A stretch of 48,054 nt of DNA from a virus. Made by a program: the position numbers and the translations under genes. Below are positions 1 through 48,054 of the stretch, piece by piece (the stretch's first letter is position 1; each line of letters begins with the position of its first letter). The notes beneath the pieces are model-generated. The model did no database searches. It was given only the letters and a program-made list of their open reading frames with translations, and was not told where the DNA came from. The DNA lies in the IMG/VR virus record IMGVR_UViG_3300037875_000125, positions 1 through 48,054 of that record. One strand, written 5' to 3'.

Positions 1-1
1 A

Positions 2-1600
2 GGAGAACTTGATACAGATAATATTGGAGCGTTCTCCGACCAGAATAGTGCTAACGCTTCTTCCTTCCTCGTAGGCTGCGGTGCTGCTGGTAACTTAGCT
101 ACCCTCGGTGTTAAGATGGAAGTTCTAGATGATGGTGGTCTTTGGGTGAATTGTAGTGGGCTTGCTGCGATTGACCAACTGGGAGCATCAGGGGTTGCTA
201 ATAAGCAAATTACGGCTTCTGGAACTACTATGCTTAGTACCGAGGTTTCCTACTTGGTTAAAAGCCTTTACCCTGGAGCGGGTTATGTGGCTGGCTCAGT
301 AGCAGACGGCAGTACAAGTGGTGTCTCCTTTGAAGTAGCTAGGAACGGTGGAACAGCTAGTATTGAACAAATTAATGATTTAGGTCAGGCAACTGATCAG
401 TTTAAAGCAGGGCTGCTCTCTGGAGCCTTCCTTGAAGATCTAATTGGAACCACCTTTGATGGTAAGACTTCCGATCTTATTACAGCTAACTTTGCTACTG
501 GAGAATATGACGATACTGTAGCAGTAACTGCTCTTGAAAACTTTACTAAGCCTCTAGACAGTCTAGTTGCTGGATCCCATACTGGAAAACAGGGAGACAT
601 TCCTTCGAACTCTACGGCTAACCCTAGATTCTTGAAGCTTGTACAAGGTACTTACAACTTGGCTGGGGGAACTAACGGACAACCCGTTCTCCAAGCCGAT
701 GTTAACACTACCGTTATTGGAGAGGTTACAGCGCAAGGTGGAAAGACTGGAATCGAGGCTTTGGATGATCCCGTTCTTAACATCTCGGTTGCCTTAGCTC
801 CAGGAGTCGGAGTGGGTGATTCACAGCAAATTCAGAACGCCCTAATTACTGTGGCTGAAAGAAGTACAGACTTCCTTGCTCTTCTCTCCCCTCCTTTCAA
901 TGTAGGTAGAACAGGGGACGCAATAGCATGGAGTAATGGTTTCGATACGAAACGATCCTCAGCGATTAATAGCTCCTATGCTGCTCTCTACTGGCCTTGG
1001 TTGAAAGTCTTCCAAGTCTTTGATGGTAAGGACCGTTGGCTTGCACCTGAAATTTATGGTGCCCGTCAGATCGGTGTAACGGATAATGTTTCTGATCCTT
1101 GGTTTGCTCCTGCGGGGTTTGTTCGTGGTCGCTTAACGAAGCCAACGGATGTAGAAGTTGTTCTTAACCAAGGTGATCGTGACTCGATGTACTCTGGTGG
1201 AAATGTCCTCAACCCAGTTGTGAACTTCCCTCAGAATGGAATTGCTATCTTCGGGCAGCGTACTACTCAGCGTCAACCATCGGCTCTTGACCGAATCAAT
1301 GTGAGACGCATGATGATCTACATTAAGAAGCAAATCTTGGCTTCAACCCAGAGACTGGTCTTCGAACCCAATGATCCAATTACTTGGCAGAGGGTTACTG
1401 ATCTTATCAATCCCATGTTAGATGATATTGCAAACCGTAGGGGTATTACACAATTTAAGGCTGTGTGTGACGCTAGTACTAATACTCCCGTGCGAGTTGA
1501 TCGCAACGAGATGTGGTGCACGGTAATGATCAAACCAACAAAGACAGCCGAAATGGTGGTCTTCGAACTCAACTTAACTAGTCAATCAGCAACCTTTTAA
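2..1600 (+). CDS. Tail sheath protein, T4 gp18-like (5' partial)
   Basis: Contractile tail sheath subunit, which polymerises around the tail tube and contracts at infection. The reading frame is open to the left window edge, so the true start lies upstream; 533 residues are visible. The C-terminal third carries the best family signal: an aromatic segment with DPWFAPAGFVRGRL, an INVRRMMIYIKKQIL stretch, then FEPNDPITWQRV and a C-terminal segment with RVDRNEMWCTVMIKPTKTAE, the usual order in gp18-like sheaths (phage_sheath C-terminal domain). The tail tube gene follows 16 bp later behind an AGGAG Shine-Dalgarno, as in T4-like phages. Sheath identity is nearly certain; the N-terminal domain cannot be judged. 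Confidence 0.92.
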   Translation, partial: GELDTDNIGAFSDQNSANASSFLVGCGAAGNLATLGVKMEVLDDGGLWVNCSGLAAIDQLGASGVANKQITASGTTMLSTEVSYLVKSLYPGAGYVAGSVADGSTSGVSFEVARNGGTASIEQINDLGQATDQFKAGLLSGAFLEDLIGTTFDGKTSDLITANFATGEYDDTVAVTALENFTKPLDSLVAGSHTGKQGDIPSNSTANPRFLKLVQGTYNLAGGTNGQPVLQADVNTTVIGEVTAQGGKTGIEALDDPVLNISVALAPGVGVGDSQQIQNALITVAERSTDFLALLSPPFNVGRTGDAIAWSNGFDTKRSSAINSSYAALYWPWLKVFQVFDGKDRWLAPEIYGARQIGVTDNVSDPWFAPAGFVRGRLTKPTDVEVVLNQGDRDSMYSGGNVLNPVVNFPQNGIAIFGQRTTQRQPSALDRINVRRMMIYIKKQILASTQRLVFEPNDPITWQRVTDLINPMLDDIANRRGITQFKAVCDASTNTPVRVDRNEMWCTVMIKPTKTAEMVVFELNLTSQSATF

Positions 1601-1616
1601 TTAGGAGAATTTAACT

Positions 1617-2252
1617 ATGGCAAATTTACTAAATACACCGTATTATAACACAGATAACCCTACGGCAAACAGATCAAACAACTTTGAGGGAGGTTTACCC
1701 GTCATCTCAGAGGGTTTGGATTCTGTAAGAGCGTATCAATTTGAGATGCACCTCGTCATCCCAGGTGGGGCTGATGCACCAGGAGGGGTGGGGCCTCCTG
1801 CCCCTGGTGGTCACGAAAAATTGACTTTAGCTTGTAAGCAAGTAACCGCAGCGGGCTTTTCCACGGAAGACATTGAAGTTCACCGTGTAAATGATAAGGT
1901 TTTCTATCCCGGTAAAGCTTCTCCCGAAGAACTTACTGTGACCTTTGATAACCTTTATCAGCCCCAGATAGCTAATACCTTATGGAATTGGTTCTCTTCA
2001 ATCTATGATCCAATGAGCGGTAAGTTCAATGCCAACAGCGCCGATAAACCACCTAGGACTGGGTGGAAAGCTCAACGAGCAACCATTGTCTCTTTGGATG
2101 CACATGGGCAACCCTTAATGGAAACTCGCCTCTTCGGTGTGTATCCTAAGAGTTGGAAGACTGCTGAGTTTAACTACTCTACCAATGATTTCCACACAAT
2201 TGAGGTTGTGTTCCGCTATGATTTCATGGAGCATGTCAGCTACACGACTTGA
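1617..2252 (+). CDS. Tail tube protein, T4 gp19-like
   Basis: Inner tail tube subunit of the contractile tail, 211 residues. Family-like features are the N-terminal SVRAYQFEMHLVIPGG strand, the ACKQVTAAGFSTEDIEVHRVND segment (shortened here: TAAGFSTEDIEVHRVND) and the TVTFDNLYQ...LWNWFSSIYDP region, typical of gp19-like tubes. A glycine/proline-rich insertion near residues 48-65 (GGADAPGGVGPPAPGG) looks like a surface loop. The ATG is preceded by AGGAG at about 8 bp. It is the distal gene of the sheath-tube pair and is followed by a strong terminator. Confidence 0.9.
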   Translation: MANLLNTPYYNTDNPTANRSNNFEGGLPVISEGLDSVRAYQFEMHLVIPGGADAPGGVGPPAPGGHEKLTLACKQVTAAGFSTEDIEVHRVNDKVFYPGKASPEELTVTFDNLYQPQIANTLWNWFSSIYDPMSGKFNANSADKPPRTGWKAQRATIVSLDAHGQPLMETRLFGVYPKSWKTAEFNYSTNDFHTIEVVFRYDFMEHVSYTT

Positions 2253-2295
2253 TCATCAAGCGGCCTCGTTTCTAAGTAACACAAATTAATCGGAT

Positions 2296-2333
2296 AGAAA
2301 GCCCAGCCTAGAATCCTCTGGGTTGGGCTTTCT
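2296..2333 (+). terminator. Intrinsic terminator after tail tube gene
   Basis: A 13-bp stem (AGAAAGCCCAGCC with GGTTGGGCTTTCT, one G-T pair) with a 12-base loop. The 3' arm ends in a short pyrimidine tract (TTTCTCT). It closes the sheath-tube transcription unit directly before the next promoter-like element. Confidence 0.82.
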
Positions 2334-2342
2334 CTATAATAG
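2334..2342 (+). promoter_or_regulatory. CTATAATAG promoter element before the 991-residue protein gene
   Basis: Exact CTATAATAG directly abutting the upstream terminator. No TTGACA-like -35 lies at the usual distance. Counting 7 bases from the last T of TATAAT puts +1 at about 2347, on the ATG at 2346, so a leaderless message is predicted. Confidence 0.65.
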
Positions 2343-2345
2343 ACT

Positions 2346-5321
2346 ATGGAATATTACTACGCCCTGTTAGAAAATTATAACCAGTTGAAACGCAGGAAGT
2401 TTAAGCTATCCTTGCGTGAGGGTGATGAGGTGGAAGCAGGAGGCGAGGAGGCGAAGAATATCCAAAAGATTGTCTCTACTGCTGGGGAGGCTGATAGTAT
2501 TGAGACAGCAGCGGGACCTTTTCCGGGAACCGAGATCCGTTTATATAAAACTAAGACTGGTTCCATTATGGCTGGGGATACAGTTAACAAAGGTTCTACT
2601 AACCAAGTTCAATGGGTTGCCATCGTAGATGCGGACGGTCAGAGGGGTAAACAGCCGACCGCTAATAAATACTGGGGTATTATGTTTGGTGGGGAGGAGG
2701 CTAAACCCTTTAAGAAAAAAGGTGCCCCGGAAACTCCTCCGGGAGATGCGGGTGGGGGTTCTGAGGAGACGGACGAATTCACCCCAGAAGAAGAGACCTT
2801 AGCTATTGCAGAGAAGCTTCAAGGTCTTATAAATGGGGACGAGGAGAAGGATGGTCTTTTAACTAAAGATGAAGATGGTAATATTGCTGATGAGCAACCG
2901 TTTTTTCCCGGCTACATTCCTAACCAACAACACAGTAGACTTCAAAAAATTATTAATTCTATTTTTAAGAAGGGGAAAGAGGAAGAGCAAGGATTAGGGG
3001 TAACGGGTGCTGCTGCTGAGAACCCTACCATTGTAGATAAGTTATATAACTCACCTGATATAGACCCTGAAAAGGCTTTAACGGCTCTAAAATCTTACGC
3101 TAAAGCTACCGAGACAATCTCTTCACTAAGGGGTTGGGACGGTAAAGGAGATCTTCCTAAAGAAATAACCGCTAAAGCCTTAGGAGAGTTATCAGACAGT
3201 ATTAAAGTAACTCCTAATGGAGTAACCTTCGACGGCATTTATATGTCTTATAGACAGAATGCTAACAGAACTAATGATATTGCTACTAACATGGCAGAGC
3301 AAATTGCTAAAGCCATTGACCATCATAATAAAAACTGCCCAGATAAAGATAGTGAGGGCTACACTGCATGTTATATTAAACCTATTAAAGCTCCTAAGGT
3401 TTCCGAAGGAAAGGATATTAACTTCGCTAGAAGAGGAACCTTGGTTGAACATGCTGCCGTTCTAGCCGACTTGAGTTTGATGGCAGACATGGAGAACTGT
3501 GAAGGGGATACTAGATCAGGACCAGCAAAAGGTAGAATGGATTGTGATGAAGTAGTAGCTTTAGCAGACGCTAAGATCGCAGAAATCCTAGCTGATAAAA
3601 CTACAGCGGAGGAAGCTAGAAAAATGTTTGCAAAAGGTTTGTGTGCTATGGGTCAACAATGTTTGGTAGACATTGATTCCGACTTAGGAGATGCAAAGAT
3701 GACAGAGCTTGCTATAAAATATTTGACTTCTGACCCCCCTAATGGAGAGGGTTGGACAGAGGAACAAGCTGCTTTTGTATTATCTAGAGTGACACAACCA
3801 GATCAGGATGGAACAAAAGCTTTGGTTATTCTCGTTGCCTCCACCCGAGGATTCGGTAAGGTATATGGTAGCTTAGACATAGTTGATTCCACAGTTGAAG
3901 GAAAGGTTGGCTCAGATCTTCCCGGTCAAAAGACTGATAATAAAAAGATTGCTACTAAAAAGAGTGCCGCAAAATGGACAGCGGAGATGAAGGAGAATGA
4001 GAAGGGCACTCCAGCGGAAGCTTTAGAGAAGCTTTCTGAATGTACAGGAGAGGGGATGGGATGGGACAACTTAGCTCGACCCGTAGATCCCGAAGTAAGC
4101 GAAGCAGCCGAAGAAGGAGAAGATACCTCTGACGATAATGTTCAGATTGATGTTGAGATTAAAACTCATACTAATATTCGCTCAGGAAGAACTAAGATGG
4201 GGGAAGGCCTGAGTTCTGCTATGTCTAAGGAATGTGATAGGGATAGTGAAGTGGAGAAGGAAAAGGATAAGGAGTTAGCCGATGCTGCGGCTGGGGGTGA
4301 TGAAGAAGCAATCGCTAAAGTGGAAAGGCGCAAGATGGAAAGAGATTTTTATGAGGCTAATGATAGACGCTTAGATGCTTGTTCTAAAGCTCACGAAGAA
4401 GCACTAGGAGAAGCACCTTGGGGTAAGCATACGGAGGGGGATAAGAAGGGAGAAGCAAAGACAATGAAGGAGGCTGCATGTGAAATGCAAGGCAAATTAG
4501 ATGCGAGACTTGCTGTAACTCATGGGTTATTGAGCGGAAGCAAACCTTCAGACCCCGATGGTCTGCTTATTGAGGATTCTGGGCAAGCTATTATTACAAG
4601 CTGGTTAAGGGCAAGAGGTGGGGACGCAGCGAATACAAAAAATCAAGAGAGGGGTAAGGCTGCTAACCGTGCGTTAGCTGCTCTCCAAGGTAATGGTACT
4701 CCCAATCCTAAAGATCAAGAAGAATTAGATAAAGTTAAGGAAGATATTGAGATAGCCGAGTTGTCACGGTTGTTGGGGGAGGGTAGAGAGGCTGCGAACT
4801 TCGACCCAGAGAATCCAGAATATGATAAGTCTAAGCCTATGTCTGCTGAAGCTAAAGCCTATCTTTTGTTTAGAATGAGTAGGGACGGGGGCTCTCTTCA
4901 TGAGTGTGCAAAGGATGTGCGAGGAATGGGAACAGAAGAGGTAGAGGCTGGAAAAGAAAAGCAAGAAGAGAAACTAGGAGGAGTGGAGCAGGTTATGGGG
5001 TGTATTAATGCTGGTATCTACGGTATGATTGCGGGAGTTATGGGTGGTGACCTTTCTTTAGAAGGTGGAATTTCAGGAGGAGGACAACGAACAGCTTCTT
5101 GGTCAATTAGAGATGGTAAGAAACCTTTAGGAGGTGTTTCGTTTGAAAGAAAACCATCAGGTGTAACTGCTGTTACCACAGTAGGGATGGCCGCTTTGAG
5201 TGATACTAGTGCTGTTCGAGAACGAAATCGAGATGTGCATAGTAAAGAAGAGGATCTTCTCACACAGTTCCTCCAAGGACAACAAGCTCTCTTAGAAAAA
5301 CTTATAGATCAAACCACATAG
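2346..5321 (+). CDS. Large acidic protein of unknown function, possible virion protein
   Basis: 991 residues, unrecognised. The sequence is rich in Glu, Asp, Lys, Gly and Ala, with glycine/acid linkers near residues 130-150 and long charged helical stretches, and contains over a dozen cysteines, several in pairs 6-15 residues apart (CPDKDSEGYTAC, CAMGQQC). No signal peptide or convincing transmembrane helix is present; the only hydrophobic stretch is a glycine-rich one near residue 900. It follows the tail tube gene but has its own CTATAATAG element. Position suggests a structural or virion-packaged protein (inference). The 3' end overlaps the convergent nuclease gene by 20 bp. Confidence 0.7.
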   Translation: MEYYYALLENYNQLKRRKFKLSLREGDEVEAGGEEAKNIQKIVSTAGEADSIETAAGPFPGTEIRLYKTKTGSIMAGDTVNKGSTNQVQWVAIVDADGQRGKQPTANKYWGIMFGGEEAKPFKKKGAPETPPGDAGGGSEETDEFTPEEETLAIAEKLQGLINGDEEKDGLLTKDEDGNIADEQPFFPGYIPNQQHSRLQKIINSIFKKGKEEEQGLGVTGAAAENPTIVDKLYNSPDIDPEKALTALKSYAKATETISSLRGWDGKGDLPKEITAKALGELSDSIKVTPNGVTFDGIYMSYRQNANRTNDIATNMAEQIAKAIDHHNKNCPDKDSEGYTACYIKPIKAPKVSEGKDINFARRGTLVEHAAVLADLSLMADMENCEGDTRSGPAKGRMDCDEVVALADAKIAEILADKTTAEEARKMFAKGLCAMGQQCLVDIDSDLGDAKMTELAIKYLTSDPPNGEGWTEEQAAFVLSRVTQPDQDGTKALVILVASTRGFGKVYGSLDIVDSTVEGKVGSDLPGQKTDNKKIATKKSAAKWTAEMKENEKGTPAEALEKLSECTGEGMGWDNLARPVDPEVSEAAEEGEDTSDDNVQIDVEIKTHTNIRSGRTKMGEGLSSAMSKECDRDSEVEKEKDKELADAAAGGDEEAIAKVERRKMERDFYEANDRRLDACSKAHEEALGEAPWGKHTEGDKKGEAKTMKEAACEMQGKLDARLAVTHGLLSGSKPSDPDGLLIEDSGQAIITSWLRARGGDAANTKNQERGKAANRALAALQGNGTPNPKDQEELDKVKEDIEIAELSRLLGEGREAANFDPENPEYDKSKPMSAEAKAYLLFRMSRDGGSLHECAKDVRGMGTEEVEAGKEKQEEKLGGVEQVMGCINAGIYGMIAGVMGGDLSLEGGISGGGQRTASWSIRDGKKPLGGVSFERKPSGVTAVTTVGMAALSDTSAVRERNRDVHSKEEDLLTQFLQGQQALLEKLIDQTT

Positions 5322-5820
5322 AGTCCCAGCACTTTAGGAGTTCCTCAAATAGATAGACCCTATAGTGTTTTCCGTTATGGATTTCTATGTACTTAATATC
5401 CTCTGTTACTGCTACTGATTGTGGGATAATAGCTAGTGCTGGCTGTCTATCCTGTTTAAAGATCACCAGGGGTATCCTTGAACATTTTCCTGAATCTTTT
5501 TCAGATTGTTCTATAAATTTCCATAAATCTGAGCTATGATTATATAAACTATAAAGGTTTAAATGCTTGTATCCTTTCTTACATTCAATACAAAATCTAA
5601 ATTTATTAGGGGTTATCAAGTCTCCATAAATCTTTAAGTGATCTGGGACTGTATGGGTGGAGGCGAACGCGCCAGATCCTGGACTTCTCGAAAATTCTGT
5701 GGTCTTGAATCTATCATTGAGTAGCTTTGCTATCTGTCGTTCGAAGGTGTTACCTTTGGTTCGGCTGTTCTTCCTCTTAGGTTTTTTGCGAAGTTCATTT
5801 AAATCGTAATTATCTTCCAT
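5302..5820 (-). CDS. PD-(D/E)XK nuclease, Holliday-junction-resolvase-like
   Basis: 172-residue predicted endonuclease. The start chosen is the ATG at 5820 with AAAGGAG just upstream on the minus strand, giving MEDNYDLN; the frame is open further upstream but has no start signal. Motifs in order: basic N-terminus (about 11-22), GNTFERQIAKLL with E27, SRSPGSGAF (44-52), GDLI with D67, and IECKKGY with E79 and K81. This E...D...ExK arrangement with an SR-PGSG loop matches small phage and archaeal Hjc-type nucleases. A role in recombination or DNA processing is inferred. It is convergent with the gene ending at 5321. Confidence 0.75.
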   Translation of the reverse strand: MEDNYDLNELRKKPKRKNSRTKGNTFERQIAKLLNDRFKTTEFSRSPGSGAFASTHTVPDHLKIYGDLITPNKFRFCIECKKGYKHLNLYSLYNHSSDLWKFIEQSEKDSGKCSRIPLVIFKQDRQPALAIIPQSVAVTEDIKYIEIHNGKHYRVYLFEELLKCWDSMWFDL

Positions 5821-5836
5821 GAATATCTCCTTTGTA

Positions 5837-5845
5837 CTATAATAG
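5837..5845. promoter_or_regulatory. CTATAATAG element between divergent genes
   Basis: Exact CTATAATAG in the 36-bp gap between the minus-strand nuclease (start 5820) and the plus-strand gene at 5857. On the plus strand it reads TATAAT, with predicted +1 near 5850. On the minus strand it reads TATTAT, so it may serve both directions. No -35 box is evident on either strand. Confidence 0.55.
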
Positions 5846-5856
5846 GCTAATCGGAC

Positions 5857-6210
5857 ATGAATGCAGAAAACAAGATAACATTTAACCCAGAAGGGTGGAA
5901 TATTAAAACCGAGTATCGGAGTAAGAATAGAATGAAGTTTCAATTAAAACTAAACCAAGAAGAGGCAGAAGCATTTAAGAATTTTGCTAGTAATGTAAAA
6001 CCTGATGAGATCACCATGAGCGACTTTGTTCGTTCCATTTTCTTTAATGGGGTTCGCTCTCTAGAAGAACAACTAACTACCAACCTTGTTAAACACATGG
6101 AGGATCACCGAGAAGAGTATGAAGCTTCTGGGTTCACCTTTGATACATCAGGGAACCTGATAGGTGTTGACGAGGCTCAGGCCAGCGGCTCTATTGAAGT
6201 AGTAGAGTAA
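5857..6210 (+). CDS. Hypothetical protein
   Basis: 117 residues, unrecognised. A charged helical segment (MKFQLKLNQEEAEAFKNFAS, 26-45) is followed by EITMSDFVRSIFFNGVRSLEEQL, which has the look of a ribbon-helix-helix or other small helical DNA-binding fold, but this is only a resemblance. An internal ATG at 5932 (MKFQL) is an alternative start. The gene lies just downstream of a CTATAATAG element with a predicted 7-base leader. Its stop overlaps the next start (TAATG). Confidence 0.7.
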   Translation: MNAENKITFNPEGWNIKTEYRSKNRMKFQLKLNQEEAEAFKNFASNVKPDEITMSDFVRSIFFNGVRSLEEQLTTNLVKHMEDHREEYEASGFTFDTSGNLIGVDEAQASGSIEVVE

Positions 6211-6536
6211 TGTACAGCCCTATTTTTCTCAAAACTGAGAATGAGCTTAATAAAATTATTAAGCGTCAAAAGAAAACCAAGCAAGATCTTGGTATCTTAT
6301 ATGTCTCCCTGTGGGATGCTCATTCCAAGACCTTGGTAGACGATATCAAGCAGAAGCTCTCTCACCCAGACCCTAATAAAAGGGCAAAGCCTCTGTTCAT
6401 TGTGGATAGTTTCACTATGCCTCATGCGTTTGTAATTTTTAAAACTACAAAGCTACCTCATTTGGTTCTTCTTAAGAGGGGGGGTGTGGAATCAGAGGAT
6501 TACTTATCTAAGATATATCACGAACTAGGTTTGTGA
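6210..6536 (+). CDS. Thioredoxin-like fold protein without CxxC
   Basis: 108 residues. The order helix, LGILYVSLWDAHSK (27-40), helix, KPLFIVDSFTMPHAFVIF (60-77), TTKLPHLVLLKRGG (78-91), terminal helix resembles a thioredoxin fold: beta1-alpha-beta2, a cis-Pro-like KLPHLVLL strand and a terminal helix. The redox CxxC is absent, replaced around WDAHSK, so disulphide chemistry is not expected. The fold call is by eye only. The gene is coupled by a 1-bp overlap to the upstream gene and overlaps the convergent sigma-like gene by 19 bp. Confidence 0.6.
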   Translation: MYSPIFLKTENELNKIIKRQKKTKQDLGILYVSLWDAHSKTLVDDIKQKLSHPDPNKRAKPLFIVDSFTMPHAFVIFKTTKLPHLVLLKRGGVESEDYLSKIYHELGL

Positions 6537-6871
6537 TTTCCTTTTAGCTCTTGGTATTCAGTAAGCTTTATTTCGTACTTTTTGTTCTTAGTGTAAAGGA
6601 GTTTCAGATTATTCACTATTACAGTAGTGAAGTAATTAAATGCGCTCCCTTTAGAGGGTTGGAAATTCTTGAGGGTTTTGAGAATTAATAAAAAACACTC
6701 TTGCTTTGCATCTTCTTTGTCTATATTAAACTTGAACGATTCTAATATGTTAGTGATTAACAGATCAAATAGTTCCATCAACTCATCTTCGTATTCTTTC
6801 GGGGTACTAAGATAGAGGGGGATAATTTCTTCAAACCTTTTGTTGTTTATGTAATGCACCTTTTTCCCCAT
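6518..6871 (-). CDS. Sigma factor region-2-like protein (late sigma candidate)
   Basis: 117 residues. Residues about 30-97 read like sigma-70 region 2: a helix with ELFDLLITNILESF, then DKEDAKQECFLLILKTLKNF, then GSAFNYFTTVIVNNLKLLYT. The acid-rich helix followed by an F-x-Y-F-T-x2-I block resembles the phage late sigma factor gp55 family. Region 4 is missing, also as in gp55, which reads a -10-type element alone. It is divergent from the polymerase gene across only 16 bp holding one CTATAATAG; on the minus strand the predicted +1 falls at the ATG. Direct binding to that element is inference. Confidence 0.6.
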   Translation of the reverse strand: MGKKVHYINNKRFEEIIPLYLSTPKEYEDELMELFDLLITNILESFKFNIDKEDAKQECFLLILKTLKNFQPSKGSAFNYFTTVIVNNLKLLYTKNKKYEIKLTEYQELKGNHKPSS

Positions 6872-6874
6872 ACC

Positions 6875-6883
6875 CTATAATAG
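6875..6883. promoter_or_regulatory. Symmetric CTATAATAG in a 16-bp divergent intergenic gap
   Basis: The whole gap between the two start codons (6871 minus, 6888 plus) is 16 bp and this near-palindromic element is centred in it. Predicted +1 is 6888 on plus (TATAAT) and about 6870 on minus (TATTAT), so both genes would be transcribed without leaders. Confidence 0.65.
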
Positions 6884-6887
6884 ACTA

Positions 6888-7910
6888 ATGCGTGAACTGG
6901 ATAACATGTATGCAGGACTTAAACCTAGTTGTCCCAATGCTTTATGTGAGGGTTGCACAATTCTGACAGAAAGTAAGCCTGAACATGCTTACATGGACTA
7001 CGACCTTTTAACAGAGGGGCCAGTCCTTTTTTTATCAGATTCTTTCCGTTATAAGTATGGGAAGCTAGAAGTATTTTCCAAACGAGAACGAGAACTAATT
7101 GAGGATTTGTACCCAGAGAAGGTACAGTTTTCTTCGGCTGTAAAGTGTCCCTCTGTTAAAGAGGGTGATATGGTTCCAAACAATATGAAGCTGTGTCGAG
7201 AACATCTTGATGCTACAGTTGATAAGGTAAAGCCTCGTCTTATTTATGTTTGTGGTAACTTGGCTATGAAAATGCTTATTAAGAAGAGCGGCATTATGAA
7301 TAAAAGAGGAGGCTCTTATGAATATAGAACTAATTCTGGGCACAGTTGTATCGTTGTGCCTATTTATCATCCTTATGCTGTACTAAAAGAGCCTCGACAC
7401 AGGTACTTGTTCGAAACAGACATTAAAAATGCTTATGAAAAATATGTACTTGGCAAAAAGGCTACTGGGAACTTTACCTATGAAGTCCTCTCGGAAATCG
7501 AAGATGTGGAAGTACTGGGGGCGCTACTACTTGATACAAAGGAAACTCTCGCAGTAGATATTGAAACCACTGGTCTGAACTTTAGGACTGATAACATTCA
7601 AACGATTGCTATTGCTTCTAAGGCTCAGACTTGGGTTGTTCCTCTTGACCATAAGGATAGCCCTTTTAAAAAGGGAGAACCCCACTATGCTAAGGTGTGG
7701 GTAATCCTTCGCCGCATTTTAGAGAACCCAAAGAATAAGAAGGTATTTCACAATGCAAAGTTTGATGTGAAGTTCCTCATTAATTATGGCATCGAGCCTA
7801 TTAATATTTGGGATACTAAGATCATGCACCACTTCATTAACGAGACGGCACCTAAGAGTCTCATGGATCTGGTCAAGCTATACTTTTCTGATGAGTTGGA
7901 AAATCTCTAA
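6888..7910 (+). CDS. DNA polymerase I-type subunit 1: UDG-like Fe-S domain plus 3'-5' exonuclease
   Basis: 340 residues. Residues 1-190 resemble a family 4/5 uracil-DNA glycosylase fold: C20-x2-C23 with C87 and C103, spaced as the 4Fe-4S ligands of that family, KPRLIYVCGNLAMKML (115-130) and PIYHPYAVLK (158-167). The catalytic GEAPG-type loop is not seen (LFLSDSFRYKYG), so glycosylase activity is doubtful. Residues 215-340 form a DnaQ-type exonuclease: motif I VDIETTGL (D224, E226), motif II HNAKFDVKFL (D293) and D309. Exonuclease motif III is missing here and lies on the next ORF, reached by a TAATG overlap. Together with the next two genes it makes a complete family A polymerase. Confidence 0.85.
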   Translation: MRELDNMYAGLKPSCPNALCEGCTILTESKPEHAYMDYDLLTEGPVLFLSDSFRYKYGKLEVFSKRERELIEDLYPEKVQFSSAVKCPSVKEGDMVPNNMKLCREHLDATVDKVKPRLIYVCGNLAMKMLIKKSGIMNKRGGSYEYRTNSGHSCIVVPIYHPYAVLKEPRHRYLFETDIKNAYEKYVLGKKATGNFTYEVLSEIEDVEVLGALLLDTKETLAVDIETTGLNFRTDNIQTIAIASKAQTWVVPLDHKDSPFKKGEPHYAKVWVILRRILENPKNKKVFHNAKFDVKFLINYGIEPINIWDTKIMHHFINETAPKSLMDLVKLYFSDELENL

Positions 7911-8389
7911 TGCTAACAATTAAGAACCCTAAGACTTTCGACTGGGCAAACATGGCTTTGTCGGACTGCTGCGAAGGGAATGCAGCAGACTCCTACTTTA
8001 CTCTTAAGCTATTCAATCTGATTGAAGAGAAGATTAGAGAGCTAGGGGTGGATAAGCTTCTCACTAAGTTAATCATGCCCTCGTTGTCTGCCTTCTCCCA
8101 GATGGAGTATGAAGGGATGCAGGTTAGCGAGTCTAAGTTATTGGAAGTGGGCCGTCAGTTGCGAGTAGCCAATATTGATGAGGAGGACGAGTTATACAGT
8201 TTCGACCAAGTTAAAACTTCCGACAATTTTTCTTCAAATCTAGACTTGATCGAGATACTATATACAAGGGAAGGTTCTTTCGAGTTGTACCCTCCTGACC
8301 GCACGGGGAAAGGTTCCCCCTCGGTAGCTGCCCCAACTCTTAAGTTACTATTAGAATACATAGAAGAGGAGTTAAAAAAGCGTGGGTAA
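7910..8389 (+). CDS. DNA polymerase I-type subunit 2: end of exonuclease and thumb
   Basis: 159 residues. The N-terminus holds exonuclease motif III (CCEGNAADSYFTLKLF, about 23-38), followed by helices matching the start of the PolA polymerase domain (MPSLSAFSQMEYEGMQV, 62-78) and a thumb-like part ending in SPSVAAPTLKLLLEYIEEEL. Both edges align with its neighbours as if one protein had been cut: the upstream stop overlaps this ATG as TAATG, and the next GTG overlaps this stop by 8 bp. No good Shine-Dalgarno precedes the ATG, so translational coupling is inferred. Probably works only in complex with the other two subunits. Confidence 0.75.
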   Translation: MLTIKNPKTFDWANMALSDCCEGNAADSYFTLKLFNLIEEKIRELGVDKLLTKLIMPSLSAFSQMEYEGMQVSESKLLEVGRQLRVANIDEEDELYSFDQVKTSDNFSSNLDLIEILYTREGSFELYPPDRTGKGSPSVAAPTLKLLLEYIEEELKKRG

Positions 8390-9497
8390 GTGGGATTATA
8401 GAGAGGAAGGAAAGCGCATTAGCCAGTCTGTCCTCCAAGAGAAAACAACTGAAGAGCTAAGAATTTCGCAAAGCTTTATTAAGAGCTTACTGGGCTTGCG
8501 TAAGTCTCAGAAGTTAGAGAAGACCTATATCGTAGGTACTTCTAAAGCTATCAAGTATAATGAAACCTCTAAGGTGTTTGTAGATTATAGGTTTGATGGG
8601 ACTGCAACGGGAAGACTATCTTGTGCTGCTTATACTGCTAAGAAACCTATGGGGGTTTCATTCCATACGCTTCCACGGAATAAAGAAAATAATATCCGTA
8701 GCCTATTCATCGCTCCTAAGGATTACTACTTCCTAACGGCAGACTATGCAGCGATGGAGTTGAGGGTTCTATCCCACATTGCTAAAGATGGCAATATGCA
8801 AACAGCCTTCATCAACGGTGAAGACCTTCACACTTATACTGCAAGGATGCTGTTCAACAAGCCTGAGATTACTAAAGAGGAACGACAGATTGCAAAGGCC
8901 GTGTCTTTCTTAATTGCATATGGTGGGGGTCCCTTTAATCTGGCTGAAACCACGGGTATTAGTATGGGTAGAGCTAAGAAGATTATTTCTAACTATCAGA
9001 AGGTTTACCCAGCAATCTTTGAGTACATGAAGTTCGTGGAGAAGTTTATCAAGAGAAATCAGTATGCTTATACCATATTTGGAAGGCGTAGAAACCTCCC
9101 AGACATTGCTTCTAAGGATTACTCTGTAATAAACCGCGCAGCCCGTCAGGGGCTTAACTTCACCATCCAGTCCACCGCATCAGATATACTCTTGTGTGGT
9201 CTCCTAGGGACACACAGGAGGCTTATAAAGGAGTCTGTAAATGCTCGCCCAGTTGCTACTGTTCATGACAGTATAGAACTTATTTGTCACAAGGACCACA
9301 TCTCCAAGTGTTTGGAGATTGTTTACGATGAATTGGTAAACTATCCTTTTATTAAAGAACACTTTAATATCCATTTCGATGTTCCTCTTAAGATTGATGC
9401 TGAGGTAGGCTTTTCCTTTGGAGATGGTATCGAGGTAGACTTTAAAGAGGGTAAACCACAGAACCTTCAAGAGATTAAAGAGTATATGAATGCTTAA
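8382..9497 (+). CDS. DNA polymerase I-type subunit 3: palm and fingers (catalytic)
   Basis: 371 residues with all family A polymerase motifs: TATGRLS (75-80), LPRNKENNIRSLF (98-109), motif A DYAAMELRVLSH (D121), motif B RQIAKAVSFLIAY (168-180), QGLNFTIQSTASDIL (256-270) and motif C VHDSIEL (H295, D296). It synthesises phage DNA using exonuclease and thumb parts encoded by the two genes upstream. The start is GTG at 8382 with GAGGAG about 14 bp upstream; this frame is closed by a TAA at 8373, so no longer start exists. The C-terminus (about 350-371) is charged and probably flexible. Confidence 0.88.
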   Translation: MGKWDYREEGKRISQSVLQEKTTEELRISQSFIKSLLGLRKSQKLEKTYIVGTSKAIKYNETSKVFVDYRFDGTATGRLSCAAYTAKKPMGVSFHTLPRNKENNIRSLFIAPKDYYFLTADYAAMELRVLSHIAKDGNMQTAFINGEDLHTYTARMLFNKPEITKEERQIAKAVSFLIAYGGGPFNLAETTGISMGRAKKIISNYQKVYPAIFEYMKFVEKFIKRNQYAYTIFGRRRNLPDIASKDYSVINRAARQGLNFTIQSTASDILLCGLLGTHRRLIKESVNARPVATVHDSIELICHKDHISKCLEIVYDELVNYPFIKEHFNIHFDVPLKIDAEVGFSFGDGIEVDFKEGKPQNLQEIKEYMNA

Positions 9498-9519
9498 AAA
9501 TTATGACTGACAACGAATT

Positions 9520-11211
9520 ATGAAAAAACACTCCCAGAGAAACAACCCTAAACTACTAGGGCTCCTAATACGCCTTAGAAGCTATCTAAAAGAGGCAAGA
9601 AGTAAACGAGAGTATATACTGAACCGCTTTAAAAACTTTATACAAAAGCGTTCTAAGCCCCGTAAAAAACCAACCCCTTCAGGTGAGTTCACCTTGGAGA
9701 TTAGTGTAAATAAAGAATCTACTCAAATAAAGTCCCGCGATTTTTTCCAATCAGAAAAAGGCGTATCAGTAGCCACCTTTAAGAATCTCCAATTAATTCG
9801 CACAGAGTCCTTTAATAAGGTTCATTTATTTATTATAAATGCCTTTGAAGATGTTGGAGTAATCTCTGACATAAAGATTGTTGTTTCAAACAATGGGAAA
9901 ATTATTAAAACCCATAACAACGGAACGCTGTTTCCAGGCCAAGCTTGGATAATGGATATTAATCCAGAAGCAAAATATTTCTATAACAATCTCAGTAAGT
10001 ATCTGGTGCCTAGTGGGCCTTCTCCCGAGGAAACTTCCAAGTTTATTAAAAGCTGGATAAGCAAACCAATAGAAAAGAGGATAAACTTCCGCAAGATTAA
10101 ATCAGGGCCAGTTTATATCTATGGACCCTCTGATGCGAATTTCCCTGGAGGAGAAGGTATTTATCCAAATCTTTATTGGGCACACTCTCAAGATGGAGTA
10201 TCAGCGGCTGCGGATATCCTTTTAGGCTGGGCAAATAGAATGATGATTTTTAAGATCAGCCCTAAAGTAACTAATTTTATAACCCCTTGGACATCTGGAG
10301 ACCTGTTTAAAGGGCATGATAGTAGCAGAGCTATAGAAACAGAAGGCTTTACTAAAGTAAAAAAAGATAGCCCTAAAAATCAGCCCAGAATTGATGGCTC
10401 TTACAAAATGTTGGATCACCAGCATTTAGGCAGGATCAGCCATCCTGCATACTTCTTAGCTAAACAAGGATATAAATTTGCTGAGATAATTTTGGAATTT
10501 ATTGCTAATGATGTTAGCTTGCGTTGGACTACAGCAAACACTAAAGGAGGATCTCCTAATTATGCTTGGTGGACTTGCTATAATTTACTTGAATCTTATC
10601 CAAAAAAGAAGGGATGTGAAATTACAGGTAGGGCCTATGGACAAGCTATGATGGCATTAGCATATGCTATTGACATTTTACCTAAAAAAAGAAGTGAGCA
10701 ATATTATAAGAATCTCAGTCTTATGGTCGATACTGCTCACTCTGTATTTGATTATGATAATAAAGCTCTACTAAAACTTAAACATATAGATCCAGTATTC
10801 AATACAGAATCTTACGAATGGGAGAAGAAGTTTCGAACTCTTGAACACAGTATACCTATAGGTCAACACCCTGATATCCAACCCCAATTTGAAGAAGGTA
10901 TACTATTTTGGGGATTAGAGCTTACTAAATTAGTTTTTAATAGAAGGGCTTTAGTAGAATCTTCAGAAGCAAGCATAGAAAAAATGCAACAGGATATTCA
11001 AGATTCATTTATGACCCATAATGCCACTTTGCGGGTAATGCCTAATAGTAAGTTCTTTCAGAGTAGTAAGTCTCCTTCTACTTGGTCTGGGTTAGTAATA
11101 GGAAGCTTGGCAGTAGAAGGCGTGATTTATAATACTTTAAAACAATATCCTTTCTCCAACCCGTTTACTTCTTATCGCTATAATGTTAGTGAGATAAAGT
11201 ATATGCTATGA
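9520..11211 (+). CDS. Unrecognised 563-residue protein in the replication module
   Basis: No family recognised. The first 60 residues are very basic (many Lys/Arg) without a signal peptide. Residues about 70-160 look beta-rich. The rest is helical, with aromatic/glycine segments such as GPSDANFPGGEGIYPNLYWA (208-227), DHQHLGRISHPAYFLAKQGY, NYAWWTCYNLLES and GRAYGQAMMALAYAIDILP. Repeated helix pairs with conserved His, Trp and Gly recall (alpha/alpha) toroid enzymes acting on sugars, but this is a weak impression. The ATG overlaps the TGA of a 6-codon ORF at 9503-9523. It sits oddly between polymerase and thyX, overlaps thyX by 4 bp (ATGA), and looks more AT-rich than its neighbours, suggesting an acquired cargo gene. 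Confidence 0.7.
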   Translation: MKKHSQRNNPKLLGLLIRLRSYLKEARSKREYILNRFKNFIQKRSKPRKKPTPSGEFTLEISVNKESTQIKSRDFFQSEKGVSVATFKNLQLIRTESFNKVHLFIINAFEDVGVISDIKIVVSNNGKIIKTHNNGTLFPGQAWIMDINPEAKYFYNNLSKYLVPSGPSPEETSKFIKSWISKPIEKRINFRKIKSGPVYIYGPSDANFPGGEGIYPNLYWAHSQDGVSAAADILLGWANRMMIFKISPKVTNFITPWTSGDLFKGHDSSRAIETEGFTKVKKDSPKNQPRIDGSYKMLDHQHLGRISHPAYFLAKQGYKFAEIILEFIANDVSLRWTTANTKGGSPNYAWWTCYNLLESYPKKKGCEITGRAYGQAMMALAYAIDILPKKRSEQYYKNLSLMVDTAHSVFDYDNKALLKLKHIDPVFNTESYEWEKKFRTLEHSIPIGQHPDIQPQFEEGILFWGLELTKLVFNRRALVESSEASIEKMQQDIQDSFMTHNATLRVMPNSKFFQSSKSPSTWSGLVIGSLAVEGVIYNTLKQYPFSNPFTSYRYNVSEIKYML

Positions 11212-11876
11212 AAATTAAATGTTTAGATCACGGCTCCGTCGAATTGATGAACGCTACCGTCGATGGGGATTTGTTGGTAGTAAACGCAGCACGATGCTCC
11301 TTTGATAAAGAACAGGAGGCTTTTGATGAATGTAAGGATAACCAACTTATTAAATACTTGGCGAAGCATGACCATGTTCTCCCGTTTCGCCACCCTGTAT
11401 GCACTTTACGCATTCTTGCTCCTATTTTTGTATTGCGCCAGCTTGGCAAACATCAAGTAGGTTTTTCTTGGAGCGAGATTTCTAGGAGGTATATAACAAC
11501 CTCCCCGCAGTTCCATAGCCCAGAGGAGTGGAGAAAGAGTGCGGATAATGTTAAACAAGGTAGTTCAGAAGAGATATTGGACCCAGACATTTATGCTAAA
11601 GATGACTATGATACAACCTGCAACCTCGCCCATACTACTTATGAGGAATTGTTAGATGCTGGGGTTTGTCCTGAGCAAGCTCGCATGGTTCTACCTCAGT
11701 CTATGTTTACTACTACTGTTACCACAGGGTCGTTGCTGGGGTGGTTCCATATGTATAGACTCCGAACAGAGGGACATACGCAGAAAGAAACTCAAGAATA
11801 TGCCAAAGCAATCGGAGAAGTGATGGTTGACCTCTTTCCTATTAGCTGGGAAGCTTTATGCGAACACTCCTTATAA
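11208..11876 (+). CDS. thyX: Flavin-dependent thymidylate synthase ThyX
   Basis: 222 residues. It converts dUMP to dTMP using methylenetetrahydrofolate, FAD and NADPH. The ThyX signature region is RQLGKHQVGFSWSEISRRY (77-95), a variant of RHRxxSxNExSxRY in which the SEISRRY part is clear. The C-terminal QARMVLPQSMFTTTVTT (about 157-173) corresponds to the conserved QAR-x-LP substrate-binding segment. It begins in an ATGA overlap with the upstream gene and overlaps the gp47-like gene by 19 bp, so it is co-translated within the replication block. Confidence 0.93.
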   Translation: MKIKCLDHGSVELMNATVDGDLLVVNAARCSFDKEQEAFDECKDNQLIKYLAKHDHVLPFRHPVCTLRILAPIFVLRQLGKHQVGFSWSEISRRYITTSPQFHSPEEWRKSADNVKQGSSEEILDPDIYAKDDYDTTCNLAHTTYEELLDAGVCPEQARMVLPQSMFTTTVTTGSLLGWFHMYRLRTEGHTQKETQEYAKAIGEVMVDLFPISWEALCEHSL

Positions 11877-12901
11877 CAGATCTTCATTTAAATTCTAAAG
11901 TTCCTGGGCTTCTAAATTCTCAAGTACAGGCTATATTAAAAATTTATCACGACGAATCTCCTGACGAGGTTATTATAATGGGGGATGTGTTTATGTATCG
12001 CAAACCTTCCCCGAGTTCTCTCTTAGGGTTTAAAGAGATTATGAATGGTATGGATAGCTGCGATGTAGTTGTTCTCCGAGGTAATCATGACAGTGAAACT
12101 AAAGCTGACGATGGTGTTACTGCTCTGAGTTTATATCAAAAGCCTAGAGTAAAAATTATTACACAAACACATACAGATACAGAAAAGGGGCGGGTATACA
12201 TCCCGCATTATGAAAATGAAAAAACTATTATCAATGCTTTGGAAATGGTTCCTAAGGATTTTACGGTATTCGGCCACTTTGGTTACTCTGGTTGCCTTAA
12301 TTCCGCTGGGGACGCTGACTTTGGCATCTCTCTTTCTAACTTCACTACTCCTACTTTCTTGGGGCACATTCATGGTTTTCGTGAGGGACAAGGAGGACTT
12401 CGAAAGCCTCACCCAAGAGTAGTTTGTTTAGGCACTCCTTATACTACCAATTATGGGGAGGCATTCAAGGATAACTTCTACGCTATTCTGGATGATGGGG
12501 GTCCGAGAACAACTAAGAATACAGGGTGGTTTGACCACAAAGGCAACACCTATATTACTGAGTATAAACAACCCACCTCTGGTCCTCGTCACCTGATCTA
12601 CCCAGCGAGTGAGATAGAGAGCAACTTAGAGATTATTAATGACCCCAATTACTTTACCTTTCTTAGAGTAATGGTTGGCGCAGATCATTATCCAATCCCT
12701 CATGACAAGATCAAGGTATCTTACTTAGATGTTAAATATGTCCCTATCTTTAACGAGGAAGATGTGTCTAATTATACTCCCGAAAGGGGTCTTTTCTCTA
12801 TTAATGAGGTAATCATTAATGATTATGTTAAAGCCGCTAACTCTGTGTTGCCTACGGAAACTTTAATGGAAGGCTATAGGTTACTCAAAGATGAAGATTA
12901 G
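11858..12901 (+). CDS. Recombination nuclease subunit, gp47/SbcD-like
   Basis: 347 residues, calcineurin-like metallophosphoesterase. Motifs: TDLHL (7-11), MGDVF (41-45), RGNHDS (74-79), FGH (138-140) and GHIHG (169-173). The usual Asp after GDxF is replaced (GDVFMYRKP). It is the nuclease partner of the SMC-like ATPase encoded next and would process double-strand ends for recombination-dependent replication. The ATG at 11858 lies inside the end of thyX, and the stop overlaps the gp46-like start by 11 bp, typical of coupled 47/46 pairs. Confidence 0.9.
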   Translation: MRTLLITDLHLNSKVPGLLNSQVQAILKIYHDESPDEVIIMGDVFMYRKPSPSSLLGFKEIMNGMDSCDVVVLRGNHDSETKADDGVTALSLYQKPRVKIITQTHTDTEKGRVYIPHYENEKTIINALEMVPKDFTVFGHFGYSGCLNSAGDADFGISLSNFTTPTFLGHIHGFREGQGGLRKPHPRVVCLGTPYTTNYGEAFKDNFYAILDDGGPRTTKNTGWFDHKGNTYITEYKQPTSGPRHLIYPASEIESNLEIINDPNYFTFLRVMVGADHYPIPHDKIKVSYLDVKYVPIFNEEDVSNYTPERGLFSINEVIINDYVKAANSVLPTETLMEGYRLLKDED

Positions 12902-14480
12902 TAAAATAAAAATAAAAAATTTTTATTCATTCAAAGAAGCCTCCCTCGATTTTTCAGACTATAGAGGTCTTACATTAATTAAGGGAAAAAATAAAGATAC
13001 AGGGGGTTCCAATGGTTCTGGGAAGAGTGCGCTGGTTGAGGCTTTGTTCTTCGCCCTTACAGGCAAGACTATTAGAAAGAGTACAGAGGATAGCTTGGTC
13101 AATAACCAAGCCAAGAAGAAATGTGAAATAACCCTAAATCTTACTCATAATAATGAGGAAGTGGTGATTACCCGCCAGAAGAAGCCCACTAAGTTAAGTT
13201 TTTTAGTAGGAGAGGAGGATAGAACTCAAGATACAGTTGCTACTACGCAAGCGGCAATTGATTCCTTCCTTAATATTAATCATAAGGTTCTTCTAGCTTC
13301 TATGTTCTTCGGCCAGTCTAATGAGGTTAATTTCCTAGACTGCTCGGCTGATGATAAGAGAACGATCATTAGAAATTTTCTGAATTTGGATGATATATTT
13401 GATATGCGAGATAAGATTAGAACTGTTAAGTCTACATTTTATCAAGGTATTAAAGAAAAAGCTGCGGTAATCTTAGAGCATCAAAAGACTATTGTTACTT
13501 TAGATAATAAGATTGGGGAAGTAGAGAAAGGAAAGAAGGCATTCTCAACTTACGATGAGTATACCCTAAGCCTGTCGCTGGAGGATATCCTAGACGGGGA
13601 GAAGGAGGAGAGAGACTTAAACTTTAAGCTCTCTGCTAATCGTAAGGAGATTGATGCGTTAGAGGACAGGCTGGATGATGTGAAAAGGCATCTCCAGCAC
13701 CCTAACTCTGTGAGGGTATGTCCTCATTGTAGTGCAAAGTCTGAGAAGAAACACGATGTAGATTCTCTTAAAATAGAGCAGAGGATGATCGAGCGGAATG
13801 TAAAAGAGTATAAGAGGTCCAACCAAATGCTAGAACTTTCCCGCAGGACTCCACCTATCACTTCTAAAGAATTCGTGAATGTTTTAGAGTATAAAGATCT
13901 GTGTAGAGATGAGACTAACTACGGTGATATGAAAAAAGAACTCCTCACCTCTATAGCAGAAGCAGAAAAGATAAAGAATTCAAACAAGACTTGGTATGAG
14001 GTGATGAGGTTCTGGGAGAAGGCTTTCTCAGAGCAGGGAGTTATTAAATATATTATTTCTAACATCTTAGACTGTTTTAACGAACGGTGTAATTATTACC
14101 TCTCATACTTAACAAACTCTAAATATTTTGTAGAATTTGATCAAGAATTGAATGAAAAAATTGAGACAGACGGAAGACTTGTTCAGTATATATCCTTGTC
14201 TGGAGGGGAAAAACGGAAGATCAATCTTGCTATAATGCTTGGCTTGAAAGATCTTTTGCTTCTTACAGATAAGTCTCATGTAGATTTATTGTTCTTTGAC
14301 GAGGTAGCAGAGAACATTGACGAAGAAGGGGTCTTTGGACTTCACCAACTATTTCAAGAAATTAAGAAAAACAAAACTATTTTTGTTATCACTCATAATA
14401 AGTATTTGAAGACTCTACTGGATTCTTCTCCTAGACTCTCTATTATAAAAAACAAAGGACTATCAACGATAAAGGCTTAA
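12891..14480 (+). CDS. Recombination ATPase subunit, gp46/SbcC-like
   Basis: 529 residues, Rad50/SbcC-type ATPase. Walker A GGSNGSGKSAL lies near 38-48, then a coiled-coil arm with a zinc hook VCPHCSAKS (about 279-287), a second coiled coil, the ABC signature LSGGEKRKINLAIML (436-450) and Walker B LLFFDE (466-471), followed by the switch-like VITHN. It is short for SbcC but normal for T4 gp46. It partners with the upstream nuclease. The gene ends 1 bp before the ribonucleotide reductase start. Confidence 0.92.
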   Translation: MKISKIKIKNFYSFKEASLDFSDYRGLTLIKGKNKDTGGSNGSGKSALVEALFFALTGKTIRKSTEDSLVNNQAKKKCEITLNLTHNNEEVVITRQKKPTKLSFLVGEEDRTQDTVATTQAAIDSFLNINHKVLLASMFFGQSNEVNFLDCSADDKRTIIRNFLNLDDIFDMRDKIRTVKSTFYQGIKEKAAVILEHQKTIVTLDNKIGEVEKGKKAFSTYDEYTLSLSLEDILDGEKEERDLNFKLSANRKEIDALEDRLDDVKRHLQHPNSVRVCPHCSAKSEKKHDVDSLKIEQRMIERNVKEYKRSNQMLELSRRTPPITSKEFVNVLEYKDLCRDETNYGDMKKELLTSIAEAEKIKNSNKTWYEVMRFWEKAFSEQGVIKYIISNILDCFNERCNYYLSYLTNSKYFVEFDQELNEKIETDGRLVQYISLSGGEKRKINLAIMLGLKDLLLLTDKSHVDLLFFDEVAENIDEEGVFGLHQLFQEIKKNKTIFVITHNKYLKTLLDSSPRLSIIKNKGLSTIKA

Positions 14481-14481
14481 C

Positions 14482-16386
14482 ATGGCAATGACTACACTCA
14501 ATACTTTAGGGCAGGAAATTTTTGAAACTCGCTATGCCTACCCTGGCGAGACAAAGTGGAGCGAACGGGCGAAAGTGCTTGCTAAAACCGTAGCTTCTGC
14601 TGAACGAGATGAAGATAAAGAAAAGGTGGAGAAATCTTTTTACGAGACGGTTGGATCCGGTGATTTTATTCCTGGAGGTCGCATTATCTTTGGTGCTGGT
14701 AGAAATCGTGGGCATCATAATCTTCTTAATTGTTATGTTATTGTCCCTGAAGATAATGTAGACTCTATTGGTAAGACTATACAGGATATGTATAAAATCT
14801 CCTGTGCTGGTGGGGGTGTAGGTTTTAATGTCTCTAAGATTCGTCCTAAGGGAGATCACATTGGTAGTGTAACACATTCCGCTCCTGGAGCAGTCTCTGT
14901 ATTGCAAATGATTAATGAGGTAGGTGAACATGTACGAGCGGGAAAGAACAGGCGCACGGCTCTTATGGGCATTCTTAATGTCACTCATCCTGATTTGCTT
15001 GAGTTCCTTAGTGTCAAGCTTGACCAGGGGCAGTTAAATAACTTTAACATCTCTGTTGCTATTACAGATCGTTTTCTAGAAGCAGTTGAGCTTGGAGAAC
15101 CTTGGCATTTTACTTTCAATAACAAAGAGTATCACTCCTATGAGATTAGTAGATTCTCCCAAGAAAAAGTTGGGGAGATTATTAGTGTTTTAGGGGTAGA
15201 TGAAGAAGATGTTCTTGCTAGAGCCGAGAATTTTCATAAGGAAAGATGGGATGATACTTTTGAAATAGTTCGACAAAAGGATATGAAAGCTAGAGAGTTG
15301 TGGGATATTATCTGGAAGAACTCTGTAGAGTCTGGTGATCCCGGCATATATAATATTGATCTGGCGAACAAGTATACTAATGTTTCTTACTTTGAAAAAT
15401 TGGATTCAACAAATCCTTGTGGCGAGATATCTTTACCCTCATACGGAAACTGTTGCTTAGGTAATGTTAATCTTAGTAATATGGTACTTGATAATGGTAG
15501 GGGTGTCGATTGGAAACGCTTGGCAAGGACTGTCCGTATTGGAGTTAGGTTCCTAGATAATGTTCTTACTATTAATAGCTTCCCTACCGACGAGTGCAAG
15601 ACTGTAGCAGATCGTTCTAGGCGTATTGGCCTTGGAGTAACGGGGCTGCATTATATGTTAATCAAGTTAGGACTTCCTTATGGCAATGAAAAGTGTTTAG
15701 AGTTTCTAGAAAGACTATTTGCTACTATCCGTGATGAGTCTTATAAACAGTCTGTTTATTTGGCTAGAGATAAGACTCCTTTTGCGGAGTTTGATTCTAA
15801 GAGATACTTGAATGAAGAATATGCGAAGACGCTCCCCGCACGAATTAGAATGCTTATCAAAAGACACGGTATCCGAAATGCTGTTATGCTCACTATTCCC
15901 CCTTGTGGTACTATCAGTATGCTTCACGGGGTTTCTTCAGGTATTGAGCCTATTTTTGCTGCTATGTATAATCGCCGCTGGCGTAGTAATAATATTTGGA
16001 AAGAGCAGCTAGTAGTAGACCCTTTATTTCAGCAATACTATGACGAAAAGAAAAACTTAAAGCCGTTTGTAGGAGCTTATGATGTGGCCCCAGAAGATCA
16101 TATTAAGGTACAGGCTACGATTCAGAAATATATTGACTCCTGTATATCAAAAACAATTAATCTTCCAGCCACCGCAACCCCTGAAGAGTTTTCTCAGGCA
16201 GCTTTGGATTATGCTCCGTACCTTAAAGGTCTTACAGTTTATAGAGCGGGTGCTAAGGAGGGGGAACCCTTAGCTGCTATCCCCTTTACCGAAGAAAATA
16301 TTCAGAAGTATATGAAAAAGGAACACGAAGTAAAAGTAGAAACGGGTGAGGCGTGTTCCTTGGTTGGGGGAGAGTGTGGAGCATGA
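14482..16386 (+). CDS. Ribonucleotide reductase, adenosylcobalamin-dependent class II (NrdJ-like)
   Basis: 634 residues. It reduces ribonucleotides to deoxyribonucleotides. Hallmarks: GGRIIFGAGR (57-66), LLNCYV with C84, CAGGGVGFNVSKIRP, the active-site NPCGEISLPSYGNCCLGN (311-328, C313), the RRIGLGVTG segment and VMLTIPPCGTISMLHG (about 472-487, nucleotide/B12-binding region). C625 and C632 near the C-terminus (CSLVGGEC) would be the shuttle pair. No R2 subunit gene is adjacent, consistent with class II, which needs coenzyme B12. It overlaps the next gene as ATGA. Confidence 0.9.
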   Translation: MAMTTLNTLGQEIFETRYAYPGETKWSERAKVLAKTVASAERDEDKEKVEKSFYETVGSGDFIPGGRIIFGAGRNRGHHNLLNCYVIVPEDNVDSIGKTIQDMYKISCAGGGVGFNVSKIRPKGDHIGSVTHSAPGAVSVLQMINEVGEHVRAGKNRRTALMGILNVTHPDLLEFLSVKLDQGQLNNFNISVAITDRFLEAVELGEPWHFTFNNKEYHSYEISRFSQEKVGEIISVLGVDEEDVLARAENFHKERWDDTFEIVRQKDMKARELWDIIWKNSVESGDPGIYNIDLANKYTNVSYFEKLDSTNPCGEISLPSYGNCCLGNVNLSNMVLDNGRGVDWKRLARTVRIGVRFLDNVLTINSFPTDECKTVADRSRRIGLGVTGLHYMLIKLGLPYGNEKCLEFLERLFATIRDESYKQSVYLARDKTPFAEFDSKRYLNEEYAKTLPARIRMLIKRHGIRNAVMLTIPPCGTISMLHGVSSGIEPIFAAMYNRRWRSNNIWKEQLVVDPLFQQYYDEKKNLKPFVGAYDVAPEDHIKVQATIQKYIDSCISKTINLPATATPEEFSQAALDYAPYLKGLTVYRAGAKEGEPLAAIPFTEENIQKYMKKEHEVKVETGEACSLVGGECGA

Positions 16387-16811
16387 AAATATATGAGTAT
16401 GCATGTACCACTTGCAAAGTGTCATGGGAAAAAGAGTATAAGTTTGGGAGCCCAGCAAAAAAAACTAAATGTCCTCACTGTGGGGATAGGTGTGGACAAA
16501 ATTGGTTAAATAGAGAAGCTCCTCCTGTTCACTTTAAAGGAGCAGGATGGACTGAGACTACAGGATATAATAAGCAGGGGGGTTCTGACGAAATTAATAA
16601 AAAGCTCCAAGACAAATGCTCAGAGCGTATGGGGTCTGGATGGCAGCACTATGCTAAGTATGAGCCCTCAAAAGGGTATATTAAAGCTGCCAAAGCGAGA
16701 CGATTAAGTGATAACGAGGTTAAAAGAGGTTTAGATGCTTCCAAGAAATTGAGCAGCCAAGTCTATGATAAGGCAGGAATGGATCCAAGTAAAAAAATTA
16801 AACCACAGTAG
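16383..16811 (+). CDS. FmdB-like zinc ribbon protein
   Basis: 142 residues. The N-terminus MKIYEYACTTCKVSWEKEY with C8-x2-C11 and C30-x2-C33 (CPHC) is the FmdB/CxxC_CxxC_SSSS-type zinc ribbon. The rest is a lysine-rich helical tail without a known domain. The start at 16383 was chosen because it overlaps the RNR stop (ATGA) and gives the canonical zinc-ribbon N-terminus; an in-frame start at 16353 would add ten unrelated residues. It may bind nucleic acid or a partner of the adjacent replication proteins (inference). Confidence 0.8.
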   Translation: MKIYEYACTTCKVSWEKEYKFGSPAKKTKCPHCGDRCGQNWLNREAPPVHFKGAGWTETTGYNKQGGSDEINKKLQDKCSERMGSGWQHYAKYEPSKGYIKAAKARRLSDNEVKRGLDASKKLSSQVYDKAGMDPSKKIKPQ

Positions 16812-16823
16812 CTGAGGAGCCAC

Positions 16824-18125
16824 ATGTACGAATTTAGCGAAAATATTCAAAGGGGAATGTTATACCTCCTCAAATCAGATTCAGATTTTTATCTACAAAT
16901 TGTCAATCTAGTTAAGCCTGATTATTTTGAGTTTCCCACACATGGAAGGATTTTTTCTGTAGTCCGAGATCATTACGAGAAGTATAAGAAGCTCCCTACT
17001 GATGATTTCATTGAGCAGGAGATTAGGTCTACCAAGTCGGAAAAAGAATCTCTACATGACTTCACAGATGAGCTTCAATATATCAACAAGTTAGACACCT
17101 CTGCTTTGGATGCAGATGAGTACTACCTTGACCTAATTGAAACCTTTGCCAAGCGTGAGGCTATGAAGGCTGCAATTAAGCAGTCCCTAGTTCTCATTAA
17201 GGAGGACAGGGTGGAGGAGACAGAAGAACTTGTAAGAAAGGCTTTGTTGGTCAGTCGCACAGTCGATATTGGACAGACTTATTTTTCTAATTTTAAGGAT
17301 AGATGGGAGCGTACTCATAATTCTGAGCAACAGGACAAGTATAAGACTTTACTCCCTATGTTGAACCAATCCCTTGAGGGGGGTTTGGGTGAGAAAGAGC
17401 TTGCAATGGTTATTGCCCCTCCAGGGGTAGGGAAATCCCTATGGCTTGTCAACCAAGCAGTTCAAAGTATGCTTGAGGGACGCAAGGTGCTATATGTGTC
17501 GCTGGAAATGTCAGAGGACAAGATCGCACAGAGGTTCGACTCCGTGATGACCTTAATCCCTCAGACCCAACTAAAAGATCCTGCCGCCCAGCTTAAAGTT
17601 GACGAAAGGCTAAGTATTTTCCAAACCAACTTTCCTGATAGTCAGCTTATGATTAAGGAGTTCCCTTGTGGGACTGTTACTGTGAATGGTCTGAGAGCCC
17701 TTCTGGTGCAACTAAGAAACTATGAGGAGTTCTCACCTGAGGTAATCATTATCGACTATCTGGAGCTTCTCAGGCCCACTAGAGACGGACAGCCTGAGTA
17801 TCAGGCTCAACAGAGGATCGCAGAGGAACTTCGGGGATTAGCTATGGAGGAAAAGGTTCTTCTATGGACAGCAACTCAAACCAACAGGATGGGAAGGGCT
17901 GTGAAGATTATTACCGATACTGAGTTAGGTGACTCCTATGGTAAGATTAGAACCTGTGATTTCGCTATCTCTCTTAATCAAAGTGAGGAAGAGTTTGATG
18001 CAGGAAGAATGAGGGCTTATGTGGTTAAGTCTAGAAATGGTAGACCTCGGTTTACTGTCCCAATGACAATAGATTACAATATTTTAAGAATGGCAGAGGG
18101 TGAGTATGACAACGAGGAAGAATAG
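16824..18125 (+). CDS. Replicative DNA helicase, DnaB/gp41-like
   Basis: 433 residues, RecA-fold hexameric 5'-3' helicase. The N-terminal helical domain (about 1-150) carries the DnaB-type FSVVRDHYEKY segment. The C-terminal domain starts near GGLGEKELAMVIAPPGVGKS (Walker A, 199-206), followed by VSLEMSEDKIAQRF (225-238), Walker B EVIIIDYLELL (D311) and ATQTNRMGRA (H4-like). The ATG is preceded by GAGGAG. No separate primase gene is visible within the window. It ends overlapping the zincin gene. Confidence 0.92.
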   Translation: MYEFSENIQRGMLYLLKSDSDFYLQIVNLVKPDYFEFPTHGRIFSVVRDHYEKYKKLPTDDFIEQEIRSTKSEKESLHDFTDELQYINKLDTSALDADEYYLDLIETFAKREAMKAAIKQSLVLIKEDRVEETEELVRKALLVSRTVDIGQTYFSNFKDRWERTHNSEQQDKYKTLLPMLNQSLEGGLGEKELAMVIAPPGVGKSLWLVNQAVQSMLEGRKVLYVSLEMSEDKIAQRFDSVMTLIPQTQLKDPAAQLKVDERLSIFQTNFPDSQLMIKEFPCGTVTVNGLRALLVQLRNYEEFSPEVIIIDYLELLRPTRDGQPEYQAQQRIAEELRGLAMEEKVLLWTATQTNRMGRAVKIITDTELGDSYGKIRTCDFAISLNQSEEEFDAGRMRAYVVKSRNGRPRFTVPMTIDYNILRMAEGEYDNEEE

Positions 18126-18480
18126 GTTACTAGATAAGTTGCCGAAAGAGTTTGATGTGGGTTGGACAAAGTTTGAGTTTAAGCTTAAAAAGAATCTTTA
18201 CTCTGACGAGTCTAAGTGCTTTGGTGTCACCGACTTCAATGAGCTTACGATAACTTTAGAGGATTCAATGTCGGATAAGATAGCACATCCGACTATTATA
18301 CATGAGGTGTGTCATGCAATGATGGAAACCTTTGGATTGGGAGGAGATCATGATAAAGATGAAGATGTCTTGACTAACTCCAACGAGTATATTACGGAAG
18401 CCTCTTGTAGATGCTTTCTAATGTTTAAGAACTTAAACTCGGAATTATGGAAAATACTTTTTGAGGAATATTATGAATAA
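18106..18480 (+). CDS. Zincin metalloprotease-like protein (HExxH)
   Basis: 124 residues from the ATG at 18106 (a GTG at 18100 is an alternative start). Contains HEVCHAMMETFGL with the HExxH zinc-binding motif at 66-70 and a downstream NEYITEASCRCF helix whose Glu could be the third ligand, as in gluzincin-like or SprT/IrrE-like phage proteins. The preceding strand ELTITLEDS is also typical of these small families. The substrate is unknown. It overlaps the helicase gene by 20 bp and the next gene by 8 bp. Confidence 0.65.
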   Translation: MTTRKNRLLDKLPKEFDVGWTKFEFKLKKNLYSDESKCFGVTDFNELTITLEDSMSDKIAHPTIIHEVCHAMMETFGLGGDHDKDEDVLTNSNEYITEASCRCFLMFKNLNSELWKILFEEYYE

Positions 18481-18913
18481 AGCGACCGATTTACTAGAAG
18501 CGTTGGAAGACCTAACTTGGGAAAATTATGTGGATATCGCAGATGCGGCAACGCAGTTTGATAAGCACAGTATTGACTCTGAGATGGCTAAACAGGCTTC
18601 TATCTATTCGTATTATCAAGGATTACTGTCGGTAGCTAAAAAAAGGCTTGATGACGCAAACCTTACTTTAACTAAATATACGGCACAAACGAGAAAAGAC
18701 CAAAAATCCGCTACGGCAGCGAAACAAACAGCCAAAGATTTGGACGATTTTGTTGAGTCTTCCGATCAGTTCCGAGTATATACAGAGAGAGCAAATGAAG
18801 CTTCTTTCAAGTATACTCTTTTGAAGGGCTTGGTGTCTGCGTTGGAGCATAAGAAGGATATGCTGGTACAGCTATCATCCAATCGTCGCGCTGAGACAAA
18901 CTTATACAGATAA
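18473..18913 (+). CDS. UvsY-like recombination mediator candidate
   Basis: 146 residues from the ATG at 18473, preceded by GAGG at 8 bp. All-helical and charged, with an N-terminal segment WENYVDIADAATQFDKHSID, a central coiled coil and a C-terminal block LLKGLVSALEHKKDMLVQLS followed by NRR. Length, helical layout and position immediately before the SSB gene resemble T4-like UvsY, which loads UvsX on SSB-coated DNA. There is no unambiguous sequence motif, so the call is tentative. Confidence 0.5.
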   Translation: MNKATDLLEALEDLTWENYVDIADAATQFDKHSIDSEMAKQASIYSYYQGLLSVAKKRLDDANLTLTKYTAQTRKDQKSATAAKQTAKDLDDFVESSDQFRVYTERANEASFKYTLLKGLVSALEHKKDMLVQLSSNRRAETNLYR

Positions 18914-18936
18914 ACTAAAAATTTCGTAAACTACGA

Positions 18937-18945
18937 CTATAATAC
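18937..18945 (+). promoter_or_regulatory. CTATAATAC promoter element before the SSB gene
   Basis: A TATAAT box (18938-18943) 40 bp upstream of the SSB start. Unlike most copies in this genome it leaves a leader of about 33 bases carrying a perfect AGGAGG at 18971-18976, suited to a highly expressed protein. Confidence 0.6.
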
Positions 18946-18982
18946 AATAACTGCCAACACAACTAACCATAGGAGGTTTAAC

Positions 18983-19723
18983 ATGGCTATCGACTTAGAC
19001 GCTCTCCGAGCAAAACATGAAGAATTGAGTGGGAACAAACCCGCTGGTGGAAACGCTGATTTCCTTTCGAATTTTATCCAATTGCTAGAGGGTACGAATT
19101 CCGTTCGTATTCTTCCCGGCAAGGATGAGGACACTATGTTCTACGCAGAGACGAAGATTCATAGGGTTCCAACTGGTGATGGACAGGTTAAGAATGTTCA
19201 TTGCCGCAAAATCCACGGGGAACCTTGTCCTCTGTGTGATGCTTACTACTCGCTCTGGAAGGAGCCAAACAAGGATGAGGATCTTGCCCGACAGATTAAA
19301 CCTCGTTCCCGCTACTACTTGAATGTGGTAGACCGTGAGACGGGGGATGTTAAAATCCTCTCTATTGGCGTGATCCTTTTCAAGAAGGTTATCGCTGCCA
19401 TGCTGGATGAAGATTTCGGTGATATTACCGATGTCGCCTCTGGTCACGATTTTAAGATTGTAAAGACCATGGAAGGCCAATGGCCCAAGTATGATCAGTC
19501 TCAACCTCGCCCCAAGTCTTCCGAGGCTGGGAGCAAGGCTGAAGTTGCAGCATGGATGGATTCCCTCCACGATATTCATGCTCTTGTAAAAAAGGAGGAG
19601 TATGAAGATGTGAAGACTGCCGCAATTGGCCTTCTTCCTTCTCACGAAGGAAGTATGCAGAATCCCACACCCGTTGAGGCTGTGAAGGATGATGACTACC
19701 TCCAAAAGATGCAGAGTAATTAA
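18983..19723 (+). CDS. Single-stranded DNA-binding protein, gp32-like
   Basis: 246 residues. The N-terminal LAST-like basic region is followed by VRILPGKDEDTMFYAETKIH (41-60) and a zinc-binding cluster H60, C74, C82 and C85 (CPLC), spaced much as in T4 gp32. The OB-fold continues to about 180, and the C-terminal tail is acidic (KDDDYL near the end). It coats single-stranded DNA during replication and recombination. Strong AGGAGG, own promoter element and a location after helicase and UvsY-like genes all fit. Confidence 0.85.
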   Translation: MAIDLDALRAKHEELSGNKPAGGNADFLSNFIQLLEGTNSVRILPGKDEDTMFYAETKIHRVPTGDGQVKNVHCRKIHGEPCPLCDAYYSLWKEPNKDEDLARQIKPRSRYYLNVVDRETGDVKILSIGVILFKKVIAAMLDEDFGDITDVASGHDFKIVKTMEGQWPKYDQSQPRPKSSEAGSKAEVAAWMDSLHDIHALVKKEEYEDVKTAAIGLLPSHEGSMQNPTPVEAVKDDDYLQKMQSN

Positions 19724-19725
19724 TT

Positions 19726-20268
19726 ATGAGAAAACTGTTTAGCTTTGCACCCATTCTTCTAGCTGTTTCGTTCCTTTTTGCAGGGTGTTCCACCCTTGAA
19801 GGGTTCTTTGGCGATGAAGAAATGGTTGTAACCTCCGTACAAAATGTGCGGGAAGGCGCAGATGCCGCAACGGTTCCTGTCGCCTCGCTGCCTGAGGTAG
19901 TCCGAAATCTTGTCCCTGAGGGAATGGAAGTAGTTGTAATTAACAGGGAAGACCTTGTTAGTGAAGATGCAGCACATATTCCCCTTATGGGTGAGTTTGG
20001 GGATACCGCTATCGGTACTGCCGTTGATGCAGCGATACATATTGGCACCACTTTCTTTCCAGCTTTGGCTGGATGGGAAGCACTCCTGTTGCTGTTCTTC
20101 CGAAGGAAGCGTCAGCACTATGTTGGTGCATTCAAGTCGCTATGGCCTGGAGATAAGAATGTGGATCTTGGGGCATCCCTTGGCAGCGTAGCCGCTGCTC
20201 TTGGTATGACTCACTCTTCCGAGGGGACCGAAGCGACTTTCGAAGAGGAGTTAGAAGAAGAAGGGTAG
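19726..20268 (+). CDS. Predicted lipoprotein with internal membrane segment
   Basis: 180 residues. An N-terminal lipoprotein signal (MRKLFSFAPILLAVSFLFAG followed by C21; lipobox FAGC) implies export and lipidation in a Gram-negative host. A second hydrophobic stretch (FFPALAGWEALLLLFF, about 107-122) is followed by RRKRQHY, suggesting a membrane helix with basic flank. The C-terminal tail is very acidic. Function unknown: envelope modification, superinfection exclusion or a spanin-like role are possible, but nothing specific supports one. It starts 3 bp after the SSB stop, so it is co-transcribed, and is followed by a terminator. Confidence 0.75.
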   Translation: MRKLFSFAPILLAVSFLFAGCSTLEGFFGDEEMVVTSVQNVREGADAATVPVASLPEVVRNLVPEGMEVVVINREDLVSEDAAHIPLMGEFGDTAIGTAVDAAIHIGTTFFPALAGWEALLLLFFRRKRQHYVGAFKSLWPGDKNVDLGASLGSVAAALGMTHSSEGTEATFEEELEEEG

Positions 20269-20284
20269 TTTATTAACTAGCTGA

Positions 20285-20293
20285 CTATAATAG
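20285..20293 (+). promoter_or_regulatory. CTATAATAG element fused to a terminator
   Basis: CTATAATAG whose last two bases are the first bases of the following terminator stem. Predicted +1 (about 20298) lies inside the left arm, so transcripts starting here could not form the complete hairpin. Confidence 0.55.
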
Positions 20294-20330
20294 GAGGACG
20301 GGTTTTTTTTCTCGTCCTCCTATTTTTCTT
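20292..20330 (+). terminator. Intrinsic terminator after the SSB-lipoprotein unit
   Basis: A 9-bp stem (AGGAGGACG with CGTCCTCCT) with a T-rich 12-base loop, followed by ATTTTTCTT. It separates the replication block from the sugar cassette. Confidence 0.8.
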
Positions 20331-20339
20331 AGGTGTAAT

Positions 20340-21590
20340 ATGACGAAGAAAAAATTAAAAATACTATGCGCTCCTGCTAATGAGGGGGGTTGTTCATATT
20401 ACCGAATAATTGGACCTATGAAGAAGCTTAATGAATTGTACGGTGATCAAGTTGAGTTCCGATACAATTTAAACCCTTTAGGGATGGTTACTAAAGAGAA
20501 TACCGAGAACGGGGAAGAGACTGTTAGTGGAATCTGGTTGAAGGACTGGGACTTTGCTGATATGAAGTGGGCTGATATTATATGGACTAATAATATTTCT
20601 AACTTTGGTGGACCTTATACAGCCAGATTAGTGGGGAAGGCAAAGGAGTTTGGAAAGTTTGTTCATTTTGACACGGATGATCTTCTAACTGATTTGTATG
20701 AAGGACACCGATTATATTCTGTGTATAAAGATCGGGGGTTAAAGGAAATTACGGAGTTCATCTATGCTAACGCAGATTTAGTAACTGTCACACAGAGAAA
20801 GTTTGCAGAAAGGGTGAAGGAGAATGTGAACGGGGTTCTTGCTATTGTGAAGAATGCTATTGACTATGATTTACCTTGTTGGAATATGCCCCCTTATCCT
20901 AAGACACATAAAAAAGTGATGAGAGTAGGTTGGGCAGGAGGTATTCATCATGAAGAAGATGTTAAAGAGTTTGCAGGAGTTCCCCATCTTGTCAACGGTA
21001 GGGTAGGTAGAGAAAGAGTTCATTGGGGTTTCTATGGATCCCCACTTCCTCCTAAGAAGGAGGACGGAGGGAAGGACGAGTGGCAACATGAGGTGTGGAG
21101 GAACTACAAAAGGATTCTATTATCAGGGTTCAAAGGACAGGCTAATTGGCAAATTTACCACGCTCTTCCCCCTGACAGCTATGGTGGGATTTATGCTAAC
21201 ATGGACCTTGCTATCGCTCCTCTTCAAATGAATGAGTTTAATGATTCCAAGTCTGAGATTAAAGTAGCTGAGGCAGGGAGGTATAAGATTCCTCTTATCG
21301 CTTCTGATGTGGGGTGCTATGATGAAACTATTGTTAATGGGAAGACAGGGTATCTGCTTCCAGCAGGAGCTAGTAAAGGTGATTGGGTAAAGGTTCTAAC
21401 TAAGTGTCTTAAGAATCCTAAGCATGTTAAAGAGATGGGAGAGAATCTTCATAAAATTACAGAAGAGTACTTTAGTTTAGGAAAGGTTTGCAAGCACAGA
21501 TTGGAATTATACGAGGAGTCTATTAAGTTAATAAAATCCAGAGGAAGACCAGAACCCGTCACTTATAATCAGGAGTGGACCTTTGAGTGA
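20340..21590 (+). CDS. Glycosyltransferase, GT-B fold (GT4-like)
   Basis: 416 residues. The N-terminal domain has CAPANEGGCSYYRIIGPM (10-27), a motif seen in phage and bacterial GT-B enzymes, and HFDTDDLLTDLY (about 109-120). The C-terminal nucleotide-sugar domain has RVGWAGGIHHEEDV and the EAGRYKIPLIASDVGCYDET segment with the donor-binding E, followed by VNGKTGYLL, typical of GT4. The donor and acceptor are unknown. First gene of the sugar cassette, with weak TTAGG upstream of the ATG, and read from the CTATAATAG element 50 bp upstream. Confidence 0.82.
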   Translation: MTKKKLKILCAPANEGGCSYYRIIGPMKKLNELYGDQVEFRYNLNPLGMVTKENTENGEETVSGIWLKDWDFADMKWADIIWTNNISNFGGPYTARLVGKAKEFGKFVHFDTDDLLTDLYEGHRLYSVYKDRGLKEITEFIYANADLVTVTQRKFAERVKENVNGVLAIVKNAIDYDLPCWNMPPYPKTHKKVMRVGWAGGIHHEEDVKEFAGVPHLVNGRVGRERVHWGFYGSPLPPKKEDGGKDEWQHEVWRNYKRILLSGFKGQANWQIYHALPPDSYGGIYANMDLAIAPLQMNEFNDSKSEIKVAEAGRYKIPLIASDVGCYDETIVNGKTGYLLPAGASKGDWVKVLTKCLKNPKHVKEMGENLHKITEEYFSLGKVCKHRLELYEESIKLIKSRGRPEPVTYNQEWTFE

Positions 21591-22227
21591 TACAACGGTA
21601 GTAATTAAGACCATCGGCAGAGGCTCCCTGAGAGCCGCTGTAGCGTCTGCAAAGAGAGAGGGGTTCAGTACCCTTGTCGTAGCCGATGGAGTTGATGTAG
21701 AGGATGTAGGGGCTGATAAAGCGGTCAAGCTGGGCAGACCCTTTGGGTACTACGGAGGGATGTGTGCTAATGTAGGAGCAGCCTTAGTGGAGACAGAATT
21801 TATTACTTTCTTAGACGATGACGATGAGTTTATTGTTGGTGCTGGGAAGGTAATTCGTAAAAAGCTGAAAGAAAAGCCTGAGGTTGATATTTGGATTGCG
21901 GGTGTGAGATTTAACGAGGAAGTGGCAATGCTTAACCAGTATACTGGTGCAGTAACTTATCGAGGCACAGACCTCGCTATTTGGCCCGAAAAGGGAGTTG
22001 CTCAGGGGAATGTAGCAATGCCCACTTTCAGAACTAAAGTTTTTGAAATAAGTCCATTTCTCAATACTATGAAGCCTGAGTTTGCAAACTTAACAGATCT
22101 TGTTCATGTAACCGCTTGCCAGCAAAACGGATTTAAGATTGATTGGTTTGGAGAAGCACTATACTTAGTGCGTCCTTCCAAAAAGCATGTCAAAGGTCTG
22201 GATTCTGTTAACGGGAGGGGGAAATGA
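21583..22227 (+). CDS. Glycosyltransferase family 2-like
   Basis: 214 residues, TTG start at 21583 preceded by AGGAG. GT-A layout: TVVIKTIGRGSLRAAV strand-helix (5-20), a nucleotide-binding Asp region VVADGVDVED, and the DxD motif in TEFITFLDDDDEFIVGAG (about 74-91). It is short for GT2 and lacks a clear C-terminal acceptor domain. It overlaps both neighbours (8 and 4 bp), so it is translated in the cassette's coupled series. Confidence 0.72.
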   Translation: MSDTTVVIKTIGRGSLRAAVASAKREGFSTLVVADGVDVEDVGADKAVKLGRPFGYYGGMCANVGAALVETEFITFLDDDDEFIVGAGKVIRKKLKEKPEVDIWIAGVRFNEEVAMLNQYTGAVTYRGTDLAIWPEKGVAQGNVAMPTFRTKVFEISPFLNTMKPEFANLTDLVHVTACQQNGFKIDWFGEALYLVRPSKKHVKGLDSVNGRGK

Positions 22228-22919
22228 TTAGTTTAATTTGTTCTAACTATAATTCGGCAAAGTGGATAGATCGTTATCTGGGGTATGTGAATAACCAGTT
22301 CCTTGAGGTTTTTGAGATTATATTTATAGATGCAAATTCTACAGACGGCTCTTTACAAACTATTGAAAACTATAACTTTAGAGCGGGTATTGAAAAAACT
22401 ATAATCAAGTGTGAAGATCGTATTACTATTTATGAGGCTTGGAATAAGGGACTTGAAGTAGCTAAGTATGATTGGGTGATGAATTATAATACCGACGATA
22501 AGATCTTTCCTGGTAGTCTTTTAACTTTAAGTACTTATACAAAGCTGCTCCTTGATGTAGATGTTTTCTATTCTAACTGCTGGATTTCGAATAGTGAGAA
22601 TCACAGTAGACTAGTTGGTCATTTTAATTGGAATAATGCTAATGATCTTGCTATGTTGTTAAACTTCGGTTCTTGTTGTGGTCCTTTCCCTCTTCTTAAG
22701 AAGAAGAGTATTATAGAGATGGGAGGTTTTGACACCAAGTATACTTTTAGTAGTGATTATGATATGTGGTGTAAACTAAGCTCTAAAGGATATAAGTTTG
22801 TAAAAATTGATGATGTGGTGGGAAGCTACTATCACAATCCTAAGGGAGTAAGCACTAATCCAGGTAACCACCAAGAAAGAGTTATAGAGGACACTAAAAT
22901 CAGGCAATTTTACGGATGA
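22224..22919 (+). CDS. Glycosyltransferase family 2
   Basis: 231 residues with a textbook GT2 catalytic domain: ISLICSNYNSAKWIDRYL (2-19), IIFIDANSTDGSL (33-45), YEAWNKGLEVAKYDWVMNYN (72-91) with the TDDK metal-binding site, and a late GGFDTKYTFSSDYDMWCKL acceptor motif (about 172-190). It transfers a sugar from a nucleotide donor to an unknown glycan. ATGA overlap with the upstream gene; GGAGGGG provides the ribosome site. Confidence 0.88.
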   Translation: MISLICSNYNSAKWIDRYLGYVNNQFLEVFEIIFIDANSTDGSLQTIENYNFRAGIEKTIIKCEDRITIYEAWNKGLEVAKYDWVMNYNTDDKIFPGSLLTLSTYTKLLLDVDVFYSNCWISNSENHSRLVGHFNWNNANDLAMLLNFGSCCGPFPLLKKKSIIEMGGFDTKYTFSSDYDMWCKLSSKGYKFVKIDDVVGSYYHNPKGVSTNPGNHQERVIEDTKIRQFYG

Positions 22920-22954
22920 AATATTTTTGCACCTTATATGCGGGAGATGTATAA

Positions 22955-23632
22955 ATGAAAGTAATTTCCTTTAGCTTATGGGGAGATAATACTCGCTACA
23001 CTTTAGGAGCTTTGCAGAACGCAAGCCTAGCCAAGATCGTTTATCCAGACTGGATGTGCAGATTTTATGTGGGACAAAGTACTCCACGCATTATCGTTGA
23101 CATGTTAAAAGAGTTTAATAATGTTGAGGTTGTGGAAATGGAGGAACAAGGGGATTGGACATCAACGCTCTGGAGATTTTTAGCTGCAAGTGATCCTCAT
23201 GTAGAAGTTATGCTATCTAGAGATTGCGATTCGCGTCTGTGGTTTAGAGAAAAGGCTGCTGTTGATGAGTGGTTAGCGAGTGATAAGGACTTTCATATTA
23301 TGCGAGACAATAATCAACACAATACAGCTATACTTGCAGGTATGTGGGGTGCTAGGAATAAGGCTGTGTCTACTATGGATCAGCTAGTTAATGATTATGC
23401 AAAAGGTGATTACAAGCAAGCGGATCAGTGTTTTTTACGCGATATTATTTTTCCAGAGGTTAGAGAATCTTCCTTTGTTCATGATGAGTTTTTTGATAAG
23501 AAGCCTTACCCCACACCTAGAGATCCAAACCATTTCGTAGGACAAGCCTACGCAGGAACAGGTCAAGTTCTCCATTTAAAGGATGTATACTTTCAGGATT
23601 ACATGAAGGAGTCTTGTGCAACGGTTCTATAG
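22955..23632 (+). CDS. Glycosyltransferase-like protein with DxD motif
   Basis: 225 residues. Begins MKVISFSLWGDNTRYTLGAL, a pattern seen in phage and bacterial nucleotide-sugar-transferase-like proteins, and has MLSRDCDSRLWFREKAAVDE (90-109) with a DxD-type metal site. The end (HLKDVYFQDYMKE) is aromatic. Donor and product unknown. GGGAG lies about 10 bp before the ATG. The 3' end overlaps the FkbM gene by 17 bp. Confidence 0.7.
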   Translation: MKVISFSLWGDNTRYTLGALQNASLAKIVYPDWMCRFYVGQSTPRIIVDMLKEFNNVEVVEMEEQGDWTSTLWRFLAASDPHVEVMLSRDCDSRLWFREKAAVDEWLASDKDFHIMRDNNQHNTAILAGMWGARNKAVSTMDQLVNDYAKGDYKQADQCFLRDIIFPEVRESSFVHDEFFDKKPYPTPRDPNHFVGQAYAGTGQVLHLKDVYFQDYMKESCATVL

Positions 23633-24347
23633 TCAGCAGGGCGAAGACCTCTTTGTGTTCACGAACTTCATTAATCAAAAGCGAGATGATGGTAGATATT
23701 TAGAATTAGGTGCGCTCGATGGAGTAACTTATTCAAATACTAAATTCTTTCATGACCATTTAGGATTTAAGGGAGTCCTTATCGAACCTCTCCCTTCGGC
23801 ATACAAAAATTTGTCCACAAACCGTTATGCTGATAATACTTATAATGTAGCCATCAGTTCTTCTAATGAGCCTGTATCTTTTGTGGGCACTTGGGCTACC
23901 GCAGGAATGACCTCCGTTATGTCCGACTCCTTTAAAGATGCACACCACCCTAATGGAGAAGAGTATCAGGTAAACTCTCGCCCCCTAGGCGAACTTCTTA
24001 CAGAGGCAGGAGTTACTTACTTAGATTTCTTTTGTTTAGATGTTGAAGGTGGAGAGTTAGAAGTTCTTAAAACAATGGACTGGACTATTCCTGTCTATGT
24101 AATGTGTATCGAACTCGACGGACACAACGAAGAGAAGGATGAAGCGTGTAGAGAGGTGCTGAGAAATAATGGCTTTATTTTTGAACAGAGGATGTGTATT
24201 AATGAGTTTTGGAGAAACCCTCACTACGATAGGAGAGACCTCCTCTTTACGCCAGACCAAGAGCCAGAGGAACAGCGACACCTATGCATGGAGCCGCATT
24301 GTATTCCTGAAATTCAGGAAGGATTAGAGAGTTATGCCCAAAAATAA
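23616..24347 (+). CDS. FkbM-family SAM-dependent methyltransferase
   Basis: 243 residues, GTG start at 23616 with AAGGAG upstream. FkbM hallmarks: YSQQGEDLFVF (5-15), GRYLELGALDGVTYSNTKFF (26-45), a SAM-binding motif I variant, and YLDFFCLDVEGGELEVLKTM (134-153). Members O-methylate sugars or other small acceptors. Here it probably caps or decorates the glycan made by the surrounding transferases (inference). Confidence 0.85.
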   Translation: MQRFYSQQGEDLFVFTNFINQKRDDGRYLELGALDGVTYSNTKFFHDHLGFKGVLIEPLPSAYKNLSTNRYADNTYNVAISSSNEPVSFVGTWATAGMTSVMSDSFKDAHHPNGEEYQVNSRPLGELLTEAGVTYLDFFCLDVEGGELEVLKTMDWTIPVYVMCIELDGHNEEKDEACREVLRNNGFIFEQRMCINEFWRNPHYDRRDLLFTPDQEPEEQRHLCMEPHCIPEIQEGLESYAQK

Positions 24348-24966
24348 AGATGATATTAAATTAAGTATCCTTATCTTATCCATCCCTAGCAGGTTTGATA
24401 TTGTAAGGCCCTTGATTGAGAAGCTACTGAAACAGATTGGAGAGAGAGAGGATGTAGAGATTCTGTCCTTGATGGATAACAAATCTCTCCATATTTGGGA
24501 AAAGAGAAATGAGCTAATGAAGATTGCCCGAGGGACGCACCTCACATGGTTGGATGATGACGATGATGTGTCTGACGAGTATGTTTCCAAGCTCACAGAA
24601 ACTATTGAGAGTAATCCTAATGTGGATGTCATTTCTTTCGATCAAATGTGTTATTTAAACGGCATGGAGGCGAGAGTTTTTGCCGAAATGGGAAATCCTC
24701 ATGAAGATGTTCTCCCAGACCCAAATGATCCTACCAAGTATGGAGATACTCTCAGACCTCCTTATCACTGGTGTTGTTGGAAGACTTCCCTCGCTGCCTC
24801 AGAGCCGTTCAGAGCGTCCTTCTCGCATGGGGACAGAGGACAGTCCACCGAGGACATTGATTGGCTTACAAGGCTTTACCCCAAAGTAGAGGAGAGTGTT
24901 TACTTGCAGGGTCATTACCTTCATATTTATAGGTGGTCTAACGAGACAACGGAATCAGTACTGTGA
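24334..24966 (+). CDS. Glycosyltransferase family 2-like
   Basis: 210 residues. LSILILSIPSRFDIVRPLIE (9-28) begins a GT-A fold, GTHLTWLDDDDDVSDEYV (67-84) is the DxD site, and STEDIDWLTRLYPKVEE (about 179-195) is an acceptor-side ED motif. The sugar is unknown. It overlaps the FkbM gene by 14 bp and the next gene by 4 bp (GTGA). Confidence 0.8.
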   Translation: MPKNKDDIKLSILILSIPSRFDIVRPLIEKLLKQIGEREDVEILSLMDNKSLHIWEKRNELMKIARGTHLTWLDDDDDVSDEYVSKLTETIESNPNVDVISFDQMCYLNGMEARVFAEMGNPHEDVLPDPNDPTKYGDTLRPPYHWCCWKTSLAASEPFRASFSHGDRGQSTEDIDWLTRLYPKVEESVYLQGHYLHIYRWSNETTESVL

Positions 24967-25691
24967 GAGCCTTGATAAATCAAAAGGTGGGATTGGGAGA
25001 TATCCTCTTCAGTATCCCTATAGCCTTTGAACTTCTAAAGGATTATAAGGAAGTTATCTGGCCTGTAAGTCCTCCTTACTTGTGGTTAAGGGATTACTTC
25101 CCCAACATATCATTCGTATCTAGTGAAGATTACGATTGGTTACATGATTTTGGAGATGAGCTTTATAGGAGTAGCCCACAACAGCACGAACTGAATTCTA
25201 TTCCATATCCTGAACACCTAGAAGATGATTTAAAGATTATCAATCTTAGGTACGCTAATGTAGACCATAGATCAGAAACATGTATGGTCGATAAGTATAA
25301 GCTGGTAGGATTAGATGTTAGTCTTTGGAAAAGCCTATTTTGGAAGAGAGATATTAAAAAGGAAGCTGAGTTGTACAAAAAACTAAATCCTTCAGATGTA
25401 CCGTATAACCTAATAAACAGAAACTCCGAGTATCCTCCCAAAAAAGGAACCATTACTGTAGATAACGATATGTTAAATGTAGACATGGAGATAATAGAAG
25501 GGTACACCCTGCTAGATTGGGGACTACTGATTGAGAACGCTGCTAATATACATACTGTCTCCACTGCCTTAAATTATGTGGTGGAGGCTATAGGAAACAA
25601 AAAACAAGGATGGTTTGTCTATCCTAGGAGTGGGGATTCTAACTTACAATATGTAAGCTTCCTATCAGATAATTGGAGTAAGATTCTATGA
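24963..25691 (+). CDS. GT9-like (heptosyltransferase-like) protein
   Basis: 242 residues, GTG start in a GTGA overlap. The N-terminal QKVGLGDILFSIPIAFELLK (7-26) is the glycosyltransferase family 9 loop (GxGD), and the C-terminal DWGLLIENAANIHTVSTALN (about 186-205) matches the GT9 segment in which a His and Ser/Thr contact the donor phosphate. It is shorter than bacterial heptosyltransferases (about 320-350 residues), so it may be trimmed or specialised. Confidence 0.65.
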   Translation: MRALINQKVGLGDILFSIPIAFELLKDYKEVIWPVSPPYLWLRDYFPNISFVSSEDYDWLHDFGDELYRSSPQQHELNSIPYPEHLEDDLKIINLRYANVDHRSETCMVDKYKLVGLDVSLWKSLFWKRDIKKEAELYKKLNPSDVPYNLINRNSEYPPKKGTITVDNDMLNVDMEIIEGYTLLDWGLLIENAANIHTVSTALNYVVEAIGNKKQGWFVYPRSGDSNLQYVSFLSDNWSKIL

Positions 25692-26185
25692 GCATTGAAA
25701 CTATTAACTACAACGGAGAGTTTTATCCCTTATTTCAGACAAAAGGAAACGCCTCCCAATTTGCTATACCCTATGCCAAGCTCTTGTGCAAAGGTAACGG
25801 TGTTGATGTGGGATTTAGCAAAGAGGAGTGGAAGTTACCCGAAGCCCTTGGAGCGGATATACAGGACAGCAGTAACCCATACCACGCATATAATCTCCCA
25901 CCAGACTTAGATTACATCTACTCCTCTCATTGTCTAGAACATTTAGACAACTGGGTTAGCGCAATAGAGTACTGGTCTGGATCACTTAATACTGGGGGTG
26001 TTTTGTTTTTATACCTGCCACATAAGGATCAACAGTATTGGCTACCTTGGAATAATAGAAAGCACTTACATACTTTAGATGCTACAAGTATTGTATCTTG
26101 TATGGAGAGTTTTGGTTTTGAAAATATTCATTACTCAGAGAGGGACTTAAACCACTCATTCATGGTAGTAGGGGAGAAGGCATAA
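25688..26185 (+). CDS. SAM-dependent methyltransferase (class I, methyltransf_11-like)
   Basis: 165 residues. GNGVDVGFSKEEW (36-48) fills the motif I position, a GADIQDS acidic motif follows, then YIYSSHCLEHLDNWVSAIEY (76-95) and LNTGGVLFLYLPH (100-112) are the usual post-motif blocks of class I methyltransferases. The substrate is probably a sugar or nucleotide-sugar. ATGA overlap with the GT9-like gene. Confidence 0.75.
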   Translation: MSIETINYNGEFYPLFQTKGNASQFAIPYAKLLCKGNGVDVGFSKEEWKLPEALGADIQDSSNPYHAYNLPPDLDYIYSSHCLEHLDNWVSAIEYWSGSLNTGGVLFLYLPHKDQQYWLPWNNRKHLHTLDATSIVSCMESFGFENIHYSERDLNHSFMVVGEKA

Positions 26186-26233
26186 TGGGTAGTTTACAGA
26201 GGCACGATGTACATTCTATAAGGTGGGAAAATT

Positions 26234-26731
26234 ATGAAAATAAATAATATGAATAAAAATGAACAACAATTCGATGGGTATTCAACACATCTCTCTCTTC
26301 TTAAATCATTGCTTTCTAAAAACATAGATTCTGTTTTTGAATTCGGTACTGGCTTATATAGTACCAAACTGTTTTTAGAAAACTGTACTAGGGTAATTGC
26401 TTGCGAGATGCAGTCGGAGGACTGGTACAACAAAGTTAATGATGAATTTAAAGACCATGATAATGTTGAGGTTCTTTATATGCTGGGACCAGACAAAGCT
26501 ATTGAATACTTATCTGAAATAAACTCACGATTTGATTTGATCTTTGTTGACGGCCATGGAAGTAATCGTTGGAAAGCTATTAATGAAGCTTCTAAGTTTA
26601 CTGATTTGATTGTTGCTCACGATACGGAAACTAGCAGCTATAATTGGCACCTTGTTGATCTGGGGGATGAATGGGTAAGAACTGACTACAAAGAGTTTGA
26701 CCCTTGGACTACTACTTGGGAAAAGCAATGA
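26234..26731 (+). CDS. Class I methyltransferase-like protein
   Basis: 165 residues. VFEFGTGLYSTKLFLENC (34-51) looks like SAM motif I; VIACEMQSEDWYNKV contains the acidic residue after strand 2; FDLIFVDGHGSNRWKAINEA (about 100-119) resembles motif IV. It could be a methyltransferase or a related Rossmann protein. A 20-codon ORF (26185-26247) overlaps its start region and may be a coupling leader or a remnant. GGTGGG lies upstream of the chosen ATG. Confidence 0.65.
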   Translation: MKINNMNKNEQQFDGYSTHLSLLKSLLSKNIDSVFEFGTGLYSTKLFLENCTRVIACEMQSEDWYNKVNDEFKDHDNVEVLYMLGPDKAIEYLSEINSRFDLIFVDGHGSNRWKAINEASKFTDLIVAHDTETSSYNWHLVDLGDEWVRTDYKEFDPWTTTWEKQ

Positions 26732-27447
26732 TAATAAATAAAGCTTTTATGTCCGTAGATGACAATCCTCTTTACTCAGATTTTTGGGAGCCTGTATCAA
26801 AGGTGTGGAAGCTGCGTTTTGGCATTACACCCCATCTCATTTATTTTGGAGAACAAGACTTAAGTGAGGAGTGGGGAACGGTAACTAAGGTTACTCCTGT
26901 AAAAGGTATCCCTATTCACTTTCAAACACAGTGGGCTAGGTTCTGGTTTACTTCACAGGAGGAAGACTCTGTGTGCATTGTTTCAGACATTGATATGTTT
27001 CCCATTTCACGGTATCATTTTGTTGAACAGATCTCTAATTTGGATTCTAATAAGTATGTCCACCTCACGGGGTCCCATAGACCTATTCCCGTATGTTATC
27101 ATGTAGCGAAGGGGGAAGTATTTAAAAAAGTATTGAAGCTTGATGACACTTTTGAAGCATCCTGCAAACGGGTGTGGGGTTCTTCTATAGCCCTTGGTTC
27201 CCACATGGGGTTCTCACGCTGGGGGTTAGACGAAGCTTATACTACTCAAATGCTGGAGGGTTATGTGGGGAAGGATTTACTTCTATTACCTAATTATGTT
27301 GGACCTCGCTTAGATCGAATAGCATGGGACCATACTTATAGTGAAGATTATTTTACCCTTAAGAAGTATATTGACGCTCATAGCCTTAGACCTTACGCAG
27401 AACACCGACACACCTTAGATCACTTAGTCACCACATTAATATCATGA
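26728..27447 (+). CDS. Glycosyltransferase-like protein with DxD motif
   Basis: 239 residues from the ATG at 26728, which overlaps the upstream stop as ATGA; an upstream in-frame TTG at 26704 is less likely. CIVSDIDMFPISRYHF (about 74-89) carries the DxD-type metal site. HLTGSHRPIPVCYHVAKGEV and GSHMGFSRWGLDEAYTTQML are conserved-looking acceptor-side segments with many His and Trp. Specific family not recognised; a nucleotide-diphospho-sugar transferase fold is inferred. Confidence 0.68.
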   Translation: MIINKAFMSVDDNPLYSDFWEPVSKVWKLRFGITPHLIYFGEQDLSEEWGTVTKVTPVKGIPIHFQTQWARFWFTSQEEDSVCIVSDIDMFPISRYHFVEQISNLDSNKYVHLTGSHRPIPVCYHVAKGEVFKKVLKLDDTFEASCKRVWGSSIALGSHMGFSRWGLDEAYTTQMLEGYVGKDLLLLPNYVGPRLDRIAWDHTYSEDYFTLKKYIDAHSLRPYAEHRHTLDHLVTTLIS

Positions 27448-27818
27448 AAATTTTACTAACAGGTGCTAACGGACTGGTAGGGTCCACAATTAATGCGGAT
27501 GTTAATGTAAAAGGAAAAAGTGATCTTGATTTAACCAACTTTCAAGACACTCTGAATTTATTCCAGGAAACTAAACCAACTCATGTTATTCACACAGCAG
27601 CCAAGGTCAGAGAGGCTGTAGAAACTATTGCTAAAGTTATGGGTTTTGAAGGAAAAATTATATTTGATGACAGTAGGCCTGATGGTCAGTTTAGGAAACC
27701 CACCTGTAACATAAGGCTTATGGATTTCCTTCCTGAGTATAAATTCACACCCTTTGAAGAGGGGATAAAGCAAACCGTTGATTGGTTTGTCGAAAATTAC
27801 GAGACTTGCAGAAAATGA
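27444..27818 (+). pseudogene. Internally deleted GDP-L-fucose synthase (fcl/wcaG remnant)
   Basis: 124 residues in one open frame. Residues 1-55 match the N-terminus of GDP-L-fucose synthase: MKILLTGANGLVGS (NAD(P)-binding), DLDLTNF, THVIHTAAKV. Residues 56-124 match its C-terminus: EAVETIAKVMGFEGKIIFD, SRPDGQFRKPTCNIRLMDF and FEEGIKQTVDWF. The family is normally about 310 residues; roughly 190 central residues are missing, including the YxxxK catalytic site and most substrate-binding residues. The frame was kept across the junction near 27608. It is either a dying gene or a new small protein. It lies directly before gmd, its usual pathway partner, with an ATGA overlap. Confidence 0.8.
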
Positions 27819-28777
27819 AAAGAGCTTTAATAACAGGAATTAGTGGACAAGATGGTTCTTACTTAGCAGAACTATTGCTTAGTAAGGGGTATGAAGTGTG
27901 GGGAGTATTGCGGAGACACTCCGTACCAGAAAACCAAACCAGTAGACTAGAAGAGATAGGTATACTTGATGATCTTAACCTAGTGTATGGAGACATGACT
28001 GACCTCCCATCCTTACTTCATATCTTAAAAGAGGCCCAGCCAGATGAGATTTATAATCTTGCAGCGCAGTCCCATGTAAGAATTAGCTTTGATCAACCTG
28101 CATTTACTACTCATACAGATGCCGTAGGGGTACTTAACTTGTTAGAAGCTATGAGGTTAATGTGCCCGAACGCTAGAATGTATCAGGCTGGCTCTTCAGA
28201 GATGTTCGGTAATGAGTGTGATGAGGATGGGTACAGGAGAGAGACAACGCTTATGCGTCCTGTGAGTCCTTATGGGTGCGCTAAGTTGTATGCCTTTAAT
28301 CTGTGTAGCACCTATCGAAGTTCTTACAACCTGTTCATTGCAAACGGTATTCTGTTTAATCATGAATCACCACGAAGAGGATTAAACTTTGTCACTAATA
28401 AAGTAGTGGATGGGGCTATTAAAATTCATTATAGAAAAGAACAAGAGTTAGCTCTAGGTAATTTAAATGCTACAAGAGATTGGGGTCATGCTAAGGATTA
28501 TGTTAGAGCTATGTGGATGATGCTTCAGCATGATAAGCCTGATGATTTTGTGTGTGCTATGGGAGAATCATATTCTGTTAGAGATTTTTGTGCTGAAGTT
28601 TTTGCAGAAGTTGATCTAGACTATAGAGATTATGTTACTATTGATAAGAAATACTTTAGACCTACGGAGCTTACTGATTTGAAGGGAGACTCTACGAAGC
28701 TAAGGGAAACATTAGGCTGGAAGCCTGAGTATTCTTTTAGTAGTATGATTGAAGAAATGGTAAAAGCTAGACTATAA
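27815..28777 (+). CDS. gmd: GDP-mannose 4,6-dehydratase
   Basis: 320 residues from the ATG at 27815 (ATGA overlap). Extended short-chain dehydrogenase: TGISGQDGSYLAELL (7-21) binds NADP; YNLAAQSHVRISFDQP (about 74-89); GSSEMFGN with catalytic Ser/Glu; SPYGCAKLYAF with the YxxxK pair; NHESPRRGLNFVTNK and RDWGHAKDYVRAMW are strongly GMD-specific. It converts GDP-mannose to GDP-4-keto-6-deoxymannose, precursor of fucose, rhamnose or perosamine sugars. Because the adjacent fucose synthase is broken, the next step must come from the host or another enzyme. Confidence 0.94.
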   Translation: MKRALITGISGQDGSYLAELLLSKGYEVWGVLRRHSVPENQTSRLEEIGILDDLNLVYGDMTDLPSLLHILKEAQPDEIYNLAAQSHVRISFDQPAFTTHTDAVGVLNLLEAMRLMCPNARMYQAGSSEMFGNECDEDGYRRETTLMRPVSPYGCAKLYAFNLCSTYRSSYNLFIANGILFNHESPRRGLNFVTNKVVDGAIKIHYRKEQELALGNLNATRDWGHAKDYVRAMWMMLQHDKPDDFVCAMGESYSVRDFCAEVFAEVDLDYRDYVTIDKKYFRPTELTDLKGDSTKLRETLGWKPEYSFSSMIEEMVKARL

Positions 28778-28780
28778 TAT
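28772..28780 (+). promoter_or_regulatory. CTATAATAT promoter element before dut
   Basis: TATAAT at 28773-28778 overlaps the last codons of gmd; predicted +1 (28785) lies on the dut start codon (28784). A TTGAAG 18 bp upstream is a weak -35 candidate. A leaderless dut message is predicted. Confidence 0.55.
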
Positions 28781-28783
28781 AGC

Positions 28784-29212
28784 ATGAAAGTAAAGTTCAC
28801 TAAAGTACACCCCGAGGCTGTGATTCCGACAAAAGGCACCAAAGGTTCTGCGGCATATGATCTGTATAGTGTAGAGAATGTCTTTATTCCCGTAGGTGAA
28901 ACTGTAATGGTTCGCACAGGGTTGGCTATGCAAATTCCTGATGGTTGGAAGGGGGAGATTTATTCCCGAAGTGGTTTAGCCCATAAGGGGCTCGTTGTGG
29001 CTAATTCTCCAGGGAAGATCGACTCGGATTATCGGGGAGAGATCCTAGTTATTTTGCATAACAATAGGAGTGTAGATATAATTGGGGTAGAAGCAGGAGA
29101 CAGGATTGCACAGTTTGAAATTAGTCCTGTTCACGATATTGAGTTTGAAGAAGCTAAGAACTTAAAGATTTCATTTAGAGGGGAGGGCGGTTTTGGCTCG
29201 ACGGGCAAGTAA
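28784..29212 (+). CDS. dut: dUTPase (deoxyuridine 5'-triphosphate nucleotidohydrolase)
   Basis: 142 residues, trimeric dUTPase with all five motifs: AAYDLYS (23-29), YSRSGLA (60-66), SPGKIDSDYRGEILV (75-89), GDRIAQF (106-112) and RGEGGFGSTG (131-140). It hydrolyses dUTP to dUMP, feeding ThyX and keeping uracil out of DNA. It is a nucleotide-metabolism gene inside the sugar cassette. There is no Shine-Dalgarno; a TATAAT box lies just upstream of the start. Confidence 0.95.
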   Translation: MKVKFTKVHPEAVIPTKGTKGSAAYDLYSVENVFIPVGETVMVRTGLAMQIPDGWKGEIYSRSGLAHKGLVVANSPGKIDSDYRGEILVILHNNRSVDIIGVEAGDRIAQFEISPVHDIEFEEAKNLKISFRGEGGFGSTGK

Positions 29213-30365
29213 ACATCAAACGGTTACTTTATGCATGATTGTAAAAGATGAGGCTGAAGTAATAACCCGTGCTTTTAATTCTGTAAAGCATATTGTAGAT
29301 TACTATTGTATCTGTGATACGGGTTCTACAGATAATACGGTACAAGTAATTAGGGATTACTTGAAAGAGAATAATCTTAAAGGCCGGGTTCATCAGCGTC
29401 CGTGGGTTAATTTTGGACATAATAGAACAGAGTGCCTTCAGTTAGCTTCAGGCATTTCTGATTATAATATGACCTTAGATGCAGACGAGGTTTTTTGTCC
29501 CTATGTGGATGGAAACCTTAAAGTAACTTCTATTGTAAAGAGCCTTCCTAAGTTCAAAACAGATAAAGTAGAAGTAACTACGAGATACGGAAGAATTAAA
29601 TATCAGAGGGTACAGTTTGTTAAAGATGCTTTGGGGTTTAAATGGTATCAGCCGTTGCATGAGTATGTGCATTCTCCTAATGCCTCTTCTGTTAGCACTT
29701 TAGATAATGTAGCAGTCTACCCTACTCAGGATGGTGCAAGAGCAAGAGATAAAAATAGATATGCTAAAGATGCTTTAGTATTTGAAGAATGGCTCTTAGA
29801 TAACCCCGAGGACGGTAGGGCTTGGTTTTATTTATCACAATCTTATAGGGATTCAAAACAATATAAAAAAGCTTTAGAATCTATTGAAAAAGTTATTCAG
29901 TATAGTGGTTGGGATGAAGAAATATTTGAATCCCTATTAAGAAAAGCTAGACTAAAAATGATGCTACATCAGTTGGAGGTTAAACAGGCTATCCCCAATG
30001 AGAAATCACTTGAAAAGTTGGTGGGCTATTTCTTGACGGCTTATCAGTATAGACCAACTAGAGCGGAACCTCTTCATGATATTCTTCAGATTTACAGGGT
30101 GTGTGGGCAATTTCATCTAGCTGTAATGGTGGGTGAAGTTGCAGTAAAGATACCTGTTCCTGCGTCTGAATCCCTCTTCGTTGAGCCTGATATTTATGAT
30201 TTTAGAATTAAAGATGAGTTGTCTTTAGCTTATTTTTATATAGACAGAATAGAGGATAGTAAAAAGCTAACACAGGAGTTACTTGATAGCTCGATGACTC
30301 CTGAAAAGGAAAAGGATAGGCTGAGAGAAAATATTAGGTTATGTGAGGAAAAGTTAAATGGATGA
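29193..30365 (+). CDS. Glycosyltransferase family 2 with TPR-like C-terminal domain
   Basis: 390 residues, TTG start at 29193 with GGGAGG about 9 bp upstream. The GT2 domain has LCMIVKDEAEVITRAFNSVK (13-32), ICDTGSTDNTVQVIRDYL (39-56) and the DADE metal site (TLDADEVF). Residues about 205-390 are helical and TPR-like (GRAWFYLSQSYRDSKQYKKA and following repeats). This architecture resembles SunS-like and other protein or peptide glycosyltransferases, so a protein acceptor is possible. Confidence 0.82.
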   Translation: MARRASKHQTVTLCMIVKDEAEVITRAFNSVKHIVDYYCICDTGSTDNTVQVIRDYLKENNLKGRVHQRPWVNFGHNRTECLQLASGISDYNMTLDADEVFCPYVDGNLKVTSIVKSLPKFKTDKVEVTTRYGRIKYQRVQFVKDALGFKWYQPLHEYVHSPNASSVSTLDNVAVYPTQDGARARDKNRYAKDALVFEEWLLDNPEDGRAWFYLSQSYRDSKQYKKALESIEKVIQYSGWDEEIFESLLRKARLKMMLHQLEVKQAIPNEKSLEKLVGYFLTAYQYRPTRAEPLHDILQIYRVCGQFHLAVMVGEVAVKIPVPASESLFVEPDIYDFRIKDELSLAYFYIDRIEDSKKLTQELLDSSMTPEKEKDRLRENIRLCEEKLNG

Positions 30366-30690
30366 TGATCACCCGATGAGGTTAGCAATTGAAGAATCAA
30401 AAAAGTCTAGCCATCGCTATCCTATTGGAGCAGCTATTGTAAGGGGTAATAAAGTTCTCTCTAAAGCTTTTAATGTTAATAAAACACACCCTAAATATGG
30501 GTCTGGGAAATACCAAAGACTCCATGCTGAGGGGCACGCTATTTACAGAGCAGTCCGTCAGGGGATTGATCTTAGTGGTGCTTCCATCTATATTTATAGA
30601 AGGAATAACACCTTGGCAAAACCTTGCCCATGTTGTATGGGTATGATTCACCAACACGGTATTAAAGAGGTAATATATAGTGGGAGCTAA
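30358..30690 (+). CDS. Zinc-dependent cytidine/deoxycytidylate deaminase-like protein
   Basis: 110 residues. Zinc site H56-A-E58 (LHAEGHAIYRA) and PCPCC with C90 and C93. It is short, with a compact core (YPIGAAIVRGNKVLSK, 21-36), resembling CMP/dCMP deaminase-fold enzymes. It could act on a free base or nucleotide, or on a sugar-nucleotide precursor given its position; a canonical dCMP deaminase is also encoded near 40.6 kb. It overlaps both neighbours by 8-11 bp. Confidence 0.78.
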   Translation: MDDDHPMRLAIEESKKSSHRYPIGAAIVRGNKVLSKAFNVNKTHPKYGSGKYQRLHAEGHAIYRAVRQGIDLSGASIYIYRRNNTLAKPCPCCMGMIHQHGIKEVIYSGS

Positions 30691-31696
30691 AACAAGAGTA
30701 GAATATGTTTGGTTAGATGGGAGATCCCCTCTCCCCAAGGTGAGAAGTAAGACCCGTTTCATTGAAGCATTTGATGCGGAGTTCCCCTGCTGGAACTTTG
30801 ATGGAGGGTCAACAGAACAAGGATCTCTGGAAAACTCTGATAGATATTTAAAACCAATAAGAACTTATAGTGATCCTTTTCACGAAAAGGGTTTTTTAGT
30901 TTTCTGTGAGGTATGGAATTATGATGATACCCCTCATGAGTCTAATACTAGATGTAATTTAGTAAATCTAGTTAAAGAAAATGAGGAGGGATTTTTAGTA
31001 GGTTTTGAACAAGAATTTACATTAATGAACCCTGAAACTGGGCAGCCGTTAGGTTTTATTCTTCAACCTACTGAGCAAAAAGATTACTACTGTGGGGCTG
31101 GAACTATGAATGTTGTCGGTCGCTATCTACTGAATGATTTTGAACAGCGTTGCCAAGAAGCAGGGGTAGATTTAGATGGTATCAACGCAGAGGTTATGCC
31201 TGGACAATGGGAATTCCAGACAGGAGCGCAAGATCCTTTAAAGTGTTCTGATGATCTGTGGGTAGCAAGGTATATTTTAGAACGAGTATCTGAGTTCCAC
31301 TCCGTAGTAGTTTCCTATGACCCCAAGCCTCACCCAGAATTTAATGGGGCGGGATGCCATACGAATGTATCTAATTCCCAAATGAGAGAGTGCTTTGGTA
31401 TTAAAGAATTTGAGGAGCTAATGAAAGGTTTAGAGGTTGACCACCATGAGCATATCAAAGTGTGTGGGAATAGGATAGAAGCTAGAATGACAGGGGAGTG
31501 TGAAACTTCTGATTATAAAAAATTTACTTTTGGGGTTGGAGATCGAGGAGCTTCGGTAAGAATTCCTAAGGCAGTAGCTATGGAAGGTCACGGTTATTTT
31601 GAAGACCGCAGACCTTGTGCTAATATTGATCCCTACAAGGTTCTTTGTTCATTACTCTCTTCTATTAATAAAAGTTATGTCTGGTCTAAAGTTTAG
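30680..31696 (+). CDS. Glutamine synthetase, type II (eukaryotic-like GSII)
   Basis: 338 residues, GTG start at 30680 with AGAGG upstream. It makes glutamine from glutamate, ammonia and ATP. GSII hallmarks: N-terminal EYVWLDG (8-14), WNFDGGSTEQG (38-48), GFEQEFTL (108-115), NAEVMPGQWEFQTG (169-182), NGAGCHTNVS (222-231), DRGASVRIP (288-296) and YFEDRRPCANIDPY (306-319). Metal and substrate residues (E110, E112, E171, H227, R294) appear intact, so it is probably active. It is co-translated with the glycosyltransferases by overlaps at both ends; it may feed amidotransfer for amino-sugars (inference). Confidence 0.92.
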   Translation: MGAKTRVEYVWLDGRSPLPKVRSKTRFIEAFDAEFPCWNFDGGSTEQGSLENSDRYLKPIRTYSDPFHEKGFLVFCEVWNYDDTPHESNTRCNLVNLVKENEEGFLVGFEQEFTLMNPETGQPLGFILQPTEQKDYYCGAGTMNVVGRYLLNDFEQRCQEAGVDLDGINAEVMPGQWEFQTGAQDPLKCSDDLWVARYILERVSEFHSVVVSYDPKPHPEFNGAGCHTNVSNSQMRECFGIKEFEELMKGLEVDHHEHIKVCGNRIEARMTGECETSDYKKFTFGVGDRGASVRIPKAVAMEGHGYFEDRRPCANIDPYKVLCSLLSSINKSYVWSKV

Positions 31697-32933
31697 TTTA
31701 ATAACCCCCACTCATTCTCCTAAGTTTTTAAAAGAGCTTTATGCTAGTATCAAAAAACAAACTTATAAAAATTGGGAATGGATTATTTACACTAATAATG
31801 GGGTTACAGCTAAGGATATACCTTATGACAAATATTTAAATGTACGGGTCTATAGCGATGATGGGTCAAGTGAGTTTTGCACTAATGTAGGGTATCTTAA
31901 GAAGGAAGCTTTTAGCAAAGGCTCAGGAGATGTTTTAGTGGAGGTAGATCATGATGATCTCCTACATCCCAATTGTTTAGAGGAATTAAATAAAGCTTTT
32001 CAAGATGAAGAAATAGGCTTTGTTTATAGTAATAATGCTAAACTGGCAAAAGATTTTGTACCTTATACTCCTATAAATGGGTGGACATTTAATAAGGTTT
32101 ATTGGGAGGGGAAAGAACTCTTTTCCATGAATAGTTTTAAACCTAGTAGCCAAGCCCTCTCCTTTATCTGGTATTGCCCTGATCATGTTCGTGCGTGGAG
32201 AAAATCTGTGTATGAAGAATTAGGAGGGCATAATAAAGAATTAAGTGTTTGTGATGATCATGAGCTTTTAATTAGGACCTACTTAAAAACTAAATTTTAT
32301 TATATCCCCAAATGCTTGTATATTTATAGACATTTAGAAGATGGAAAAAATACTTATCTTACAAGAAATGCTGAGGTTCAAACGACTACTGTAGATCTAC
32401 AGTATAAGTATGCGTATAAATTAGCTGAGAGAGATTGTGAACTTAAGGGACTAATGAAGATAGATTTAGGTGGGGGGTTACATGGCAGAGAAGGGTATAC
32501 TACGCTAGACAAAGAGGGTGCTGATATTATCTGTAATTTAGATGAGGGTATCCCTCTTGTTGACAATAGTGTGGGGGTATTGAATGCCAGCCATGTGATT
32601 GAACACCTTAAAGATCCTATCCACACTATGAGAGAGATTCATAGAGTTTTATGTCACGGGGGATGGGCTATGATAGAGGTGCCTAGCACAGACGGGAGGG
32701 GAGCGTGGATGGACCCTACTCATGTTAGTTATTGGAATGAGAATAGTTTTCTTTATTATACCGCCGAGGCACAGGCTCAGTACATTAGAAATAAAGATAT
32801 AAAATTTCAATCCTTTAAGTGTGAAACTTATTATCCTAATAAATGGTATAAAGATATGAATATTCCGTGTGTTGTTGCTTATTTATCTTGTGTTAAAGAT
32901 GGCGAACGCTTGCCCCATCAGTTGAGGATTTAG
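31677..32933 (+). CDS. Bifunctional glycosyltransferase (GT2) and methyltransferase
   Basis: 418 residues from the ATG at 31677, inside the glutamine synthetase 3' end. N-terminal GT2: FSLITPTHSPKFLKELYASI (6-25), NWEWIIYTNNGVT, VEVDHDDLLHPNCLEEL (about 86-102) and CDDHELLIRTYLK. C-terminal class I methyltransferase from about 260: MKIDLGGGLHGREGYTTLD (motif I), ADIICNLDEGIPL, VLNASHVIEHLKDPIHTMRE and HGGWAMIEVPSTDG. The fusion would add and then methylate a sugar, a capping-type activity (inference). Confidence 0.85.
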   Translation: MSGLKFSLITPTHSPKFLKELYASIKKQTYKNWEWIIYTNNGVTAKDIPYDKYLNVRVYSDDGSSEFCTNVGYLKKEAFSKGSGDVLVEVDHDDLLHPNCLEELNKAFQDEEIGFVYSNNAKLAKDFVPYTPINGWTFNKVYWEGKELFSMNSFKPSSQALSFIWYCPDHVRAWRKSVYEELGGHNKELSVCDDHELLIRTYLKTKFYYIPKCLYIYRHLEDGKNTYLTRNAEVQTTTVDLQYKYAYKLAERDCELKGLMKIDLGGGLHGREGYTTLDKEGADIICNLDEGIPLVDNSVGVLNASHVIEHLKDPIHTMREIHRVLCHGGWAMIEVPSTDGRGAWMDPTHVSYWNENSFLYYTAEAQAQYIRNKDIKFQSFKCETYYPNKWYKDMNIPCVVAYLSCVKDGERLPHQLRI

Positions 32934-32934
32934 A

Positions 32935-34368
32935 ATGAGTATTGGAATTATTACTTGTGTATATGGGGATTTTGATGCTCTCTTCCCTTTGCCTCCAGAT
33001 CATGGGTTTGATGAGGCTGTTTGTGTAACAGATAATCCGAGATTATGTGTAGAGGGTTGGACAACCGTGCTTTTCCCTCCAGTATACCCTTCGATGGGTA
33101 TAGCTGCAAAATTTCCTAGATGTTTTCCTGAATTGTTTCTCAATACTGATTCTAGTGTGTGGATAGACGCATCTTTTAGGATAAAAAGTTATGATGAATT
33201 AACGGCTTTTTTAGACCCCCAACACATAATACTTAGGAAGCCTTCGGAAGAACATCAACAACGGCAGGAGGTTCCCTTATATGAAGGCCAAAACTACACG
33301 GAACCTCTTTCTTTTAAAGAGTGGGCTCTTCAACATTTAGAAAAGGGAGAGATTGTTTTACTTAAACATCCAGAGGGGAGAGATTGTGCATACCAAGAAG
33401 CAAATCATGGTAAGAGGTTGATGTGGAAGCCTAAGTACAGAGAGTATCCCTTGGACGAGCAGGTTGTTGCATATAAGGAAGATGGAATGCCTTCTAACAA
33501 TGGGTTATGGGCAGTAGGGTACATGGCGAGGCACCATTCTGCAACGGCATATGAGCTATCCTTAAAGTGGTGGAAAGAGATTTTAAAATGGGGTCCTCTG
33601 TGTCAGGTTTCATTACCCTATGTTTTATGGAAACACAAATGGTCTCTCTCTGCCCCTTTTTATAAAAAAATAGTGGAGTGGGAGCAGTTCAATGGGGGTA
33701 ATGTATTTGGGATAGCGAGCGATGGGATTACCCCTTTAATTAAATATCATCCTTATTTAGAGAACTATCAACATTTGACTGAGTTAGAGGAAATAATTCA
33801 AATAAGTCAAGAACCTACCTTGTCAGTAATAGTTGTAGATAATTTTTATAAGGATCCTGATAAGGTTCGAGAGGTGGCCTTAGAATCTGAGTTTATTGAA
33901 GATTTGAGATATTATAAAGGGAGAAGATCCTTTAAAAATTATCGACCTTTATCTATTAAAAGAAAGATAGAAGACCTACTAGGAAAAAGAATAACTGATT
34001 GGGAGGGGCAGGGGCATAACGGAAAATTTCAATACTGTATAGCCGAAGATCCTGTAGTGTATCATTGGGATAACCAGAAATATGCAGCGATAGTATTTCT
34101 TAATCCTGATGCTCCATACGAGGCGGGGACTTCCCTTTTTGCGTCTAAAAGTACTAACAGAACCCATAGAGATGATACTACTTTAGAAGATCCCTTTGGA
34201 GGGGGTTTTTATGATAAGACTAAGTTCAAGTTGGTTGACCAGATTGGAAATGTTTACAATAGAATGATAATTTTTGATGCAGGATGCGTTCATGCTGCAA
34301 GTGAGTATTTTGGAACAGATGTAACTAATTCAAGACTGTTTCAGATTTTTTTCTTTAATACTGAATAA
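32935..34368 (+). CDS. Two-domain protein: DUF616-like glycosyltransferase plus 2OG-Fe(II)-oxygenase-like domain
   Basis: 477 residues. The N-terminal half (MSIGIITCVYGDFDALFPL, VWIDASFRI, a long Trp/Lys-rich segment including YPLDEQVVAYKEDGMP, then NNGLWAVGYMARHH) resembles DUF616/TOD1-type transferases. The C-terminal half from about 295 (SVIVVDNFYKDPDKVREVAL) resembles DUF6445-type dioxygenase-like domains, with a possible HxD in YHWDN, a later His in DAGCVHAAS and Arg in TNSRLFQIFFF. A hydroxylation or oxidation step on the glycan is inferred. Last gene of the sugar cassette; no obvious terminator follows. Confidence 0.7.
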   Translation: MSIGIITCVYGDFDALFPLPPDHGFDEAVCVTDNPRLCVEGWTTVLFPPVYPSMGIAAKFPRCFPELFLNTDSSVWIDASFRIKSYDELTAFLDPQHIILRKPSEEHQQRQEVPLYEGQNYTEPLSFKEWALQHLEKGEIVLLKHPEGRDCAYQEANHGKRLMWKPKYREYPLDEQVVAYKEDGMPSNNGLWAVGYMARHHSATAYELSLKWWKEILKWGPLCQVSLPYVLWKHKWSLSAPFYKKIVEWEQFNGGNVFGIASDGITPLIKYHPYLENYQHLTELEEIIQISQEPTLSVIVVDNFYKDPDKVREVALESEFIEDLRYYKGRRSFKNYRPLSIKRKIEDLLGKRITDWEGQGHNGKFQYCIAEDPVVYHWDNQKYAAIVFLNPDAPYEAGTSLFASKSTNRTHRDDTTLEDPFGGGFYDKTKFKLVDQIGNVYNRMIIFDAGCVHAASEYFGTDVTNSRLFQIFFFNTE

Positions 34369-34386
34369 CAAAAAAGTCAAGTCTAA

Positions 34387-34395
34387 CTATCATAA
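34387..34395 (+). promoter_or_regulatory. CTATCATAA promoter element before the RecA/UvsX gene
   Basis: A one-base variant of the recurring element. TATCAT at 34388-34393 predicts +1 at about 34400, on the start codon at 34399. No -35 and no Shine-Dalgarno are seen. An AAAAAAGTCAA stretch lies just upstream. Confidence 0.5.
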
Positions 34396-34398
34396 GGT

Positions 34399-35385
34399 AT
34401 GGATAAGGATGTACTGAAACGCTTGAAAAACGCAGGGTTGTTGTCTGAGCAAGTGCCTGATCTGGGCTTCGTAGGGACGGGGAGCTATGCTCTCAATAAG
34501 ATAGTTTCAGGGGACTACAACAAAGGGATCCCTGTGGGAATGATTACTCAGTTTATTGGGGAGTCGAGTACCGCTAAGACTGTGTTTGGGACTCACATTC
34601 TCAAGGAGGCACAAGCTGCTGGCTACTACTCTATGATGGTGGATAGTGAAAATGCATACAACCCCAAGTTTGCTATGCATTTGGGAATTGACCCCAAGAA
34701 CCTGATCTATGCTGCTCCTGAAACTTTGGAAGACTGTTTTCAAGTTATCGAGGATACAATTCTTGCCATTAGAGAAACAGATAAGGAAACACCAATTGTA
34801 GTTGTATACGATAGCATCGCTGTCTCACCCTCAAAATCAGAATACGAAGCCGAAACCTATGAGGGTAACAATATGGTTGGAGCTATTAGGGCTAAGTCTA
34901 CTGGCGCGTGTTTGCGTAAGATGAATCCATTGATGAGGAAGTATAAAGTTGCCCTAGTAATCATTAACCAAATTAGAAATAAAATTGGTGTTATGTATGG
35001 AAGTCCTGATACGGCAGCCGCAGGGGGCAAATCATTAGAGTATTACTTGGGTGTAAATTTGAAATGTATTTCTAACAAAACGAGTGATCTAATTAAAGAC
35101 GAGAATAAGAATGTTATTGGTATTCAAGGAAAACTACGCAACACTAAGAATAAGTGTTCCATCCCTTTTAAGGAGTGTGAGTTTGAGTTGATGTTTAATG
35201 AGGGTTTAAATCCCTACACAGGAGTCTTGAAGCAGATGGAAATTGATGGAGAGGTAGAGCGAAACGGGGCATGGTATACTGTGAAGGAAGGGGGCAAGAA
35301 GTTCCAATCTAAGGAATTTGTGAAAATGATGCAACCCCCTATAGATGAAGGGGTTGAGCCTCTTGCGAAATTTTTAGAGATTTAG
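34399..35385 (+). CDS. RecA/UvsX-like recombinase
   Basis: 328 residues. GESSTAKT (54-61) is Walker A, VDSENAYNP with catalytic E84, IVVVYDSI with D138 (Walker B), then INQIRNKIGVMYGSPDTAAA (loop L2 region) and GGKSLEYYLGVNLKC. It catalyses strand exchange in recombination-dependent replication and would work with the UvsY-like protein, SSB and gp46/47. The N-terminal filament helix is short, as in UvsX. Predicted leaderless message. Confidence 0.9.
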   Translation: MDKDVLKRLKNAGLLSEQVPDLGFVGTGSYALNKIVSGDYNKGIPVGMITQFIGESSTAKTVFGTHILKEAQAAGYYSMMVDSENAYNPKFAMHLGIDPKNLIYAAPETLEDCFQVIEDTILAIRETDKETPIVVVYDSIAVSPSKSEYEAETYEGNNMVGAIRAKSTGACLRKMNPLMRKYKVALVIINQIRNKIGVMYGSPDTAAAGGKSLEYYLGVNLKCISNKTSDLIKDENKNVIGIQGKLRNTKNKCSIPFKECEFELMFNEGLNPYTGVLKQMEIDGEVERNGAWYTVKEGGKKFQSKEFVKMMQPPIDEGVEPLAKFLEI

Positions 35386-35387
35386 GG

Positions 35388-35415
35388 TTGACATTCGCAG
35401 AAAACTTGCTATAAT
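35388..35415 (+). promoter_or_regulatory. Sigma-70-type promoter before the 89-residue gene
   Basis: Perfect TTGACA (35388-35393), 16-bp spacer, perfect TATAAT (35410-35415) followed by AGGG. Predicted +1 is 35422, leaving an 18-base leader. It lies directly after the RecA stop codon and is likely a host-polymerase early promoter. Confidence 0.85.
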
Positions 35416-35439
35416 AGGGCACGAAAGAAGAAATCAACG

Positions 35440-35709
35440 ATGAGCAACAACAACAAACAAACGGATCGAACTTTTGACATCCTCTCAGACTTGATTGATG
35501 AAGTCTTTTCTAACCATTACAATAAGGAAACTAAAATGGAATCTGAAATTAAACCCGCTCCCGATAAGGAGCATTTCCCCAACCTATATGAGTCCATTGA
35601 GGACTATACTGCCCAGACTGGCAAGCGATTCCGCATGACTAAAGAACAGAAGTCCCGTAACCTGTCCCGTGAACAAGCTTTTGCTGAAATGTACCTAGGA
35701 GGTAACTAA
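35440..35709 (+). CDS. Small hypothetical protein
   Basis: 89 residues, unrecognised, hydrophilic with mixed charge. It ends MTKEQKSRNLSREQAFAEMY. An internal ATG at 35536 (MESEIKP), with AAGGA upstream, is an alternative start giving 57 residues. Driven by a consensus TTGACA/TATAAT promoter and immediately followed by the DUF932 gene, suggesting a small early operon. Confidence 0.7.
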   Translation: MSNNNKQTDRTFDILSDLIDEVFSNHYNKETKMESEIKPAPDKEHFPNLYESIEDYTAQTGKRFRMTKEQKSRNLSREQAFAEMYLGGN

Positions 35710-35710
35710 T

Positions 35711-36484
35711 ATGATTAAGAACGAAGAACTACTGCGTACCTGTGCCCCTGCGGCCTTTGCAACGACTCCTGAGGAGGGTAGGGTATCTGACCGATATACT
35801 TTCCTCCCAACTACAGACATTCTTGAGATCCTACAGGATGAAGGCTGGACGGCTTGGAAGGCCCAACAGGTGAATGCTAGGAAGTGGAGTAAGTCCCATG
35901 CCAAGCACATTATTCGCCTTCGCCATGAAGATCTGGATATGGAGTCTTTTGGTGTTGGGGATTCTTTCCCTGAGATGCTTCTTATCAATGCCCACAACGG
36001 GCTTGGTGGATACACTCTCCAAGGGGGTATCTTCCGTATGATCTGCTCTAACGGTATGGTAATTTCTGAATCGGACTTCGGTAAGATTCATATTCGCCAT
36101 ATCGGTTTTGAGGCGCAACAGGTAAAAGATGCCTCTCGTAAACTGGTCATGAACTCGTCCAGAATTGCAGACAAGATCGACAAATGGCAGAACATTGAAT
36201 TGAGCCCCCGCTCCAGAAAGGATTTCTTTACTGATGCCGCTCAAATTCGTTTCGGTAAGGCTACTACGGAGAGTATTATCCTAGAAGTATCGCAACCCCG
36301 TAGAGAGGCAGACCGCAAGAATAACCTTTGGACTACTTTTAATGTGGCTCAGGAGAACATTATTCGGGGTGGATTCCGTAACGGAGGTACTAACCGTATG
36401 GTGCGTCCCATTACTAACATCCAAAAAGATGTTAATTTTAACTCGGAGTTATGGGACTTGGCTAGTACATATAGTGAAGGCTAA
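35711..36484 (+). CDS. DUF932-family phage protein
   Basis: 257 residues. Matches the phage/plasmid DUF932 layout: N-terminal TDRYTFLPT-like segment (SDRYTFLPTTDILEIL, 26-41), DEGWTAWKAQQ, LINAHNGLGGYTLQGGIFRM (90-109) followed by CSNGMVI, and a helical C-terminus with RFGKATTES. The family is common in mobile elements and phages; its function is not established. AGGAGG lies 8-10 bp upstream of the ATG. Confidence 0.8.
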   Translation: MIKNEELLRTCAPAAFATTPEEGRVSDRYTFLPTTDILEILQDEGWTAWKAQQVNARKWSKSHAKHIIRLRHEDLDMESFGVGDSFPEMLLINAHNGLGGYTLQGGIFRMICSNGMVISESDFGKIHIRHIGFEAQQVKDASRKLVMNSSRIADKIDKWQNIELSPRSRKDFFTDAAQIRFGKATTESIILEVSQPRREADRKNNLWTTFNVAQENIIRGGFRNGGTNRMVRPITNIQKDVNFNSELWDLASTYSEG

Positions 36485-36511
36485 ACGGTCCTCAACTAAT
36501 TAATACGAGGA

Positions 36512-36534
36512 GGGGGGGAAAATTTTTCCCTCCC
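36512..36534 (+). terminator. Hairpin after the DUF932 gene
   Basis: A G7/C-rich stem (GGGGGGGAA with TTCCCTCCCC, one G-T pair) and a 5-base AATTT loop. No U-tract follows, so it may act as an mRNA-stabilising hairpin rather than a terminator. Confidence 0.45.
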
Positions 36535-36545
36535 CATATACCATC

Positions 36546-36905
36546 ATGCATGATACTTTTGATTTTCAAGAACCACTAAATGAAGAACCTGACGGTACTT
36601 ACATTACATGTGGACAAATGCAATTTTTCCTTAATCGTGAACACGGGCAAGACTCGTTTTCCTCAGGTGATGAATATTTTATGGAATACTATAATCTCTG
36701 CCGTGTGTATAATACCATCTCTGATATTATGAATACTGACCCAGATGCGGCTATAATGTATTGGGACGATAAAAAAGAGATTGTTTCTATGGGGTTCCCA
36801 ACAGACGGGGCAGTAGCTAAAGCTTTAGCTAAAACCCAACCTTCTGTTTTGTATGATTGTGAAGAGGGTGAGGAGGACTTCGGCTTCGGCTTGATGGACG
36901 AATAG
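36546..36905 (+). CDS. Hypothetical acidic protein
   Basis: 119 residues, unrecognised. Very acidic, with the C-terminal tail EEGEEDFGFGLMDE and aromatic-rich centre (DEYFMEYYNLCRVYNTISDI). No signal peptide or membrane segment. First of four small genes leading to the AAA+ ATPase; it may be an adaptor or inhibitor-type protein, but nothing specific shows this. Confidence 0.65.
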   Translation: MHDTFDFQEPLNEEPDGTYITCGQMQFFLNREHGQDSFSSGDEYFMEYYNLCRVYNTISDIMNTDPDAAIMYWDDKKEIVSMGFPTDGAVAKALAKTQPSVLYDCEEGEEDFGFGLMDE

Positions 36906-36913
36906 GAGTAATC

Positions 36914-37111
36914 ATGGGCAGAACAAATCGCTACGAGAAAGATTGGGGGGGACTCCGCAAGAAAAAGGATAAGAAAAAAAAGAGGACTAAACAAAAGCCT
37001 CTTAAACAATATAAGCCTCACGATAAAGTTGATGAGGATGAACGAGAAGTAATTGCGTATGAAGACGAAATCCACAAAAGATATTCCAATAAACCCGTTG
37101 GGGGTTTTTGA
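36914..37111 (+). CDS. Small lysine-rich hypothetical protein
   Basis: 65 residues, start ATG 36914 with TAGGAG upstream. Residues 12-32 are almost entirely Lys/Arg (LRKKKDKKKKRTKQKP), then an acidic patch DEDEREV. Likely nucleic-acid-binding or disordered; function unknown. The next gene starts inside its 3' end. Confidence 0.6.
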   Translation: MGRTNRYEKDWGGLRKKKDKKKKRTKQKPLKQYKPHDKVDEDEREVIAYEDEIHKRYSNKPVGGF

Positions 37112-37256
37112 TCCTGTGATTCCCTGTGCGTGGATTCCAGATCGTGAAGTTAGACTAAGTGAATACAATAAAATGGTAACTCACTTTGTTCAAAATTATG
37201 CTAAGGAAAACTCAGATGCCAAGCAAATATATCCTAAAAAATTCACCGATAGATAA
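37059..37256 (+). CDS. Small hypothetical protein
   Basis: 65 residues from the ATG at 37059 (a TTG at 37053 and later GTG/TTG codons are alternatives). The part after residue 14 (GVFDPVIPCAWIPDREVRLS) looks like real protein; the overlap with the upstream gene (53 bp) makes the N-terminus uncertain. The C-terminus overlaps the next gene by 41 bp. Confidence 0.5.
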   Translation: MKTKSTKDIPINPLGVFDPVIPCAWIPDREVRLSEYNKMVTHFVQNYAKENSDAKQIYPKKFTDR

Positions 37257-37542
37257 GAATAGAATACAGAAAGTATGTAAGAAAGTAATTGATGAAGCTA
37301 ACGAAGACAGAACCCTTGCTTTAGACACTCATAGATTCTTTCGCCAGATGTTAGACGAGAACCCCCAAGATGCTTCAGCAAAAAACTTGATGGTAGATTG
37401 TCTTAAGTTGGCACAAACTTCAAAAGCAAGCACCCTTAAAGTAGTGGACCTTCTAATTAAATTAGAAGCGGCCCAAACGAGAGGGAATGAAAAACTAGAA
37501 ATGGACTCTTTATACTCTCAGTTGGATAACCTCACAGATTAA
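37216..37542 (+). CDS. Small helical protein
   Basis: 108 residues from the ATG at 37216, preceded by AAGGA; a TTG at 37186 would add ten residues. Almost wholly helical and charged (VCKKVIDEANEDRTLALDTH, then a C-terminal coiled-coil-like VVDLLIKLEAAQTR). Size and helicity would be compatible with a small terminase or adaptor, but there is no diagnostic motif. It ends 2 bp before the AAA+ ATPase start. Confidence 0.55.
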   Translation: MPSKYILKNSPIDKNRIQKVCKKVIDEANEDRTLALDTHRFFRQMLDENPQDASAKNLMVDCLKLAQTSKASTLKVVDLLIKLEAAQTRGNEKLEMDSLYSQLDNLTD

Positions 37543-37544
37543 CT

Positions 37545-38882
37545 ATGTCAGATCTAAAGTTTTACAAAGTAATTTGTAATGAAATTAATCTTGTTCTCCT
37601 TATTAAAAAGCTTTCCGTCCATGATGAGCAGCGAGCTTATTTTGCCGTAAAGAGGAAGATCAAGAAGTTAGAAAAACCCTTAACGATTGTGAGCTACATG
37701 CGTCACATCATTAAAAATTTCCTTTATGACTCGGAGGAGTTTTTCAGCAATCTCCCAAAGGATGATGAGGAGAGAATGGCTATTACAAGGGCTGTATACT
37801 TTTCCATCATTGAAGCTTATCCCCCTTTTGATCTGGGGTTTGTATGTGCTGACCTAAACAATGGCACCTTTTTGGAGGATATACAGCAAGTTATGGGGGC
37901 CGTGTTTACTCATGCTCAAGAGAAGGAGGGTCCTCCCAAGGGTTTAAAGGCTATCCGTACTCTTAGTGATGTATCGGGGTTAAACAAATACTTAAAAAAG
38001 AATTTGGTGGGACAGGAGGTAGCTATCAAAAGTCTTATAGATAGTATTAAGCTTATTGCAAGTGGCCTTTATAAAAATGCTTCCTTCTTTTTTATTGGTC
38101 CTACAGGGGTTGGTAAAACAGAACTCGCTAGACTTCTTGGTAATAAATATAGCGGTAACTTTTGGAAATTGAATTGTGCAGAATACGCCCAAGCACATGA
38201 GTATGCAAAGTTGATTGGTTCTCCTCCTGGCTATGTAGGTCATAGTGAAAATAGTTTAATGGCTGAGAAAGCTGAAAAAAGTAATCGCTGGGTAATCCTC
38301 TTTGACGAGATCGAAAAAGCTCATCCTAAGTTTTTTGATTTCCTATTGTCTCTTTTAGATGATGGCACAGTTACCGATAACATGGGAAGAGTGTTAGACT
38401 TTTCTGAGTCTATCTTCATCTTCACCTCTAATCAAGGTATCTCAGATGTAAGAGTGGGGAGATCATTAGGGTTTGGAAGAGAGATGGTGTCAGTTTCAGG
38501 ATCTTCTGAGGAGATTACAGAATCAGTAAAGAGGAAGTTTCCTGTAGAGTTTATGAACCGCATAGATAATTATATATTCTTCAAAAACCTAGAACCGAGT
38601 CACCTTAAAAAGATTGCAGTACTAGCTTTGCATAATATTCCTATTAAACGACATAAGGCTCTCTTAGACTTCATTGTAACCAACGGGTATTCAGAAGAAT
38701 ACGGAGCCAGAAACATTAAGCGTTTTATCAAGAATAAGGTCGCCACAGTAATTGCTCAAGCGTTATTGGAGCGAAGACTTCCAAGTAAAAAGGGGGACCT
38801 TTACACACCTAAGATTATCAATAATGAATTGTCTTTGGTATGTTTAAAAGATGATAAGCTTAAAAACCAAGCCGCAGGGTAG
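37545..38882 (+). CDS. AAA+ ATPase of the ClpA/ClpB D2 type
   Basis: 445 residues. A non-conserved N-terminal domain (about 1-135) precedes one AAA+ module: GPTGVGKTELARLLG (185-199), pore loop GSPPGYVG (225-232), Walker B ILFDEIEKAH (251-260), sensor 1 FTSNQG (293-298), arginine-finger region EFMNRIDNYIFF and sensor 2 YGARNIKRF. Bacterial ClpA/B carry two modules; this has one, as in ClpX-sized unfoldases. No ClpP gene is present, so it may redirect host ClpP or act as a phage-specific unfoldase (inference). Followed by a terminator. Confidence 0.88.
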   Translation: MSDLKFYKVICNEINLVLLIKKLSVHDEQRAYFAVKRKIKKLEKPLTIVSYMRHIIKNFLYDSEEFFSNLPKDDEERMAITRAVYFSIIEAYPPFDLGFVCADLNNGTFLEDIQQVMGAVFTHAQEKEGPPKGLKAIRTLSDVSGLNKYLKKNLVGQEVAIKSLIDSIKLIASGLYKNASFFFIGPTGVGKTELARLLGNKYSGNFWKLNCAEYAQAHEYAKLIGSPPGYVGHSENSLMAEKAEKSNRWVILFDEIEKAHPKFFDFLLSLLDDGTVTDNMGRVLDFSESIFIFTSNQGISDVRVGRSLGFGREMVSVSGSSEEITESVKRKFPVEFMNRIDNYIFFKNLEPSHLKKIAVLALHNIPIKRHKALLDFIVTNGYSEEYGARNIKRFIKNKVATVIAQALLERRLPSKKGDLYTPKIINNELSLVCLKDDKLKNQAAG

Positions 38883-38921
38883 GCTAACGCCTTTCGTGGC
38901 AGACTTGGAGCTTCGCTACTT

Positions 38922-38953
38922 ACTCCTCCCAAGAAATTGGGAGGAGTTTTTTT
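38922..38953 (+). terminator. Intrinsic terminator after the AAA+ gene
   Basis: An 11-bp perfect stem (ACTCCTCCCAA with TTGGGAGGAGT), GAAA tetraloop and seven T residues. A strong rho-independent terminator. Confidence 0.92.
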
Positions 38954-38972
38954 ATAAATAGCCTTAGCCCGT

Positions 38973-38981
38973 CTATAATAG
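38973..38981 (+). promoter_or_regulatory. CTATAATAG promoter element before tRNA-Ile
   Basis: Exact CTATAATAG 11 bp upstream of the tRNA; predicted +1 is near 38986, giving a 7-base 5' leader. Confidence 0.65.
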
Positions 38982-38992
38982 TTCTGTGCGAA

Positions 38993-39069
38993 TGGCCCTT
39001 AGCTCAGTTGGTGAGAGCATTCGTCTTATAAGCGAAAGGTCACAGGTTCAAATCCTGTAGGGCCTACCA
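38993..39069 (+). tRNA. tRNA-Ile (anticodon UAU)
   Basis: Complete 77-base cloverleaf with encoded CCA. D-stem GCTC/GAGC, anticodon stem TTCGT/GCGAA with loop CTTATAA (anticodon 39027-39029, TAT, reading AUA), T-stem ACAGG/CCTGT with TTCAAAT loop. Acceptor pairs 2-71 to 7-66 are sound, but position 1-72 is a U-U mismatch. Bacteria usually read AUA with a lysidine-modified CAU anticodon, so this tRNA would serve AUA codons in the phage's AT-rich genes. Confidence 0.88.
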
Positions 39070-39088
39070 CAAAATTAAATGGAGATTT

Positions 39089-39331
39089 ATGATGAAAAAG
39101 ATGACTGAAAAATATATTGCTAAAGCCCTTGAGGGGTATGAAGCAAATTATGGAGCGATCTCGGAAGCTATCACAGGTATGGAAGAGCAACTACAGAACT
39201 ACAAGGACCAGCAAGCTGAGATGAAAGAGGGTATTTCTGAGATGAAGGAGCTTTTGGGTCTGAGCGATGAGGAGGAGGATGGGAGCCCCGCTTCGCCCCC
39301 TTTGACACTTGTTAATGATGGGATTGAGTGA
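39089..39331 (+). CDS. Small coiled-coil hypothetical protein
   Basis: 80 residues lying between two tRNA genes; start ATG 39089 (or 39092) with GGAG upstream. Residues 14-56 are a charged coiled coil (ITGMEEQLQNYKDQQAEMKE), followed by an acidic stretch DEEEDG and a proline-containing tail. Function unknown. Probably transcribed with both tRNAs from the upstream element. Confidence 0.65.
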   Translation: MMKKMTEKYIAKALEGYEANYGAISEAITGMEEQLQNYKDQQAEMKEGISEMKELLGLSDEEEDGSPASPPLTLVNDGIE

Positions 39332-39338
39332 GGAGGTA

Positions 39339-39415
39339 GGGACGGTAGCCCAATCGGCAGAGGCAACAGACTTAAAATCTGTCAAGTGCGGGTTCAAGTC
39401 CCGCTCGTCCTACCA
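39339..39415 (+). tRNA. tRNA-Leu (anticodon UAA) with a short variable loop
   Basis: 77 bases with encoded CCA. Acceptor GGGACGG/TCGTCCT, anticodon stem ACAGA/TCTGT with loop CTTAAAA (anticodon 39373-39375, TAA), T-stem GCGGG/CCCGC with TTCAAGT. The variable region is only five bases (CAAGT), whereas bacterial leucine tRNAs are class II with a long variable arm. Leucine identity follows from the anticodon only. Confidence 0.85.
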
Positions 39416-39562
39416 AATTAAATGTTTCCTGAATTAGATCGCCATCTATATAGAACTAGAAAGTAGAAAATGTTCTGCTAAAAAAAATACACCTACGGAT
39501 TTTACACCTGATGATTTCCAATAACTTACTAATACATAACCATAACCATAAGGAGGTATAAA
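39416..39562. other. Intergenic region after tRNA-Leu
   Basis: 147 bp, AT-rich, with no convincing gene, hairpin or promoter. A 14-codon ORF from 39421 is not supported by a ribosome site. It ends in an AAGGAGG ribosome site for the next gene. Confidence 0.5.
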
Positions 39563-40366
39563 ATGAATAAGTTTTTTATATGTGCGCTAACTGCGCTTAC
39601 TTTAGGTTCTGTTGCACTTTTTGCACAAAACCCACAACCTAGCCCCCCAGGGAATGAAACTAGACAAGAAGCACCTCTTACAAGTCCTTGCTTTCTTTTC
39701 ATGCAAGACAGTGCCTTCTTTACTGTTCCTTCTTTTCAAGGAGACCCCAACACTTTAATGGGTGTAGAGTTTCGAGATTTTTTGTCCGTTATGGACGGAA
39801 ATTACGGGTTTGAAAACCTTACTAATATTTATGTTGGAAAGGTAATGACCCGAAGGTATATGGCTCACGCTGTTAGAATTCCAGGGAGTTCTTATCCATA
39901 TGCTCTGACGCAACCTTCCATATCCATTCAAAGTCTCTCGGATGAAATTTTTCCTTTTGATGGTGTAATTGATGCCCAAGGCTTTGATACCTATAACTTT
40001 GCTTCTCCAGTTCCCGATGGAGATAGTGGTTACTGGGGTGGCGGGCTTAGTGGTCCTGTTTTTGATTCTCAAGGAAATTTAATTCCAGAAGGACAAGCAC
40101 TGTTCCCTAGTTTACAGCTTTACACTTATGCTGCTGAAGGTAAGGCTTTCTGGAAGGGAGATAGAAGTGGAAAAGTTACATTAGAGTATCGTCCTTGGGG
40201 TTATTATTCCCATGACTATTCGCTTTCTGGACCTCTTCCTACGGGCCATTGGGAACAATGGGTAGACCATATTCATGGTTACATTCGTAGCATCAGGTCA
40301 ATTGTTTATCAAGTTGACACTAATGATGATGGAATTGCAGACTACGAACAGGAGTGGTTGTTGTAG
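39563..40366 (+). CDS. Exported protein of unknown function with EF-hand-like terminus
   Basis: 267 residues. A Sec-type signal peptide (MNKFFICALTALTLGSVALF, probable cleavage after A21, LFA-QN) is followed by a Pro/Glu-rich spacer and a beta-rich body with many Tyr, Trp and Gly. The C-terminus VDTNDDGIADYEQEWLL has the DxNDDGxxD calcium-binding loop of EF-hand/dockerin/TSP3-type repeats. Secretion to the periplasm or surface is predicted. Strong AAGGAGG ribosome site. Terminator-flanked as a single gene, like a moron. Confidence 0.72.
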   Translation: MNKFFICALTALTLGSVALFAQNPQPSPPGNETRQEAPLTSPCFLFMQDSAFFTVPSFQGDPNTLMGVEFRDFLSVMDGNYGFENLTNIYVGKVMTRRYMAHAVRIPGSSYPYALTQPSISIQSLSDEIFPFDGVIDAQGFDTYNFASPVPDGDSGYWGGGLSGPVFDSQGNLIPEGQALFPSLQLYTYAAEGKAFWKGDRSGKVTLEYRPWGYYSHDYSLSGPLPTGHWEQWVDHIHGYIRSIRSIVYQVDTNDDGIADYEQEWLL

Positions 40367-40387
40367 ATTTTATAGAACTATACTAGT

Positions 40388-40429
40388 GATCGAGGAAGAT
40401 TTTTATAAGTTTTCCTCGATCTCTTCTTG
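40388..40429 (+). terminator. Intrinsic terminator after the exported-protein gene
   Basis: A 10-bp stem GATCGAGGAA / TTCCTCGATC with a 14-base AT-rich loop, followed by TCTTCTTG. The stem is perfect; the U-tract is interrupted. Confidence 0.72.
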
Positions 40430-40454
40430 CAATAGCCCCAGAATAGCGTATAAT
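40427..40454 (+). promoter_or_regulatory. Promoter TTGCAA-16-TATAAT before the dCMP deaminase gene
   Basis: TTGCAA (40427-40432), 16-bp spacer, TATAAT (40449-40454). Predicted +1 near 40461 gives a 91-base 5' leader, the longest of any promoter seen here. Confidence 0.6.
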
Positions 40455-40460
40455 AATCAG

Positions 40461-40551
40461 GGGTACTATGGGTCTAGTTGGGTAGTCAAAGCCTCTTAGA
40501 CGGCTTCCTGTGGACCCGTTCGGACAATACTTATAGCAAAACATCTAAATC
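40461..40551 (+). ncRNA. Possible structured 5' leader RNA
   Basis: The leader can form a 7-bp closing stem GGGTCTA (40470-40476) with TGGACCC (40511-40517) around an inner 5-bp hairpin AAGCC (40489-40493) / GGCTT (40502-40506) with an 8-base loop. The arrangement is loosely tRNA-like but does not fold as a tRNA. It could be a cis-regulatory leader or small RNA; no known riboswitch class is recognised. Confidence 0.3.
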
Positions 40552-41019
40552 ATGGCAAATCAAGAGAATTTGGATAAAACTTACATGAGAATGGCTGAAC
40601 AGCTTTCTCAACTATCCCATGCAGAAAGAAAGAAAGTAGGAGCATTAATTGTTAAAGGAACGCAGATTATTTCCGAGGGATACAATGGAACCCCTAAAGG
40701 CTTTTCTAATGTCTGTGAACATTATAACTATAAAAGTAACCTCTTTGTTAAAGAACTAGTAACTCGCCCAGAGGTACTTCATGCTGAAAGTAATGCGATC
40801 ACTAAGCTTGCAAGGTCTACAAACTCTTCTGATAAGAGTACTCTATATGTTACCTTGGCTCCCTGTTTTGATTGTAGTAAATTGATTATTCAGGCAGGAA
40901 TCACAAGAGTAATGTACAAAGATCACTATCATAACAACGGTCTAGCCTTTCTTACTAAAGCGGGGGTAGAAGTTATTAACATTTACGATTATGAAGATAA
41001 ATATGAAGCAAGCATATAG
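40552..41019 (+). CDS. dCMP deaminase
   Basis: 155 residues, zinc-dependent deoxycytidylate deaminase: VGALIVKGTQIISEGYNGTP (29-48), LHAESNAITK with H77 and E79, and TLAPCFDCSKLIIQAG with C105 and C108. It makes dUMP from dCMP, supplying ThyX. An extra Cys/His-containing region (VCEHYNY) sits between the core motifs, as in T4-type dCMP deaminases. It overlaps the next gene by 17-29 bp depending on start choice. Confidence 0.92.
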   Translation: MANQENLDKTYMRMAEQLSQLSHAERKKVGALIVKGTQIISEGYNGTPKGFSNVCEHYNYKSNLFVKELVTRPEVLHAESNAITKLARSTNSSDKSTLYVTLAPCFDCSKLIIQAGITRVMYKDHYHNNGLAFLTKAGVEVINIYDYEDKYEASI

Positions 41020-42064
41020 TTTCGATGATGTACTAATCGTTCCTCAGTACAGCGATATAGAGTCTCGATCCTTTTGCGATACAAGAGTGCAACTTCCTAA
41101 GATGCACACTATGAAGATTCCTGTGTTCGCTGCTAACATGGATACAATTTGTGGAGTAGACATGGCTGTGCAGATGTGTAAATTAGGTGGGGTAGGAATC
41201 ATACACAGGTATATGAAAGCGAGTGAGACTCACAACCTGATTCACTCTTGGTTTCAGGAAACTCCTTGGGATGGTTGGGAGTGGGGAGAGAAGGATGAAA
41301 GAGTGCAGGAAGCCCTGACAGTTGCTGTTGGTAGTATTAATAAGGATAAGCAACGAATTGATACTGTACTGAAGCAAATTCGTAAAGGACTACCTATTAA
41401 TATTTGTATTGATATTGCTCATGGTGACAGTAGGCATATGATGGATACTTTAACATACATCCATAAGAATACCCCCCAGAATAAGGGATCAATCATCGCA
41501 GGAAATGTATGCACTTTTGAGGGAGCTTCTCGTCTGTTTAGTTATGGTGCTGATATAGTTAAGGTTGGGGTGGGAGGAGGTTCCGCTTGTACTACACGCA
41601 TTAAGACTGGGTGTGGTTATCCCCAGCTTGCAGCTATAGCTGAGTGTTCCGAGGCTGGACCTATCATCGCTGATGGGGGTATCCGTTATTATGGGGACGC
41701 AGCCAAGGCTCTTGCCGCAGGAGCAGATGCAGTTATGATCGGAGGGATGTTGGCAGGAACAGATTGTACTCCTAAGTGGGAAGAAGCCAGAGTTGGGAAA
41801 GATATGGAGTTTCGGGGCATGGCTTCTAAACGGGCTAGGGGGGCTTGTGATGGACTCACCGCTAACGCCGAGGGAATCTCCACCCAAGTTGTTACGAAGG
41901 CTAAGGGAAGCACAGAGAGGGTTGTAGGCAACCTTGTGGAAGGTCTCCAGTCTGCCATGTCATATTCAGGCTGTAAGACTCTTAAGGAGTTTAAATTGAA
42001 GGCTAAATTGGTACATGTTACAAATTCTGTGGTTGGGGAGAACAAACCCCATATTGAGGATTAG
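41003..42064 (+). CDS. IMP dehydrogenase/GMP reductase family enzyme
   Basis: 353 residues from the ATG at 41003 (41991-type upstream extension not needed; an ATG at 40991 would add four residues). TIM-barrel motifs: YSFDDVLIVPQYSD, AANMDTICGVDMAV, GGVGIIHRYM, CIDIAHGDS, IIAGNVCT, ADIVKVGVGGGSACTTRIKT with the catalytic Cys, GYPQLAAIAEC, PIIADGGIRYYGDAAKAL and VMIGGMLAGTD. No CBS domains. ANMDT and AGNV resemble GMP reductase, whereas GGxGxIH resembles IMPDH, so the direction of the reaction is open. It adjusts guanine nucleotide pools. Confidence 0.85.
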   Translation: MKQAYSFDDVLIVPQYSDIESRSFCDTRVQLPKMHTMKIPVFAANMDTICGVDMAVQMCKLGGVGIIHRYMKASETHNLIHSWFQETPWDGWEWGEKDERVQEALTVAVGSINKDKQRIDTVLKQIRKGLPINICIDIAHGDSRHMMDTLTYIHKNTPQNKGSIIAGNVCTFEGASRLFSYGADIVKVGVGGGSACTTRIKTGCGYPQLAAIAECSEAGPIIADGGIRYYGDAAKALAAGADAVMIGGMLAGTDCTPKWEEARVGKDMEFRGMASKRARGACDGLTANAEGISTQVVTKAKGSTERVVGNLVEGLQSAMSYSGCKTLKEFKLKAKLVHVTNSVVGENKPHIED

Positions 42065-42066
42065 AA

Positions 42067-42342
42067 ATGGATTTCGCAAAGATTGGACAGGAAGTAGGAA
42101 AGCTAGTATCCGAGAAACAAAAGGCTTACGGTGATTCGTTTGGAAGAAGTGGAGAATGCTTACGCCAAATGTTTCCTGAGAATATTAAGCCCCATCAGTA
42201 TGACGATTTACTTACAATAGCAAGGATCTTGGATAAATTATTTCGCATAGCAAATGATCCTGACGCATTCTCTGAGAACCCTTACCAGGATATTGTAGGC
42301 TACGGTCTGTTGGGCATGAAAAGGCATGAAAAACGAAGTTGA
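42067..42342 (+). CDS. DUF1599/Nmad1-like small protein
   Basis: 91 residues. EKQKAYGDSFGRSGECLRQM (16-35) and the later YDDLLTIARILDKLFRIAND plus YQDIVGYGLLGMKRH match the pattern of DUF1599 (nucleotide-modification-associated domain 1) proteins, related to MazG-like helical pyrophosphatases. They are found near nucleotide-modification genes; biochemical role unsettled. Starts 2 bp after the IMPDH/GMPR stop and overlaps the oxygenase gene by 17 bp. Confidence 0.6.
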   Translation: MDFAKIGQEVGKLVSEKQKAYGDSFGRSGECLRQMFPENIKPHQYDDLLTIARILDKLFRIANDPDAFSENPYQDIVGYGLLGMKRHEKRS

Positions 42343-43030
42343 ACAGTTTGCTAGAGACGGGTATATTGTTTTAGACAATTTCTTTAATGAGGATGAGTTA
42401 GATCTTGCATGGAAAGAAGTTGTAATTAATTCTCGTAATTCGTGGAGTCTTGCTACACTCCCTTATAAGAAAGAGGATGGTTCTTTAGTCTGGAAACCTT
42501 ACTACAGCCCCCTATTCTCAGAAAATACCGATGATATGAGAAAATGCATGGAGGTGGCTACGGAAACAGCAAAGACTTCGACTGGAATGTGTTATGTGTT
42601 TGTTAGAACTACTAGTCAAAATAATAGTAAACCTCTTTGTGATTTACTGTTAAGTAAGATTAATCTACTTGGTGAAATTACGGGAGAGCTATTGAATAAT
42701 TTTCATGAGGTATTTGTATCTTGTTATGAGCAGGGGTGCTTTTTGTCACCACATACTGATGAATTCTCTAAGGCTGATCATATACCTAAGATTGCATTCG
42801 TTTTAAATTTAACAAAAGAGTGGAGATGGGAATGGGGAGGATTGCTCCATATATTAGATAAATCTCCTTGGGAGAAGGGGACAGTGGTAAAGGTTGTAAA
42901 GCCCTCTTATAATTCTCTTGCTATTTTTAAACTTCCTCGCTGGCATTTTGTTAGCGAGGTCGCTGCCTCTGCTGGTACGAAGAGGCTGGCTTTTACAGGT
43001 TGGCTAAACTTTATCCCAGAAACCTCTTGA
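42326..43030 (+). CDS. 2-oxoglutarate-Fe(II) oxygenase (prolyl-4-hydroxylase-like)
   Basis: 234 residues. FARDGYIVLDNFFNEDELDL (8-27) is the usual N-terminal lead. Iron-binding HxD is in SPHTDEF (H143, D145), distal His in PRWHFVSEV (H207) and 2-oxoglutarate-binding Arg in TKRLAFTGWL (R220). The layout matches P4Hc/2OG-FeII_Oxy_3 enzymes. The substrate could be a protein, a glycan or a modified base; context with nucleotide genes favours none strongly. Confidence 0.82.
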   Translation: MKNEVEQFARDGYIVLDNFFNEDELDLAWKEVVINSRNSWSLATLPYKKEDGSLVWKPYYSPLFSENTDDMRKCMEVATETAKTSTGMCYVFVRTTSQNNSKPLCDLLLSKINLLGEITGELLNNFHEVFVSCYEQGCFLSPHTDEFSKADHIPKIAFVLNLTKEWRWEWGGLLHILDKSPWEKGTVVKVVKPSYNSLAIFKLPRWHFVSEVAASAGTKRLAFTGWLNFIPETS

Positions 43031-43054
43031 CATTCACGAAATTTGTGGTATAAT
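43027..43054 (+). promoter_or_regulatory. Consensus sigma-70-type promoter, leaderless
   Basis: Perfect TTGACA (43027-43032), 16-bp spacer, perfect TATAAT (43049-43054), then AGGGTC and ATG. Predicted +1 is 43061, the A of the start codon. The -35 box overlaps the upstream stop codon. Confidence 0.88.
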
Positions 43055-43060
43055 AGGGTC

Positions 43061-43438
43061 ATGAAGAAAGATGAGCTACAGTTTGGTGACCGCATCGAGG
43101 TCTATCGCAACCTTCACAAAGACTGCTTTTCCATTCGGAAGAACGGTCGAGTTGTGAGGTACATTTACAACAATGAGAAACTGCATCTTCATGATGTAAA
43201 GTTTGCCGCCCAACCAGCAGGTAGGGCTAAGGTTTTGCGTGAAGGTAGGAAGAATGTCCATGCGTTCGTTCGGGGGCTCTACTCTGGTATGCGCTCGATC
43301 TGGGCATGGCAATCCGTTGCAAGCTATAATCCTTACAAGTATGGGCACTTTTTTACCTCCTTTGGAGGGAATGCCTCACCTATTCATAAAGCCAAACGAG
43401 CAACCCTTAGTGAAGGTAAAGTATATGTCAACCCTTAA
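43061..43438 (+). CDS. Hypothetical protein, probably early and leaderless
   Basis: 125 residues from the ATG at 43061, chosen because it coincides with the predicted +1; an upstream in-frame ATG at 43043 lies in the promoter. FGDRIEVYRNLHKDCFSIRK (8-27) and GRVVRYIYNNEKLHLHDVKF (29-48) look like a small beta-barrel; the rest is basic (RAKVLREGRKNVHAFVRG). This pattern recurs in phage proteins of unknown function. Confidence 0.68.
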   Translation: MKKDELQFGDRIEVYRNLHKDCFSIRKNGRVVRYIYNNEKLHLHDVKFAAQPAGRAKVLREGRKNVHAFVRGLYSGMRSIWAWQSVASYNPYKYGHFFTSFGGNASPIHKAKRATLSEGKVYVNP

Positions 43439-43461
43439 CGAAATAACATATGGAGAATTAT

Positions 43462-43593
43462 ATGAAGATTGAAGTAGATGACAAGTGGGTTCAACGAGCG
43501 TTGATAGCCTTTTTCGGATTCGGTGCGTGTTCTTACGCATGTATGTTTGTATCCTACATCCTGTGGTTCCTGGGAAGGTGGCCTACCTCATGA
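43462..43593 (+). CDS. Small single-pass membrane protein
   Basis: 43 residues, ATG 43462 with GGAG upstream. A charged N-terminus (MKIEVDDKWVQR) is followed by one hydrophobic helix (about 13-37, including ALIAFFGFGACSYACMFV and SYILWFLG) and a short GRWPTS tail. Function unknown; holin-like or superinfection roles are possible. The stop overlaps the next start as ATGA. Confidence 0.6.
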   Translation: MKIEVDDKWVQRALIAFFGFGACSYACMFVSYILWFLGRWPTS

Positions 43594-43853
43594 GAATAGG
43601 AAATGACACTAAAGGTAACATGGACGGTACTATCACCAAAATTGACAAGGAAGAGCTTGCTTTAGTGGTCAAGGCTCTTACACTCGCCAAGGACGAATTG
43701 GTGTGCGACTTTCACAAAAATAAGATAGACGAATTAACTTCACAATTCGAAGCTATGCTACAAGAAATGACCAAGATTTCTGAGAAATGGCTTGACACTC
43801 AGGACGAAGGATGGTATAATAGACATGATGAAATGGAAGGATATCACCGTTGA
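43590..43853 (+). CDS. Small hypothetical protein
   Basis: 87 residues from the ATG at 43590 (ATGA overlap with the membrane-protein gene). Helical, with a coiled-coil-like centre (VVKALTLAKDELVCDFHKNK, then LTSQFEAMLQEMTKISEKWL). Unrecognised. A consensus promoter for the next gene lies within its coding sequence. Confidence 0.6.
   Translation: MRIGNDTKGNMDGTITKIDKEELALVVKALTLAKDELVCDFHKNKIDELTSQFEAMLQEMTKISEKWLDTQDEGWYNRHDEMEGYHR
43792..43820 (+). promoter_or_regulatory. Consensus sigma-70-type promoter inside the 43590-43853 gene
   Basis: TTGACA (43792-43797), 17-bp spacer, TATAAT (43815-43820). Predicted +1 near 43827 falls on the tandem ATGATG at 43825-43830, again leaderless. Confidence 0.85.
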
Positions 43854-44034
43854 AATGACATTTTCTTGGACCTTTAACGAAAAGGACTGGAGCGAAGAAA
43901 AGAAGCATGTCCAAATGATAAAGAATGAACCACGAATTGTGTTCGGCTATGACATGATGAACTCATTTCATTGTCTGAACGACATAACCTACCCCGAACT
44001 AAAAACTATTAAGGTAACAGATGCTGACAAGTGA
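43825..44034 (+). CDS. Small hypothetical protein, predicted leaderless
   Basis: 69 residues from the ATG at 43825 (or 68 from 43828). The mature sequence begins MMKWKDITVEMTFSWTFNEK, an amphipathic beta-type start, and ends HCLNDITYPELKTIKVTDAD. Unrecognised. Its 5' end overlaps the upstream gene by 29 bp and its 3' end overlaps the sigma-like gene by 14 bp. Confidence 0.6.
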   Translation: MMKWKDITVEMTFSWTFNEKDWSEEKKHVQMIKNEPRIVFGYDMMNSFHCLNDITYPELKTIKVTDADK

Positions 44035-44587
44035 ACAATGGGAAAAGATTGACCGCAAGTATGGGAAGCTGATGTATAAAATTAGCCACCAAATTAGCGG
44101 TGATGATAGAGCTACTTCTAGCTTCGATGACAACCTGCAAGACATTCGCCTATCAGCTATGGAGGCTGTGATGGGATTTGAAAAGCAGAACGAAGGAGCG
44201 AACGGTAGCTTTGATGAATTTTGGGGAAGCAAAGGCTTCGACCAATACATCAAAACATGTATGTGGACTAAGAAGAACAACAAAGGCGCAAAGATCACTA
44301 AGAAGTCTTCTATCCTAAAGGGAACAGTCTCTACGGATAAGGAAGAGATCCTTGAGATTGAAGAAACCCAGGGAGATCATTCGGTGGCTATCTTCTTGGA
44401 GGAGTTATCCTATTACCTCACCCCCATCCAACAGGAAGTGATTAACCTAGTTCTTAAAGATCCTACCTTGGTCAAGCCTAGTGGGAAAATTAATGTGAAG
44501 AGAGTGGCTGAGGGGATAGGCACTACTTGGTTTGAGACGGATAAGATTGTTAGAAGCCTTGCAGCTATGATGGAAAATGAACTATGA
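44021..44587 (+). CDS. Sigma-70-like factor with regions 2 and 4
   Basis: 188 residues. Region-2-like part: KYGKLMYKISHQISG (13-27), FDDNLQDIRLSAMEAVMGFE (35-54), FDQYIKTCMWTKKNNKG (73-89). Region-4-like helix-turn-helix: YYLTPIQQEVINLVLKDP (131-148) then INVKRVAEGIGTTWFETDKI (157-176). It would redirect host RNA polymerase. The shape resembles phage sigma factors of the gp55/ECF-like type, with region 4 present, unlike the minus-strand factor at 6.5 kb. Confidence 0.6.
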   Translation: MLTSEQWEKIDRKYGKLMYKISHQISGDDRATSSFDDNLQDIRLSAMEAVMGFEKQNEGANGSFDEFWGSKGFDQYIKTCMWTKKNNKGAKITKKSSILKGTVSTDKEEILEIEETQGDHSVAIFLEELSYYLTPIQQEVINLVLKDPTLVKPSGKINVKRVAEGIGTTWFETDKIVRSLAAMMENEL

Positions 44588-44964
44588 GAAGTACCTTGAA
44601 GTCTCAGACTGTATACATCAGCGGTCCCATTACTAATAACATAGAACATCCTGCTCACTTTGTAGAGGCCAAAAGCTGGCTTAAAAACGAGGGTCACAGA
44701 GTTCTCAGCCCCTTAGACATAGCCCCTCCTCCTTCAAATGATTCTTCGGCAGCCTCACACAATATGTGGAAGGATTCCCAACAAGAGAAATCGGAGACAT
44801 GGTGCTATTATATGAAGGAGGCAATTCAGATGCTTACGAAAGCGGATTGTATTTATATGTTAGAGGGCTGGGAAGCCAGCAAAGGAGCCAGATTGGAGTT
44901 CTACCTAGCGACAGAATTAAATATTCCTGTGCATTATGCATATGAGGACTATAAATATGTATGA
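44584..44964 (+). CDS. DUF4406 (nucleoside 2-deoxyribosyltransferase-like) protein
   Basis: 126 residues. QTVYISGPITNN (8-19), a GHRVLSPLDIAPPP loop and DCIYMLEGWEASKGARLEFY (88-107) are the DUF4406 hallmarks, a fold related to nucleoside 2-deoxyribosyltransferases. Such phage proteins are thought to act in nucleotide metabolism, without defined substrate. ATGA overlap with the sigma-like gene. Confidence 0.82.
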   Translation: MRSTLKSQTVYISGPITNNIEHPAHFVEAKSWLKNEGHRVLSPLDIAPPPSNDSSAASHNMWKDSQQEKSETWCYYMKEAIQMLTKADCIYMLEGWEASKGARLEFYLATELNIPVHYAYEDYKYV

Positions 44965-45112
44965 GTACAAGATCTTTGAAGCAGAGAGCTATTCGCTTAC
45001 AGCTATGAATAAATTGCTTGAAGAGATTTCCCGAACTGGTTGGGAGCCTGTTCAGTTTGATACTGATAAGATGCAGATTCTTGCTAAAAGACCGTTAATA
45101 CTCAACGACTGA
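44957..45112 (+). CDS. DUF4177-like small protein
   Basis: 51 residues. MYEYKIFEAESYSLTAMNKL followed by LEEISRTGWEPVQ and a final ILAKRP strand gives the beta-alpha-beta DUF4177 pattern (YEYK...L..LGWE.V...A..KRP). Function unknown. Overlaps the DUF4406 gene by 8 bp. Confidence 0.6.
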   Translation: MYEYKIFEAESYSLTAMNKLLEEISRTGWEPVQFDTDKMQILAKRPLILND

Positions 45113-45120
45113 GGAAACAA

Positions 45121-45348
45121 ATGAATAATATGACACACGAACACGAACGCCCCGCCGACCCGTCCACCCACGCCACGGGAAAGACTCAGGAGTACTACAT
45201 CTATTTGGAGGAACTGCGTGATAGCGGCGTGACAAATATGTGGGGTGCATCCTCTTACCTTGAGGAGGAGTTTGACCTCGGACGGAAAGACGCTAGGGCC
45301 ATTCACCTCGCCTGGATCAAGGCATTTATGGAGGATCCGAAACAATGA
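45121..45348 (+). CDS. Small phage protein of unknown function
   Basis: 75 residues with GAGGAAAC before the ATG. EYYIYLEELRDSGVTNMWGA (24-43) and SYLEEEFDLGRKDARAIHLA (45-64) form a pattern frequent in phage small proteins. The 3' end (KAFMEDPKQ) is part of a 56-bp duplication that recurs at 45683-45738. Confidence 0.72.
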   Translation: MNNMTHEHERPADPSTHATGKTQEYYIYLEELRDSGVTNMWGASSYLEEEFDLGRKDARAIHLAWIKAFMEDPKQ

Positions 45349-45373
45349 AACAGTTTACTTGTTGTATTTGTGG
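45318..45373 (+). repeat. Direct repeat A, copy 1
   Basis: 56 bp spanning the end of the gene at 45121 and the start of the zinc-ribbon gene. Differs from copy 2 at two positions. Confidence 0.9.
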
Positions 45374-45524
45374 CAAGAAAGAAACAGGTTGGGGTAATAA
45401 CCCTGACCCAATAACAGATGAGGCTGGGCAGTTCTTCGATAAAGACGCTCAATGTTGTGAGGAGTGTAATAGTAAGATAGTAATATCTAAAAGGTACGCC
45501 GATCTACTCCGTTTTAAAAGGTAA
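45345..45524 (+). CDS. Small zinc-ribbon protein
   Basis: 59 residues. CCICGKKETGWGNNPDPITD (6-25) and a second pair QCCEECNSKIVISKRYADLL (36-55) make a C-x2-C...C-x2-C zinc ribbon of a type seen widely in phages and bacteria. The ATG overlaps the upstream stop (ATGA). Its first half was copied, in rearranged pieces, into the two genes downstream. Confidence 0.72.
   Translation: MKQFTCCICGKKETGWGNNPDPITDEAGQFFDKDAQCCEECNSKIVISKRYADLLRFKR
45374..45434 (+). repeat. Direct repeat B, copy 1
   Basis: 61 bp inside the zinc-ribbon gene, directly following repeat A copy 1. Identical to copy 2. Confidence 0.9.
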
Positions 45525-45530
45525 TAAAAA

Positions 45531-45713
45531 ATGAAACGAATAATGAAAAACATATGTGGACTCCTCATTATGGGGGGAATATTAATTAGCACGGGTACTC
45601 TCAAGAAAGAAACAGGTTGGGGTAATAACCCTGACCCAATAACAGATGAGGCTGGGCAGTTCATTGAGGAGCTTATTTCTAACAAGGCATTTATGGAGGA
45701 TCCGAAACAATGA
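45531..45713 (+). CDS. Chimeric small ORF assembled from duplicated segments
   Basis: 60 residues in three parts: a new hydrophobic N-terminus (MKRIMKNICGLLIMGGILIS, signal-peptide or membrane-like), the middle of the zinc-ribbon protein (KKETGWGNNPDPITDEAGQF) without its cysteine pairs, and the C-terminus KAFMEDPKQ of the gene at 45121. It looks like a recombination product rather than an evolved protein, though it has a start and could be expressed. Confidence 0.5.
   Translation: MKRIMKNICGLLIMGGILISTGTLKKETGWGNNPDPITDEAGQFIEELISNKAFMEDPKQ
45602..45662 (+). repeat. Direct repeat B, copy 2
   Basis: 61 bp, identical to copy 1 but placed before, not after, repeat A. Confidence 0.9.
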
Positions 45714-45738
45714 AACAGGTTACTTGTTGTATCTGTGG
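45683..45738 (+). repeat. Direct repeat A, copy 2
   Basis: 56 bp, two mismatches to copy 1. It supplies the C-terminus of the chimeric ORF and the N-terminus of the gene at 45710. Confidence 0.9.
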
Positions 45739-46072
45739 TATGAGTGTCCCTGTTACCCAAACTCAACAGCCAGAAATTAAGAAGCTAAGGGCCTTCAAGG
45801 GTGAAATCTTTAAGAATTTCGCAGAGTTCCGTGTACAGCAGAGTAGCTTTAACGATGTAGGTACTATCATGCTGGAAGGTGAGTTTTACGAAATGCTTAT
45901 AAATGTAAATCAGATCGTAAAAGTGCATAGCTTTGAAGACGGCAAGAAGAAGGATCATTCTAGCCTAATGTTTATCGCGGAAGACAACCCAAAAGGTATT
46001 GTTCCTATCTTGGTGCGTGAGGAATATGATGATATCCTTAAGCGTATCCGTAGAGCAGCGGAAAGTAAATAA
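45710..46072 (+). CDS. Hypothetical protein with a grafted zinc-ribbon N-terminus
   Basis: 120 residues. The first ten (MKQVTCCICG) copy the start of the zinc-ribbon gene at 45345; the rest (MSVPVTQTQQPEIKKLRAFK onward) is unrelated. An in-frame ATG at 45740 is probably the ancestral start, giving 110 residues. The body resembles small beta-rich phage proteins (EFYEMLINVNQIVKVHSFED). Unrecognised. Confidence 0.6.
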   Translation: MKQVTCCICGMSVPVTQTQQPEIKKLRAFKGEIFKNFAEFRVQQSSFNDVGTIMLEGEFYEMLINVNQIVKVHSFEDGKKKDHSSLMFIAEDNPKGIVPILVREEYDDILKRIRRAAESK

Positions 46073-46413
46073 TGAAGAAGCTATTAGAGAGTGTACTACT
46101 TTTGGTAGGAGGGGTGAGCTTGGTTGGATGTATCTTTGTTGTCCCAGCAGAGGAAACACCAAAGAACGCTGTAATTGATGAAGTCGTACCCTCTTCGTTC
46201 TTGGCTAACATGTCCGTTGGCCCTGAGGGACCTTGGTATGTATGGATGCAAAAGAGGACAAGGTGCAGCCATCAACAGATAGACCCTAGAGGGTTGTGTG
46301 GTAGGGCTTATATTTTTTTGATGAAGGAGGAGCCTCCTGTGTGTGATGAGGGATGTCATGATGAATTAGAGGCTCTTAAGACTCAATCTCGTTGGGATAA
46401 AAAAGTCAAATGA
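46072..46413 (+). CDS. Predicted lipoprotein
   Basis: 113 residues. Signal MKKLLESVLLLVGGVSLVGC with lipidated C20. The body contains two Cys pairs (RCSHQQIDPRGLCGRAY and PVCDEGCHDELEAL), suggesting disulphides in the periplasm. Unrecognised. 1-bp overlap with the upstream gene and 4-bp with the next lipoprotein. Confidence 0.68.
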   Translation: MKKLLESVLLLVGGVSLVGCIFVVPAEETPKNAVIDEVVPSSFLANMSVGPEGPWYVWMQKRTRCSHQQIDPRGLCGRAYIFLMKEEPPVCDEGCHDELEALKTQSRWDKKVK

Positions 46414-46943
46414 TTAAACTATTACTCTTTATTGCACTCTTCGCATTAAGTTGTGAGGGGAAGCAAATAGAGGGTGGGGGTAGTACGGGACCTCCTCCTC
46501 CTACTTATGATCATGAGGAACAGGAACCAAATGATGAGTTAAACTTCCCTCAGTTCTTAGACCTTTTACCTACAAGTAATCAACAAGATCTTATAGGTTC
46601 TTTTAGTCTACCACAAGATACAGATTGTTATGGATTTTTTCTTTTTCCCGCAGTAGGAGGCACATCAGTCTGGTTCAACTTCATGCTAGAGTGTGATCCT
46701 TTTATTAATCCTAAAGTACGCCTATGGCAAACAGTAGTAGACGCACAAGGAATACCAACAGGACATCAACTCTTAGGTACATGGGTAGCTGACGATGGAC
46801 TGCTTGTAGTAGTAGATGAAGAGATCCCCTATGATTCCTTTTTTAATAATGATCTAATCATGCAGATCCTTCCTTGGGGTGGACTAGCAGATCCACCACC
46901 CAATATAGATTTAACCTATAGCCTAGATTTTTGGAGCAGCTAA
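46410..46943 (+). CDS. Predicted lipoprotein with PPC-like domain
   Basis: 177 residues. A short signal MIKLLLFIALFALSC with lipidated C15, a Gly/Pro linker (GGGSTGPPPP), then EQEPNDELNFPQFLDLLP (37-54) and a QDTDCYGFFLF strand. The EPND start and jelly-roll-like strands resemble bacterial pre-peptidase C-terminal (PPC) domains, which occur on secreted proteins. Here it stands alone, perhaps as a surface-exposed lipoprotein altering adsorption (inference). The ATG follows AAAAAAGTCAA, the repeat motif of the region downstream. Confidence 0.65.
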   Translation: MIKLLLFIALFALSCEGKQIEGGGSTGPPPPTYDHEEQEPNDELNFPQFLDLLPTSNQQDLIGSFSLPQDTDCYGFFLFPAVGGTSVWFNFMLECDPFINPKVRLWQTVVDAQGIPTGHQLLGTWVADDGLLVVVDEEIPYDSFFNNDLIMQILPWGGLADPPPNIDLTYSLDFWSS

Positions 46944-47283
46944 GGTGAATAAGGGATCAAAAAAAGTCAAAAAGGGGTCAAAGTAGGGTGGAGCTATCTT
47001 AAGTTTCATCCTTGATACTTCCCCCCAATGTAAACAAATAAGTCAAATGGTGTATTTTTACCCCCCAATCAAAGTAATAGAAGTAAATAAGTCAAATTAG
47101 GAACTAGTGTTTGCTTGACCCTTTTCACAAAAACTCAAATAACTTCACAAAAAAATAAACCCCCATGGGAGCTTTTTTGACCTAGTTTGAGCTTGGTTCT
47201 AAACTAAATTCGCACCCCCTCCAAAAAAGTCAAATGAGCGAAATACTTTCAAGGCAGCGCAAATGCCTTCAAAAAAAGTCAAA
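46944..47283. repeat. AGTCAAA-rich repeat region
   Basis: Mostly non-coding. AGTCAAA occurs at 46965, 47041, 47090, 47228 and 47277, with near matches at 46977, 47069 and 47134 and inverse TTGAC at 47115 and 47177. Two 40-bp units beginning CCCCCCAAT (47021 and 47061) each end in AAATAAGTCAAAT. TTCACAAAAA occurs twice (near 47124 and 47144). Iteron-like; could be an origin, a protein-binding array or a recombination relic. Confidence 0.65.
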
Positions 47284-47416
47284 TTGGGTTAGAATTCGTG
47301 GACTTATTGCGACTATAATAATCATAGGTACACTAGTGTCTTTAATTCTCCTAGACCCTAGCGACATCCAAAGCTACTTCGAGAGGTACTTAAAGAAGAA
47401 ACCCTCCAAACCTTAA
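47234..47416 (+). CDS. Small single-pass membrane protein
   Basis: 60 residues. Basic N-terminus (MSEILSRQRKCLQKKSNWVR), one hydrophobic helix (GLIATIIIIGTLVSLILL, 23-40) and a basic tail ending KKKPSKP. Topology predicted N-in. The ATG is embedded in an AGTCAAATG repeat copy and has no Shine-Dalgarno, so expression is less certain. Unrecognised; followed by a terminator. Confidence 0.5.
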   Translation: MSEILSRQRKCLQKKSNWVRIRGLIATIIIIGTLVSLILLDPSDIQSYFERYLKKKPSKP

Positions 47417-47442
47417 CAGTAATGTATTGGTTGGAGGGTTTC
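47398..47442. terminator. Bidirectional terminator between the membrane protein gene and tRNA-Asp
   Basis: A 12-bp perfect stem GAAACCCTCCAA / TTGGAGGGTTTC with a 21-base loop, T-rich on the plus side (TTTGT) and A-rich upstream (AAAGAA), so it can end both the plus-strand operon and the minus-strand tRNA transcript. Confidence 0.78.
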
Positions 47443-47448
47443 TTTGTA

Positions 47449-47525
47449 TGGCGAGGATGAGGGGACTTGAACCCCTAACCTTTGGCGTGACAGGCCAACG
47501 CTCTAACCTATTGAGCTACATCCCC
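47449..47525 (-). tRNA. tRNA-Asp (anticodon GUC)
   Basis: 77-base cloverleaf on the minus strand with encoded CCA and G73. Acceptor GGGGATG/CATCCTC (one G-T pair), D-stem GCTC/GAGC, anticodon stem TTGGC/GCCAA with loop CTGTCAC (anticodon at 47489-47491), T-stem AGGGG/CCCCT with TTCAAGT loop. Confidence 0.93.
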
Positions 47526-47540
47526 ATATGTTCTAATACC

Positions 47541-47549
47541 CCATTATAG
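47541..47549 (-). promoter_or_regulatory. CTATAATGG promoter element before tRNA-Asp
   Basis: On the minus strand CTATAATGG, with predicted +1 near 47536, 11 bases before the tRNA. Same arrangement as the element in front of tRNA-Ile. Confidence 0.6.
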
Positions 47550-47610
47550 GTGCGTGAGTTAGGTTTCTCTAGGGGCTAGACAACCTTTTGTCTCTCTAAT
47601 CCTGATTCAA

Positions 47611-47647
47611 TAAGAAAAGGCCCCCAATTCATTACGAATTGGAGGCC
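47611..47647 (-). terminator. Intrinsic terminator of the right-end minus-strand genes
   Basis: Read on the minus strand: stem GGCCTCCAATTC / GAATTGGGGGCC (one mismatch), 5-base loop, then TTTTCTTA. It ends the small-gene operon entering from the right. Confidence 0.82.
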
Positions 47648-47703
47648 ATAGAAAACAGACTACAATATACAACTCAACTTGTTTTCATTTCAATTCCTTA
47701 GTG

Positions 47704-47874
47704 TTAGTGAAACTTAATAGTATGTAAAATATCTTTTTCCTCCAACTGTGAAGGTTCATAGCCTTCACAAAGTTCGTCCATAGCCTTTTGGTTTATTATC
47801 ATAAAAGACCAACCCTCAACGCTTGCATATGTTTCCCCATCTTCTAATACCATTATATTATAAGTTTTTTTCAT
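47704..47874 (-). CDS. Small hypothetical protein
   Basis: 56 residues: MKKTYNIMVLEDGETYASVE followed by GWSFMIINQKAMDELCEGY and a charged C-terminus ending HTIKFH. A compact alpha/beta small protein, unrecognised. The start lies in an AGGAATTGAAATGAAA cassette that is shared with its neighbours. It is the second gene of a minus-strand series. Confidence 0.65.
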   Translation of the reverse strand: MKKTYNIMVLEDGETYASVEGWSFMIINQKAMDELCEGYEPSQLEEKDILHTIKFH

Positions 47875-47887
47875 TTCAATTCCTAGA

Positions 47888-48049
47888 CTATCCTTTGCCA
47901 GTTTTCAACTCATCAAGCAGAGTACAGATGCACTGCGGGCACCCTTCTTCATCTATTCCTATAATATGCAAACATTTTTTACATATCTCCTTATCCTTTG
48001 CCATTTTCTTTCGCTTCTTCCAAGCGTTACTTTCGGGTTCTTTTTTCAT
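47888..48049 (-). CDS. Small zinc-finger-like protein
   Basis: 53 residues. A basic N-terminus (WKKRKKMAKDKEI) precedes ICKKCLHIIG and GCPQCICTLL, a C-x2-C...C-x2-C zinc-binding pattern of about 20 residues. Likely binds zinc; target unknown. An internal ATG (MAKDKE) preceded by no clear ribosome site is an alternative start. Confidence 0.65.
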   Translation of the reverse strand: MKKEPESNAWKKRKKMAKDKEICKKCLHIIGIDEEGCPQCICTLLDELKTGKG

Positions 48050-48054
48050 TTCAA

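Follow-up and report, generated by a model that had tools for sequence, protein, structure and literature searches.

Near the end of a 48-kb phage fragment from IMG/VR (record IMGVR_UViG_3300037875_000125, positions 1 to 48,054; this whole stretch is referred to as the window), two adjacent short segments, A and B, recur downstream in reversed order. Did this rearrangement give rise to a new small gene, or did it break an old one? The window encodes a contractile-tail sheath protein and RecA. The named phages nearest in sheath sequence are T4-like phages and other large myoviruses, with 26–37% identity. Judged from these predicted proteins, the virus is a tailed phage and a distant relative of the T4-like myoviruses. 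Because the sheath identity is limited to 26–37%, the window phage falls into no described group among the phages compared. A megablast search with the 44–48 kb region against 50,697 phage records returned no match, nor did tblastn searches of the same records with gene 44021 and with the conserved domain encoded downstream of the rearrangement.

The two copies, B′ and A′, are connected by a 20-bp stretch, Y, and together they form a 137-bp insert (Table 1). Sequence comparison confirmed the repeat coordinates and identities given in a preliminary description of the locus, and the ORF list contains both the chimeric ORF and the start at 45710, with its MKQVTCCICG N-terminus, that had been pointed out there. 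In a self-comparison of the window, B/B′ and A/A′ are the sole extended repeats (E about 1e-27 and 1e-20), the next best being 18-bp palindromes. Comparable local repeats are absent from the other contigs of the family that were surveyed. Short repeats are generally known to mislead assemblers. However, four further IMG/VR contigs (3300023276_000670, 3300037842_000333, 3300038363_000058 and 3300038359_000043), drawn from four metagenomes, share the arrangement and differ from the window at 0–2 positions over 4.3–6.1 kb. Since all four agree with the window base for base across 45121–46072, misassembly is very unlikely. Y, a unique sequence, is also directly flanked by B′ and A′, and we regard the chance of an assembly artefact as negligible.

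Table 1 Features of the rearranged locus (positions in the window).
Feature	Coordinates	Strand	Description
g45121	45121..45348	+	75-aa ORF; last codons and stop lie within segment A
Donor segment A	45318..45373	+	End of g45121, GGAGG ribosome-binding site, ATGA stop/start overlap, first zinc-ribbon codons
Zinc-ribbon-like gene	45345..45524	+	59-aa ORF, CCxC..CCxxC; contiguous A-B original
Donor segment B	45374..45434	+	Middle part of the zinc-ribbon gene
Chimeric ORF	45531..45713	+	60 aa: leader, B′, Y and tail of g45121
Hydrophobic leader	45531..45601	+	Most likely from the ancestral gene, now start of the chimeric ORF; position, hydrophobicity and frame as in L026, L041/L043/L045 and L047
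Insert B′-Y-A′	45602..45738	+	137 bp, 2 mod 3; breaks the ancestral frame, flanks in frame without it
B′	45602..45662	+	Copy of B, 61/61
Y	45663..45682	+	20-bp join between B′ and A′, source unexplained
A′	45683..45738	+	Copy of A, 54/56; carries GGAGG, ATGA junction and new start codon 45710
Severed domain gene	45710..46072	+	120 aa: MKQVTCCICG from A′, old linker, conserved domain
Ancestral linker and conserved domain	45739..46072	+	Assigned by alignment with intact homologues
Downstream neighbour	46072..46413	+	Also adjoins the intact gene in L041/L043/L045

The donor segments belong to g45121 and the zinc-ribbon-like gene. The contiguous A-B order had been proposed to be the original one, and this direction holds, because the zinc-ribbon gene has a contiguous homologue in sister locus L008 (48%). 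Homologues of g45121 are present in L017 and L018, at 49–54% identity. The zinc-ribbon protein has weak matches in two phage records and no match in 84,980 prokaryote genomes. Neither gene was found in the sister loci that carry an intact gene at the insertion site (L026, L041, L043, L045 and L047). Judging from gene content, the two genes were either gained by the window lineage or lost from the other lineages. At the place of genes 45121 and 45345, many sister loci encode a rapidly changing basic protein that starts with a signal-like leader (MKYILSIVLL..., MKNVICVLLM...) and contains Lys/Arg-rich repeats, for example at 2302–2835 in L041, 4164–4607 in L047 and 6789–7163 in L025. The length of this protein varies between near-identical contigs.

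Two scans recovered sister loci, one using the conserved neighbour gene 44021 as query and the other an alignment of gene 44954. Three sister lineages have a single intact gene at the place of the insertion, downstream of the same conserved genes as in the window, which encodes 142 residues in L026, 162 residues in L041/L043/L045 and 132 residues in L047. The intact gene product is composed of a hydrophobic leader, a linker that differs in length between the relatives, and a conserved C-terminal domain. The C-terminal part corresponds to the domain of the window gene 45710, with 52–61% identity over the aligned part. For the domain itself, identity to the intact homologues is 57–63%, so that its divergence from them does not exceed the divergence among the relatives themselves (51–56%), but since the insertion is young, domain divergence is no test of present-day selection on the domain. 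Two further scans with the domain family gave matches only in the window lineage itself and in L026.

Joined without the insert, the flanks form one open frame of 134 codons (MKRIMKNICGLLIMGGILISTGTL-MSVPVTQTQQPEIKKLRAFKGEIFKNFAEF...), the product of which aligns with the intact genes through linker and domain. No near-identical strain with an empty site was found, and we thus infer the exact ancestral linker. The leader occupies 23 codons and two bases of the 45531 ORF before B′ begins, and N-terminal leaders are hydrophobic in the window and in all intact homologues. The 24-residue leader, too short and divergent for proof by sequence, is most likely homologous to those of the intact genes, as judged from its position, hydrophobicity and frame. 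The insert, 2 mod 3 in length, lies between in-frame flanks, and therefore one gene was cut in two. We consider it very probable that insertion of the B′-Y-A′ patch into the linker split a gene of about 134 codons into a leader ORF and a domain ORF. The locus had previously been read as gene birth by short-segment shuffling. The shuffling, the hydrophobic leader of the chimeric ORF and the added MKQVTCCICG all stand; birth is not supported, because a single older gene most likely supplied both the leader of the 45531 ORF and the body of the 45710 gene, as its two halves.

The preliminary description also placed the older start of the domain gene at 45740, an in-frame ATG, from which it would have been extended by MKQVTCCICG, with a new leader ORF arising separately next to it. 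The start at 45710 is preceded by GGAGG at 10 nt, and that at 45740 has no Shine-Dalgarno match or other ribosome-binding site. In the three sister lineages, the gene begins much further upstream and opens with a hydrophobic leader, and the counterparts of MSVPVTQTQQ are linker inside this longer gene; L047 has APVPQGGKQTI opposite SVPVTQTQQPEI of the window. The alignment indicates that MSVPVT is most likely linker rather than an old N-terminus. As leader and domain also join in frame, an ancestral start at 45740 is quite improbable.

In the insert, 117 of the 137 bp were copied in the same orientation from 228 bp (B) and 365 bp (A) upstream. Both outer ends of the insert, the left one belonging to B′ and the right one to A′, map to the donor point 45373/45374, a coincidence with a chance of about 0.002 if the ends are independent. 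The best description of the insert is a single 117-bp block that was copied in permuted form, its ends joined by Y. The patch may have been inserted at a replication fork, through a template switch or repair synthesis, or it may have been joined to a nick or break at 45373/45374. The permuted block would arise from serial template switches combined with a nick at the donor point, or if both ends of a break there were joined; a small circle opened at 45373/45374 would be an equivalent route. The mapping of the two outer junctions to a single donor point fits such a circle- or break-derived 117-bp block. Template-switch insertions usually show microhomology at their junctions (PMC8421209). By inspection, no microhomology is visible at the outer joins, where the ancestral bases are reconstructed, or between Y and A′; its apparent absence from the outer joins does not favour the usual template-switch pattern.

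No convincing source of Y was found within the window or in relatives, and in IMG/VR the 20-mer occurs only in the window lineage. Y could be a surviving piece of the ancestral linker if B′ and A′ had been inserted separately, and the outcome would still be gene fission. Y encodes IEELIS, where L026 has IIEELVP, and in its match to the L026 gene it equals or exceeds 98% of Y shuffles; allowing for the several targets (0.02, 0.03, 0.22 and 0.53), however, the match is weak. An equivalent stretch, PEIKKLRAF, is already present in the window linker, and a retained Y would break the empty-site frame. Two insertions would also leave the shared donor point unexplained, and we consider them unlikely. 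The preferred origin, a single permuted patch, involves no recognizable mobile element: the insert consists of B′-Y-A′ only, with no endonuclease gene or remnant, and no endonuclease family is represented among the nearby small genes.

The donor segments and their copies differ at 2 of 117 bases, both of them in A/A′ (2 of 56), whereas among the five contigs, the window included, three variable sites were counted over several kb. On this comparison, the event predates the common ancestor of the contigs. The insertion is young; its age nevertheless exceeds that of the sampled population, where it appears fixed. The rearrangement had been called recent and still in progress. The first term agrees with the small divergence of the copies; the second is not supported, since every contig of the lineage that was recovered has the arrangement.

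The GGAGG and ATGA junction of the donor is present unchanged in A′, where the chimeric leader ORF occupies the position that g45121 has in the donor, and the severed domain that of the zinc-ribbon gene. B′ is open in one of three frames, which is the frame used by the leader, and the new start at 45710 is in frame with the domain. These two favourable frame choices, with a chance of about 1/9, hint at selection. Owing to the frame shift introduced by the patch, the leader ORF ends at the stop brought by A′, and the patch supplies GGAGG and an ATG overlapping that stop, in the same coupled junction as in the donor. Ribosomes would finish the 60-residue chimeric leader peptide and then start or restart at 45710. 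The domain would be made as a separate, leaderless and probably cytosolic protein, and the leader peptide may be a by-product or decaying. From its sequence, the domain has probably lost its membrane or export leader. We tentatively propose, as a possibility we hold to be less than even, that compact, coupled gene borders act as start cassettes: a locally copied piece with a whole junction of stop, ribosome-binding site and start would rescue a gene broken by templated insertion and make a leader-bearing protein cytosolic in one step.

A fused protein would still be made if ribosomes skipped the insert, as in the hop of T4 gene 60, or shifted frame. GGT codons are positioned in the right frames before the insert (45594) and at its end (45737), and the chimeric ORF is open up to its overlap with the 45710 frame. 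Such a matching codon pair can, however, easily occur by chance, and inspection identified neither a standard slippery heptamer nor a stop adjoining the take-off codon. The insert RNA has no Rfam match and no unusual fold (z = +0.47), which speaks against a hop and gives no sign of a self-splicing intron or structured RNA. A single fused product is hardly credible, and separate translation of the two ORFs is predicted instead.

The severed domain is predicted to have a small β/α fold (pLDDT 73.8). The best matches of the model are among small phage proteins, one of which is a predicted 'flagellar and swarming motility protein' (probability 1.00, E 4.7e-3), and the modelled domain may be FlbD-like. 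Sequence searches with the domain gave nothing above the cut-off in Pfam, PHROGs and PDB. A PH/PTB-like identity was not relied on, as the PDB fold matches had E > 0.01 and poor TM-scores. Downstream of the same conserved gene, L022 (3900–4226) and L024 (4659–4988) contain genes encoding a leader and a small domain (..RESIMIHTDNIVTV..EPF[ED]EFMERIRRSQ). According to a weak domain match (E 0.003, probability 10%), they are possibly distantly related to the split gene.

Split genes are known from T4-like phages, including nrdA of Aeh1 (mobE), T4 topoisomerase gene 60 (mobA) and gene 43A/43B (PMC2988022). There, an insertion cuts one phage gene into two separately translated ORFs, as is predicted for the gene in the window; in both cases relatives have intact genes and overlapping stop and start codons (UAAUGA in the T4-like phages) occur (PMC2988022). 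The T4-like split genes are mostly linked to homing endonuclease genes (PMC2988022), whereas the 137-bp insert has none, derives from sequence lying a few hundred bases upstream and brings a start signal with it. The closest known case is that of 43A/43B, split by an intercistronic sequence (PMC2988022). Insertions produced by template switching or MMBIR in yeast and human cells likewise copy short nearby segments, with several templates per patch, but mostly have a few bp of junction microhomology (PMC8421209); in the window insert none is visible at the outer junctions, and the patch contains an untemplated 20-bp stretch. In bacteria, structural changes also build new ORFs from pieces of existing genes (PMC12803068), through deletion and fusion rather than insertion and fission. 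Mitochondrial cox2 was recently split by an insertion into two genes (PMC5374615), in an animal organelle, by a 3-kb ORF cluster with a nuclease-like gene, and its products apparently form a heterodimer. Splitting of phage genes by insertion is thus already known; new here is a locally templated patch that has its own start signal and no mobile element. A literature search, with most subscription journals outside its reach, found no description of this case.

The locus is a readable, relatively young case of the origin of small phage genes, in which donors, patch, target gene and intact relatives are all visible. It illustrates that what looks like a new leader-bearing ORF with a chimeric tail can be the relic of a broken gene, and that phage split genes need no homing endonuclease. 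The predicted consequence is that the conserved domain loses its membrane or export targeting. If the start-cassette reading is general, it would provide a route to split phage genes without a mobile element.

The motif AAAAAAGTCAAAT, with at most one mismatch, is repeated on the + strand, mostly downstream of the locus. It occurs seven times in the window, at 34370, 46399, 46960, 47036, 47085, 47223 and 47272, compared with 0.23 expected. Six of the seven copies lie within 46.4–47.3 kb, and two pairs are spaced exactly 49 bases apart. AAAAAAGTCAAAT is possibly a phage promoter or other regulatory motif. Further downstream, the ORF at 47427–47549 (MARMRGLEPLTFGVTGQRSNLLSYIPI...) overlies a tRNA-Asp gene on the opposite strand (47449–47525) and is most likely spurious.
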